This document shows positions 1-33,763 of a stretch of DNA of 33,763 bases, piece by piece (position 1 is the stretch's first letter; the number at the start of each line of letters is the position of its first letter). The notes under the pieces were generated by a model, which saw only the letters and a list, made by a program, of their open reading frames with translations, was not told the DNA's origin and ran no database searches. This DNA comes from a virus. The stretch lies in the IMG/VR virus record IMGVR_UViG_3300033149_004649, positions 1 to 33,763 of that record. One strand, 5' to 3'. The translations under genes and the position numbers were made by a program.

Positions 1-388
1 TGCCACCTTTGGAAGAGGACCGTGGTTTGTAGGCGGGCCGTCTCGGCCCGCGACCAACCAAACAGGCGGCACAGGCCGTCCAGTCTTTGCCCTCTTATCC
101 TGAAAACCGCAGATTATTGCGCACACACATTGGTTGTGGACGCATAACCGGCCGCATTATCCGTAGATACAATCTAGATGGCTACCCTTGTGGCACTTGT
201 GACGGCGAAAGGGGGCAGCCATCTGTGGTCATGGATGCCCACGGCGAGCCACGGACAACGCGCGACGGTTGGGGATGCGGGCACAAACGGGGCACAACGC
301 CAATATGGGTCCTGTGTCGGGAGACGGGAGCCGCAGTGTTGGGGATGGCGGCGCGCGGAAAATTTTTGAAACGAAAAGTCAGGTGCCT
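1..388. other. Non-coding left end upstream of the terminase genes
   Basis: No convincing gene lies here. The open frames are short, lack a good ribosome binding site and read like out-of-frame GC-rich sequence. In lambda-type phages the cos site and terminase binding sites lie just before the small terminase gene, so this is where a packaging site would be expected. A 10-bp direct repeat GTTGGGGATG occurs at 268-277 and 338-347, 70 bp apart, and a hairpin lies at 33-51. A TACAAT at 168-173 resembles a -10 box but has no good -35 partner. The packaging role is inferred from position only. Confidence 0.4.
23..60. repeat. GC-rich hairpin with outer flanking stem
   Basis: GCGGGCCG (33-40) and CGGCCCGC (44-51) form a perfect 8-bp stem with a TCT loop. 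Outside it, TGGTT (23-27) can pair with AACCA (56-60). No T-tract follows, so it is not a standard intrinsic terminator. It could end upstream transcription or belong to the packaging region. Confidence 0.5.
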
Positions 389-841
389 ATGGCTCCACGC
401 ATCGTGAGGACACAGCGCGAGGTCGCGGAAACGCTTGGTGTTAGCCCTCGGACAGTGCGGCTATGGCGGCAACGCGGAATGCCACGACGGCCTGATGGCC
501 GCTACGATCTGTCTGAGATCAGGCGTTGGCGTCAGGAACACGTGGGCGGAGTGGGCGGCTCAAAGACAGCCGTTGAGCGGCTCCGTGAGGTGACGATTCG
601 TTACCGCGAAGTGAGGACGGAGCTGGAGAAAATCAAACTCCAACGGGAGCGCGGCGAGCTGGTTTCACTTGAGGAGGCCGCCCGCGACGTAGCGACTCGC
701 CTCCGTGATATGAGACGCCGCCTGGAGGCAATCCCACTCCTGGCGGATAGGCTCGTCGGCTGCACGGCGCAGGAGATTCGTCGCGTCCTGGCCGAGGAGG
801 TGAACGATGCCCTCTCGCAGCTCCAGGCGCTCTGGAGCTAA
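389..841 (+). CDS. Terminase small subunit (lambda Nu1-like)
   Basis: Likely DNA-recognition subunit of the packaging motor: it binds the phage packaging site and recruits the large subunit. The N-terminus has a winged helix-turn-helix of MerR/Nu1 type (about residues 6-45), with the run REVAETLGVSPRTVRLW. A charged helical region follows (about 60-100; RTELEKIKLQRERGE), as expected for oligomerisation. Its length of 150 aa is near the family's usual size. ATG 389 is chosen because the domain begins just after it; GTG 383 is possible and the Shine-Dalgarno is weak. Its 3' end overlaps the large subunit gene by 35 nt. Function rests on the fold plus position before a clear GpA-type terminase. 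Confidence 0.85.
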   Translation: MAPRIVRTQREVAETLGVSPRTVRLWRQRGMPRRPDGRYDLSEIRRWRQEHVGGVGGSKTAVERLREVTIRYREVRTELEKIKLQRERGELVSLEEAARDVATRLRDMRRRLEAIPLLADRLVGCTAQEIRRVLAEEVNDALSQLQALWS

Positions 842-2714
842 AATCGGTTGGCCTGCGAGCGTCTCCGCCGTGCTCGCGCCCAGGGACCAGCTGACGGTTT
901 CGGAATGGGCAGACCGCTATCGAATCCTGTCGTCGCGCTTCTCGGCAGAGCCAGGCCCGTGGCGAACGTCGCGTGTTCCTTATCTGCGTGAGCCGATGGA
1001 TGCATTTGCTGAGGATGGGGTTGAGATTGTTGTGGCGGTGTGGGCTACGCAACTCGGCAAAACGGAAGGGCTCTGCGTGAACTGCGCAGGTTGGGTGATT
1101 GATCAGAACCCGGCGCCTGCACTGTTCGTCGCGCCAGTCAAGGAGCCGAACGCAACCAGGATTGCTGAACGACTCGTTGACATGGTTCGTTCGTCACCGC
1201 GATTGCGCGGGCATTTGACGGGTTCGCTCCAGGACGCAAAGGGCTACGTGAAGCGGTTTGATACCTGCACGCTGCGTGTAGGTTGGGCAGGCAGCCCGGC
1301 CAGCCTAGCCTCGGATCCGATCTGCTACGTGTGGCTGGACGAGACCGACAAGTTCCCGAGCTGGTCGGGCCAGGAGGCGGACCCAATCGCCCTTGCGCTT
1401 GAGAGGACGAAGACCTTCAGGACACGCCGGAAAATCGTGCTCACCTCCACCCCTACGACGCAAAACGGCTATATCTGGCGCGCCTGGCAACGCGCATTGC
1501 AGCATCACTACTGGGTCCCCTGTCCTCACTGCGGCGAATATCAAGTGCTGCGCTTCGGGATAGATACGGTTCGCTGGCCCGAGGACGAACGCGACCCGGA
1601 CAGAATCCGCTCTCAACAACTCGCCTGGTACGAGTGTGAGCACTGCCATGAACGGATAGACGACCATCAGAAACCGGCGATGCTCACAAACGGCCGGTGG
1701 CTTCAGGCAGACCAAACGATTACTCGGCGTCGCAAGACCGTTGGCGCGCCACAAGCCTCTCGCGTAGTTGGCTACCACCTGAACGCTCTGTACTCTCCCT
1801 GGTTGACGTGGAGCGACGTGGCGGCCGCGTTCCTTGCGTCGAAGGACGAGCCGGCGCGGTTGATGAATTTCAGGAACTCGTGGGAGGCGTTACCCTGGAT
1901 CGAGGCTGCTGACGACGTGGAGGCAGATGAGCTGGAGCGAAACATCCTGCCCTATGATCGAGGGCTCGTCCCCTCGGAGGCCGAGGTTCTCGTCGCCGCT
2001 GTGGACGTTCACTCGGAGGTCGGCCCACCGCTGTTCTACTACGTCCTTCGTGCGTTTGGCGCTGGTGAGACCTCCTGGTTAGTACGCGAGGGAGTGATCG
2101 AGGGTTGGGAAGCGCTCACGAATATCGTACTTGGCGAGTATCCACGTGAAAACGGTGGCGTCGAGCGTGCACGGCTAGTCGGGATAGATTGCCGCTACAG
2201 AACTGGCGAGGTATACGCGTGGTGTGAACGTCACCGCGAGGTCGCGCGACCACTTGCCGGTCACGGGAAGGGCCGCATGCACTCGCTGCTGAAACCGGTG
2301 CGCGTGGACTACCGTCAGCGGTCCGGTCGCGTGATTCGCGGCCGGCTGGTCAGGTGGAACGTTGACGTGGGCCATTACAAGGCCGCGCTGGTGCGGCACA
2401 TTCAAACTGCCCAGGGCGAACCAGGTGCGTGGTATCTCCACAGGCAGGTCTCGCCTGAGTACTGCGAACAAGTCACCTCCGAACATTTGGTGAGACGATA
2501 CGACAGGCGAGGCCACCAGGTGGAGGTCTGGGAGGCCAAACGGCCCGGCGTGGAGAATCATTACCTCGACTGCGAGGTCTATGCTCTTGTTCTCGCCGAT
2601 ATGCTCGGTGTTCGACATCTGCGATCTCGTGACGAGACACCGAAGACACCTCGGCCACGTCGGCGCCCTTTGTCGCAGTTCCTCGACGACGTTGACGGCT
2701 GGTGGAGTAGGTGA
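807..2714 (+). CDS. Terminase large subunit (lambda GpA family)
   Basis: ATP-driven DNA translocase and nuclease that cuts concatemers and pumps DNA through the portal. The 635 aa match the GpA family in length and motif order. A Walker A-like WATQLGKTE lies at 79-87 and a Walker B-like WLDETDKF from 176. A CPHC...CEHC zinc knuckle has cysteines at 239, 242, 277 and 280. The C-terminal nuclease has acidic sites D400 (VDVH) and D461 (GIDCRYRTGEVY), and NHYLDCEVYAL from 584 with D588. The start has AGGAGG six bases upstream and lies inside the small-subunit gene, suggesting translational coupling. The GpA class usually goes with cos packaging, though the cut site is not visible. Confidence 0.97.
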   Translation: MPSRSSRRSGAKIGWPASVSAVLAPRDQLTVSEWADRYRILSSRFSAEPGPWRTSRVPYLREPMDAFAEDGVEIVVAVWATQLGKTEGLCVNCAGWVIDQNPAPALFVAPVKEPNATRIAERLVDMVRSSPRLRGHLTGSLQDAKGYVKRFDTCTLRVGWAGSPASLASDPICYVWLDETDKFPSWSGQEADPIALALERTKTFRTRRKIVLTSTPTTQNGYIWRAWQRALQHHYWVPCPHCGEYQVLRFGIDTVRWPEDERDPDRIRSQQLAWYECEHCHERIDDHQKPAMLTNGRWLQADQTITRRRKTVGAPQASRVVGYHLNALYSPWLTWSDVAAAFLASKDEPARLMNFRNSWEALPWIEAADDVEADELERNILPYDRGLVPSEAEVLVAAVDVHSEVGPPLFYYVLRAFGAGETSWLVREGVIEGWEALTNIVLGEYPRENGGVERARLVGIDCRYRTGEVYAWCERHREVARPLAGHGKGRMHSLLKPVRVDYRQRSGRVIRGRLVRWNVDVGHYKAALVRHIQTAQGEPGAWYLHRQVSPEYCEQVTSEHLVRRYDRRGHQVEVWEAKRPGVENHYLDCEVYALVLADMLGVRHLRSRDETPKTPRPRRRPLSQFLDDVDGWWSR

Positions 2715-2715
2715 G

Positions 2716-2913
2716 ATGGATGGAGTGGCGTATCCTCGTTTGCGTTGCCCAGAGTGCCGATCCAAGGACGTGCGGGTGACAACTACGCGCACATGGCCGC
2801 CCTACCGAGTTCGTTATCACCTCTGCCGGGCGTGCGGACATCGTTTCAAGAGCACGGAACGTCTCGACAAGGACGAAATGTCCGCGCGTCCGTCATCCTA
2901 CAATTTGGAATAG
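2716..2913 (+). CDS. Small zinc-ribbon protein (NrdR/Ogr-like finger)
   Basis: A 65-residue protein made almost wholly of one zinc ribbon: C11PEC14 and C37RAC40, followed by GHRFKSTER. The arrangement CPxC...CxxCGxRF resembles the N-terminal ribbon of NrdR and the Ogr/Delta class of phage activators. It lacks the NrdR ATP-cone, so it is not NrdR. ATG 2716 begins one base after the terminase stop, with GGAG just upstream. It may bind DNA, perhaps as a late-gene activator or packaging accessory, but that is inference from the fold. Confidence 0.75.
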   Translation: MDGVAYPRLRCPECRSKDVRVTTTRTWPPYRVRYHLCRACGHRFKSTERLDKDEMSARPSSYNLE

Positions 2914-2973
2914 CATTTCCCCTCACACGCAGCACGGTGGTTACACTGAAAGCGCACAACCAGGAGACTAGGT

Positions 2974-3186
2974 GTGCCTAGCGCTAGTGAACTGTTGAGC
3001 GTTGTCGAGAACGCGATCAACTCCCTGCTCAGCAACCGCCCTATCCAGAGTTACTCAATCGGCGACCGAAACATCCGCTATCTCAGCCTGAAAGAGCTCT
3101 ACGAGCTTCGTCGGCAGTTGCAGGCAGAGGTCGCCGCCGAGAATGGACAACTGATCACGTACCCTGATTTTCGTCCTGACGGATGA
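2974..3186 (+). CDS. Head-tail joining protein, gpW-like
   Basis: In lambda, gpW is a small protein that plugs or extends the portal after DNA packaging so that tails can attach. This 70-aa protein has the same size, place (between terminase and portal) and two-helix pattern, ending in ELYELRRQLQAEVAAENG. GTG 2974 has AGGAG at 2962-2966, 7 nt upstream. The stop overlaps the portal start (ATGA), a coupled arrangement. Confidence 0.85.
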   Translation: MPSASELLSVVENAINSLLSNRPIQSYSIGDRNIRYLSLKELYELRRQLQAEVAAENGQLITYPDFRPDG

Positions 3187-4757
3187 CGAGCATGCCACGA
3201 CGACGTAGCAACTGGTTAGAGAGCCTCGGCACCCGCCTCGACGATTGGATCGCGGTCGTTTCGCCTCGCACTGCGCTTCGCCGTAGGCTGGCCCGTTACG
3301 CGCTTGGCATCTATCGCGCAGGACGAGTGCGTCGGCCTCGTTCCTCCTGGTCTACCGATAGCGGGTCGCCGGACGAAGATATCCTCGAGGACCTTGATGC
3401 CCTGCGTGCTCGGTCCCGCCAACTGATCGCAAACTCCCCGTTTGCACGCGCGGTTCTGACCACGCTGAACTCCCGCGTGGTCGGCTCTGGCTTGGTCCCC
3501 CACGCGACAATAGACCACGAGGCTCTGGGGATATCCGAGGACAAGGCGCGCGACCTCGAAAAACGGCTTGACGCGCTTTGGCAGCGATATCACCGACACG
3601 TTGATGCGGAGGGGCGTTGGACCGCGTATGAGCTCCAGGCACTCGTCAACTGGGCCGAGGCCGAGAGTGGCGACGTGTTTCTAGTTCGGCAGTTCCGCCG
3701 CGAGAATCCCGGCCCGCTCAAAACCACCTGGCGAGTGGTCGAGGCGGATCGCGTGGCCACGCCGCCAGGGAAACGGCGCCGACAAATACCCGGGGGCATC
3801 GAGACCGACAATGGCGGCGCGCCAACCCACTACTGGATCAAGAAGACGCACCCCGGCGACCTGAGATACGGAGCCGCGAAACAGGACGACTACAAGCGCG
3901 TTCCCGCGCGCGACGGAAGTGGTCGGCCAAACATCCTGCACCTCTATCACGCCACACGGCCCGGACAGAGGCGAGGCGTGCCACTTTTGGCGACCAGTCT
4001 TCAGTATTTTCACGACCTTGACAAGGCGGTCGAGGCCGAACTCGTCGCCCTTCGTGTCCAGGCGTGTTTCGGTCTGGCTATCGCCGGGCCGTCTCCCTCT
4101 GCCGCTGCGAGTGGAGCAACCTACGACACGGAGAGCGATTCAGAGGGCACGCGACAACTCCAACGGCTCGAGCCGGGAGCCATCATCTACACGGGCACCG
4201 AGGATCAGATCGTTCCGATCACACCGACGCGGCCGGGCAACACGTTCCTGCCGTTCGTTGAGGGATTGCTGAAGGCGATCGGCGCACAGCTGCGGATTCC
4301 GTACGAGGTCCTGATGTTGGACTTCTTCCGCCGGAGTTACTCCTCGGCGCGCGCAGCACTCCTGGAGGCCCGCGAGAACGTCTATCTGCCGCGACGCCGT
4401 TGGCTCGTCCAGCGATTTTGCCAGCCCATCTGGGATGCGATGGTCGAGGAGGCCGTCCTGACAGGCGATCTGCCCATCACGGTCGAGGAGTTCTATGCGG
4501 CGCGGCGCGTCTATACGCGAGCGCTCTGGACTGGCCCGAAGTTCGGCTGGATCGATCCGGACAAGGAGGCGAAAGCCATCGAACGGATGCTCGGTCTCGG
4601 CCTGACGACCTGGCAGCATGAGGCCGCACTACAAGGGCACGACCTCGAGGACCTTGTGAGACAGATACGGCGCGAAGAGGAACTGCGGAGGGAGGCCGGC
4701 CTGCGACCGGTCGCCACGATAGGAAGCAAAGCCAATGCCATACCCAAACGAACATAG
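3183..4757 (+). CDS. Portal protein (lambda gpB family)
   Basis: Forms the dodecameric portal ring at one head vertex, through which DNA enters and leaves and to which the neck attaches. The 524-aa length and sequence landmarks match the lambda-type portal family. These are the early RARSRQLIANSPFARAVL helix region, the GSGLVP segment, and AEAESGDVFLVRQF. The central IPYEVLMLDFFRRSYSSARA run (about residues 371-390) resembles the conserved wing/stem region. ATG 3183 overlaps the gpW stop; ATG 3192 is an alternative start. The arginine-rich N- and C-terminal ends are typical. It pairs logically with the GpA-type terminase upstream and the protease/scaffold gene downstream. Confidence 0.95.
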   Translation: MTSMPRRRSNWLESLGTRLDDWIAVVSPRTALRRRLARYALGIYRAGRVRRPRSSWSTDSGSPDEDILEDLDALRARSRQLIANSPFARAVLTTLNSRVVGSGLVPHATIDHEALGISEDKARDLEKRLDALWQRYHRHVDAEGRWTAYELQALVNWAEAESGDVFLVRQFRRENPGPLKTTWRVVEADRVATPPGKRRRQIPGGIETDNGGAPTHYWIKKTHPGDLRYGAAKQDDYKRVPARDGSGRPNILHLYHATRPGQRRGVPLLATSLQYFHDLDKAVEAELVALRVQACFGLAIAGPSPSAAASGATYDTESDSEGTRQLQRLEPGAIIYTGTEDQIVPITPTRPGNTFLPFVEGLLKAIGAQLRIPYEVLMLDFFRRSYSSARAALLEARENVYLPRRRWLVQRFCQPIWDAMVEEAVLTGDLPITVEEFYAARRVYTRALWTGPKFGWIDPDKEAKAIERMLGLGLTTWQHEAALQGHDLEDLVRQIRREEELRREAGLRPVATIGSKANAIPKRT

Positions 4758-6048
4758 CGCCCGGCTGAAACCGCCCGGGCGGTATCAGGAGTTCCGGCGG
4801 GAGAATAACAAGTTCGGTGACGGCATCCACGCCATCTGGGGAATCCTCGTCAAGGGGAAAAAACGAAAGAGCGAACTTCAGGCGATCAGGTTTTCCGCCG
4901 ACCGCTGGACCGTTGCCGCAGCCAAGAAATGGCTCAAAGACCACGGCTACAAGCCGATCACGTTTGAGCCTGCGAAGAAGTCCTCAGATGGGCAGCGACA
5001 ACGACTGCACTTCCCCCGCGCGGCGCTCTATCTCCGCACCGACGCCAGTGACGTGAACGTCGTGACCCTGGCTGAGCCTGACGAGCATAACAGGCCACGA
5101 GTGAGGATCGTGGCTCACACGGGACAGGTGATCAACGATCATCCATTCTACGGCAATTTCGCAGTGGACCTGAGCGGATTGAAAATCCGCAGGCAACGCC
5201 TGCCCATCCTGCGTGAACACGATACACGGCAGGTTGTGGGTTGGACCGAGCGGATCGCTGTTGAAGACGGCCAACTGGTCGCCGCAGGATTCCTCAGTCG
5301 AGCCAGCGAGGCCGGCCGAGAACAGATCGCCCTTCTCGAGGACGGCTGCCCATTTCAGGCATCAATCTACGTCCCTCCCCAGAAAATTGAACGTATCCCC
5401 GAAGGCGAGACGGCGGAAGTCAACGGCCATACGCTGAAAGGCCCCGGGACGATCTTCCGATCCGCTCGTCTCCGCGAGGTCTCGCTCTGCGCAATGGGGG
5501 CCGACGAAGATACATCCGCGGAACTGCTCAGCGCGAACAGGCAGCAAATCTCACTGGATGTGGAAGTGGACGACCGAAAGGAGAAGGCTATGGCTGACGA
5601 GACCCCAGTGGTCGCAGACGACAACGAGGAAACCCTGACTGCGGCCCAACTCGCCGAGCGCTACCCGGATCAGATCGCCGAACTGATCAAACAGCGCGTC
5701 AACGAAAAACTCGCCGAAGCCACGCAGGCTGCTCAGACAGCCGAACGCGAGCGCATCCTGGCGATTCTCGCTCAGCGCTCTCCCGGCGAGGAACAAGACA
5801 AACTCGCGCGTGAGTGCATTGAGCAGGGTCTCGACCCCAAGGAGGCCGCACTCAAACTCAAGGACGGCGCACTGGCAGAATTGCGCCGTGGCGCGCCTGA
5901 CAACCTCGGGCCGAACAAGGACCCCAACGTGGACAAGGACCCTGAAACCAAACTCAAGGAGCGCTGGGAAAGCGACGAAGACCTCCGCGCCGAGTTCGCA
6001 GATGATTTCGCGGCGTTCCGCGCTTACGCACAGCGCTGTGGCATCTGA
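4735..6048 (+). CDS. Prohead protease fused to scaffold domain (HK97-like)
   Basis: Likely capsid maturation protease with a C-terminal scaffold, 437 aa. Residues 1-75 hold an accessory segment seen in phage head proteases (IRFSADRWTVAAAKKWLKDH). Residues 100-270 look like the HK97/U35 protease: LREHD with candidate catalytic H162, VGWTERI, and FQASI with candidate S210. Residues 286-437 are charged and coiled-coil-like, typical of scaffolds. A strong internal start at 5590 would give the scaffold alone. The gene overlaps the portal gene by 23 nt. Lambda uses a different protease (ClpP-like C), so this is a mosaic head module. The protease class rests on motif spacing; no search was run. Confidence 0.85.
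   Translation: MPYPNEHSARLKPPGRYQEFRRENNKFGDGIHAIWGILVKGKKRKSELQAIRFSADRWTVAAAKKWLKDHGYKPITFEPAKKSSDGQRQRLHFPRAALYLRTDASDVNVVTLAEPDEHNRPRVRIVAHTGQVINDHPFYGNFAVDLSGLKIRRQRLPILREHDTRQVVGWTERIAVEDGQLVAAGFLSRASEAGREQIALLEDGCPFQASIYVPPQKIERIPEGETAEVNGHTLKGPGTIFRSARLREVSLCAMGADEDTSAELLSANRQQISLDVEVDDRKEKAMADETPVVADDNEETLTAAQLAERYPDQIAELIKQRVNEKLAEATQAAQTAERERILAILAQRSPGEEQDKLARECIEQGLDPKEAALKLKDGALAELRRGAPDNLGPNKDPNVDKDPETKLKERWESDEDLRAEFADDFAAFRAYAQRCGI
5590..6048 (+). CDS. Nested in-frame scaffold protein (internal start)
   Basis: An in-frame ATG at residue 286 of the protease gene (MADETPVV) is preceded by AAAGGAG at 5577-5583, six bases upstream, as good as any true start in the window. The 152-aa product is acidic and helical, with coiled-coil-like AEATQAAQTAERERILAIL, typical of head scaffolds. 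It would mirror lambda C/Nu3, where scaffold is made separately from the 3' part of the protease gene. Expression is inferred. Confidence 0.7.
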   Translation: MADETPVVADDNEETLTAAQLAERYPDQIAELIKQRVNEKLAEATQAAQTAERERILAILAQRSPGEEQDKLARECIEQGLDPKEAALKLKDGALAELRRGAPDNLGPNKDPNVDKDPETKLKERWESDEDLRAEFADDFAAFRAYAQRCGI

Positions 6049-6070
6049 GGAGCAGTAGAGGAGAACAAGC

Positions 6071-7126
6071 ATGGCTCTCACGAAGGACACCAGACTCAAG
6101 TTCGCCGGACCGGCGGATCACTGGTACGACTCCGTCGGCGTGGCCGCGTCGAGCACGATCTACAAAGGCTCGATGGTCGGGCTGAGCGGCGGCTACGCCC
6201 GCGCGCTGACGGCCGGCGACCAGTTCATCGGGCACGCCATCGAGCAGGCCGACAACTCGAGCGGTTCGGCTGCCGACATCTCCGTGGACCTGATCCGAGG
6301 CCGCTACTGCCTCGAGGTCACCCTGAGCGACGTGACCCGGCACGATGTTGGCCGTGCCGTCTACGCATCGGACGACGGCACGCTCTCGCTCACCGGAGGC
6401 GGCAACTCCTGGGTCGGCACTGTCGCCCGCTATGTCACCACCGACACTGCCGTGGTGGAGTTCTGCACTCAGCCAGCTGCACGGCTGTTCGGCGAGAACG
6501 CGGTCCGATTCGTGGACGACTTCCTCACCGCTGACGTGAGCGAGAGCGCGGACGCCGCCACCTGGAAGGCGGACATCGTTGACGGCGACAACGATAACGG
6601 CGAGGTCCTGGCCGTCACCGACGATGCGCCGGGAGGCGTGCTGACCTGCACAACCAACGACAAGGCCAACGACACCAACAACCTCCAACTGAACGGCGAG
6701 TCGTTCCAACTCCAGGACGACAAGCCGCTCTGGTTTGAGGCTCGATGGAAGGTGGACGACGTGGACAAGGTCAACGTCTATGTCGGCCTCGCGATCACCG
6801 ACACCGACGCCTACGGCGGTGTGAGTGACGGAATCGCCTTCCGTAACGACCACGATGGCGACCTCGATTACGTCGTCGAGAAAGACAGCACCGAAACGGC
6901 AGACGATACCGGCGTGGACCTCGAGGACGATACCTGGGTCACCACCGCCCTGTTCTGGGATGGCTCCTCGTCCGTTCACGTCTACGTGGATGGGTCGCTG
7001 ATCGCATCGGTGGCGACCAACGTCCCCGACGACGAGGCGCTCACCCCCACCCTGTGCGTGGAAACCACGGAGGGCAGCGCCCACACGCTCTACGTGGACT
7101 ACGTGAAAGTCGTCCAGGCTCGATAA
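6071..7126 (+). CDS. Head decoration protein fused to a lectin/LamG-like domain
   Basis: Residues 1 to about 135 resemble capsid cement/decoration proteins (DUF2190-like): small beta-rich repeats with IYKGSMVGLSGGYARALTAG, DISVDLIRGRYCLEV and DVGRAVYASDDGTLSL. The order just before the major capsid gene also fits. Residues 145-351 are a beta-rich extension resembling a concanavalin A-like/LamG jelly roll: FVDDFLTADV, LWFEARWKVDDVDKVNVYVG, SVHVYVDGSLIA, LYVDYVKVVQ. The protein would coat the head and display a sugar-binding fold. ATG 6071 has AGAGGAGA upstream. The domain calls are by pattern; ligand binding is inference. Confidence 0.75.
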   Translation: MALTKDTRLKFAGPADHWYDSVGVAASSTIYKGSMVGLSGGYARALTAGDQFIGHAIEQADNSSGSAADISVDLIRGRYCLEVTLSDVTRHDVGRAVYASDDGTLSLTGGGNSWVGTVARYVTTDTAVVEFCTQPAARLFGENAVRFVDDFLTADVSESADAATWKADIVDGDNDNGEVLAVTDDAPGGVLTCTTNDKANDTNNLQLNGESFQLQDDKPLWFEARWKVDDVDKVNVYVGLAITDTDAYGGVSDGIAFRNDHDGDLDYVVEKDSTETADDTGVDLEDDTWVTTALFWDGSSSVHVYVDGSLIASVATNVPDDEALTPTLCVETTEGSAHTLYVDYVKVVQAR

Positions 7127-7153
7127 GAACCGCAAAACGAGAGGAGAACCGGT

Positions 7154-8101
7154 ATGGCTATTGGCGGTCCCCAACGACTCGGCCAGCGCGGCGTGATCGG
7201 CAAATATTTCGCCGCGCTCGAACATGCCCAACTGGCGCCCTGGGTGGACGATATCTCGGTCAAGTTCGACTCGGATCAGGAACTTGAAACCTACGAGTTC
7301 CTGCTGACGCCTCCCCCAATGCGCGAGTGGAAAGGCCCGCGAACACCTCAAGACCTCCTCGAGGCGTCGTTCACCATCCGCAACGTCCACTACGAGACCT
7401 CGGTGGATATCCCGGTGGCGTGGCTCCGCCGCGACAAGACCGGCCGGATCGACATACGCATCCAGGAACTCGCCCAGCGCGGGGTCCAGCACTGGGAGGA
7501 ACTGCTGACGGATCTCATTATAAACGGCAACTCCACAACGTGCTACGATGGCCAGTACTTCTTCGACAGCGACCACTCGGAGGGCGACAGCGGCACGCAG
7601 GTCAACTTGATCACTGCCACCCAGGTCAGTTCGCTCAACGTGACCACCGCAGCCTCACCTACGGCGGCCGAAATGATGGCCGCCATCCTCGACGTGATCG
7701 CCTACATGATGAAATACAAAGACGACCACGGCGAGCCGATCAACGAGGACGCACGCGGCTGGTTGATCATGTGCCCGGCAACCAAAATCTGGACCTCCGC
7801 CCTTGCCGCGGTCCATAACGACGTGATCAACCAGAGCACGAACACGCTCAAGAACAGCGAGTTCAACCTCAAAGTGGTCGCAAACCCACGCCTGACCTGG
7901 ACCACGGATTTCGCGGTGTTCCGAACCGACGCGCCCGTGAAGCCCCTCATCCGCCAGGAAGAGACGCACCTGGAGGTCAAAATGAAGGGCGAGGGCAGCG
8001 ACTACGAGTTCAATCAGGCCGCGTGGAGCGTTGGCGTGGATGCCTGGCGCGCAGTCGGCTACGGCCGATGGCAGTACGCCGCCCGCTGCACGCTCAGCTG
8101 A
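7154..8101 (+). CDS. Major capsid protein, Mu gpT-like
   Basis: The main shell protein, 315 aa, close to the size of Mu gpT. Family landmarks are the YDGQYFFDSDHSEGDSG segment (about residues 134-150), GWLIMCPATK, KNSEFNLKVVANPRL, VKPLIRQEE and the C-terminal RAVGYGRWQYAARCTL. Mu gpT has the HK97 fold. Here it follows lambda-type terminase, gpW and portal, so the head module is a hybrid. GAGGAG at 7141-7146 sits 7 nt before ATG 7154. Confidence 0.93.
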   Translation: MAIGGPQRLGQRGVIGKYFAALEHAQLAPWVDDISVKFDSDQELETYEFLLTPPPMREWKGPRTPQDLLEASFTIRNVHYETSVDIPVAWLRRDKTGRIDIRIQELAQRGVQHWEELLTDLIINGNSTTCYDGQYFFDSDHSEGDSGTQVNLITATQVSSLNVTTAASPTAAEMMAAILDVIAYMMKYKDDHGEPINEDARGWLIMCPATKIWTSALAAVHNDVINQSTNTLKNSEFNLKVVANPRLTWTTDFAVFRTDAPVKPLIRQEETHLEVKMKGEGSDYEFNQAAWSVGVDAWRAVGYGRWQYAARCTLS

Positions 8102-8126
8102 TCGTCCTGATCCGAGAGGAGAGGCC

Positions 8127-8354
8127 ATGCGCTGTCAGATCGTCCTTGTGCGCCCCCGCGTGTTCGGCGGGAAAATCCGAGACCCCGGCGCGGTCCTACT
8201 TGAGGGCGCCACGCCTGAGTGGTGCACCGCTGCAATGCTCCCGAAGATCGCGGCGGCCATTGCGCGCGGCGAGGCCGAAATCCGGCCCGTCAAGAAATCG
8301 GCCAAATCCGCACGGCGCCAGAGCGAAACCGCCGAGGTCGCCGCGAGCGCCTGA
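8127..8354 (+). CDS. Small head-region protein of unknown function
   Basis: A 75-aa basic protein directly after the major capsid gene, with GAGAGGAGAGG just before ATG 8127. The N-terminal half is beta-like (CQIVLVRPRVFGGKIRDPGAVLL); the C-terminal half is a Lys/Arg/Ala-rich tail. It lies where Mu-like phages carry a small gp35-type protein, but I do not recognise the family. A hairpin follows it at 8379-8408. Confidence 0.65.
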   Translation: MRCQIVLVRPRVFGGKIRDPGAVLLEGATPEWCTAAMLPKIAAAIARGEAEIRPVKKSAKSARRQSETAEVAASA

Positions 8355-8378
8355 GACCAACCGCGCGAACCCCAGAAC

Positions 8379-8408
8379 GCCGAGGGCGCGAACCACAGCG
8401 CCCTCGGC
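8379..8408 (+). terminator. Intrinsic terminator-like hairpin after the capsid genes
   Basis: GCCGAGGGCGC (8379-8389) pairs perfectly with GCGCCCTCGGC (8398-8408), with an 8-nt loop and TTCTATC after it. The U-tract is poor, so it may be partial. It lies in the longest gap of the head module and would set capsid expression above that of the neck and tail genes. Confidence 0.5.
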
Positions 8409-8425
8409 TTCTATCAAGGTGAATC

Positions 8426-8788
8426 ATGAGCTTCGCCGAATCGCTCGCGGACGATGCCGATGCCATTCTCAACACCAACGAGTTCGCCGAGACGGTCATC
8501 TACACCCCGCAGGGCGGCTCGCCGACCTCGGTCACGGCCGTCATTGAGTATGGCGAGGACGAGACCGAGGACGGGATAGACGGCGACACTCGCGTTCGTC
8601 ACGCGCGCCTGCATCTGGCCATCGCCGACGTGGCCGACCCGGCCCCGAACGACACGGTGACGATCAACAGCGAGGACTGGCACGTCGAGGCCGTTGAATC
8701 ACGCGACGACGCAATGGCGGTGCTCCGCATCACACGCGCCGAGGCTGTTGAGCGGCGCTATGAGGGAACCAAACTAAGGAGAGGCTGA
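8426..8788 (+). CDS. Head-tail joining protein, gpFII-like
   Basis: In lambda, gpFII binds below gpW and forms the tail docking surface. This 120-aa protein has a similar size and start, FAESLADDADAILNTNEFAETVIYTPQGG, followed by a beta-rich body (DTVTINSEDWHVEAV). This matches the usual FII pattern of an N-terminal helix before a beta barrel. It is next to the tail completion genes. Start ATG 8426 has AAGGTG upstream. The call is by pattern and position. Confidence 0.75.
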   Translation: MSFAESLADDADAILNTNEFAETVIYTPQGGSPTSVTAVIEYGEDETEDGIDGDTRVRHARLHLAIADVADPAPNDTVTINSEDWHVEAVESRDDAMAVLRITRAEAVERRYEGTKLRRG

Positions 8789-9282
8789 TGGCCCTCAGCC
8801 CCAGCGGTTTTATCTCCCTGGCCCTGGATGGTCTCCGCGACATGCTGGCCAGCCTTTCCGCCTTTCAATCCTGGGTCGGTGCCGCCGATGCCGCCGAGGC
8901 GAAGACCCGCATCCACATCTACGGCGTGGACGCGGATAACGACACAATGCCCTACGCCCTCCTTGACACAGGCGACAGCCTGTCCGGCGAGGCGGATAGC
9001 ACCGGCGCGCGTTATCATTTTCTCCACACCTACCAACTCCTCTGTCGCTTCGTGGCGTCCGTGTCGCCCGAGTACCAGTCGAGCGAGAGAGACGCCAAGT
9101 TAGAGTTCACCAACGCCATTGGCGCCATTCTTGCCGAACTCGAGACCGCCAGCGCGAGCGGCGCGAATCTCGCCATCGAGGAGTGGGCGTCCACCGGACC
9201 CGCGATCCGCAGTGGACCGGAAGACAAAAAGGAAGGCGACTACTGGTTCTGGGATTTCAGCCTCACCGTGCGAGGTCTCTGA
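8788..9282 (+). CDS. Probable tail completion/terminator protein
   Basis: A 164-aa protein coupled by one-base overlaps (TGATG) to genes on both sides. Its order, after the FII-like joiner and before the tail tube, is where siphophages encode the tail terminator (gpU-like). The protein is alpha/beta with YALLDTGDSL in the middle and a WFWDFSLTVRGL end, similar to the closing beta strand of such proteins. No decisive motif is visible, so the call rests mainly on synteny. Confidence 0.6.
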   Translation: MALSPSGFISLALDGLRDMLASLSAFQSWVGAADAAEAKTRIHIYGVDADNDTMPYALLDTGDSLSGEADSTGARYHFLHTYQLLCRFVASVSPEYQSSERDAKLEFTNAIGAILAELETASASGANLAIEEWASTGPAIRSGPEDKKEGDYWFWDFSLTVRGL

Positions 9283-9767
9283 TGCTGTATATCAAGATCG
9301 ACTGGTCGGGCTACCCGGAGGCCAAAATCAGCCACCTACGCCGGGGCACTAAGCGCGGCCTCGAGAAGGCCGTCCTCCACTGGCATCGGACCTATGCGAA
9401 GCGTCATTTCTGGCCATCGGCCAAAGCGCGTTACAACTACAAGGACCGTTCAGCTGCCTACGAACGCCGCAAGCGCCGCCGCTTCGGCCACAACAAACCC
9501 CTCGTCTGGTCGGGCAAAAGCCGCGACCAGATTCTCAGCCACATCCGTGTCACAACAACCGTCACGCGCGAGAAGCGGCGAGCGAAAGGTTCGCTCACCG
9601 CGCCGCGATACTTCTGGATGACACGCGCCGGCCATCCCAACAAGGGGAACGAGGCGCTCCGCGTGATACCTGAAGAGAAATCCAAACTCCACCAGATAGT
9701 TGTGGCGGAGATTGAAAAGGAACTCAAACGCGCCAACCGCAAGCGGCGCGTTGAGGTCATCAGATAG
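9282..9767 (+). CDS. Basic neck/minor tail protein
   Basis: A 161-aa strongly basic protein. It starts at ATG 9282, overlapping the previous stop by one base; upstream codons in the same frame lie inside the previous gene. Landmarks are WHRTYAKRHFWP, YERRKRRRFGHNKPLVWSGKSRDQIL and PRYFWMTRAGHPNKG. The PLVWSGK segment followed by a basic beta region resembles gp10/Z-type or Mu virion-morphogenesis proteins, which act at the head-tail neck. The exact family is not certain. Confidence 0.55.
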   Translation: MLYIKIDWSGYPEAKISHLRRGTKRGLEKAVLHWHRTYAKRHFWPSAKARYNYKDRSAAYERRKRRRFGHNKPLVWSGKSRDQILSHIRVTTTVTREKRRAKGSLTAPRYFWMTRAGHPNKGNEALRVIPEEKSKLHQIVVAEIEKELKRANRKRRVEVIR

Positions 9768-9780
9768 TGGAGATAGACCA

Positions 9781-10710
9781 ATGCCAGACGTATACACGAT
9801 CGGCCCGATTACGATTGGCGGCGCCAGCCCCAGCGTCCTCGACCAGATCACCGACGTGGGTTACACCGACGGCGTGCGTCAGGTGCTTGAGAGCGTGGGC
9901 GGCGCCGTAGATGCCTCGTTCGTCGCCCTCGCCTCCCAGGAACAACAGCTCACGTTCACCACCACACAACTAGAAACCCTACTCAGCCTGAACTCCGCTG
10001 CGTTTTTGATTGACGGCATGGCCCTTGACGGGACCGACGTGGCGACGGTCTATCTCACGAAACTCGCTGAAGGCGGCACCCGAACCACTGGCGCGACGCA
10101 TATCTCCGCAACCGTCAACAAGGGCATTGTCACATGCACCGGCATCACCGCAGCAGTTGGCGACCGCGCCACCGCCAGCGTGCGCCTCACTCCAACCTAC
10201 GATCAGACCAACGATCCAGTCGCCGTCTCAACCAGCGCCTCGCTACCTGCCAGCCTGGATGCCGACCAGTTGTTCACGATCGGCCCCGTCAATATCAACG
10301 GCAGTATCAGCCTTGACGACGAGGTGCGGAGCATCACCCTCGACCCGGGCATAGACCTCATCACCATTGTCGGCAGCGCCAGTCCCTGGCCGACGTTCGC
10401 CGCTATCCAGTCCCGCGCGCCGACCATTCGGATCACCGCGAATGCCGCTGACCTGCTTGACACTATCGGCACGGGCGCCCTCGCAATCACCTCCGGCTAC
10501 CTCTACCTGAGGAAACTCGAGGAAGGGGGGCACGCTTACGCTGACGACGAGAGCGAGCACATCAAAATCACGTTCTACGAGGGCCTGGCCCGTGTTTCAA
10601 CGTTGACAGGCACTCACCCAACCCTCGCCGCGCCAGAGGTGATCATCCAACCAACCTACGATGGAACGAACGACATCCTCACAGTCCAAACAGGGCAGAC
10701 CATCGCATGA
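9781..10710 (+). CDS. Major tail tube protein with an internal duplication
   Basis: Likely builds the tail tube: it is 309 aa and lies just before the tail chaperone and tape measure. It contains two copies of one domain. YTIGPITIGG at residue 5 recurs as FTIGPVNING at 165; YLTKLAEGG as YLRKLEEGG; PTYDQTNDPVAVST (138) as PTYDGTNDILTVQT (291). Most phages have one tube domain per protein and six copies per ring; T5 pb6 has two domains and forms trimers. ATG 9781 is the start that begins exactly at the first repeat. The tube role is from synteny and repeat structure. Confidence 0.7.
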   Translation: MPDVYTIGPITIGGASPSVLDQITDVGYTDGVRQVLESVGGAVDASFVALASQEQQLTFTTTQLETLLSLNSAAFLIDGMALDGTDVATVYLTKLAEGGTRTTGATHISATVNKGIVTCTGITAAVGDRATASVRLTPTYDQTNDPVAVSTSASLPASLDADQLFTIGPVNINGSISLDDEVRSITLDPGIDLITIVGSASPWPTFAAIQSRAPTIRITANAADLLDTIGTGALAITSGYLYLRKLEEGGHAYADDESEHIKITFYEGLARVSTLTGTHPTLAAPEVIIQPTYDGTNDILTVQTGQTIA

Positions 10711-11516
10711 GCCGATTCCTCTACTACCTGCCCGAGATCGCCGATCCAACCGACGCCCTTCAGGTCGCCCACCTGGCCACAGTGATCCCGCGCCATCGCC
10801 TCGAGCACCGCAAATGCGAACGCGGGCCCGACACGGCAAGCGGCTTGATGATCGCCTCGACGATCCACACCGACAGCGCGACCCTCGGCTACTATCCCGA
10901 CAAACAAACCTGGCAGCGATGCCAGGAAGGTGCGTTCTGGCTCGGCTGGTACACGGACCATCCGCCGGGGCCGAGCGACCTCGCCCGTGAACGGCAGATT
11001 GACGGCCACTGGGTCCGTCTCGCCGATGGTCAGCGGTGGCTCGTTCCTGTCGCTCGTCGTTTCCCTGTTGGCACCGCACTCCCGCAGGTCCTCTACCTCT
11101 CGGAAACGGGAGAACTTATTGGAGACGTGGAACCTGCTTACGTCGGTTTCGGACAGCGCGCCGAAACACTCTGGGAACAGTTCATGGCCTACCACACGGG
11201 CGAGCTGACCGAGGATGAGGTGAGCATCCGCGATTTCTGGGATTTCGCCGTCGAGGCACTTAGCCTGAACTATCGCGTCGGGCAGTGGGAGGTGAGCGCC
11301 CTCCGTCTGCTCAGCACGAACCTACTCCACGAAGTGTGTGGAGCCATCATAGACGTTCCGACGCTCCTGAAAGTCGCTGAGGCTCAAACCCGCGCTGAAA
11401 AAAAAACGGCCCAGGAGCAAAACCACGCAATGCCCGTTGGGTCCTCTACCGACTCTGGCGACACGGACGGCTCCCAGACTACGCACCGACCTACGCCGAC
11501 CTCGAGTGGGCGTTGA
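10707..11516 (+). CDS. Tail assembly chaperone, zero-frame product
   Basis: Lies between the tail tube and tape measure genes, where siphophages encode the chaperone that coats the tape measure during tail assembly. Zero-frame reading gives 269 aa. Residues up to about 233 look real (VRLADGQRWLVPVARRF; AEALSLNYRVGQWEVSALRLL). After a run of nine A at 11398-11406 the sequence becomes Ser/Thr/Gly/Pro-rich (SSTDSGDTDGSQTTH), as if out of frame. Such genes commonly make a short form and a -1 frameshifted long form. ATG 10707 overlaps the tube stop. Confidence 0.7.
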   Translation: MSRFLYYLPEIADPTDALQVAHLATVIPRHRLEHRKCERGPDTASGLMIASTIHTDSATLGYYPDKQTWQRCQEGAFWLGWYTDHPPGPSDLARERQIDGHWVRLADGQRWLVPVARRFPVGTALPQVLYLSETGELIGDVEPAYVGFGQRAETLWEQFMAYHTGELTEDEVSIRDFWDFAVEALSLNYRVGQWEVSALRLLSTNLLHEVCGAIIDVPTLLKVAEAQTRAEKKTAQEQNHAMPVGSSTDSGDTDGSQTTHRPTPTSSGR

Positions 11517-11560
11517 TCGAGGAGCAAACAATACGTGGCGAAGGAACAGTTCATCCTTGA
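11399..11560 (+). CDS. -1 frameshift extension of the tail chaperone
   Basis: The slippery heptamer A AAA AAA at 11399-11405 is in the right phase, with zero-frame codons AAA at 11400 and 11403. Slipping back one base gives 51 more residues, to a TGA at 11558. They read like real protein: RWVLYRLWRHGRLPDYAPTY followed by ADLEWALIEEQ. The fused product would be about 284 aa. A weak stem (GGCCCA 11408-11413 with TGGGTCC 11438-11444, one bulge) begins two bases after the site. The extension overlaps the tape measure start. An assembly miscount of the A-run is the main alternative. Confidence 0.65.
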   Translation, partial: KKNGPGAKPRNARWVLYRLWRHGRLPDYAPTYADLEWALIEEQTIRGEGTVHP

Positions 11561-13004
11561 GGGCGATGCCGCTGCCGTAGTCCGCGAGTACGCCCGCGTG
11601 ATCGAGCAAAACAAACAGCTCAAGGAGCAGATGCGCGAGGTGCGCCGCGCCGCGCGCAGCACCAGGGAGAGTTTCCAGGGCAGCCATCAGGTGCTCAGTC
11701 AACTCCGCTCCGTCGCCATGAGCGTCGCGGGCGCGTTCGGTTTCGGTTTCGGCCTTGCCGGTCTGGCGAGCAAGTTCGCGCAATCCATCAAGGAGGCATA
11801 CGAAAACCTTGATAGAATGGGCCAGAAGGCGGTCGAAACGGGCCGCTCGATGGTCGCCTTTGCCATGATGCAGCGGCCGGGCCAGGTTGGCCAAGCGGTC
11901 CGCGAGATCGCCGCGCTTGGCGCGCGGTATGGAATCACGCCCGGCGAGGCATGGTATGTCACTCAGTCGTTTCAGGCGATGCCCGGCGTTGGCACCGTTG
12001 AACGCGCTCGCCGGGCAGTCGAGCCTGTTTTCCGGCTCCATGCGCTCGCCGGCGTTCCGATGGAAACCGCTCGTGCGGCTGTGGCAACTGGCATCGGGAT
12101 GGGTCTCACCCCAGAGCAAGCCGCTCGTGCTGTCTACGCGGCCGGGCGCGCCAGCCAACTCAGCCCGGTCGAACTCGCAGCGGCCGCCGGCGGCGCGCTG
12201 CCCGCCTACAAGGGCCTTGGCGGCGGAGCCATCACCGGCTATGGCGTGATGGCCGCGCTATCCACTCTGGTCACTGAACCAGGCGAACTCGGCACGATGG
12301 CGCGCCAGGTGGGCATCGCGCTCCAACGCGCCTCCGGCCGCGTCGGCAAAACCTGGCGAGCACTTGGCATTGAGCAACCCGGCGTCTCGCCCATCGAACA
12401 ACTGGATGCACTCTATCGTGCCATCCAACAAGAGGCCGAGCGCCGGGGCGTTCAGCCGCAGTGGATGGCGGAGTTGGAGAGGCGCGGGTTCGCCCTGAAA
12501 CAGTCTCGCGGCCTAGCTATCCTCCTCTCCATGTGGCCGCGCGCCCGCCAGACCATAGAACAGGTCCAGGCACTCTATCGGCGACCCGGCATCCTTGAAC
12601 GCGAGCGGATGGCTGCCGAGGCGGAGGCCCCCCATCTCCGCCTCGAGCGCGAGGATGCGATCATGCGAGCCGCCCTGGAGTACGCGCAGCAGTTCGGGCC
12701 GAGTGCTCGGCGCGCCATGCGGCGACGGTACGCGCAACGCGCCGCAGCACTGGCTGCGGCTCAGATCGCTCCGGAACGCGTCCCCGAATCGGGATTGCTT
12801 ACCTGGTCGTCGCTTGTCTCGGGCGTCCGCTTCTCCTTCCGAGGCGAACGCGCCCTACGAGCCTGGGAAGCTGCAACCGAGGCATACCGTAAGGCCGAGG
12901 AGCGCTTCGACGCAATGTTCTCGGCAGCAGCAAATGACCTGCGCGCGGCGGCCGACAAACTCGACGCTGGCGCAGCCACGCTACAGGTGCCGGGAGGTGA
13001 GTGA
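11535..13004 (+). CDS. Tail tape measure protein (short)
   Basis: Sets tail length and is ejected with DNA. Features at 489 aa: an N-terminal coiled coil (about 15-50, REYARVIEQNKQLKEQMREV), a hydrophobic Gly-rich segment (about 58-75, VAMSVAGAFGFGFGLAGLA), and a long helical Ala/Arg-rich body. The domain ALSTLVTEPGELGTMARQVG resembles the phage tape-measure core. At roughly 1.5 Angstrom per residue the tail would be about 70 nm, short for a siphovirus. GTG 11535 has GAGGAG ten bases upstream. A GTG start overlapped by the frameshift product suggests coupling. Confidence 0.85.
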   Translation: MAKEQFILEGDAAAVVREYARVIEQNKQLKEQMREVRRAARSTRESFQGSHQVLSQLRSVAMSVAGAFGFGFGLAGLASKFAQSIKEAYENLDRMGQKAVETGRSMVAFAMMQRPGQVGQAVREIAALGARYGITPGEAWYVTQSFQAMPGVGTVERARRAVEPVFRLHALAGVPMETARAAVATGIGMGLTPEQAARAVYAAGRASQLSPVELAAAAGGALPAYKGLGGGAITGYGVMAALSTLVTEPGELGTMARQVGIALQRASGRVGKTWRALGIEQPGVSPIEQLDALYRAIQQEAERRGVQPQWMAELERRGFALKQSRGLAILLSMWPRARQTIEQVQALYRRPGILERERMAAEAEAPHLRLEREDAIMRAALEYAQQFGPSARRAMRRRYAQRAAALAAAQIAPERVPESGLLTWSSLVSGVRFSFRGERALRAWEAATEAYRKAEERFDAMFSAAANDLRAAADKLDAGAATLQVPGGE

Positions 13005-13390
13005 TGGCCACGCCTCAGATCGGCTCACAGACGTTCCTCAGCCTCAAAGGACCTCTCGACGAACCTGGGATCGCTCTCCGGACGTTCGTCCGCGAGGGCG
13101 TGGACGGCGTGGCCTATCGCAGGATCGGCCTTCGCTCCGATCCAACTGTTCTGCGAACTGTGACCCAGGTCGCCGACGCTGCGACCGCCCAAACTACCTA
13201 TCGCATCTACAAACAGATGGAAGGTGCCGATCCAGTGACTATCACCGACGAAACGGGCACCGAATGGGAAAACGTCCAAGTGTTGAGTGTGCGCCTCGTC
13301 CGCATCCAGCCAATCGGCACGAGCACCGGCTCCGGAGACTACCTCGTCGTCTGCGAGTGGACCGTCCAGAGTAACTACACGGAGAGTTGA
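13004..13390 (+). CDS. Tail protein after the tape measure, beta-rich
   Basis: A 128-aa beta-rich protein. ATG 13004 shares its A with the tape measure stop and has GGAGG 6 nt upstream; the GTG just before is less likely. Positions after a tape measure usually encode distal tail or tail-tip parts. The segment VFGD-type signatures are absent; what can be seen is an alternating beta pattern with VSVRLVRIQPIG and VVCEWTVQSNY near the C-terminus. Function is inferred from position. Confidence 0.55.
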   Translation: MATPQIGSQTFLSLKGPLDEPGIALRTFVREGVDGVAYRRIGLRSDPTVLRTVTQVADAATAQTTYRIYKQMEGADPVTITDETGTEWENVQVLSVRLVRIQPIGTSTGSGDYLVVCEWTVQSNYTES

Positions 13391-13392
13391 CC

Positions 13393-13920
13393 GTGGCAAT
13401 CACGAGCCTCTCAATCACTCGCGTCAGCCCCGTCGCCGTCCAATTGTCCTTTGCCTCCTCGCTCGCCGACCCCACGTTCTATATCTGGCGCGATGGCTCG
13501 CTGATAGCCACAACAACAGCCTCGACCTACCTGGACATGGTGCCGGTTGGCGCCTGCCCGATCTACGACGTGTTCGACGATGCCGCTGACGAGCCATCGG
13601 AGGTTTACCCGGCCTATCTCCACCTTCAGTGGCGTGCCGTTGACAACGCTGACTACTACCGCGTGGAACGACACAACGGCAGCCAGTGGGTTGAGCAGGT
13701 TAGAATCACCGACGACGGGCGAGCCGGCTACTACCACTGGTACTCGCCCCGTCTCGAGGACGACACAACGCACCAGTTCCGGGTGGTCGCCGTGACTGAC
13801 GACGGAACCGAGAGCACGGCCCTCACTCTCTCTGCGCTGATGGTCCGCCACCCGGACCCTGTGGCTGTCTCGCTCTCCTACGATTCGCAAACCCAGAAGC
13901 TCACGATCTCGGAGGCGTGA
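13393..13920 (+). CDS. Fibronectin type III-like tail protein
   Basis: A 175-aa protein with Ig/Fn3-like beta sandwiches. The pattern HLQWRAVDNADYYRVERHNG, then HQFRVVAVTDDGTES, matches an Fn3 domain (about residues 72-145), with a possible partial one before it. Such domains on phage tails often help weak surface binding. GTG 13393 is preferred over TTG 13387 because GGAGAG at 13381-13386 is then correctly spaced. Confidence 0.65.
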   Translation: MAITSLSITRVSPVAVQLSFASSLADPTFYIWRDGSLIATTTASTYLDMVPVGACPIYDVFDDAADEPSEVYPAYLHLQWRAVDNADYYRVERHNGSQWVEQVRITDDGRAGYYHWYSPRLEDDTTHQFRVVAVTDDGTESTALTLSALMVRHPDPVAVSLSYDSQTQKLTISEA

Positions 13921-13921
13921 C

Positions 13922-14953
13922 GTGGCCGACCAGTATGACCTCGCCGACGCGATTCGCCTCTACCTGACTGGCGCTGCCTCCGATGGCGGGTCGCAGAGCG
14001 ATCCCCACGCCAGCCTCGGCAAATACCGCTCCTCGACCCGCCTCGATAGCCTCGGGGTCGAGGTCTCCGGCGGGCCGGGGAATATCACCATCGTGTTCGC
14101 CAGCGCGGAGAACGGCACCGGCACCGGCACGCTTGCCACCAAATCCACCTCCTCGATGGCCTGGACGCCCCCGGGCGGCTCCGAGGGGGCGACCGTGACC
14201 ATCGCCAACGGCGAAACAAAGGTGTTCCCGGGCAACGACACCGACAAGTTCGTCGTCGCCCAACGCACCTCCGCCGACGACCTCTCCGGCGACATGACCG
14301 TCACGCTGTCTAACATCTACAACAATCTCTGGGATAACATCACCAACGCCGAGCGAACGAGCGGCGACACCGAAATCCGTTGCGTCTGCCTCAAAAACCA
14401 CAACGCCTCTCAGGTCAAAGACCTCAAAGTCTGGCTTGCCACCATTGGCACAACGGCCGAGGTGGACGCTTCCGGCTACGCCGCCTCCGGAGCCGTGACC
14501 ATTGGCGCTGACACAGGAACCGATTTTGACGACTGGCCCGACAGCGGTTTCGTCCAGAACGACAACACGGGCGAGGTCATGTACTACTCGTCCCGCACGG
14601 ACACCCAGTTGACCGTTCCCGCCGGGGGCCGCGACGTTTGGGGTGATGGGGCGGCCGCTGGGTCACAGGATGACGTCCTCCGCTGCATCCCGCCGTTCCG
14701 AATCGGCAAGGAGGCGCCGTCGTCTCAGCCCGACGGCAGTTTCACCGACAAAACGGCCGGCGAGGGCGAATCTTGCCCGGTCACGACCTATCACCCGGTG
14801 TCCGCATCCGACGCAAACGTCGTGGATATAGGCGATCTCGCCAGCGGCTACATCTACGCACTCTGGATTGAGCGGAAGGTCATTGCCGGGGCGACTGCCG
14901 AGGCATCCGTCCTCGGCCACCTCGAGTATCAGTTCGAGAGCGTTGTGCCATGA
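13922..14953 (+). CDS. Virion structural protein, tail-tip/fibre associated
   Basis: A 343-aa acidic, Gly/Thr/Asp-rich protein with no lysine-rich core, typical of beta-structured tail proteins. The run ERTSGDTEIRCVCLKNHNASQVKDLKVWL follows a pattern common in phage structural proteins (G-D-T-E-x-R-C-x-x-x-K-N), and VMYYSSRTDTQLTVPAGGRD suggests a beta-prism-like segment. GTG 13922 has GGAGG 6 nt upstream; the stop overlaps the peptidase start (ATGA). I recognise the pattern but not a named family. Confidence 0.55.
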   Translation: MADQYDLADAIRLYLTGAASDGGSQSDPHASLGKYRSSTRLDSLGVEVSGGPGNITIVFASAENGTGTGTLATKSTSSMAWTPPGGSEGATVTIANGETKVFPGNDTDKFVVAQRTSADDLSGDMTVTLSNIYNNLWDNITNAERTSGDTEIRCVCLKNHNASQVKDLKVWLATIGTTAEVDASGYAASGAVTIGADTGTDFDDWPDSGFVQNDNTGEVMYYSSRTDTQLTVPAGGRDVWGDGAAAGSQDDVLRCIPPFRIGKEAPSSQPDGSFTDKTAGEGESCPVTTYHPVSASDANVVDIGDLASGYIYALWIERKVIAGATAEASVLGHLEYQFESVVP

Positions 14954-15597
14954 CGCGCGTGGGCCCTGATACTGACGGAGCACTCTGGATCGGCTGCGTG
15001 CGTGGCCGTTTCACGTGGAACCCGCTGCGGTGGCCGGGCTTGGCGTTCGGCTTCCTGGTCCGCGCCTTCCGCCTGCTTCGCCAGCCCTGGCTCGGTCGCT
15101 ACAGCCACCTCTTCCTCTGGCACGGAACTACCATCTGGGAGGCCAGCACCACGTGGCGGCGCGGGCACATCCGCGAGTACAACCGCCGCGACGTGGTGGT
15201 GGACGCAATGGAGGTGCGCTTGCCCGATGGGTTGTCTCCACCCGGGCGCCCAGAGGCGAGTGAGCCGTTGCCCGCCTGGCGAGTGCGACGTGCGTTGGAG
15301 ATGGCCAATGCGATGGTGGGGCGCCCCTACGACTGGTATCAGATCATCCGCATTGCCGCCTTCGAGCTGGGGATACTCCACGACGACAGATTGCTGCCTC
15401 GCGATGGAGAGCGCCCCATTTGTTCTGAAGGTGTGGCAATGTGCTATCTGGCGGCAGGCGTTGACCTGCCAGGGCCTGCCGGCGTTCCGCTCTGGCGCTT
15501 TGCGCCCGACCACATGGACAAGCTCCGGCGACTGAGGCCGGACCTGGTGCGACTGGTTGGGAGGCTCACGTTTGGCGAGAAAGGGGAGGCTTCGTGA
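14950..15597 (+). CDS. Permuted NlpC/P60-like (YiiX-type) cysteine peptidase
   Basis: Likely a cell-wall amidase or peptidase of papain-like fold. The permuted order puts histidine first, in YSHLFLW with H53, followed by IWEAS, then NAMVGRPYDW, and cysteine late, in ICSEGVAMCYLAAG with C158. This is the YiiX/YebB arrangement of the NlpC/P60 superfamily. The N-terminus has a short hydrophobic stretch (28-42) but no clear signal peptide. Between tail genes and small membrane proteins, it could be the tail-tip peptidase for entry or the endolysin for release. Catalytic residues are assigned by pattern. Confidence 0.75.
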   Translation: MTRVGPDTDGALWIGCVRGRFTWNPLRWPGLAFGFLVRAFRLLRQPWLGRYSHLFLWHGTTIWEASTTWRRGHIREYNRRDVVVDAMEVRLPDGLSPPGRPEASEPLPAWRVRRALEMANAMVGRPYDWYQIIRIAAFELGILHDDRLLPRDGERPICSEGVAMCYLAAGVDLPGPAGVPLWRFAPDHMDKLRRLRPDLVRLVGRLTFGEKGEAS

Positions 15598-15836
15598 ACT
15601 CGCTGGCAAGTCTGGTGACCGTCGTCGTGGCAGGCGTGGTGGCGATGGTGGGCGCTGGCGCATTGATCGCTCGCCGGCTCAACGGCCACGGCGGCGACTG
15701 CCCGATACCGGAGCACGTGGCCATGCTGGCTGAGCACAGCAAGGCCATCAAAGTGCTCGAGGAGAGGCTCAACAGGATTGAGGGGATGCTCACCGACATA
15801 CGGGACGCCGTGGTGGGCATAGACAGAAAGGAGTGA
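15594..15836 (+). CDS. Small membrane protein with C-terminal coiled coil, holin candidate
   Basis: An 80-aa protein with one membrane helix at residues 4-26 (LASLVTVVVAGVVAMVGAGA) and a soluble part with heptad-like HSKAIKVLEERLNRIEGMLTDI. GTG 15594 overlaps the peptidase stop by four bases. A membrane anchor plus coiled coil directly after a peptidase fits a holin or spanin-like lysis helper, or a haemolysin XhlA-type protein. Identity is not settled. Confidence 0.55.
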   Translation: MNSLASLVTVVVAGVVAMVGAGALIARRLNGHGGDCPIPEHVAMLAEHSKAIKVLEERLNRIEGMLTDIRDAVVGIDRKE

Positions 15837-15839
15837 GCA

Positions 15840-15965
15840 ATGGGACGCAGCAGACGCGGCGTGCGGGACGGTACAGGCCCCTACAAGGACAGCTGGCAGC
15901 GGCGGCAGAGCGGCAGCAAAGGGAAGCGCCAGCAGTCGGGGCAGAAGTGCCCGAAGCGGAGGTGA
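15840..15965 (+). CDS. 41-aa basic protein (GRSRRGVRDGTGPYKDSW type)
   Basis: A short gene that a minimum-length filter would miss. ATG 15840 has AAAGGAG at 15827-15833, six bases upstream, better than the longer overlapping GTG frame from 15833. The product is basic, with GVRDGTGPYKDSW then KGKRQQSGQKCPKRR. I have the impression that short proteins with this RDGTGPYKDS pattern recur in uncultured phages, but no function is known to me. Confidence 0.65.
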   Translation: MGRSRRGVRDGTGPYKDSWQRRQSGSKGKRQQSGQKCPKRR

Positions 15966-15967
15966 GG

Positions 15968-16168
15968 ATGGGCAAGGTTCGGGAACGGCGGCACGTCAAC
16001 GGCCCGCAGGCGGCGGACAGAACCTGTCTGCTCTGCGGGAGAACCTTTCGCTCTGAGGGGCCGTGGAACCGCCGGTGCCTAGCCTGCGACAGGGCCGTTG
16101 CCCGCCTCGGCACGGCCGCTCTGGCCGGAAGGCACGTGTCACGGGGTGATTTGGAAGGGGAAACGTGA
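15968..16168 (+). CDS. Small zinc-finger protein
   Basis: A 66-aa protein with CxxC pairs C20LLC23 and C37LAC40 around a GRTFRSEGPWNRR turn, a typical phage zinc finger. ATG 15968 has GGAGG at 15958-15962, 5 nt upstream. The same frame open back to 15833 overlaps the preceding 41-aa gene in another frame, so the short start is chosen. Role unknown; probably DNA or protein binding. Confidence 0.7.
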   Translation: MGKVRERRHVNGPQAADRTCLLCGRTFRSEGPWNRRCLACDRAVARLGTAALAGRHVSRGDLEGET

Positions 16169-16169
16169 G

Positions 16170-16388
16170 GTGTGTGTCCTTGTCAAGTTGACACGGCGCG
16201 CACGCGAGCATCTCGCGGCGACGGCCACGGTGCCGGCAGGACCGGTGTGGCGAGCATTGCGAGAGGTCGAAGATGCGTTGTCAGGCGTGGACGACGCGCA
16301 CGTGCAAGCGCATCTGGTGGAGGCGCGAGACCGGCTGCGTGCCGCGCTGCGCCCGGCATCAAGCAAGACGAAAGGAGACATGCAATGA
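16170..16388 (+). CDS. Small hypothetical helical protein
   Basis: A 72-aa protein from GTG 16170 with GGAAGGGG about 9 nt upstream, two bases after the zinc-finger gene. It is mostly helical (REHLAATATVPAGPVWRALREV). Its stop overlaps the next gene's ATG. No family recognised; moderate confidence that it is translated, from coupling and spacing. Confidence 0.5.
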   Translation: MCVLVKLTRRAREHLAATATVPAGPVWRALREVEDALSGVDDAHVQAHLVEARDRLRAALRPASSKTKGDMQ

Positions 16389-16558
16389 AGTTGCTCTGCA
16401 AAATCCGGAAAGGCTCGACCTACGGCTGGCTCGGCGCGCTGCTGGTGGTGGCGCTGTGCAAGGTGCTGGGTATTCCAGTGCCCCCTGAGGTTCTCGCAGG
16501 CATCGCCGGCGCCGCCGCAGGCTCGGCCTTCAACACCGACAAGCAGCCGGAGGAGTAG
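16385..16558 (+). CDS. Small membrane protein, holin-like
   Basis: A 57-aa protein with a basic N-terminus (MKLLCKIRKG), a hydrophobic helix at 14-30 (GWLGALLVVALCKVLGI) and a second short apolar segment at 36-49 (EVLAGIAGAAAGSAF), ending in a charged tail. Two short membrane segments in so small a protein are typical of phage holins. AAAGGAG lies at 16370-16376, 8 nt before ATG 16385. With the peptidase and the membrane protein at 15594 it may form a lysis set. Confidence 0.6.
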   Translation: MKLLCKIRKGSTYGWLGALLVVALCKVLGIPVPPEVLAGIAGAAAGSAFNTDKQPEE

Positions 16559-16561
16559 CGG

Positions 16562-17743
16562 GTGCCTCTGGTAACAACCAAGCGCTGGCGGAACCGCCGA
16601 TGGTCAACGGACCTCGGCCCGCGCGGTAGCCGCATCACGGCGTGGGGCATGCCGCTCGCGCTGCGCCTCCACGACGACCACACCATCCAGGCCGAGGGCG
16701 ACCTTGACGGCGACGACGACGCGCTAGTCGGCCCAGGGCGCGTCGGCAGGCACTACGACCTGCCCGGCGGCCATCGGCTGATCTGGCGGGAGGTCGGGCC
16801 CGGCGACGTGGCCCATCCGCTTCGACCCTTCGAAGAGACGCCGGGCGAACTCGACCATCTCGCCGAGCATGGCGTGCGGCTCTCGGTGCTCAGGCTGGCG
16901 GCCGTGCCGGACAGACCCATCTGGCGGCATTGCCTGACGTATCCGCCGGGCACGCGGTTTGTCTATCAGCCGCCACTGACCCAGGCGGAGATTGACGAGG
17001 GCGCTATGCGACCACGGGCCGTGGTGGGCAGCTACGCGGTGCTGGATGCCAAGGGCTGCAAGATCGGCCACATCCTGCGGCCTTGTGCCATCTCCGCCGA
17101 CCGTACTAAACGGCTATGGGGTGTGATCCAGATACAGGATGGAGTTTCAGAGGTCGCGTTCCGCCGTGACAAACTTGAAGCCCTGGGCCAAGGCGCGGTC
17201 GTCTTTGGCCTCGACACTTTTGGATATACGAGCATTGGCGCGACAGGCCAAGGTCGCAGCCGGGATTACATGTTTGCTGAGGGGCCGCACTCACCCGCAA
17301 GCGACGGACAGGCAGAAGTTGTTCATCTCTATACAGAGGTGGGTTACAGCCGTCCCGTCACCCTCGGTCTCTACAGCGACAACGGCGGAACACCCGAGGG
17401 CGGTTCTCTCCTTCGTGATACCGCGGAGGGCACCTTGCCGGACTTTGATGGATGGGCAGATTTGGATCTAGACACCCCTGTCTCGGTAACTGGCGGTCAA
17501 GATTACTGGATAGGAGCGCGCTGGAGCAACGGCGCCGCGCAACTCAGGTACGATTCCGTGAGTGGCTACTCCGAGTATTACAAATCGTCACCCTATAGCG
17601 CGGGTCAATTAGACAACCCTTATCCCACGGAGGCGACTCAGGTCTCCAATCGTGAGTATTCAGCGTACGTGAGCTATACTCCGTCTGGCGCTGGCGTCGT
17701 CGCCCCGCAGTTCATGCACCTAGCGAGGATGAGGAGAGCGTGA
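16562..17743 (+). CDS. Fibre-like protein with C-terminal beta-sandwich domain
   Basis: A 393-aa virion protein. Residues 1-190 form an unrecognised, arginine-rich, GC-rich section. Residues 205-370 resemble a choice-of-anchor/lectin-type beta sandwich: VTLGLYSDNGGTPEGG, GWADLDLDTPVSVTGGQDYW, and the aromatic SGYSEYYKSSPYSAG. The DNA changes with the domain: sample lines at 16801-16860 have 40 of 60 G/C, against 33 at 17221-17280 and 32 at 17581-17640, suggesting the C-terminal part was acquired separately. GTG 16562 has GGAGGAG 6 nt upstream. Likely host binding; inferred. Confidence 0.6.
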   Translation: MPLVTTKRWRNRRWSTDLGPRGSRITAWGMPLALRLHDDHTIQAEGDLDGDDDALVGPGRVGRHYDLPGGHRLIWREVGPGDVAHPLRPFEETPGELDHLAEHGVRLSVLRLAAVPDRPIWRHCLTYPPGTRFVYQPPLTQAEIDEGAMRPRAVVGSYAVLDAKGCKIGHILRPCAISADRTKRLWGVIQIQDGVSEVAFRRDKLEALGQGAVVFGLDTFGYTSIGATGQGRSRDYMFAEGPHSPASDGQAEVVHLYTEVGYSRPVTLGLYSDNGGTPEGGSLLRDTAEGTLPDFDGWADLDLDTPVSVTGGQDYWIGARWSNGAAQLRYDSVSGYSEYYKSSPYSAGQLDNPYPTEATQVSNREYSAYVSYTPSGAGVVAPQFMHLARMRRA

Positions 17744-17744
17744 G

Positions 17745-18941
17745 ATGACCGAACTCCGCCAGAGCACCGCAGTGACGATAAAACTCGGCCCGTTCGTGGA
17801 CTCCTCCGACGGCGACAGCCTCGAGACCGGCCTGGCCGGGTCCATGACGGTTCAGGTTGCAAAGAACGGCGGCGACTTCGCCAACCGCAACTCAAGCGGC
17901 TCCATCACCTACGACGCCCACGGCTTCTACAATGTCCCTCTGGACGCAACCGATACTGGCAGCCTTGGTCGCTTGGTCGTTGCGGTAAGCGACCCTGGTA
18001 CCCACCTTGTGGTGTGGCGCGAGTTCGAGGTCGTGGCCCAGAACTACTACGACAGCAAATACGGCAGCGACAAGCTGGAGGTTGACGTGACGCACTGGGA
18101 TGGCAGCGGTGTTCAGTCGCCTCTGAATCCCGGCGTTCCGCACGTTGACTTGGTGTATATTGCTGGAGATTCTATTTCTACAAGCCTGGCGCAACTTGGC
18201 GTGAACGTGGTGGAATGGGCGGGCAACAGCGTTAGTGTTGGCGGCTCGAGTGGTCACCCAATTGTAGATGCACATGCGATCAGTGATAGCACAACCGCTG
18301 CCGACAACGTAGAGGCGAATATCGGCAACCTTGATGCGGCCGTCTCGAGCCGCAGCAGCCACAGCGCTGCGGACGTGTGGTCGGTGGGCACGCGAACGCT
18401 CACTGGTGCCGAGAATATCACCAGCACCGGCGGGACAATCACGGTGGACGCGGACGGTAAGGTCTATCTCGGCGACGGCGCGCACGGTGGCTCGTCGGCC
18501 ACGCTGACGCTGAGTGACTACAGCAACTTCAGGGCGACCGGTTTCAGCACACACTCCGCCGCCGATGTGTGGACCGTGGGCACTCGCACCCTTACTGGCG
18601 CGGACAATATCACAAGCAGCGGCGGGACGATCGCGGTAGATGGGAGCGGATATGTCACGGCCGCCGCGCTTGGCAGCCAGGCGAAGACCGACGTGAACGC
18701 GGAGGTGGCCGACGTGATCCGAACCGACACAGTATCGCTGCCCGGTCAGGAGGCGCCACCAGGCTCTCCAACCATCGAGGAGTGCCTTGCCTATCTCTAC
18801 AAGGGCTGGCGAAACAAACTGGAGGTCACCTCCACCACCGCAAAACTCTACAACGATGACGGAAGCACCGTGGACCAGAAATGGCCTCTCGGCGACGACG
18901 ACTCAACGTTCACCAAGGGCGAGGTCGTCAGCGGACCGTGA
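17745..18941 (+). CDS. Tail fibre-like protein with repeated DVWxVGTRTLTG motif
   Basis: A 398-aa protein of a type common in phages of uncultured bacteria. The N-terminal domain (1-115) has KLGPFVDSSDGDSLETGL, then GFYNVPLDATDTGSLGRL and LVVWREFEVVAQNYYDSKYG. The central part has an imperfect repeat: HSAADVWSVGTRTLTGAENI at residue 206 recurs from residue 270 (HSAADVWTVGTRTLTGADNI). The C-terminus has ECLAYLYKGWRNKLEVT. Start has GAGGAG 8 nt upstream. It may form a fibre or baseplate-attached shaft. Receptor binding is inferred. Confidence 0.65.
   Translation: MTELRQSTAVTIKLGPFVDSSDGDSLETGLAGSMTVQVAKNGGDFANRNSSGSITYDAHGFYNVPLDATDTGSLGRLVVAVSDPGTHLVVWREFEVVAQNYYDSKYGSDKLEVDVTHWDGSGVQSPLNPGVPHVDLVYIAGDSISTSLAQLGVNVVEWAGNSVSVGGSSGHPIVDAHAISDSTTAADNVEANIGNLDAAVSSRSSHSAADVWSVGTRTLTGAENITSTGGTITVDADGKVYLGDGAHGGSSATLTLSDYSNFRATGFSTHSAADVWTVGTRTLTGADNITSSGGTIAVDGSGYVTAAALGSQAKTDVNAEVADVIRTDTVSLPGQEAPPGSPTIEECLAYLYKGWRNKLEVTSTTAKLYNDDGSTVDQKWPLGDDDSTFTKGEVVSGP
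18360..18651 (+). repeat. 64-codon-period imperfect repeat in the fibre gene
   Basis: The DNA encoding HSAADVWxVGTRTLTGAxNI begins at 18360 and again at 18552, 192 bp apart, and homology continues through the ITSxGGTIxVDxxGxV segment. The copies differ at many third codon positions, so this is an old duplication kept by selection on the protein. Confidence 0.75.
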
Positions 18942-18955
18942 GCGACAGGTAAACA

Positions 18956-19858
18956 ATGGCCGTAGACAGCGAAGCGAAACGCTCATCGGTCGTCAATCTC
19001 GTCCTGCCGTGGTATTCAACGCTCCCGCCCCCGGACGGTTCAGTTTCTCAGGCGGACCGCCAACACGTCGGCCAGTCCTACACGGGCATCCTCGCAACGC
19101 TGCCCTACGCGACCCGGTCCGCTTCATGGCGTGGCCTCTGGGGCTTCGCCGCTCAGCGCTCGGCCTCCCATCGTGGTCTCTGGGGCTTTGCCGCCCAACG
19201 CTCGGCCAGCCATCGCGGCCTCTGGCGGCTCGAGAACACCAGCCTCACCGGCTACTGCATCTGGATCGGCCAGGACGAGTCGCCCGATCTGACAACTGAC
19301 CCCGACTACACAACCGCCTCGCTGCCCTACACGATCGCTGACGCGCTCGCCGCTGGCCATACCTACCACGTGGTCGTCCGCGCTCGCAACCGCTATGGGC
19401 TGCTCAGCCAGAACTCCAACGAGTATCTACTCGAACTCGATTCTGAAGGCGAGGAGGTTCCCACCCGGCCCAGCGGCCCGGCTCAGGTTCTCTGCGAGGC
19501 AACCTCGAACGGCGCCGTCCGCGTTCGAGCCGTCTACAACGGAGCGGCTGACGGTGATGCCCGGGCCACCGACTGGTTGATCTACCAGGCAACCGGGGGC
19601 GCTGCGCCAGACCCTGAGACTGATACACCGGTGACAGTCAGTATGCGCGGCGCCCTCGTCCCCGTTCTTGACTGGACCTCGGACACATTCGGCGACGGCG
19701 TGATCGTTCGCACCCTCGTCCGCACTCGCCGCGTCAGCGCCTCAGGCAATTTTGATTCAAGAAACACGACGGATCATCTGGTAGTGACCGACGTGGTTTC
19801 GTTGACAACTCCGGCCGGTGAGGCCTTCTATCCTGGCGTCGCGGAGATAGAACAATGA
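18956..19858 (+). CDS. Fn3-containing tail protein with a 14-residue tandem repeat
   Basis: A 300-aa structural protein. Residues 59-93 hold 2.5 copies of RGLWGFAAQRSASH. The following part (about 95-165) is Fn3-like: YCIWIGQDESPD, then HTYHVVVRARNRYGLLS. A second beta domain follows (AVYNGAADGDARATDWLIYQA). Fn3 domains in this position occur in tail-tip proteins such as the lambda J type. The start region lacks a strong Shine-Dalgarno (ACAGG). The stop overlaps the next gene (ATGA). It probably belongs to the tail tip with the 688-aa protein that follows. Confidence 0.6.
   Translation: MAVDSEAKRSSVVNLVLPWYSTLPPPDGSVSQADRQHVGQSYTGILATLPYATRSASWRGLWGFAAQRSASHRGLWGFAAQRSASHRGLWRLENTSLTGYCIWIGQDESPDLTTDPDYTTASLPYTIADALAAGHTYHVVVRARNRYGLLSQNSNEYLLELDSEGEEVPTRPSGPAQVLCEATSNGAVRVRAVYNGAADGDARATDWLIYQATGGAAPDPETDTPVTVSMRGALVPVLDWTSDTFGDGVIVRTLVRTRRVSASGNFDSRNTTDHLVVTDVVSLTTPAGEAFYPGVAEIEQ
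19130..19234 (+). repeat. 42-bp tandem repeat, 2.5 copies
   Basis: Units lie at 19130-19171 and 19172-19213, with a partial third at 19214-19234. Each encodes RGLWGFAAQRSASH (third: RGLW). The two full units are nearly identical, differing at a few positions that do not change the residue (for example CTTCGCC against CTTTGCC), so the copies have drifted under protein-level selection. Confidence 0.9.
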
Positions 19859-21921
19859 GGGTTCAGGCCGCCCCCCCTCCCTCAACCACTGCCCAGATGG
19901 CGCAGCGGGTCCTCGCCTACGTTGCGGACGACCTGACCTCCTCCTGGCGGCCTGAACCCTATCTCGAACCAATCGAAGCCATCCTCGCCGTCCAGCCGGA
20001 ACTGCCAACGGCAAGGCTCCGTTACCGCGCCGGCGAGATCAAACAGCCCGACCAGGATACATTTCAGAGTTACCACGCTCCTGACCTTCTCGGCAAGTGG
20101 GTCACGTTCTGCGTTTTCAACAAAAACTGCGAGAGCGGCGAGACGGCCACGGTAGTGCCCTGGTACGGGCTCGTCCTCGAACGCGACGCTCTTCCTCTCG
20201 AGGCAGCGAGCGCTGAGACCTACTTCGATGTCACCTACCGCGCCTACGGGATCGAGCACCTCCTTGACGAGGTGAGACTCGATAGCACCTATGGGTGGGG
20301 CGTGCCGTGGCCTGGCGATTTCTATACTGCCGCGCGTGTCTTCAATCGCGGTCGCCACGGCGCCGGCGGCCTTGTCGGCAACCAACGAGGCGCGCTGACA
20401 CTATTCAATGAACTGCAGACCCCGGATATCAACGAGGCTTGGTCGGCAGCCGACGTGATCCGCTATCTCCTCACCTGGCACGCGCCGACCACTCATGGAA
20501 TCACTACCTGGACCCTGACTGGGAACTACGATTTTCTCGAGGATTACTACGCCGTCTGGCAACTCGAGGGGATGACCCTCCGCCAGGCGCTCAACACCGT
20601 GATCAGCCGGCGACGCGGCTACATGTGGCGATGCTTCCCCGGGGCACCGGGTGAAGTGCTCGTGCACGTGGAACCGGTCTTTGCAGGCGCATTTTCCGTT
20701 GCCGGTAACCAGTTTCGTGGCAACTCAGCCGTCTTCCACTTCAACCTCGAGAGCCTTCCCCAGCAGTTCCTGGCCGACGTTCGCCTCCGCCTCACAGTCG
20801 CCCATCGCTACCACCAGGTCAGAGTGTATGGCGAGCCGATGCGCGTGGTTTGGTCGCCAGACTCTGCCTACATCTACAACGACTGGGAAGCCACTGACGA
20901 AACCAACTACCGCAACGCGCTGGGAGACGACCCTGAGGAGAATGACCTCTACCGTGCGCAACCCCAGTTCCGCGACGTGTTCACCAAATACCTCCTGGCC
21001 TATGGCCGCACCGGCTACGCTGACTATCCCAACCCGTTGATTACAGAGAATGGAACCCTTGACGAGAGCACAACCGCTCCAATGCGCATGGCCGACACGC
21101 CAATCCTGAACTGGCTCGTCCTTCCCGACGGCACGATCACGCGGCCGTTCGCGGTCGGCAAATTGGTCAACGACGACCGCTATGTCCTGCTCCACCGACC
21201 AGTCGTCGAGGAGGCGCCGCCTATTGGCCTTTCGGTCGGTCCCGCCGAGGGCGATCTGAAAATCCGTTTCCTTGCGCCCTATAACCACTGCCTATGCTTC
21301 AACGCCGCCGACACCGAGAGCCTTGGTCAGGGCGACGGGCCGACTACCCAGAGAGGCGGCAACGGCTCGGGGTGCTGGTACGAGCACCTTGCGATCACGG
21401 TGGCGGTCGAGACGGGCCAGCGCCTCCGTTACTATGCAACGATTCCGGACACCCCCACCGATGGCCCCGCGCTCGTGATCTACGTTCCCGATGCCCATCT
21501 CTGGTACGTCGGCCAGAATACGATCATCGGGATCGCGTCCGATGGCAGCCTTGAGCGGACAACCGAAGGGCAGATTGTCCGCGACGATAGCGACTACCTC
21601 CGCCAGGTGGCTGGCCTCGCCGTCGCCTGGTATGGCTACGCCCGCGAAACTGCGCGGCTCGTGTTGCGCTACATCGAGCCGGCATGGCCCATTGCCGGCA
21701 TCCTCTGGTGGCTCAACTTCGGCGAGGCCGCCGCTCAGATCGGCACGCCGATCACCCGCCTCAGGTTCGACTTCACGCGCCTCCAAACCGAACTCGTCAC
21801 AGGTTTCTGGCACCTGGACTTCGCTGAGATGGTTGGCGGACTCGCCGAGCATCAACCTGCGCTTGCCAGCCTGCGCCGCCAGGTCGAGCGCCTTACCACT
21901 GTCCGAGGAGACCAGCAATGA
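19855..21921 (+). CDS. Large tail tip/hub protein
   Basis: At 688 aa this is the largest protein of the window. It lies after the tape measure and fibre-like genes and opens with an alternating beta pattern (PTARLRYRAGEI; GKWVTFCVFNKN; WYGLVLERDA; ETYFDVTYRAYGIEHLL) that resembles the hub (gp27-like/tail hub) domain of phage tips. A helix-rich section follows (AADVIRYLLTWHAPTT; EGMTLRQALNTVISRRRGYMWR), the usual insertion in hub proteins. The C-terminus has a second beta region and a coiled segment. No enzyme motif is visible. The hub role is inferred from size, order and beta pattern. Confidence 0.6.
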   Translation: MRVQAAPPPSTTAQMAQRVLAYVADDLTSSWRPEPYLEPIEAILAVQPELPTARLRYRAGEIKQPDQDTFQSYHAPDLLGKWVTFCVFNKNCESGETATVVPWYGLVLERDALPLEAASAETYFDVTYRAYGIEHLLDEVRLDSTYGWGVPWPGDFYTAARVFNRGRHGAGGLVGNQRGALTLFNELQTPDINEAWSAADVIRYLLTWHAPTTHGITTWTLTGNYDFLEDYYAVWQLEGMTLRQALNTVISRRRGYMWRCFPGAPGEVLVHVEPVFAGAFSVAGNQFRGNSAVFHFNLESLPQQFLADVRLRLTVAHRYHQVRVYGEPMRVVWSPDSAYIYNDWEATDETNYRNALGDDPEENDLYRAQPQFRDVFTKYLLAYGRTGYADYPNPLITENGTLDESTTAPMRMADTPILNWLVLPDGTITRPFAVGKLVNDDRYVLLHRPVVEEAPPIGLSVGPAEGDLKIRFLAPYNHCLCFNAADTESLGQGDGPTTQRGGNGSGCWYEHLAITVAVETGQRLRYYATIPDTPTDGPALVIYVPDAHLWYVGQNTIIGIASDGSLERTTEGQIVRDDSDYLRQVAGLAVAWYGYARETARLVLRYIEPAWPIAGILWWLNFGEAAAQIGTPITRLRFDFTRLQTELVTGFWHLDFAEMVGGLAEHQPALASLRRQVERLTTVRGDQQ

Positions 21922-22787
21922 TCTCCCGAACCCCAGGCCCCAGTCTGAGCTGCAGTTTCCCAGCGGAAATCATGACCGAAGGACCGAACGGCGAGGCCGA
22001 CTACTCGAACAACCGCTACTGGGTCCGCGAACTCCAGTATGGCGGCGGTGCCGACTGGCATTCAGAGTGGAATAGCCGCTACGTCACCGCGACGAACCTG
22101 TCCGAGGCCCAGAACTCCCACAGCCTGGACCCCGGCACCGTCGTTGTCGTCCACTCCGCCCGAACTGCCTCAGGCCGTGGTTTTTTTTTTACCACGTGGC
22201 CGGACAGATGGCTACCGACTACTGCATATAGCGTCCAGAACAACACGACGAGGAAGTTCTACCTCGAGGCCGACGCGGACGAGGAGATCGTTGCCGAGAG
22301 CCGCATCTACTGCCACCTCGGCCTCGACGGCGGCATAGAACGCCGCAAAATCAAGGCCGTCCGGCTCCGCTGGTACGACGGCTATGTCAAGGGCGAGGTG
22401 CCCCGGACGCTTCGCGTCCTGATCGCCTGGGTCACCGAGGACTTTGATGACACGATCTCCTGGAACAACCAGCCCGCCGTGACGGGCGAGACCACCTTTG
22501 GCACCGTCGCCGATACCAACGTAATCAACGACTCGGCCAACTACTATGTCTATCTCCCCGACGACAGCGAGGTGCTCCGCCAGTACTCCACCAGCGACAC
22601 TACAACGATCTACGGCTACCGTTTTCGGCTTGAGGTCACAAAATCACCTACTCAGTCCTACACCTACCTCCAGTATCAGGCTCGCGTCCGCTTCAACGCC
22701 TACAACAACGTCCCCCCCGTTGGCGGTGACTACGACTCCCAGGTCTCGTGGTGGTTCCCCGCCTGGCACGCCGACTGGTCCCCGTGA
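21918..22787 (+). CDS. Tail-tip protein with WNNQP carbohydrate-binding-like domain
   Basis: The last late gene, 289 aa. Its C-terminal half has DDTISWNNQPAVTGETTFG, a signature of CBM96/DNRLRE-type beta-sandwich domains, and KFYLEADADEEIVAESRIY before it. It may be the adhesin or receptor-binding tip. An unusual T10 run (22181-22190) encodes GFFFTT, in a hairpin with arms CGTGGT and ACCACG. Codons there are unlike the GC-rich surroundings. The gene starts within the hub stop (ATGA) and ends before convergent terminator-like repeats. Confidence 0.65.
   Translation: MISRTPGPSLSCSFPAEIMTEGPNGEADYSNNRYWVRELQYGGGADWHSEWNSRYVTATNLSEAQNSHSLDPGTVVVVHSARTASGRGFFFTTWPDRWLPTTAYSVQNNTTRKFYLEADADEEIVAESRIYCHLGLDGGIERRKIKAVRLRWYDGYVKGEVPRTLRVLIAWVTEDFDDTISWNNQPAVTGETTFGTVADTNVINDSANYYVYLPDDSEVLRQYSTSDTTTIYGYRFRLEVTKSPTQSYTYLQYQARVRFNAYNNVPPVGGDYDSQVSWWFPAWHADWSP
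22176..22196 (+). repeat. T10 homopolymer inside a coding hairpin
   Basis: CGTGGT (22176-22181) pairs with ACCACG (22191-22196); the loop is the T-run 22182-22190. The ten-T run lies in frame inside the tail-tip gene and is the longest homopolymer of T in the structural block. Change of length by one would break or restore the frame. Confidence 0.85.
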
Positions 22788-22802
22788 TATGACCAAAACG
22801 AA

Positions 22803-22830
22803 GTAGGGGCACGTCGCAACGTGCCCCTAC
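22803..22830 (-). terminator. 12-bp palindrome between convergent gene blocks
   Basis: GTAGGGGCACGT (22803-22814) pairs perfectly with ACGTGCCCCTAC (22819-22830), loop CGCA. On the minus strand it is followed by TTCGTTTT, so it can end the leftward operon. No T-tract follows on the plus strand, but the stem may still slow rightward transcription of the late genes. Palindromes of this GTAGGGGC... type are known as dispersed repeats in several bacterial phyla, so it may be a host-derived mobile palindrome. Confidence 0.7.
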
Positions 22831-22837
22831 CACTGGA

Positions 22838-22903
22838 GGGCGGCCCGTCCGCCTGGGAAGCGACTGATAGCAGATGGCGTCCCGACGGAGGCACGGGCCG
22901 CCC
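22838..22903. repeat. Second large inverted repeat
   Basis: GGGCGGCCCGT (22838-22848) is the exact reverse complement of ACGGGCCGCCC (22893-22903), with 44 bases between. The stem could be extended weakly by the adjoining GCCT/AGGC. It sits eight bases from the first palindrome and 29 bases before the stop of the last leftward gene. It may be part of the same mobile or terminator element. Confidence 0.65.
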
Positions 22904-22931
22904 AAACGTGGGCCGCTCGGCGAGCCTGCCG

Positions 22932-23267
22932 CTAGTCCAGGCCGACCTCGCGGGCGAACGCCTCGAACGATGGCCAATGGCGGATATCGCCACTGGCCGC
23001 GGTGGTCATTATGACGGGGCCGAGGCGGTCGGCCTCGTCCGCGAGGGTGCGGCGAGTGTTCTGCCAGCCGCGCTCGCCCGCCGGCTGCCAGTATGCCCTG
23101 TCCGAGCCGTTGAGGAGGAAATGGCCAGACTCGTCATCCCGCACGTAGATGCGGAGGCGGATGGCGTGCCTGGCCTGGGCGACCGCGGCGAAATCACGGT
23201 GGCTCTCCGGCTGGGAGCGCCACCATTCGAGGGCGGCGGCGAACACGAGCGTGGGATCATATCGCAT
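22932..23267 (-). CDS. Hypothetical protein, last gene of the leftward operon
   Basis: A 111-aa protein from ATG at 23267 (GAGGAG 7 nt upstream, inside the previous gene). It has WWRSQPESHRDFAAVAQARH, a beta-hairpin-like RLRIYVRDDESGHFLLNGSD and an end HWPSFEAFAREVGLD. I do not recognise the family. It overlaps the 214-aa gene by 11 nt, so the two are probably made together. Confidence 0.6.
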   Translation of the reverse strand: MRYDPTLVFAAALEWWRSQPESHRDFAAVAQARHAIRLRIYVRDDESGHFLLNGSDRAYWQPAGERGWQNTRRTLADEADRLGPVIMTTAASGDIRHWPSFEAFAREVGLD

Positions 23268-23901
23268 CGCCAGCCTCCTCTCGCACCTCCTCGGCCTCGA
23301 CGGCCTCGATGGCCCTCTGGCGGTCGGCCTCGCGGACATAGAGGAACCAGACGTCGGAGGAGCCGCCAGCGTCCTCCGCGTGCCAGATGAGGTGCTCGTA
23401 CCAGATGCTCGCTCGGTCAAATGCCCGCTCCCAGGTCTCCGGATCATGGTGTCGGGGCTCGTTGCCTGCGCCGCCACTGGTCTCGACGTCCACCTCGCAG
23501 TAGCCCTTCTTGACGACGTACTGATCCCAGTCGATCTCCCACTCCCCCTCGTCATTGTAGGTCACGACGAACTTGTAGGCGGCGCCCTCGTGCACGTCCG
23601 GCCTGTGTCGGCGGATCACGAGCTCCGGGTCGCGGCTCTGGACCCAGCGGCGGATGGTCTCGGCGTCGGTGCAGTAGCCGTTCTGCGTCACGGCCAAGAC
23701 GACGCCGGCGATGTCGTTGTCATTGAACTCGCCGAGCGCCGTGGCGGAGATGTCGTTGGTGGTCCCCAACCAGCCCTCAGTGAGCGGCTGGTGGCCGAGA
23801 TTGGTTTTCTGCGGCTCGCGGTGGAGCACCATGCACCCTCGCGTGACGTTAGACCGCAGTGCGTTCGGGCTCACATCCTCGTAGATGACAGGACAGATCA
23901 T
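23257..23901 (-). CDS. Hypothetical acidic protein
   Basis: A 214-aa acidic protein of unknown function. The start ATG at 23901 overlaps the stop of the upstream mini-gene (ATGA) and has GAGAGGAC before it; the longer open frame upstream reads as low-complexity Ala/Arg and is rejected. Visible features are VLHREPQKTNLGHQPLTEGW, ALGEFNDNDIAGVVLAVTQN, and FVVTYNDEGEWEIDWDQYVV, then a helical acidic C-terminus (READRQRAIEAVEAEEVREE). A partner role with the 111-aa protein is likely from overlap. Confidence 0.65.
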   Translation of the reverse strand: MICPVIYEDVSPNALRSNVTRGCMVLHREPQKTNLGHQPLTEGWLGTTNDISATALGEFNDNDIAGVVLAVTQNGYCTDAETIRRWVQSRDPELVIRRHRPDVHEGAAYKFVVTYNDEGEWEIDWDQYVVKKGYCEVDVETSGGAGNEPRHHDPETWERAFDRASIWYEHLIWHAEDAGGSSDVWFLYVREADRQRAIEAVEAEEVREEAGDAI

Positions 23902-24059
23902 CTGTCCTCTCTCCTGCGCGATCCCGGCTCGCGCTGGCCTCCGCAGCGATGACGCGGCTGCGGCCGCGGCTGCTCGCCATCGCCGAACAGCAGGCGTAGC
24001 TGGGTCCCCGTTCTCCGGGTCATCCGCGCGATGCCCAGCTCCCACCGCGCCACTGTCAT
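23898..24059 (-). CDS. Truncated HTH-like peptide
   Basis: A 53-aa product from ATG at 24059 with a strong GAGGAGGTGAG upstream. It starts TVARWELGIARMTRRTGTQL then LRLLFGDGEQ, which resembles the recognition helix and following helix of an XRE domain, without the first helices, and ends in a basic Arg/Pro-rich tail. The next gene upstream holds a full HTH with TVWRWASGRRPITRAM at the matching place. It may be a degraded copy or a small modulator. Overlaps the 214-aa gene (ATGA). Confidence 0.5.
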   Translation of the reverse strand: MTVARWELGIARMTRRTGTQLRLLFGDGEQPRPQPRHRCGGQREPGSRRREDR

Positions 24060-24064
24060 GTGCC

Positions 24065-24286
24065 TCACCTCCTCTCTGTGCTCCGGTCCTGTCTGTCTCG
24101 GTCTGACGCCGAGTCATCGGCGAGCAGATAGAGGATGGCGATCGCCATCGCTCTCGTGATCGGGCGCCGGCCCGACGCCCACCGCCAGACGGTCACCGGA
24201 GAGACGCCCAGTTCCCTGGCCAGCCGGCGCTGGCTCCATCCTGCCTCGGCGAGGAGTTTCCGCAGATCCGTCCCAGTCATGCTCAT
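24065..24286 (-). CDS. XRE-family HTH regulator
   Basis: A 73-aa DNA-binding protein whose HTH covers about residues 6-52: LRKLLAEAGWSQRRLARELG, then SPVTVWRWASGRRPIT. ATG 24286 is chosen because it follows the SWIM gene's stop by five bases; GTG 24298 lies within that gene. The tail is short and charged. Likely autoregulates the operon, for example through the palindrome at 24627-24643, but this is inference. Confidence 0.8.
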   Translation of the reverse strand: MSMTGTDLRKLLAEAGWSQRRLARELGVSPVTVWRWASGRRPITRAMAIAILYLLADDSASDRDRQDRSTERR

Positions 24287-24291
24287 CTGTT

Positions 24292-24600
24292 CTACCACTC
24301 GGGGTCCGATACTAGGAGGCCGCTCTCATAGAGTGCCGTGATGTGGCGGCAGTCGCGACGGTAGCGGAACCCCCGGCAGTCGCAGCGCTCGTGATAGGGG
24401 GTTCCGCAGTGGCCGACCTCGACCTCTACGGTGTGCTCAGGCCGTCCCGTGAACTGCACGCAATAGATCTCAAACATCATCAGCGAGCCGCTGGCGCGGT
24501 CCACCTCACTGCGGGTATTGACCAGCGTTACTGTCGCCTCGGCTCCTCCAACAGTAACCGTGGCCCGCCTCAGTGTTGGCTCGGCCGCGTTCGTGTTCAT
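24292..24600 (-). CDS. SWIM zinc-finger protein
   Basis: A 102-aa protein with a SWIM motif, CxC...CxH: C73, C75, C84 and H86 in ERCDCRGFRYRRDCRHITAL. SWIM domains bind zinc and mediate DNA or protein contacts and occur in recombination and regulator proteins. The N-terminal half is beta-rich (ATVTVGGAEATVTLV). It is the first gene after a strong promoter (24624-24652), with AAGGAGG before ATG 24600. The function in phage biology is unknown; a fused enzyme partner is absent. Confidence 0.75.
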   Translation of the reverse strand: MNTNAAEPTLRRATVTVGGAEATVTLVNTRSEVDRASGSLMMFEIYCVQFTGRPEHTVEVEVGHCGTPYHERCDCRGFRYRRDCRHITALYESGLLVSDPEW

Positions 24601-24623
24601 CCCTGACCTCCTTTCCGCGCTCT

Positions 24624-24652
24624 AATATATGCCCGGTGCATATGCTTGTCAA
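24624..24652 (-). promoter_or_regulatory. Leftward sigma70-type promoter of the SWIM-HTH operon
   Basis: Read on the minus strand: TTGACA (24652-24647), a 17-base spacer and TATATT (24629-24624), a near-perfect sigma70 promoter. It sits 24 bases upstream of the SWIM gene's ATG with its Shine-Dalgarno between. A palindrome occupies the spacer, so it is probably repressible. Confidence 0.85.
24627..24643. promoter_or_regulatory. Operator-like palindrome within the SWIM-operon promoter
   Basis: ATATGC (24627-24632) and GCATAT (24638-24643) are perfect inverted repeats separated by five bases (CCGGT). They lie between -35 and -10 and overlap the -10. This geometry is typical of an XRE-type operator where binding blocks RNA polymerase. 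The cognate regulator is not proven; the HTH gene of this operon is the nearest candidate. Confidence 0.6.
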
Positions 24653-24655
24653 GCA

Positions 24656-24801
24656 CTTTTTCAAAAAATCAGGAAATTTTTTATGTGCCTAAGTGACTAG
24701 CGGGGCAAGGTTTACGACCGGGGGCGAAATTTTTTTGAATTGTTATGAGCAATTCGCTTTTTTTCGGGCAGATCGTGCGCGCGCTTTGCGCGCGCTTGCA
24801 T
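24656..24801. other. AT-rich intergenic island with inverted repeats
   Basis: This 146-base stretch between two leftward genes is far more AT-rich than the rest (runs of A6, T6, T7). It holds GAATTG (24737-24742) and CAATTC (24750-24755), and a GCGCGCGC-TTT-GCGCGCGC hairpin at 24777-24795. None has a correct leftward U-tract, so the end of the repressor transcript is unclear. No gene was found in it. Confidence 0.5.
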
Positions 24802-25035
24802 TCAGTCCTCTCGACGAACGAGCCGACCAGCCCCTCCTCGCACGCCAAGCCAGGCGAGGAAGAGGCCGAAGATGAGCAACCCGCAGCCGCCGAGCGCCCC
24901 CAGCAGGCCCAGCGCGCCGGCGCCATCAACGTCTGTCCAAGCAACGCACCCCTCTCCCACGGCCACGAAGCCCGCTACCACGGCAAGAACGCCCAGGGCG
25001 ACCAGCAACCAGTCTCCAAACGTCAGCCTGTTCAT
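24802..25035 (-). CDS. Small two-helix membrane protein
   Basis: A 77-aa protein with membrane helices at about 8-27 (DWLLVALGVLAVVAGFVAVG) and 39-66 (AGALGLLGALGGCGLLIFGL). ATG at 25035 overlaps the repressor stop (ATGA) and has GGAGGGAGA upstream, so it is co-made with the repressor. Prophage genes expressed from the repressor promoter often act in lysogens, for example in exclusion of other phages; that role is inference here. Confidence 0.65.
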   Translation of the reverse strand: MNRLTFGDWLLVALGVLAVVAGFVAVGEGCVAWTDVDGAGALGLLGALGGCGLLIFGLFLAWLGVRGGAGRLVRRED

Positions 25036-25475
25036 CGCTCTCCCTCCTGTTTCTCGCCTCTCTGCCCCGTGAGCAGTTCGATCAACGCACTGGCCTGGGC
25101 TGGCGGCAGCGAGGCCAGTCGTTCGAGGAACGGAGCAACTGTCTCCACACCACCGAGAACGGCAGTTGCGCGGAATAGCCGAGCCATCTGCCGATCCAGG
25201 TAGGTGCCCTGGGCCTCCGCCACGAACTCGGCATTCCCCCGGTGTGAAGGCTCGAAACAGGGAGGCACGCCGAGAGCGAGGCCGAGCGCTAGCAGCGTAG
25301 TGGCCTTTGTCTCGGCCACCTGGCCGCCCAGCACTCGCCAAGCTGTGCTTGGGTTCAGCCCGGCGGCCTCCGCCACCGCCGGATAACTGATGTCCTGCGT
25401 TTCCATTGCCGCGTTCAGGCGGCGGAGATAGTCCTCGATCAGGCCGAGTGCCCGTTGATGGACTGGTCCACCCAT
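25032..25475 (-). CDS. CI-like HTH repressor
   Basis: A 147-aa XRE-type DNA-binding protein. The HTH is at about 31-70: YPAVAEAAGLNPSTAWRVLG, then GQVAETKATTLLALGLALGV. The C-terminal part is helical (LASLPPAQASALIELLTGQR), and no LexA-type Ser/Lys protease dyad is visible, so induction may not be by RecA cleavage. It is transcribed leftward from a divergent region with operators. ATG at 25475 has GGAGGG upstream. Repressor role is from fold, size and switch position. Confidence 0.75.
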   Translation of the reverse strand: MGGPVHQRALGLIEDYLRRLNAAMETQDISYPAVAEAAGLNPSTAWRVLGGQVAETKATTLLALGLALGVPPCFEPSHRGNAEFVAEAQGTYLDRQMARLFRATAVLGGVETVAPFLERLASLPPAQASALIELLTGQRGEKQEGER

Positions 25476-25544
25476 CTCACTGCCCTCCAGTTGGCTCGCC
25501 CGCCGCCATCTCGAGGTGCCCCATGTGAGTGCCTCCAGGCCACG

Positions 25545-25573
25545 ATTGTAGCCAACCGAGTGCGAAAAAGCAA
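25545..25573 (-). promoter_or_regulatory. Leftward repressor promoter
   Basis: On the minus strand: TTGCTT (25573-25568), a 17-base spacer and TACAAT (25550-25545). The -10 is good and the -35 weak, as expected for a maintenance promoter helped by an activator. The leader would be about 60 bases to the repressor ATG. Confidence 0.6.
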
Positions 25574-25580
25574 GAAAAAA

Positions 25581-25596
25581 GTGAAAAAAGTTTCAC
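25581..25596. promoter_or_regulatory. Operator-like palindrome between divergent promoters
   Basis: GTGAAA (25581-25586) and TTTCAC (25591-25596) are perfect inverted repeats with spacer AAAG. They lie midway between the two -35 boxes, so one bound regulator could affect both promoters. The sequence is AT-rich against a GC-rich background. Likely a repressor or Cro-type operator. Confidence 0.55.
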
Positions 25597-25603
25597 AAAA
25601 GAC

Positions 25604-25631
25604 TTGACAGCGTTGCAGCCCCGACTAAAAT
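25604..25631 (+). promoter_or_regulatory. Rightward early promoter
   Basis: TTGACA (25604-25609), 16-base spacer, TAAAAT (25626-25631): a strong sigma70 promoter for the replication side. Transcription should begin at about 25638, within the palindrome at 25639-25651. Confidence 0.8.
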
Positions 25632-25638
25632 AGGAGTG

Positions 25639-25651
25639 CGTGCAATGCACG
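25639..25651. promoter_or_regulatory. Operator-like palindrome at the rightward transcription start
   Basis: CGTGCA-A-TGCACG (25639-25651) is a perfect palindrome with one central base. It covers the expected start of the rightward transcript, where binding would block initiation. Flanking it, GCGTTGC (25610-25616) and GCAACGC (25655-25661) form a wider inverted repeat that brackets the -10 box. Confidence 0.6.
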
Positions 25652-25679
25652 GCCGCAACGCAGACAGAGGAGTTTGCCC

Positions 25680-25970
25680 GTGCGGAGCCTATCCTGCCGA
25701 ATCTCCGATCAGGCGGATCTTAAACTCAAGGAGGTCGAGGTCGCGCTCAGAGCCGTAGCCTCTACACGTGTCCATCGTGCCGACGCGCTCGAGGCCGCGA
25801 TCCGCACGGCGGACCCCGAGCGGTGCGCCGAGTGGTATCGCCTCCAGGTGGCCGTTGACCAACGGGCTGAGCGAATCGCCGACGAAGACAGGAGGGCCGA
25901 GCCATGCGCCGATTCTGGCGGCGCGTCCGCATCCTCGCCGAGTTCTGCTCCGATCTCTGGGCAGTCCTGA
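25680..25970 (+). CDS. Ribbon-helix-helix-like regulator, first early gene
   Basis: A 96-aa protein with the N-terminal pattern SLSCRISDQADLKLKEVEVA then HRADALEAAIRTADPE. The beta strand, two helices and the ALEAAI ending resemble Arc/CopG-type RHH regulators. GTG 25680 is chosen over TTG 25674 because AGAGGAG lies 7 nt before it. As the first gene of the rightward transcript it occupies the place of Cro in a lambda-like switch. The C-terminus is Ser/Ala-rich and overlaps the next gene by 67 nt, so its tail may be partly dispensable. Confidence 0.55.
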   Translation: MRSLSCRISDQADLKLKEVEVALRAVASTRVHRADALEAAIRTADPERCAEWYRLQVAVDQRAERIADEDRRAEPCADSGGASASSPSSAPISGQS

Positions 25971-26080
25971 CCGGGGACGACGACGCGCTCTACGTCGAGG
26001 CCGACAGCCTCGGTGTCCATCCCGACGTTCTCAGAAGGCGAAAACGCCCCTGCTGCAATCACACCGAGGAGGGGGCCTGA
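25904..26080 (+). CDS. 58-aa early protein
   Basis: A short gene hidden in the overlap with the RHH-like gene. ATG 25904 has AGGAGGG 7 nt upstream. The product has an Arg-rich start (MRRFWRRVRILAEF), an acidic middle (TGDDDALYVEADSL) and a basic Cys-containing end (RRRKRPCCN). No family recognised. The good Shine-Dalgarno and early position support translation. Confidence 0.5.
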   Translation: MRRFWRRVRILAEFCSDLWAVLTGDDDALYVEADSLGVHPDVLRRRKRPCCNHTEEGA

Positions 26081-26082
26081 TA

Positions 26083-26319
26083 TTGGCATCAGGTGTCCGC
26101 GCCGACGAGTCCCGCGTCCCCGTATCAGCCACACGTGCCCGTTCCCTCTCCCCGTGGCTCGGTGCCCTCGTCGGCGCACGCGGTCCGTCAGCCCCGACGC
26201 GGACCGCTCGGTTGGCCCGGCTCGGTCGCGCGGTGCCCCCTCCCGCCGCGCGGCCGGCCGGGCCTCATCTCCCAGGAGGGGTCTTCAATGGCCGCTTTTT
26301 CGGTCCAGCCACGTCCTGA
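26083..26319 (+). CDS. Possible small protein, weak support
   Basis: A TTG at 26083 follows GAGGAGGGGG and opens a 78-residue frame rich in Arg, Ala and Pro. It overlaps the next well-supported start at 26288 by 32 bases. The composition is close to that of random GC-rich frames, so it may be non-coding leader. The rest of 26081-26287 shows nothing else recognisable. Confidence 0.2.
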   Translation: MASGVRADESRVPVSATRARSLSPWLGALVGARGPSAPTRTARLARLGRAVPPPAARPAGPHLPGGVFNGRFFGPATS

Positions 26320-26509
26320 CGCCGACGTGCGAACCGTGATCCACCTGAACCTGGCGCCTGGACGGCTCGAACGCTTCGCCAGACGCCTGCTTCGCTCGAT
26401 CCGCGAACGCTGGCCAGAGGCTCGCGCCTGGCTCGACGGCGAGCCAGTGGTCCTGCGCCGCACGAAACGAGGAGAACGGGGTCGGGCCCAATCTCGGCCC
26501 CCTCGCTGA
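26288..26509 (+). CDS. Small basic protein before the replication initiator
   Basis: A 73-aa basic protein with ATG 26288 and GGAGGGG 7 nt upstream. It is helical and arginine-rich (GRLERFARRLLRSIRERWPE), followed by ARAWLDGEPVVLRRT, so nucleic-acid binding is plausible. Its stop overlaps the initiator start, giving coupling. Frames open upstream to 26093 are proline-rich and rejected. Confidence 0.6.
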   Translation: MAAFSVQPRPDADVRTVIHLNLAPGRLERFARRLLRSIRERWPEARAWLDGEPVVLRRTKRGERGRAQSRPPR

Positions 26510-27330
26510 TGGCCGGCGCCAAACACCTGCGCGAGGGCTGGATTCGTGCCTACAGGAGTCTCTTCAGTGAGACGGACGCTTTCTGGGGCGACGCAGAACG
26601 CTGGCGGGCCTGGCTCGACCTCGTGCAACTGGCTCGCTGGCAGACGGAGACGGGAGTGGTCGAGGTGACCGTGGACGGGGGCGCGACAACCCTGGTCACA
26701 GCCCAGCGCGGCGAGGTCGTCAGCACGCACCGCGCGCTCGGCCGGCGCTGGGGCTGGCATCACGAGCGGGTGCGGCGCTTCCTCGCCGACCTCGTTTGCC
26801 TCGGTCGCGCCGAGCGCCTGCCCGCCCGGCGGGGTATCGTCCACCTCCGCCTAGCCAACTACGACGCCTACAACCCCGCCTTGGACGGTTCATGTGCCGG
26901 TTCCGTGCCGGTTGGGGCCGAAAAGTGTGCCAGTTCCGTGCCGGTTCCCCAGCATCGCAAATCCCGTCGCTCCCGACAGATGCGGCCCCGCCACCGCCCC
27001 TCATGTGCCGGTTCCGTGCCGGTTCCGCCCGAAAAGTGTGCCGGTTCCGTGCCGGTTCCCACGTCTAACCCCGCATCCGGTAAGCACTTACGGCTCCCTA
27101 AGAAGAAAGAAGTACAAGAAGAAAGAAGTACCCCCCTACCCCCCACGTGTGGACAACTTGTGGAAATCTCAGCACACGGTGTCAGCCGTCGGGGCCGCGT
27201 AGTGGCTGTTGAGGGCAACGGCAGCGGCCAACGGCTGTTCGTCGAGTGGCTCGACGGGCGTTTCCCTCCCAGGACGCCCGTGGAACAGCTCGGAGCCTAT
27301 CACGTGATCGATCAGGAGGCCGATCAATGA
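26509..27330 (+). CDS. Phage replication initiator with iterons in its own gene
   Basis: A 273-aa protein. Residues 10-118 are a winged helix-type initiator domain: GWIRAYRSLFSETDAFWGDA, then RWRAWLDLVQLARWQ, RGEVVSTHRALGRRWGWHHE and RVRRFLADLVCLGRAERL. This follows the usual phage replisome-organiser pattern (FWGD, rGE, rWgW). Residues 128-190 are a linker with four CAGSVPV-type repeats, which are the translated iterons. The C-terminus (about 205-273) has a beta-rich HGVSRRGRVVAVEGNGSG. Lambda O also holds its origin inside its gene. Start ATG 26509 overlaps the previous stop. Confidence 0.75.
   Translation: MAGAKHLREGWIRAYRSLFSETDAFWGDAERWRAWLDLVQLARWQTETGVVEVTVDGGATTLVTAQRGEVVSTHRALGRRWGWHHERVRRFLADLVCLGRAERLPARRGIVHLRLANYDAYNPALDGSCAGSVPVGAEKCASSVPVPQHRKSRRSRQMRPRHRPSCAGSVPVPPEKCAGSVPVPTSNPASGKHLRLPKKKEVQEERSTPLPPTCGQLVEISAHGVSRRGRVVAVEGNGSGQRLFVEWLDGRFPPRTPVEQLGAYHVIDQEADQ
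26894..27156 (+). other. Likely replication origin: eight iterons, purine-rich repeat, DnaA box
   Basis: Iteron GTGCCGGTT occurs eight times: 26894, 26905, 26927 (GTGCCAGTT), 26938, 27005, 27016, 27038 and 27049. Pairs are 11 bp apart, pairs 33 bp apart and the two groups 111 bp apart, close to whole helical turns. Downstream, AAGAAGAAAGAAGTAC is repeated in tandem (27100-27115, 27116-27131), an AT- and purine-rich stretch that could melt. TGTGGACAA (27148-27156) is the reverse of TTGTCCACA, a known GC-rich-host DnaA box. The layout resembles lambda ori inside gene O. Confidence 0.75.
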
Positions 27331-27617
27331 GCGAGGACGAGGACTACGACTACGAACGCTCGTTCCCGGACTGGCATCAGGAGCGGATCACAGGCGATCA
27401 CGGTCTGTTTGCGATCATCTGGCGGGGACCCGGCGCTGTAGTGTGGGATGCATGGAACGTGGCTCTCTGCCGCCAGTGCGACGAGGCTCCTGAACGTTCG
27501 CTGTATCGAGGGCAAGCTCAGGGCATTCTGAAGGTTCGTGACCTCGCCAGACTACTGATCGACGTGGCCGCCGCCGCGCTGACGGACGAACTCAAGCATC
27601 ATCAGTCCGAGGAGTAG
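27327..27617 (+). CDS. Hypothetical acidic protein
   Basis: A 96-aa protein starting at ATG 27327, overlapping the initiator stop (ATGA). It opens with a very acidic run (MSEDEDYDYERSFPDWHQER), then HGLFAIIWRGPGAVVWDAWN and a helical C-terminus. No family recognised. Coupling to the initiator suggests a replication-linked role, which is unproven. Confidence 0.55.
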   Translation: MSEDEDYDYERSFPDWHQERITGDHGLFAIIWRGPGAVVWDAWNVALCRQCDEAPERSLYRGQAQGILKVRDLARLLIDVAAAALTDELKHHQSEE

Positions 27618-27621
27618 TGAG

Positions 27622-28251
27622 ATGGGCAAACCTCACCATCAACCCCTGGGGCTTGAGGGCGTTCGTTGGCAGGTTGTGAAGTGCGAAATCCTCGAGCGCG
27701 ATGCCGGCGGCCAGGAGGGCGATCGCATCGGCACTCTTGAACGTGCTGGCGAGACGACCTGGCGGTACTCCTGCGGCGAGACCGAAGGCACTGTGGAGGC
27801 CGAGTTCTTCGGACTGCTCGAGTACGTGCTTGAGGAGCCGCTTGAACGCAAGGTCTCCGTGCGGCCTGTTCACTGGCGATGCCACGCGCACAGTGGCTAC
27901 ACGGCGACCGTCGCGCTGCACACAGATGGCACGGCGTTGGCCTGTAGTGAACATTGGCGCGCCGATTACCCGACGGCGTACGCGGCGTTCAGAGACGTTG
28001 AGCGTCGGGCATTGCGTTTCAGGGCATGCGCCCTTGATGCTGAGCTAGAGCGGGCGCTTGACGCCCTTGCGGGCGTCCTCTGGCAGGCGTGCGGGCAGGG
28101 CGTCTTGCTGGACACGTACGCTCTAAGCGCGTATGCGCAGGGCGCCAGGGTGCTTGCCTATTACGGGCGGCTTGTGATTGACGATGAGTACGGCCGGCGA
28201 GTGTTGGCGCGTATGCCAGAGCAGGGAGAGGGTGATAGCGATGGAGAGTGA
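27622..28251 (+). CDS. Hypothetical protein with Cys/His-containing centre
   Basis: A 209-aa protein, ATG 27622. A beta-rich first part (WRYSCGETEGTVEAEFFGLL) is followed by VHWRCHAHSGYTATVALHTD and ACSEHW, a set of Cys/His residues that could bind metal (C87, H89, C108, H111 by count, approximate). The C-terminal half is helical (RALRFRACALDAELERALDA). Its stop lies within the methyltransferase gene. Function not recognised. Confidence 0.55.
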   Translation: MGKPHHQPLGLEGVRWQVVKCEILERDAGGQEGDRIGTLERAGETTWRYSCGETEGTVEAEFFGLLEYVLEEPLERKVSVRPVHWRCHAHSGYTATVALHTDGTALACSEHWRADYPTAYAAFRDVERRALRFRACALDAELERALDALAGVLWQACGQGVLLDTYALSAYAQGARVLAYYGRLVIDDEYGRRVLARMPEQGEGDSDGE

Positions 28252-28957
28252 AGCAGAAGCACAGGTCATGGTTGGCGACGCACACGACATCCTGCCCGAT
28301 CTCGCTGGGGGATGGTTCAGCTGGATCGTCACGGACCCACCCTATGGACCCGATGCGCTCGATTGCTATGATCTCCTTGGACGGGAGGCGCCACGCCTGT
28401 TGGTCAAGGGCGGCTTTCTGGTCGTTTATGCGGGGAAGATGTATCTGGACCAGGTTTTCGCGCGGTTGGGGAACGATGGGCTGTCCTGGTTCTGGTTGCT
28501 CAGCGAGCGGAATCAGCGGAACTGGCCTCGCGTGTTCAGTCGCCGGATGCTGCAACTCAACAAGCCGATTCTGGTATTCACCAAGGGCCGACCGAAACGT
28601 CTGGCGTGGATGCGCGACGAGATCGAGGCGCCCCTCGCGAAGGACCACCACCCTTGGGAACAAGCCCTCGACCTGCCGCTCTTTCTGTTCCAGAAACTGG
28701 CGCGGCCAGGCGAGACCGTCCTCGACCCGTTCTGTGGCTCGGGCACGACGCTCGTCGCGGCCAAGATGAGCGGCCTGAACGCGGTCGGCGTCGATAACGA
28801 TCCCCAGGCGGTCGCCACGGCTCGCCAGCGTCTCGCCGACATCCGACCCTGTCCCGCCCTTGCGGCGGGCTGCCGGAGAACGAAACGACATTGGATCGGC
28901 CGCCGCGCCCGACCGATGCACTTCGGCAAGAAGCGAAAACGGAGGGTCCACGTATGA
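28241..28957 (+). CDS. DNA methyltransferase, beta class (DPPY)
   Basis: A 238-aa SAM-dependent amino-methyltransferase for adenine-N6 or cytosine-N4. The catalytic motif IV DPPY is at 32-35 and the SAM-binding LDPFCGSGTTL at 161-171, in the order IV then I that marks the beta class. Then GVDNDPQAVATARQRL is the acidic loop. ATG 28241 with GGGAGAGG upstream overlaps the previous gene. No restriction enzyme lies nearby, so it is a solitary methyltransferase, likely for protection against host restriction or for regulation. The basic tail (FGKKRKRRVHV) may aid DNA binding. Confidence 0.93.
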   Translation: MESEAEAQVMVGDAHDILPDLAGGWFSWIVTDPPYGPDALDCYDLLGREAPRLLVKGGFLVVYAGKMYLDQVFARLGNDGLSWFWLLSERNQRNWPRVFSRRMLQLNKPILVFTKGRPKRLAWMRDEIEAPLAKDHHPWEQALDLPLFLFQKLARPGETVLDPFCGSGTTLVAAKMSGLNAVGVDNDPQAVATARQRLADIRPCPALAAGCRRTKRHWIGRRARPMHFGKKRKRRVHV

Positions 28958-29757
28958 GTCGGCCGGCACTCTATTGTGAGCTCGGCATCAACTGGTTCAC
29001 GGGCTGCCGTGGCGGGCTGCCCTGCCAGGAGTGGTGTTGGGCAAGGCGCATGGCCAACCGGCTGCGGGGACGCTGCGGCTATCCTGAGGATGAGCCGTTC
29101 AGGCCGACGTTCCACCAGGAGGTGTTCGAGAGGCCGCTGCCGAAGGCGAGGAAGACCATCGCGCTGAACTTCATGGGCGACTGGGCCTTTGCGAGCGACG
29201 AGCAGAAACAGGCCATGCTTGACAGGATGGAGGCCGAGTGGCGGCACAGGTTCCTGACCCTGACGAAATGGCCCGCGGAGTTTCACCGGTTCACGATGCC
29301 CCCGAACTGCTGGTTCGGGGTTTCGGCCTCCACCAATGCGGACCTGGCGCGGCAGCTGCGCTGGGCGAGAGACGTGTTTACGCATAGGTTTTGGTTAAGC
29401 CTCGAACCGCTGCTTGAAGCGCCTGACCTGAAGGCCATTGCGGATGCGATTTACGAGGGACGCTCTCCCGACTGGGTGGTGGTCGGCTGCCGGAGCGGAC
29501 CGGGGGCGCGATGGTCGTGGGGACATCCTTATGGGAGTCGCGAGCATGCCGTCCATCAGTGGACTCGCTCGGTCGTAAATATCTGCAAAGCGATTGGGAT
29601 ACCGGTCTGGGTCAAACAACTGCCGGTCCTGAGGCAGGGACGTTGGCGCGTCTCGGACGAGCCGGCGGACTGGCCAGCGGACCTGAGGATTCAGGAGACG
29701 CCGTGGAAACGGCAGAAAGGAGGGAGCGATGAACGTGGGCGTCGAGGCCGTGCCTGA
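28954..29757 (+). CDS. Phage Gp37/Gp68 family (DUF5131) protein
   Basis: A 267-aa protein of a phage-associated family of unknown reaction. Family marks are a Cys cluster near the start (NWFTGCRGGLPCQEWCWARR; C18, C24, C28), then WFGVSASTNADLARQLRWAR and FWLSLEPLLEAPDLK, with DWVVVGCRSGPGAR. The family's usual cluster is C-x6-C-x2-C; here it is C-x5-C-x3-C. Its similarity to radical SAM-like enzymes is suggestive, not established. ATG 28954 overlaps the methyltransferase stop; GGAGG lies at 28941-28945. Confidence 0.85.
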   Translation: MSRPALYCELGINWFTGCRGGLPCQEWCWARRMANRLRGRCGYPEDEPFRPTFHQEVFERPLPKARKTIALNFMGDWAFASDEQKQAMLDRMEAEWRHRFLTLTKWPAEFHRFTMPPNCWFGVSASTNADLARQLRWARDVFTHRFWLSLEPLLEAPDLKAIADAIYEGRSPDWVVVGCRSGPGARWSWGHPYGSREHAVHQWTRSVVNICKAIGIPVWVKQLPVLRQGRWRVSDEPADWPADLRIQETPWKRQKGGSDERGRRGRA

Positions 29758-29968
29758 GCGCGAGTGGCCGCCGGAAGCGACACCGCCAAAGGAGATTCGT
29801 TGCGTGTACTGTGGCCGCCGAAAGGTCACCGGCGGAGAAGGTCGCTGGATCGATGGCTCGTGGTTCCACGATCGTTTCCTACCGAAGACGTTCAGGGACA
29901 AATGGGTCTGTTCTTTTCATTGCTACGGCAAGTTGCTCCGGCTCGAGCAGGAGAATGCCCGTGGCTAA
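29729..29968 (+). CDS. Small zinc-binding protein
   Basis: A 79-aa protein with paired Cys/His: C25VYC28 and C61SFHC65 around a basic loop (HDRFLPKTFRDKW). A treble-clef-like zinc site is likely. ATG 29729 has AAGGAGGG 5 nt upstream. It overlaps the end of the DUF5131 gene. Function unknown. Confidence 0.65.
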   Translation: MNVGVEAVPEREWPPEATPPKEIRCVYCGRRKVTGGEGRWIDGSWFHDRFLPKTFRDKWVCSFHCYGKLLRLEQENARG

Positions 29969-30446
29969 GGCGAAACTGCGGTTGTGGATTCTGGAGGTCC
30001 TGCGTGAGGTGGGAGAACCGGTCAGCCCAACCGAAGTTGCGGAGGCGTTGCACAAGAAGGGTCGCCTGATCCGGGTGCCGCTGCGTCAATTGGCGTGCCG
30101 CGTTGCGGCGTGGCTGAGCCGCTATCGCGGGCGATGGGGCATTCGCCGCGTCGGCCGGGGCCTCTACACAGTCGGCGGACCCGGTAAGGTTTCCGCCAAA
30201 TGGAAATCAGCCGTGAAACCGCCCTCGCGGCCAGAGGCAGCGGTTAACCATCAACAACCCGGCGGCCCGCGGATCGAGGTCACTCCGGCGGCCCTGGAGC
30301 GAGCGCAACGCGACCTCGTGCTCACGCTGCCGGGGGACCTGAGCGGGTGTGCAGAGTTGCTACTTCACGTGGCCCAGGCGTGCCTAGCGGGCTATGCCGC
30401 GCTCCACGAACACGTCCACGACAGCGGAAAGGAGGGTGAGGAGTGA
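29961..30446 (+). CDS. Winged-helix DNA-binding protein
   Basis: A 161-aa protein. Residues 1-75 form a winged helix with AKLRLWILEVLREVGEPVSP, then TEVAEALHKKGRLIRVPLRQ and GRWGIRRVGRGLYTVGG at the wing. The C-terminal half is unstructured, then helical (LSGCAELLLHVAQACLAGYA). GTG 29961 has AGGAG 7 nt upstream; ATG 29955 is too close to that site. Likely a regulator. Upstream open codons overlap the previous gene. Confidence 0.7.
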   Translation: MAKAKLRLWILEVLREVGEPVSPTEVAEALHKKGRLIRVPLRQLACRVAAWLSRYRGRWGIRRVGRGLYTVGGPGKVSAKWKSAVKPPSRPEAAVNHQQPGGPRIEVTPAALERAQRDLVLTLPGDLSGCAELLLHVAQACLAGYAALHEHVHDSGKEGEE

Positions 30447-30601
30447 TGGCAAGCACGGCGTGTGCGAAACAAGCCAAACCGCCAACACAGGCCGAGCGAA
30501 TCCTGCGAGAACTCCTGACGGGCGCGCGGCTGACGGTCCGCGATCTGCGCGAGAGGACGGGCTTTCCTCGATGCACAACTAAGCATAGGAGACGGAGGTA
30601 A
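30446..30601 (+). CDS. 51-aa truncated HTH-like peptide
   Basis: ATG 30446 shares its A with the previous stop, with GGAGG upstream. The product has QAERILRELLTGARLTVRDL then RERTGFPRCTTKHRRRR. The first part matches the helix-turn-helix of many phage HTH proteins (QAERIL-x-L-x-G-x-x-LT), but it ends in an Arg-rich stop soon after. It may be a remnant of a longer HTH protein or a mini-regulator. Confidence 0.45.
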   Translation: MASTACAKQAKPPTQAERILRELLTGARLTVRDLRERTGFPRCTTKHRRRR

Positions 30602-30603
30602 CC

Positions 30604-30705
30604 ATGAGTGCGCTCGTTTCCTGGGCAGGACTGGCCCCGCCCACGACCGCGGGAGGAATGGGAGAACGCATAGATGAAAATCATCTCGTTCGCCTGGACT
30701 GCTGA
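30604..30705 (+). CDS. 33-aa possible leader peptide
   Basis: ATG 30604 has GGAGG at 30594-30598 and opens a 33-residue frame (MSALVSWAGLAPPTTAGGMG and on) that ends inside the ASCH gene start. It may be a coupling peptide for ASCH translation rather than a functional protein. Evidence is the good Shine-Dalgarno and overlap only. Confidence 0.3.
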   Translation: MSALVSWAGLAPPTTAGGMGERIDENHLVRLDC

Positions 30706-31159
30706 CAACATCCGGAACCACACTAAAACGGTTACGCGTCGCTGGTGGACAACCCGCCACGCCCGAAAGTTCAAGGCGGGCGATCTTGTTGCGGCCTACG
30801 ACAAGCTCCCAATGGCTGGCGGCAAGAAGATCGCAATCATCAGGATAACCCGCGACGCGTACAAACAACCGCTACGGCAGATGCCCATTGAGCACGTGAG
30901 GCGCGAAGGCATTCCGGGCGTTGAGACAGTTGAACAGTTCATTGAGGCAATCCTACGGCTTTCCCGGGGCCGTGCGCCAATAGACGAGGCGCCCTGGGTC
31001 ATTGAGTTTGAATATCCCAGGCCGTGTTTGCCGATTGTGCTTCCGTTAGCATCTTTTCCAGGAGGCATCGGATGGCTGGAGCAACCCTGCGGTGATGACA
31101 TCAACGACACCGTTCTTGAGCGGGGAGATAGTGACCCGGGGAGGGGTAATGGTGACTGA
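30674..31159 (+). CDS. ASCH domain protein
   Basis: A 161-aa protein. ASCH domains are PUA-like folds that bind RNA or nucleotides. Landmarks are IRNHTKTVTRRWW, the KAGDLVAAYDK strand and KKIAIIRITRDAYKQPL, then EHVRREGIPGVETVEQFI. The family normally ends near residue 115. The last 45 residues (FEYPRPCLPIVLPLASFPGG and on) are an added tail. ATG 30674 overlaps the small upstream peptide. The role in phage is unknown; a role in RNA or modified-base recognition is inference. Confidence 0.75.
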   Translation: MKIISFAWTADNIRNHTKTVTRRWWTTRHARKFKAGDLVAAYDKLPMAGGKKIAIIRITRDAYKQPLRQMPIEHVRREGIPGVETVEQFIEAILRLSRGRAPIDEAPWVIEFEYPRPCLPIVLPLASFPGGIGWLEQPCGDDINDTVLERGDSDPGRGNGD

Positions 31160-31403
31160 GATGGTGTTGCAGGTGGTGATAGGGGTCGGCACGGTGGTGG
31201 CCGTGGGCGGGGTGAACGTGGGGTGGAGATGGGCGCCCTGGGTCGGGGTGGCGGTTACGCCTGCGTGGTTTCTCGTCACGGTCAGGGATGGGCAATGGGG
31301 GATGTTCGCGGCTGCGGCGGCGTGCGGGCTGGCGTGGATGATGGGATGCCTCCGCAGCCTGCGTGTCCATGCCAGGAATTGCGAAAGGAGACCGGAAGAA
31401 TGA
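31149..31403 (+). CDS. Small polytopic membrane protein
   Basis: An 84-aa protein with about three hydrophobic segments: 5-24 (MVLQVVIGVGTVVAVGGVNV), 28-46 (APWVGVAVTPAWFLVTV) and 51-68 (GMFAAAAACGLAWMMG). The last residues are basic (RSLRVHARNCERRPEE). ATG 31149 has GGGGAGGGG upstream. Similar small proteins with a WRWxPW centre occur in phages without known role. Not an obvious holin by position, which is among accessory early genes. Confidence 0.6.
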   Translation: MVTEMVLQVVIGVGTVVAVGGVNVGWRWAPWVGVAVTPAWFLVTVRDGQWGMFAAAAACGLAWMMGCLRSLRVHARNCERRPEE

Positions 31404-31693
31404 GCAAGATCGGTTACCGGCTTCTACGAGTGGTGCGCGGGCGGCGGGTTGTTCGACTACACGTGCTTGATCTCCAGGGCTGCGACAAGGTGGCTGTGGA
31501 CTTCGAGCCGGGATGTTCGACGCTCCGGTTGCGTTTCGCGGACGCGCAGACCGGTGAGGCGGTTGTTGTGGACCTTCCTGCCCGGGCTGAACAGACGGTG
31601 CTCGAGGCCGTAGGCAACCGAATCCCCGGGAAGGCCGAAAGGGTTCCGCCAGTCGAGGATGAGCGGAACGGTGGACAGGGAGAGGTTGAGTAG
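31400..31693 (+). CDS. Small paralogous protein A with shared C-terminal tail
   Basis: A 97-aa protein, ATG 31400 after AAAGGAG. Residues 1-68 (GRRVVRLHVLDLQGCDKVAV, then STLRLRFADA, VVVDLPARAEQTVLEAV) match the later gene at 32074: GRR..L..LDLQ.C, TLRL.F.D, VDLP..A. The remaining tail (GNRIPGKAERVPPVEDERNG from residue 72) occurs also in the HNH-like protein next door. Family unknown. Confidence 0.6.
   Translation: MSKIGYRLLRVVRGRRVVRLHVLDLQGCDKVAVDFEPGCSTLRLRFADAQTGEAVVVDLPARAEQTVLEAVGNRIPGKAERVPPVEDERNGGQGEVE
31613..31692 (+). repeat. Gene-end repeat, copy A
   Basis: About 70 bases starting GGCAACCGAATCCCCGGG and ending in GTGGACAGGGAGAGG before a stop. A close copy is at 31983-32050, and the final 30 bases also match 32345-32376. 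Copies A and B read in the same frame and differ largely by synonymous changes. Confidence 0.85.
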
Positions 31694-31694
31694 A

Positions 31695-32102
31695 ATGAGC
31701 CGTAGGCCGAGGAAGCACGTGCTTTACGGCCCCACGTGGCAGTTACTCAATAATCTGATCAAACCCTACCGCCACCTGTTTTATTGCGAGTGCTGTGGTC
31801 GGTCGCCCGTCACTCTCCATCATATTGCCCCTGGCTTTGAACGGCACCGGGCACCCGAGGAAGCGGACCGCCCCCACTTCATGATGTTGCTCTGCCACTC
31901 TTGCCACTATTGGTCAACACGGTACCCGCCCCAACCGTGGGAGAGGGAGCGCTTCGTTGAATGGGATGCGGTTGTGGGTCTGGGCAACCGAATCCCGGGA
32001 AAGGCCGAGACGGTTCCGCCAGTTGAGGATGAGCGGAGCGGTGGAGGGGAGGAGAAACAGGAGACGAACGAAGATGTCAAGCAAGCCAGCAATCCGTTTT
32101 AA
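31695..32102 (+). CDS. HNH-like nuclease or zinc protein with shared C-terminal tail
   Basis: A 135-aa protein with the HNH/treble-clef pattern: C31-x2-C34, then LHHIAPG (H42, H43), then LCHSCH (C67, C70, H71). The usual asparagine of HNH nucleases is not evident, so activity is uncertain. HNH proteins in phages often cut at packaging or home as free-standing endonucleases. Residues 97-120 (GNRIPGKAETVPPVEDERSG) repeat the tail of the preceding gene. ATG 31695 follows the previous stop by one base. Its 3' end overlaps the next gene by 29 bases. Confidence 0.7.
   Translation: MSRRPRKHVLYGPTWQLLNNLIKPYRHLFYCECCGRSPVTLHHIAPGFERHRAPEEADRPHFMMLLCHSCHYWSTRYPPQPWERERFVEWDAVVGLGNRIPGKAETVPPVEDERSGGGEEKQETNEDVKQASNPF
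31983..32050 (+). repeat. Gene-end repeat, copy B
   Basis: Begins GGCAACCGAATCCCGGGAAA and matches 31613-31681 through GAGCGGAGCGGTGGA. The frame is shared with copy A, so both code the same tail. Third-position differences show both copies have been under coding constraint since duplication. Confidence 0.85.
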
Positions 32103-32376
32103 CACAATACCAGTACTACGCAGGGGTCGTCGCGCGCAATTATACGCGCTTGACTTGCAGCACTGTGAGGGAGTCATTGATATCCGGGTTGAGCGGGGCG
32201 TCTGGACGTTGCGACTGACCTTCACTGACCTTGGCAGCCGAGATATGCTCATTGTTGATCTTCCAACACATGCCATTGAGGCTCTGTGGATGGCAGTTCA
32301 GGAATGTCGGCCAGCATGCTTCCACGGCGCATCCCAGGCGAACGAGCGGAGCAATGGACAGGGAGACGTTGAGTAG
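32074..32376 (+). CDS. Small paralogous protein B
   Basis: A 100-aa protein, ATG 32074, overlapping the HNH gene's end. Its core (GRRAQLYALDLQHCEGVIDI, then WTLRLTFTDL, LIVDLPTHAIEALWMAV) is a paralogue of the gene at 31400. The C-terminal ANERSNGQGDVE resembles DERNGGQGEVE of that gene; the middle of the shared tail is lost. Function unknown; a duplicated pair that flanks an HNH-like gene is notable. Confidence 0.6.
   Translation: MSSKPAIRFNTIPVLRRGRRAQLYALDLQHCEGVIDIRVERGVWTLRLTFTDLGSRDMLIVDLPTHAIEALWMAVQECRPACFHGASQANERSNGQGDVE
32345..32376 (+). repeat. Gene-end repeat, copy C (short)
   Basis: GAGCGGAGCAATGGACAGGG and on, ending GTTGAGTAG, matches the end of copy A with three differences. 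Inside it lies ATG 32354, the start of the next gene, so the repeat also carries a start signal. Confidence 0.75.
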
Positions 32377-32683
32377 CGTGTTGCGCGAGGTGGTGGAGCC
32401 GCTCGTTCGCCAGGCGGTCGCGGAGGCCGTGCGCAAGGCCGTGAACGGCAACGGGAAGGCCGCGCAGCTGGGGTTCCTGAGGGCGGACGAGGTGGCGGAG
32501 CGGTTGGGGGTCAGCGAACGGAGCCTGAGGCGTTGGGTGAGGACAAAGGGGTTGCCCGCCTACCATCTGGGCCGTGAACTGGGAGGGGGTGGGCATCTGT
32601 GGTTCCGAGCCGCCGAGGTCGAGCGGTGGCTCAAGCAGTTCAGAACGAAACGGGACGGACGTGGCCAACATTCTGCTCGTTGA
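32354..32683 (+). CDS. Excisionase/MerR-like HTH protein
   Basis: A 109-aa protein, ATG 32354. An N-terminal helix (REVVEPLVRQAVAEAVRKAV) precedes a HTH_17/excisionase-type domain at about 39-100: GFLRADEVAERLGVSERSLR, then RWVRTKGLPAYHLGR and FRAAEVERWLKQ. This fold serves excisionases and Nu1-like proteins. No integrase is visible in the window, so the Xis role is unproven. It overlaps the radical SAM gene by 23 nt. Confidence 0.75.
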   Translation: MDRETLSSVLREVVEPLVRQAVAEAVRKAVNGNGKAAQLGFLRADEVAERLGVSERSLRRWVRTKGLPAYHLGRELGGGGHLWFRAAEVERWLKQFRTKRDGRGQHSAR

Positions 32684-33763
32684 ACCAGACTATCGGTCGA
32701 AGTTCCCTCCTCTCGGTCTTATGAGGATTTCGACCTTTCACAAGGGCCGGGGCGACTCGGTTACCTTCACACGGGGCAGGAGGCCTGAGCTCAGAAGCGC
32801 AGAGTGGCACAGGATATACGTGTCGTCCCTGTTCACGTACGAGTTGCCGCGAACCGTGCGAACGCTCAAGTACTACGCGGCTGCGGTTGATGGTCCAAGG
32901 AACCTGATCGTTGGTGGAATCGCTGCAACTTTGATGCCTGAGTATATCAAGAGCCGGGTCAACTGCACCGTGATTGAGGGGCAGCTGAGTAGGGAGGGCA
33001 TGCTGGGCGATGGAACACCAGCGGTTGATCTGTGCATGCCGGACTATAGGCTGCTTGAAGGCGTAGCGTACGCCTACATGCCAGAGGACGCGTACTTCTG
33101 CCGGGTCACTAATGGCTGCATCCGGCGGTGCAAGTTCTGCGCAGTGCCGAAGTTGGAGCCGCGCTTTGGTTACCGCAAGAGCCTCAGGACGCAGATACGC
33201 GAAGTACGGGAGCGGTTCGGCGAAAAACAGCACCTTGTTCTGCTTGATAACAACATTCTGGCAAGCGACCAGTTTGAGGCGACGATCAGGGGCATTCGAG
33301 ACGAGGGGTTTGAAGCTGGCGCGACCCGTAACGGGCGCATGCGCATAGTGGATTTCAATCAAGGTATTGATGCGCGGCTGATCACCAGGAGGGTGGCGAA
33401 GCTTCTCTCCACGATTCGGCTGCGCCCTGTGCGTCTCGCGTTCGACTTCGACGGAATGGAGAGACGATACGAGCGCGCGGTAAAACACCTGGCGAGCGTC
33501 GGTTTTGTGAAGTTCACTACCTATGTGATGTTCAATTACTTGGACGACCCCGCTAGCCTCTATCGCCGTCTGAGATTCAACGTCGAGCTTTCCCGGGAGC
33601 TGGGAGTCCGCATCAGTTCATTTCCAATGCGGTATGTGCCGGTGGATGCTGTGAGTCGGCGGTACGTCTCTCCCAACTGGAGGTGGAGGTATCTAAGGGG
33701 TTTGCAGTGCATCTTGCACGCGACCCACGGCGTAGTCAGCCCCAACCCGGATTTCTTCTATGC
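32661..33763 (+). CDS. Radical SAM enzyme, 3' end outside the window
   Basis: Partial gene, at least 367 residues, open to the window edge. The 4Fe-4S motif GCIRRCKFC gives C153-x3-C157-x2-C160, the radical SAM signature. The N-terminal part (ILLVEPDYRSKFPPLGLMRI; VGGIAATLMPEYI) resembles the Rossmann-like, B12-binding-type domain of the B12-binding radical SAM branch, without a clear DxHxxG motif. GTG 32661 is chosen because the NILLVEPDY start is typical. The substrate is unknown. It may modify a nucleoside, peptide or lipid. It is one of few enzymes in the early block. Confidence 0.85.
   Translation, partial: MANILLVEPDYRSKFPPLGLMRISTFHKGRGDSVTFTRGRRPELRSAEWHRIYVSSLFTYELPRTVRTLKYYAAAVDGPRNLIVGGIAATLMPEYIKSRVNCTVIEGQLSREGMLGDGTPAVDLCMPDYRLLEGVAYAYMPEDAYFCRVTNGCIRRCKFCAVPKLEPRFGYRKSLRTQIREVRERFGEKQHLVLLDNNILASDQFEATIRGIRDEGFEAGATRNGRMRIVDFNQGIDARLITRRVAKLLSTIRLRPVRLAFDFDGMERRYERAVKHLASVGFVKFTTYVMFNYLDDPASLYRRLRFNVELSRELGVRISSFPMRYVPVDAVSRRYVSPNWRWRYLRGLQCILHATHGVVSPNPDFFY

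Follow-up and report, generated by a model that had tools for sequence, protein, structure and literature searches.

A putative two-block iteron origin inside the initiator gene of an unclassified phage

Rep2009 of Tuc2009 and ORF13 of TP901-1 bind direct repeats in their own genes, and these repeats act as the origin (PMC8965321). The origin is also embedded in the replisome organizer gene in SPP1 (G38P/oriL) and 80alpha (ORF20) (PMC6316719, PMC5499656), and the Rep protein of pSK41 follows a three-part plan of a winged helix-turn-helix (wHTH) domain, a linker that is encoded by the origin and dispensable, and a host-specific C-terminus (PMC5703833). Here we analysed a 33,763-nucleotide stretch of viral DNA (the whole of IMG/VR record IMGVR_UViG_3300033149_004649; hereafter, the window), for which an earlier note had proposed iterons and an AT-rich region inside an initiator gene, on the plan of lambda ori within O. 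Replisome-organizer homology, repeats at the same position in homologous genes, a predicted disordered linker, an AT/purine-rich tract and a GC-skew minimum all support this proposal, and on the basis of these features the locus is very probably an intragenic iteron origin within the initiator gene, on the lambda O/Tuc2009/pSK41 plan (Table 1). It would most likely represent a known kind of origin, in this case with short repeats set out in two blocks and in an unfamiliar phage.

Table 1 Features in and around the initiator gene (window coordinates)
Feature	Position	Strand	Remarks
Sigma-70-like promoter TTGACA-16-TAAAAT	25604–25631	+	11/12 match; 0.2 expected in shuffles
Initiator/replisome-organizer gene, 273 aa	26509–27330	+	ORF; PHROG, tblastn and Foldseek matches
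Part coding for the predicted winged-helix DNA-binding domain (aa ~9–124)	26533–26880	+	AlphaFold2; VIA-align
Iteron block I	26894–26946	+	GTGCCGGTT at 26894, 26905 and 26938; 26927 with one mismatch; codon phases 1,0,1,0
Iteron block II	27005–27057	+	GTGCCGGTT at 27005, 27016, 27038 and 27049; codon phases 1,0,1,0
Purine/AT-rich tandem 16-mer (AAGAAGAAAGAAGTAC twice), candidate DNA-unwinding element	27100–27131	+	
Part coding for the private C-terminal segment (aa 205–273)	27121–27327	+	Predicted small beta-barrel, where relatives have a helical O/DnaD-like C-terminus
C-rich tract	27132–27147	+	Cumulative G−C minimum at 27146
DnaA-box-like TTGTCCACA	27148–27156	−	Only exact TTRTCCACA in the window

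The initiator gene lies in an early operon, where its ATG and the stop codon of the ORF before it share bases (TGATG). The promoter-like site precedes the early genes and stands beside a divergent, minus-strand gene for an HTH repressor-like protein (25032–25475). Of the window ORFs scanned, none was recognised as a helicase, loader or primase, and two downstream ORFs belong to no known family. Downstream of the putative origin, a DNA methyltransferase gene (PF01555; 28178–28957) overlaps a DUF5131 gene (28891–29757). None of the 40 searched records with related terminases contains a PHROG 2514 initiator, and the terminase relatives therefore do not share the initiator. Judged from its genes, the phage appears to be unclassified and mosaic. 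The terminase itself (807–2714) has its best matches at only approximately 36–41% identity, in IMG/VR contigs and, for named phages, in Paenibacillus phage Pd_22F.

The encoded protein had been thought to look like a phage initiator, and profile, sequence and structure searches gave matches in line with this. Residues 9–122 matched PHROG 2514 ('DnaD-like helicase loader'; E = 7e-7) over profile positions 3–111 only, tblastn recovered phage initiators with 27–32% identity across the first 110–140 residues (including BS-TP2, annotated 'replication initiation O-like'; E = 3e-7), and the best Foldseek matches among viral structures were named Replisome organizer (E = 5e-9). The gene is predicted to encode a DNA-binding homologue of phage replisome organizers. 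Pfam returned nothing for the protein up to E = 0.1, including RepA_N (PF06970); a PDB sequence search gave no match, and a PDB Foldseek search with either part of the protein (wHTH or C-terminal) gave none below E = 0.001. AlphaFold2 modelling with 30 homologues predicted wHTH secondary structure with a pLDDT of mostly 80–96 over residues 30–120, and VIA-align matched the N-terminal domain to wHTH folds at Z of about 8–9.5, including 4pql and 4pt7 ('Structure of initiator'). These two structures, which we take to be RepA_N proteins, gave the longest aligned spans (4pql, Z = 8.5, 100 aligned, r.m.s.d. 5.3; 4pt7, Z = 8.3, 105 aligned, r.m.s.d. 6.3) at Z scores tied with CRP-like entries; among solved structures, the domain resembles many regulators, including CRP-like and other transcription factors. 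Residues 128–204 form a linker with a predicted pLDDT of mostly <50 that includes the repeat-encoded stretch, and the iterons would sit where the gene encodes this predicted disordered linker after the wHTH. The last 69 residues, modelled from the single sequence, yielded a small five-strand barrel of moderate confidence (pLDDT 76), for which the best VIA-align hit was weak (Z = 5.5, Tudor/KOW-like); this segment had no homologue in Pfam or viral contigs, and its phage matches were insignificant. The usual helicase-loader C-terminus is thus missing from the initiator, whose end is instead a private domain, probably a beta-barrel. The C-terminal coding part also contains, beyond the DnaA-like box, a 19-nt inverted repeat, imperfect at 79%, that encloses a 12-nt loop (27243–27292).

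All eight 9-mers that the earlier note had assigned to two blocks of four were located (26894–27057), as direct repeats comprising seven exact copies of GTGCCGGTT and one single-mismatch copy, GTGCCAGTT (A for G, at 26927). Successive starts are separated by 11/22/11/67/11/22/11 bp, and the coordinates agree with the reported spacings of 11, 33 and 111 bp for pairs, double pairs and blocks. Nowhere else in the window does a 9-mer come near seven exact copies within 200 bp, and Markov-1 resamples (n = 60) never gave more than three; synonymous codon shuffles of the linker reached eight copies in 0 of 100 cases. As 11 is not divisible by 3, the iterons alternate in codon phase, so that the copies split 4 + 4 between two phases and encode different peptides (CAGS versus VPV). 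The recurrence of the same 9-mer in two phases, together with shuffles that never reach eight, argues that the repeat is maintained at the DNA level rather than the peptide level. The suggestion that all sites present the same DNA face holds in part: at 10.5 bp per turn, spacings of 11 and 33 bp (1.05 and 3.14 turns) keep the sites within one block roughly in helical phase, whereas 111 bp corresponds to 10.57 turns, which places the two blocks about half a turn apart and rules out a single helical face for both. An exact 20-mer from the window had no match in viral contigs.

A single-protein pattern search of viral and genome contigs found no close relatives, and conservation therefore rests on homologues of 27–38% identity. 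A three-sequence wHTH profile detected 47 viral and 12 Bacteroidota genome loci, which, combined with five phage records and the window, gave 38 non-redundant genes of usable length; at 50% identity these form ten wHTH groups, one of which holds 21 of the 38. A scan of relatives for 9-mers at this gene position, as the earlier note had suggested, recovered repeats at the same place but with sequences that differ between phages (GTGACACAG, GGGGCACAA, GTAACCCAC, CCGTTACAC and GACAAACCA); we infer that a fixed position with changing sequence is the pattern to expect of initiators that each recognise a sequence of their own. Most Bacteroidota relatives have a 12-bp pitch and several other relatives an 11-bp pitch, and many relatives have two blocks, with 44 bp from the last site of one to the first site of the next. 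One relative (L117, 1504–2514) has a linker with 12 copies of AGTGACACA, as if a two-block unit had been duplicated. Beyond the iterons and purine tract, 120–230 bp past the wHTH motif, many relatives also carry perfect hairpins whose arms differ, are at least 7 bp long and often enclose a T[GA]AC-type loop (for example, L002 at about 2569–2586, and L003, L110, L118, L120, L128, L140, L142 and others). Hairpins of this size occur in 19 of the 38 genes, compared with 6 for the wHTH part and 2.1 for shuffles, and possibly serve priming or helicase loading; a hairpin as strong as those of the relatives was not found in the window (z = −1.6).

The region behind the iterons has further features of an origin. 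The tandem 16-bp purine-rich repeat that had been reported there is present, and the AT tract around it (27088–27131) contains 40-bp windows of up to 62.5% AT, in the top 0.3% of such windows in a sequence of 62–64% GC. A plot of GC skew, proposed earlier as a check, has the global minimum of its cumulative curve at 27146, just past the iterons, with a skew of −0.06 over the preceding 4 kb and +0.09 over the following 4 kb, an amplitude matched by none of 2,000 block shuffles. The exact base of the minimum owes something to the run of C at 27132–27147, and the safe placement is therefore 26.5–27.2 kb. Rightward genes flank the minimum on both sides and minus-strand genes lie at 22.9–25.5 kb; gene orientation may contribute to the minimum, and skew minima can also come from transcription or mutation biases.

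The DnaA-box-like minus-strand site noted beside the repeats was found 91 bp from the last iteron, and a weaker box (TGTGGAAAT, plus-strand reading) follows 11 bp beyond it (27159–27167). It is possible, if doubtful, that the origin depends on host DnaA, bound at 27148 as an essential partner that recruits the helicase in the manner of RK2 or P1, which would refine the intragenic iteron origin reading rather than compete with it. DnaA would take on this role because the phage protein no longer has a helicase-loader C-terminus: its match to PHROG 2514 is confined to the first part of the profile, whereas lambda O matches positions 88–269, and the C-terminus of the window protein is the candidate private beta-barrel. 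The window's only exact box and the weak second box nearby fit such a partnership, but 0.22 exact boxes are expected by chance across the window, and unrecognised downstream genes may supply a loader. The relatives, moreover, show no enrichment (four boxes nearby, 0.27 per kb, versus 0.50 per kb elsewhere), which rules out the box as a family trait. The box at 27148 could be a chance occurrence.

The repeats could in principle be a coding-level minisatellite, that is, an expanding linker (CAGSVPV...) that is neutral or selected as protein, and not an origin. Blocks I and II do form one 60-nt direct repeat (93% identity, 111 bp apart) that looks like a recent duplication, and they encode a stretch predicted to be disordered. 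Copy number in the relatives bears on both sides. Across the 38 genes, the best 9-mer averaged 5.5 copies in the stretch after the wHTH, compared with 2.2 within the wHTH part, 2.7 beyond that stretch and 3.6 after synonymous shuffling (linker versus wHTH, Wilcoxon P = 2e-7; window included), and in 20 of the 38 the observed count was reached by at most five of 100 of the gene's own synonymous shuffles; in 18 of the 38, copy number alone falls within the synonymous null, as a minisatellite would allow, in part owing to repetition within the encoded linker. Codon phase argues the other way. The 11-bp unit alternates phase within a block, at least two phases are used in 30 of the 32 genes with four or more copies, and inter-block lags of 44, 56 and 68 bp are over-represented in the relatives (18, 27 and 20 of 37 genes versus 12.0, 14.6 and 15.5 under synonymous shuffling); as all three lags are 2 mod 3, block II is read in a different frame from block I. 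With the GC-skew minimum and the same kind of array in Tuc2009 rep, a known origin, also opposing it, a minisatellite is highly improbable. It is similarly improbable that the 9-mers mark no replication start and instead act as operators, with the wHTH protein controlling transcription or copy number from them (autoregulation, handcuffing): plasmid iterons often serve control too and the fold is shared with transcription factors, CRP-like ones among them, but the sites are approximately 400 bp inside the gene, a long way from the promoter-like site (25604), the homologous proteins are replisome organizers, and both the AT tract and the skew minimum lie next to the 9-mers.

For an intragenic iteron origin, the N-terminal winged helix would bind the eight 9-bp iterons, with initiator monomers probably stacking head to tail at the 11-bp pitch in two blocks. 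The resulting nucleoprotein complex would strain and then open the adjacent purine/AT-rich tract, at which the host replicative helicase would be loaded, and host enzymes would replicate onward; these binding, opening and loading steps, like any part played by DnaA, are inferred. A hybrid origin, in which a lambda-type intragenic two-block array is combined with a beta-barrel in place of the loader C-terminus and host DnaA at 27148–27167 brings the helicase, seems unlikely. Behind the hybrid reading stands a family-wide origin grammar of two blocks of approximately 9-bp iterons at 11–12 bp pitch, undescribed as far as we found, in which the blocks of many relatives are separated by a codon-phase-shifting spacer. 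An open-access literature search, which was not a full survey, found no description of this two-block, frame-shifting layout. What is unusual here is the altered initiator C-terminus and the recurrence of that layout across relatives.

Sequence alone sufficed to place the putative origin of this unclassified phage, and the approach suggests a transferable rule: seek short repeats at 11–12 bp in the linker directly after the wHTH of DnaD-like phage initiators. In many uncultured phages, such a rule would allow origins to be predicted and initiator specificity to be matched to the sequence of the iterons. How a helicase is loaded without a recognisable loader is the question that the altered C-terminus poses.

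Comparison with known systems places the locus as follows. Like SPP1 and 80alpha, the window has its putative origin inside the initiator gene, but 80alpha ORF20 differs in having repeats spaced 15 or 30 bp and in falling into other PHROGs. Like the pSK41 (RepA_N) Rep, the window protein has a three-part plan, and 4pql and 4pt7 align over most of its model, although this RepA_N match is tied in Z with other wHTH proteins; pSK41 has four Rep boxes and, unlike the window, a DnaD-like C-terminus that binds DnaG. With lambda, the window shares iterons that precede an A-rich tract within the initiator gene, DNA binding by the N-terminal part of the protein (predicted here) and a position in the early operon. 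Lambda iterons, however, are 18 bp long, individually near-palindromic and spaced 20–24 bp, compared with direct 9-bp units at 11 bp in the window, and the window protein lacks the O-like C-terminal domain that contacts P/helicase loader. An hhalign comparison of the window wHTH profile with lambda O, Tuc2009 Rep, r1t and TP901-1, which is a weak test because the templates are single sequences, detected no homology, and these systems therefore serve as anchors for the mechanism rather than as proven close kin. The nearest layouts are those of Tuc2009 rep, a gene annotated as holding its own origin, with four copies of GGCAACCA at 11-bp pitch in the matching linker-coding region, and r1t orf11 (L150, 2396–3130), with four copies of GGAACC at the same pitch. 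The window likewise has short repeats at 11-bp pitch in its linker-coding part, but carries eight copies in two blocks where theirs are four in one array, and the C-termini of Tuc2009, TP901-1 and r1t match DnaD/replisome-organizer profiles, unlike that of the window. Read on the other strand (reverse complement of 26894–27057), the iteron unit is GGAACCGGCAC, which shares the r1t core GGAACC at the same pitch and in the opposite orientation to the gene, a likeness that could be a coincidence. The layout that had been taken for something special is not exceptional: two-block arrays occur in many relatives and 11-bp arrays in Tuc2009 and r1t.
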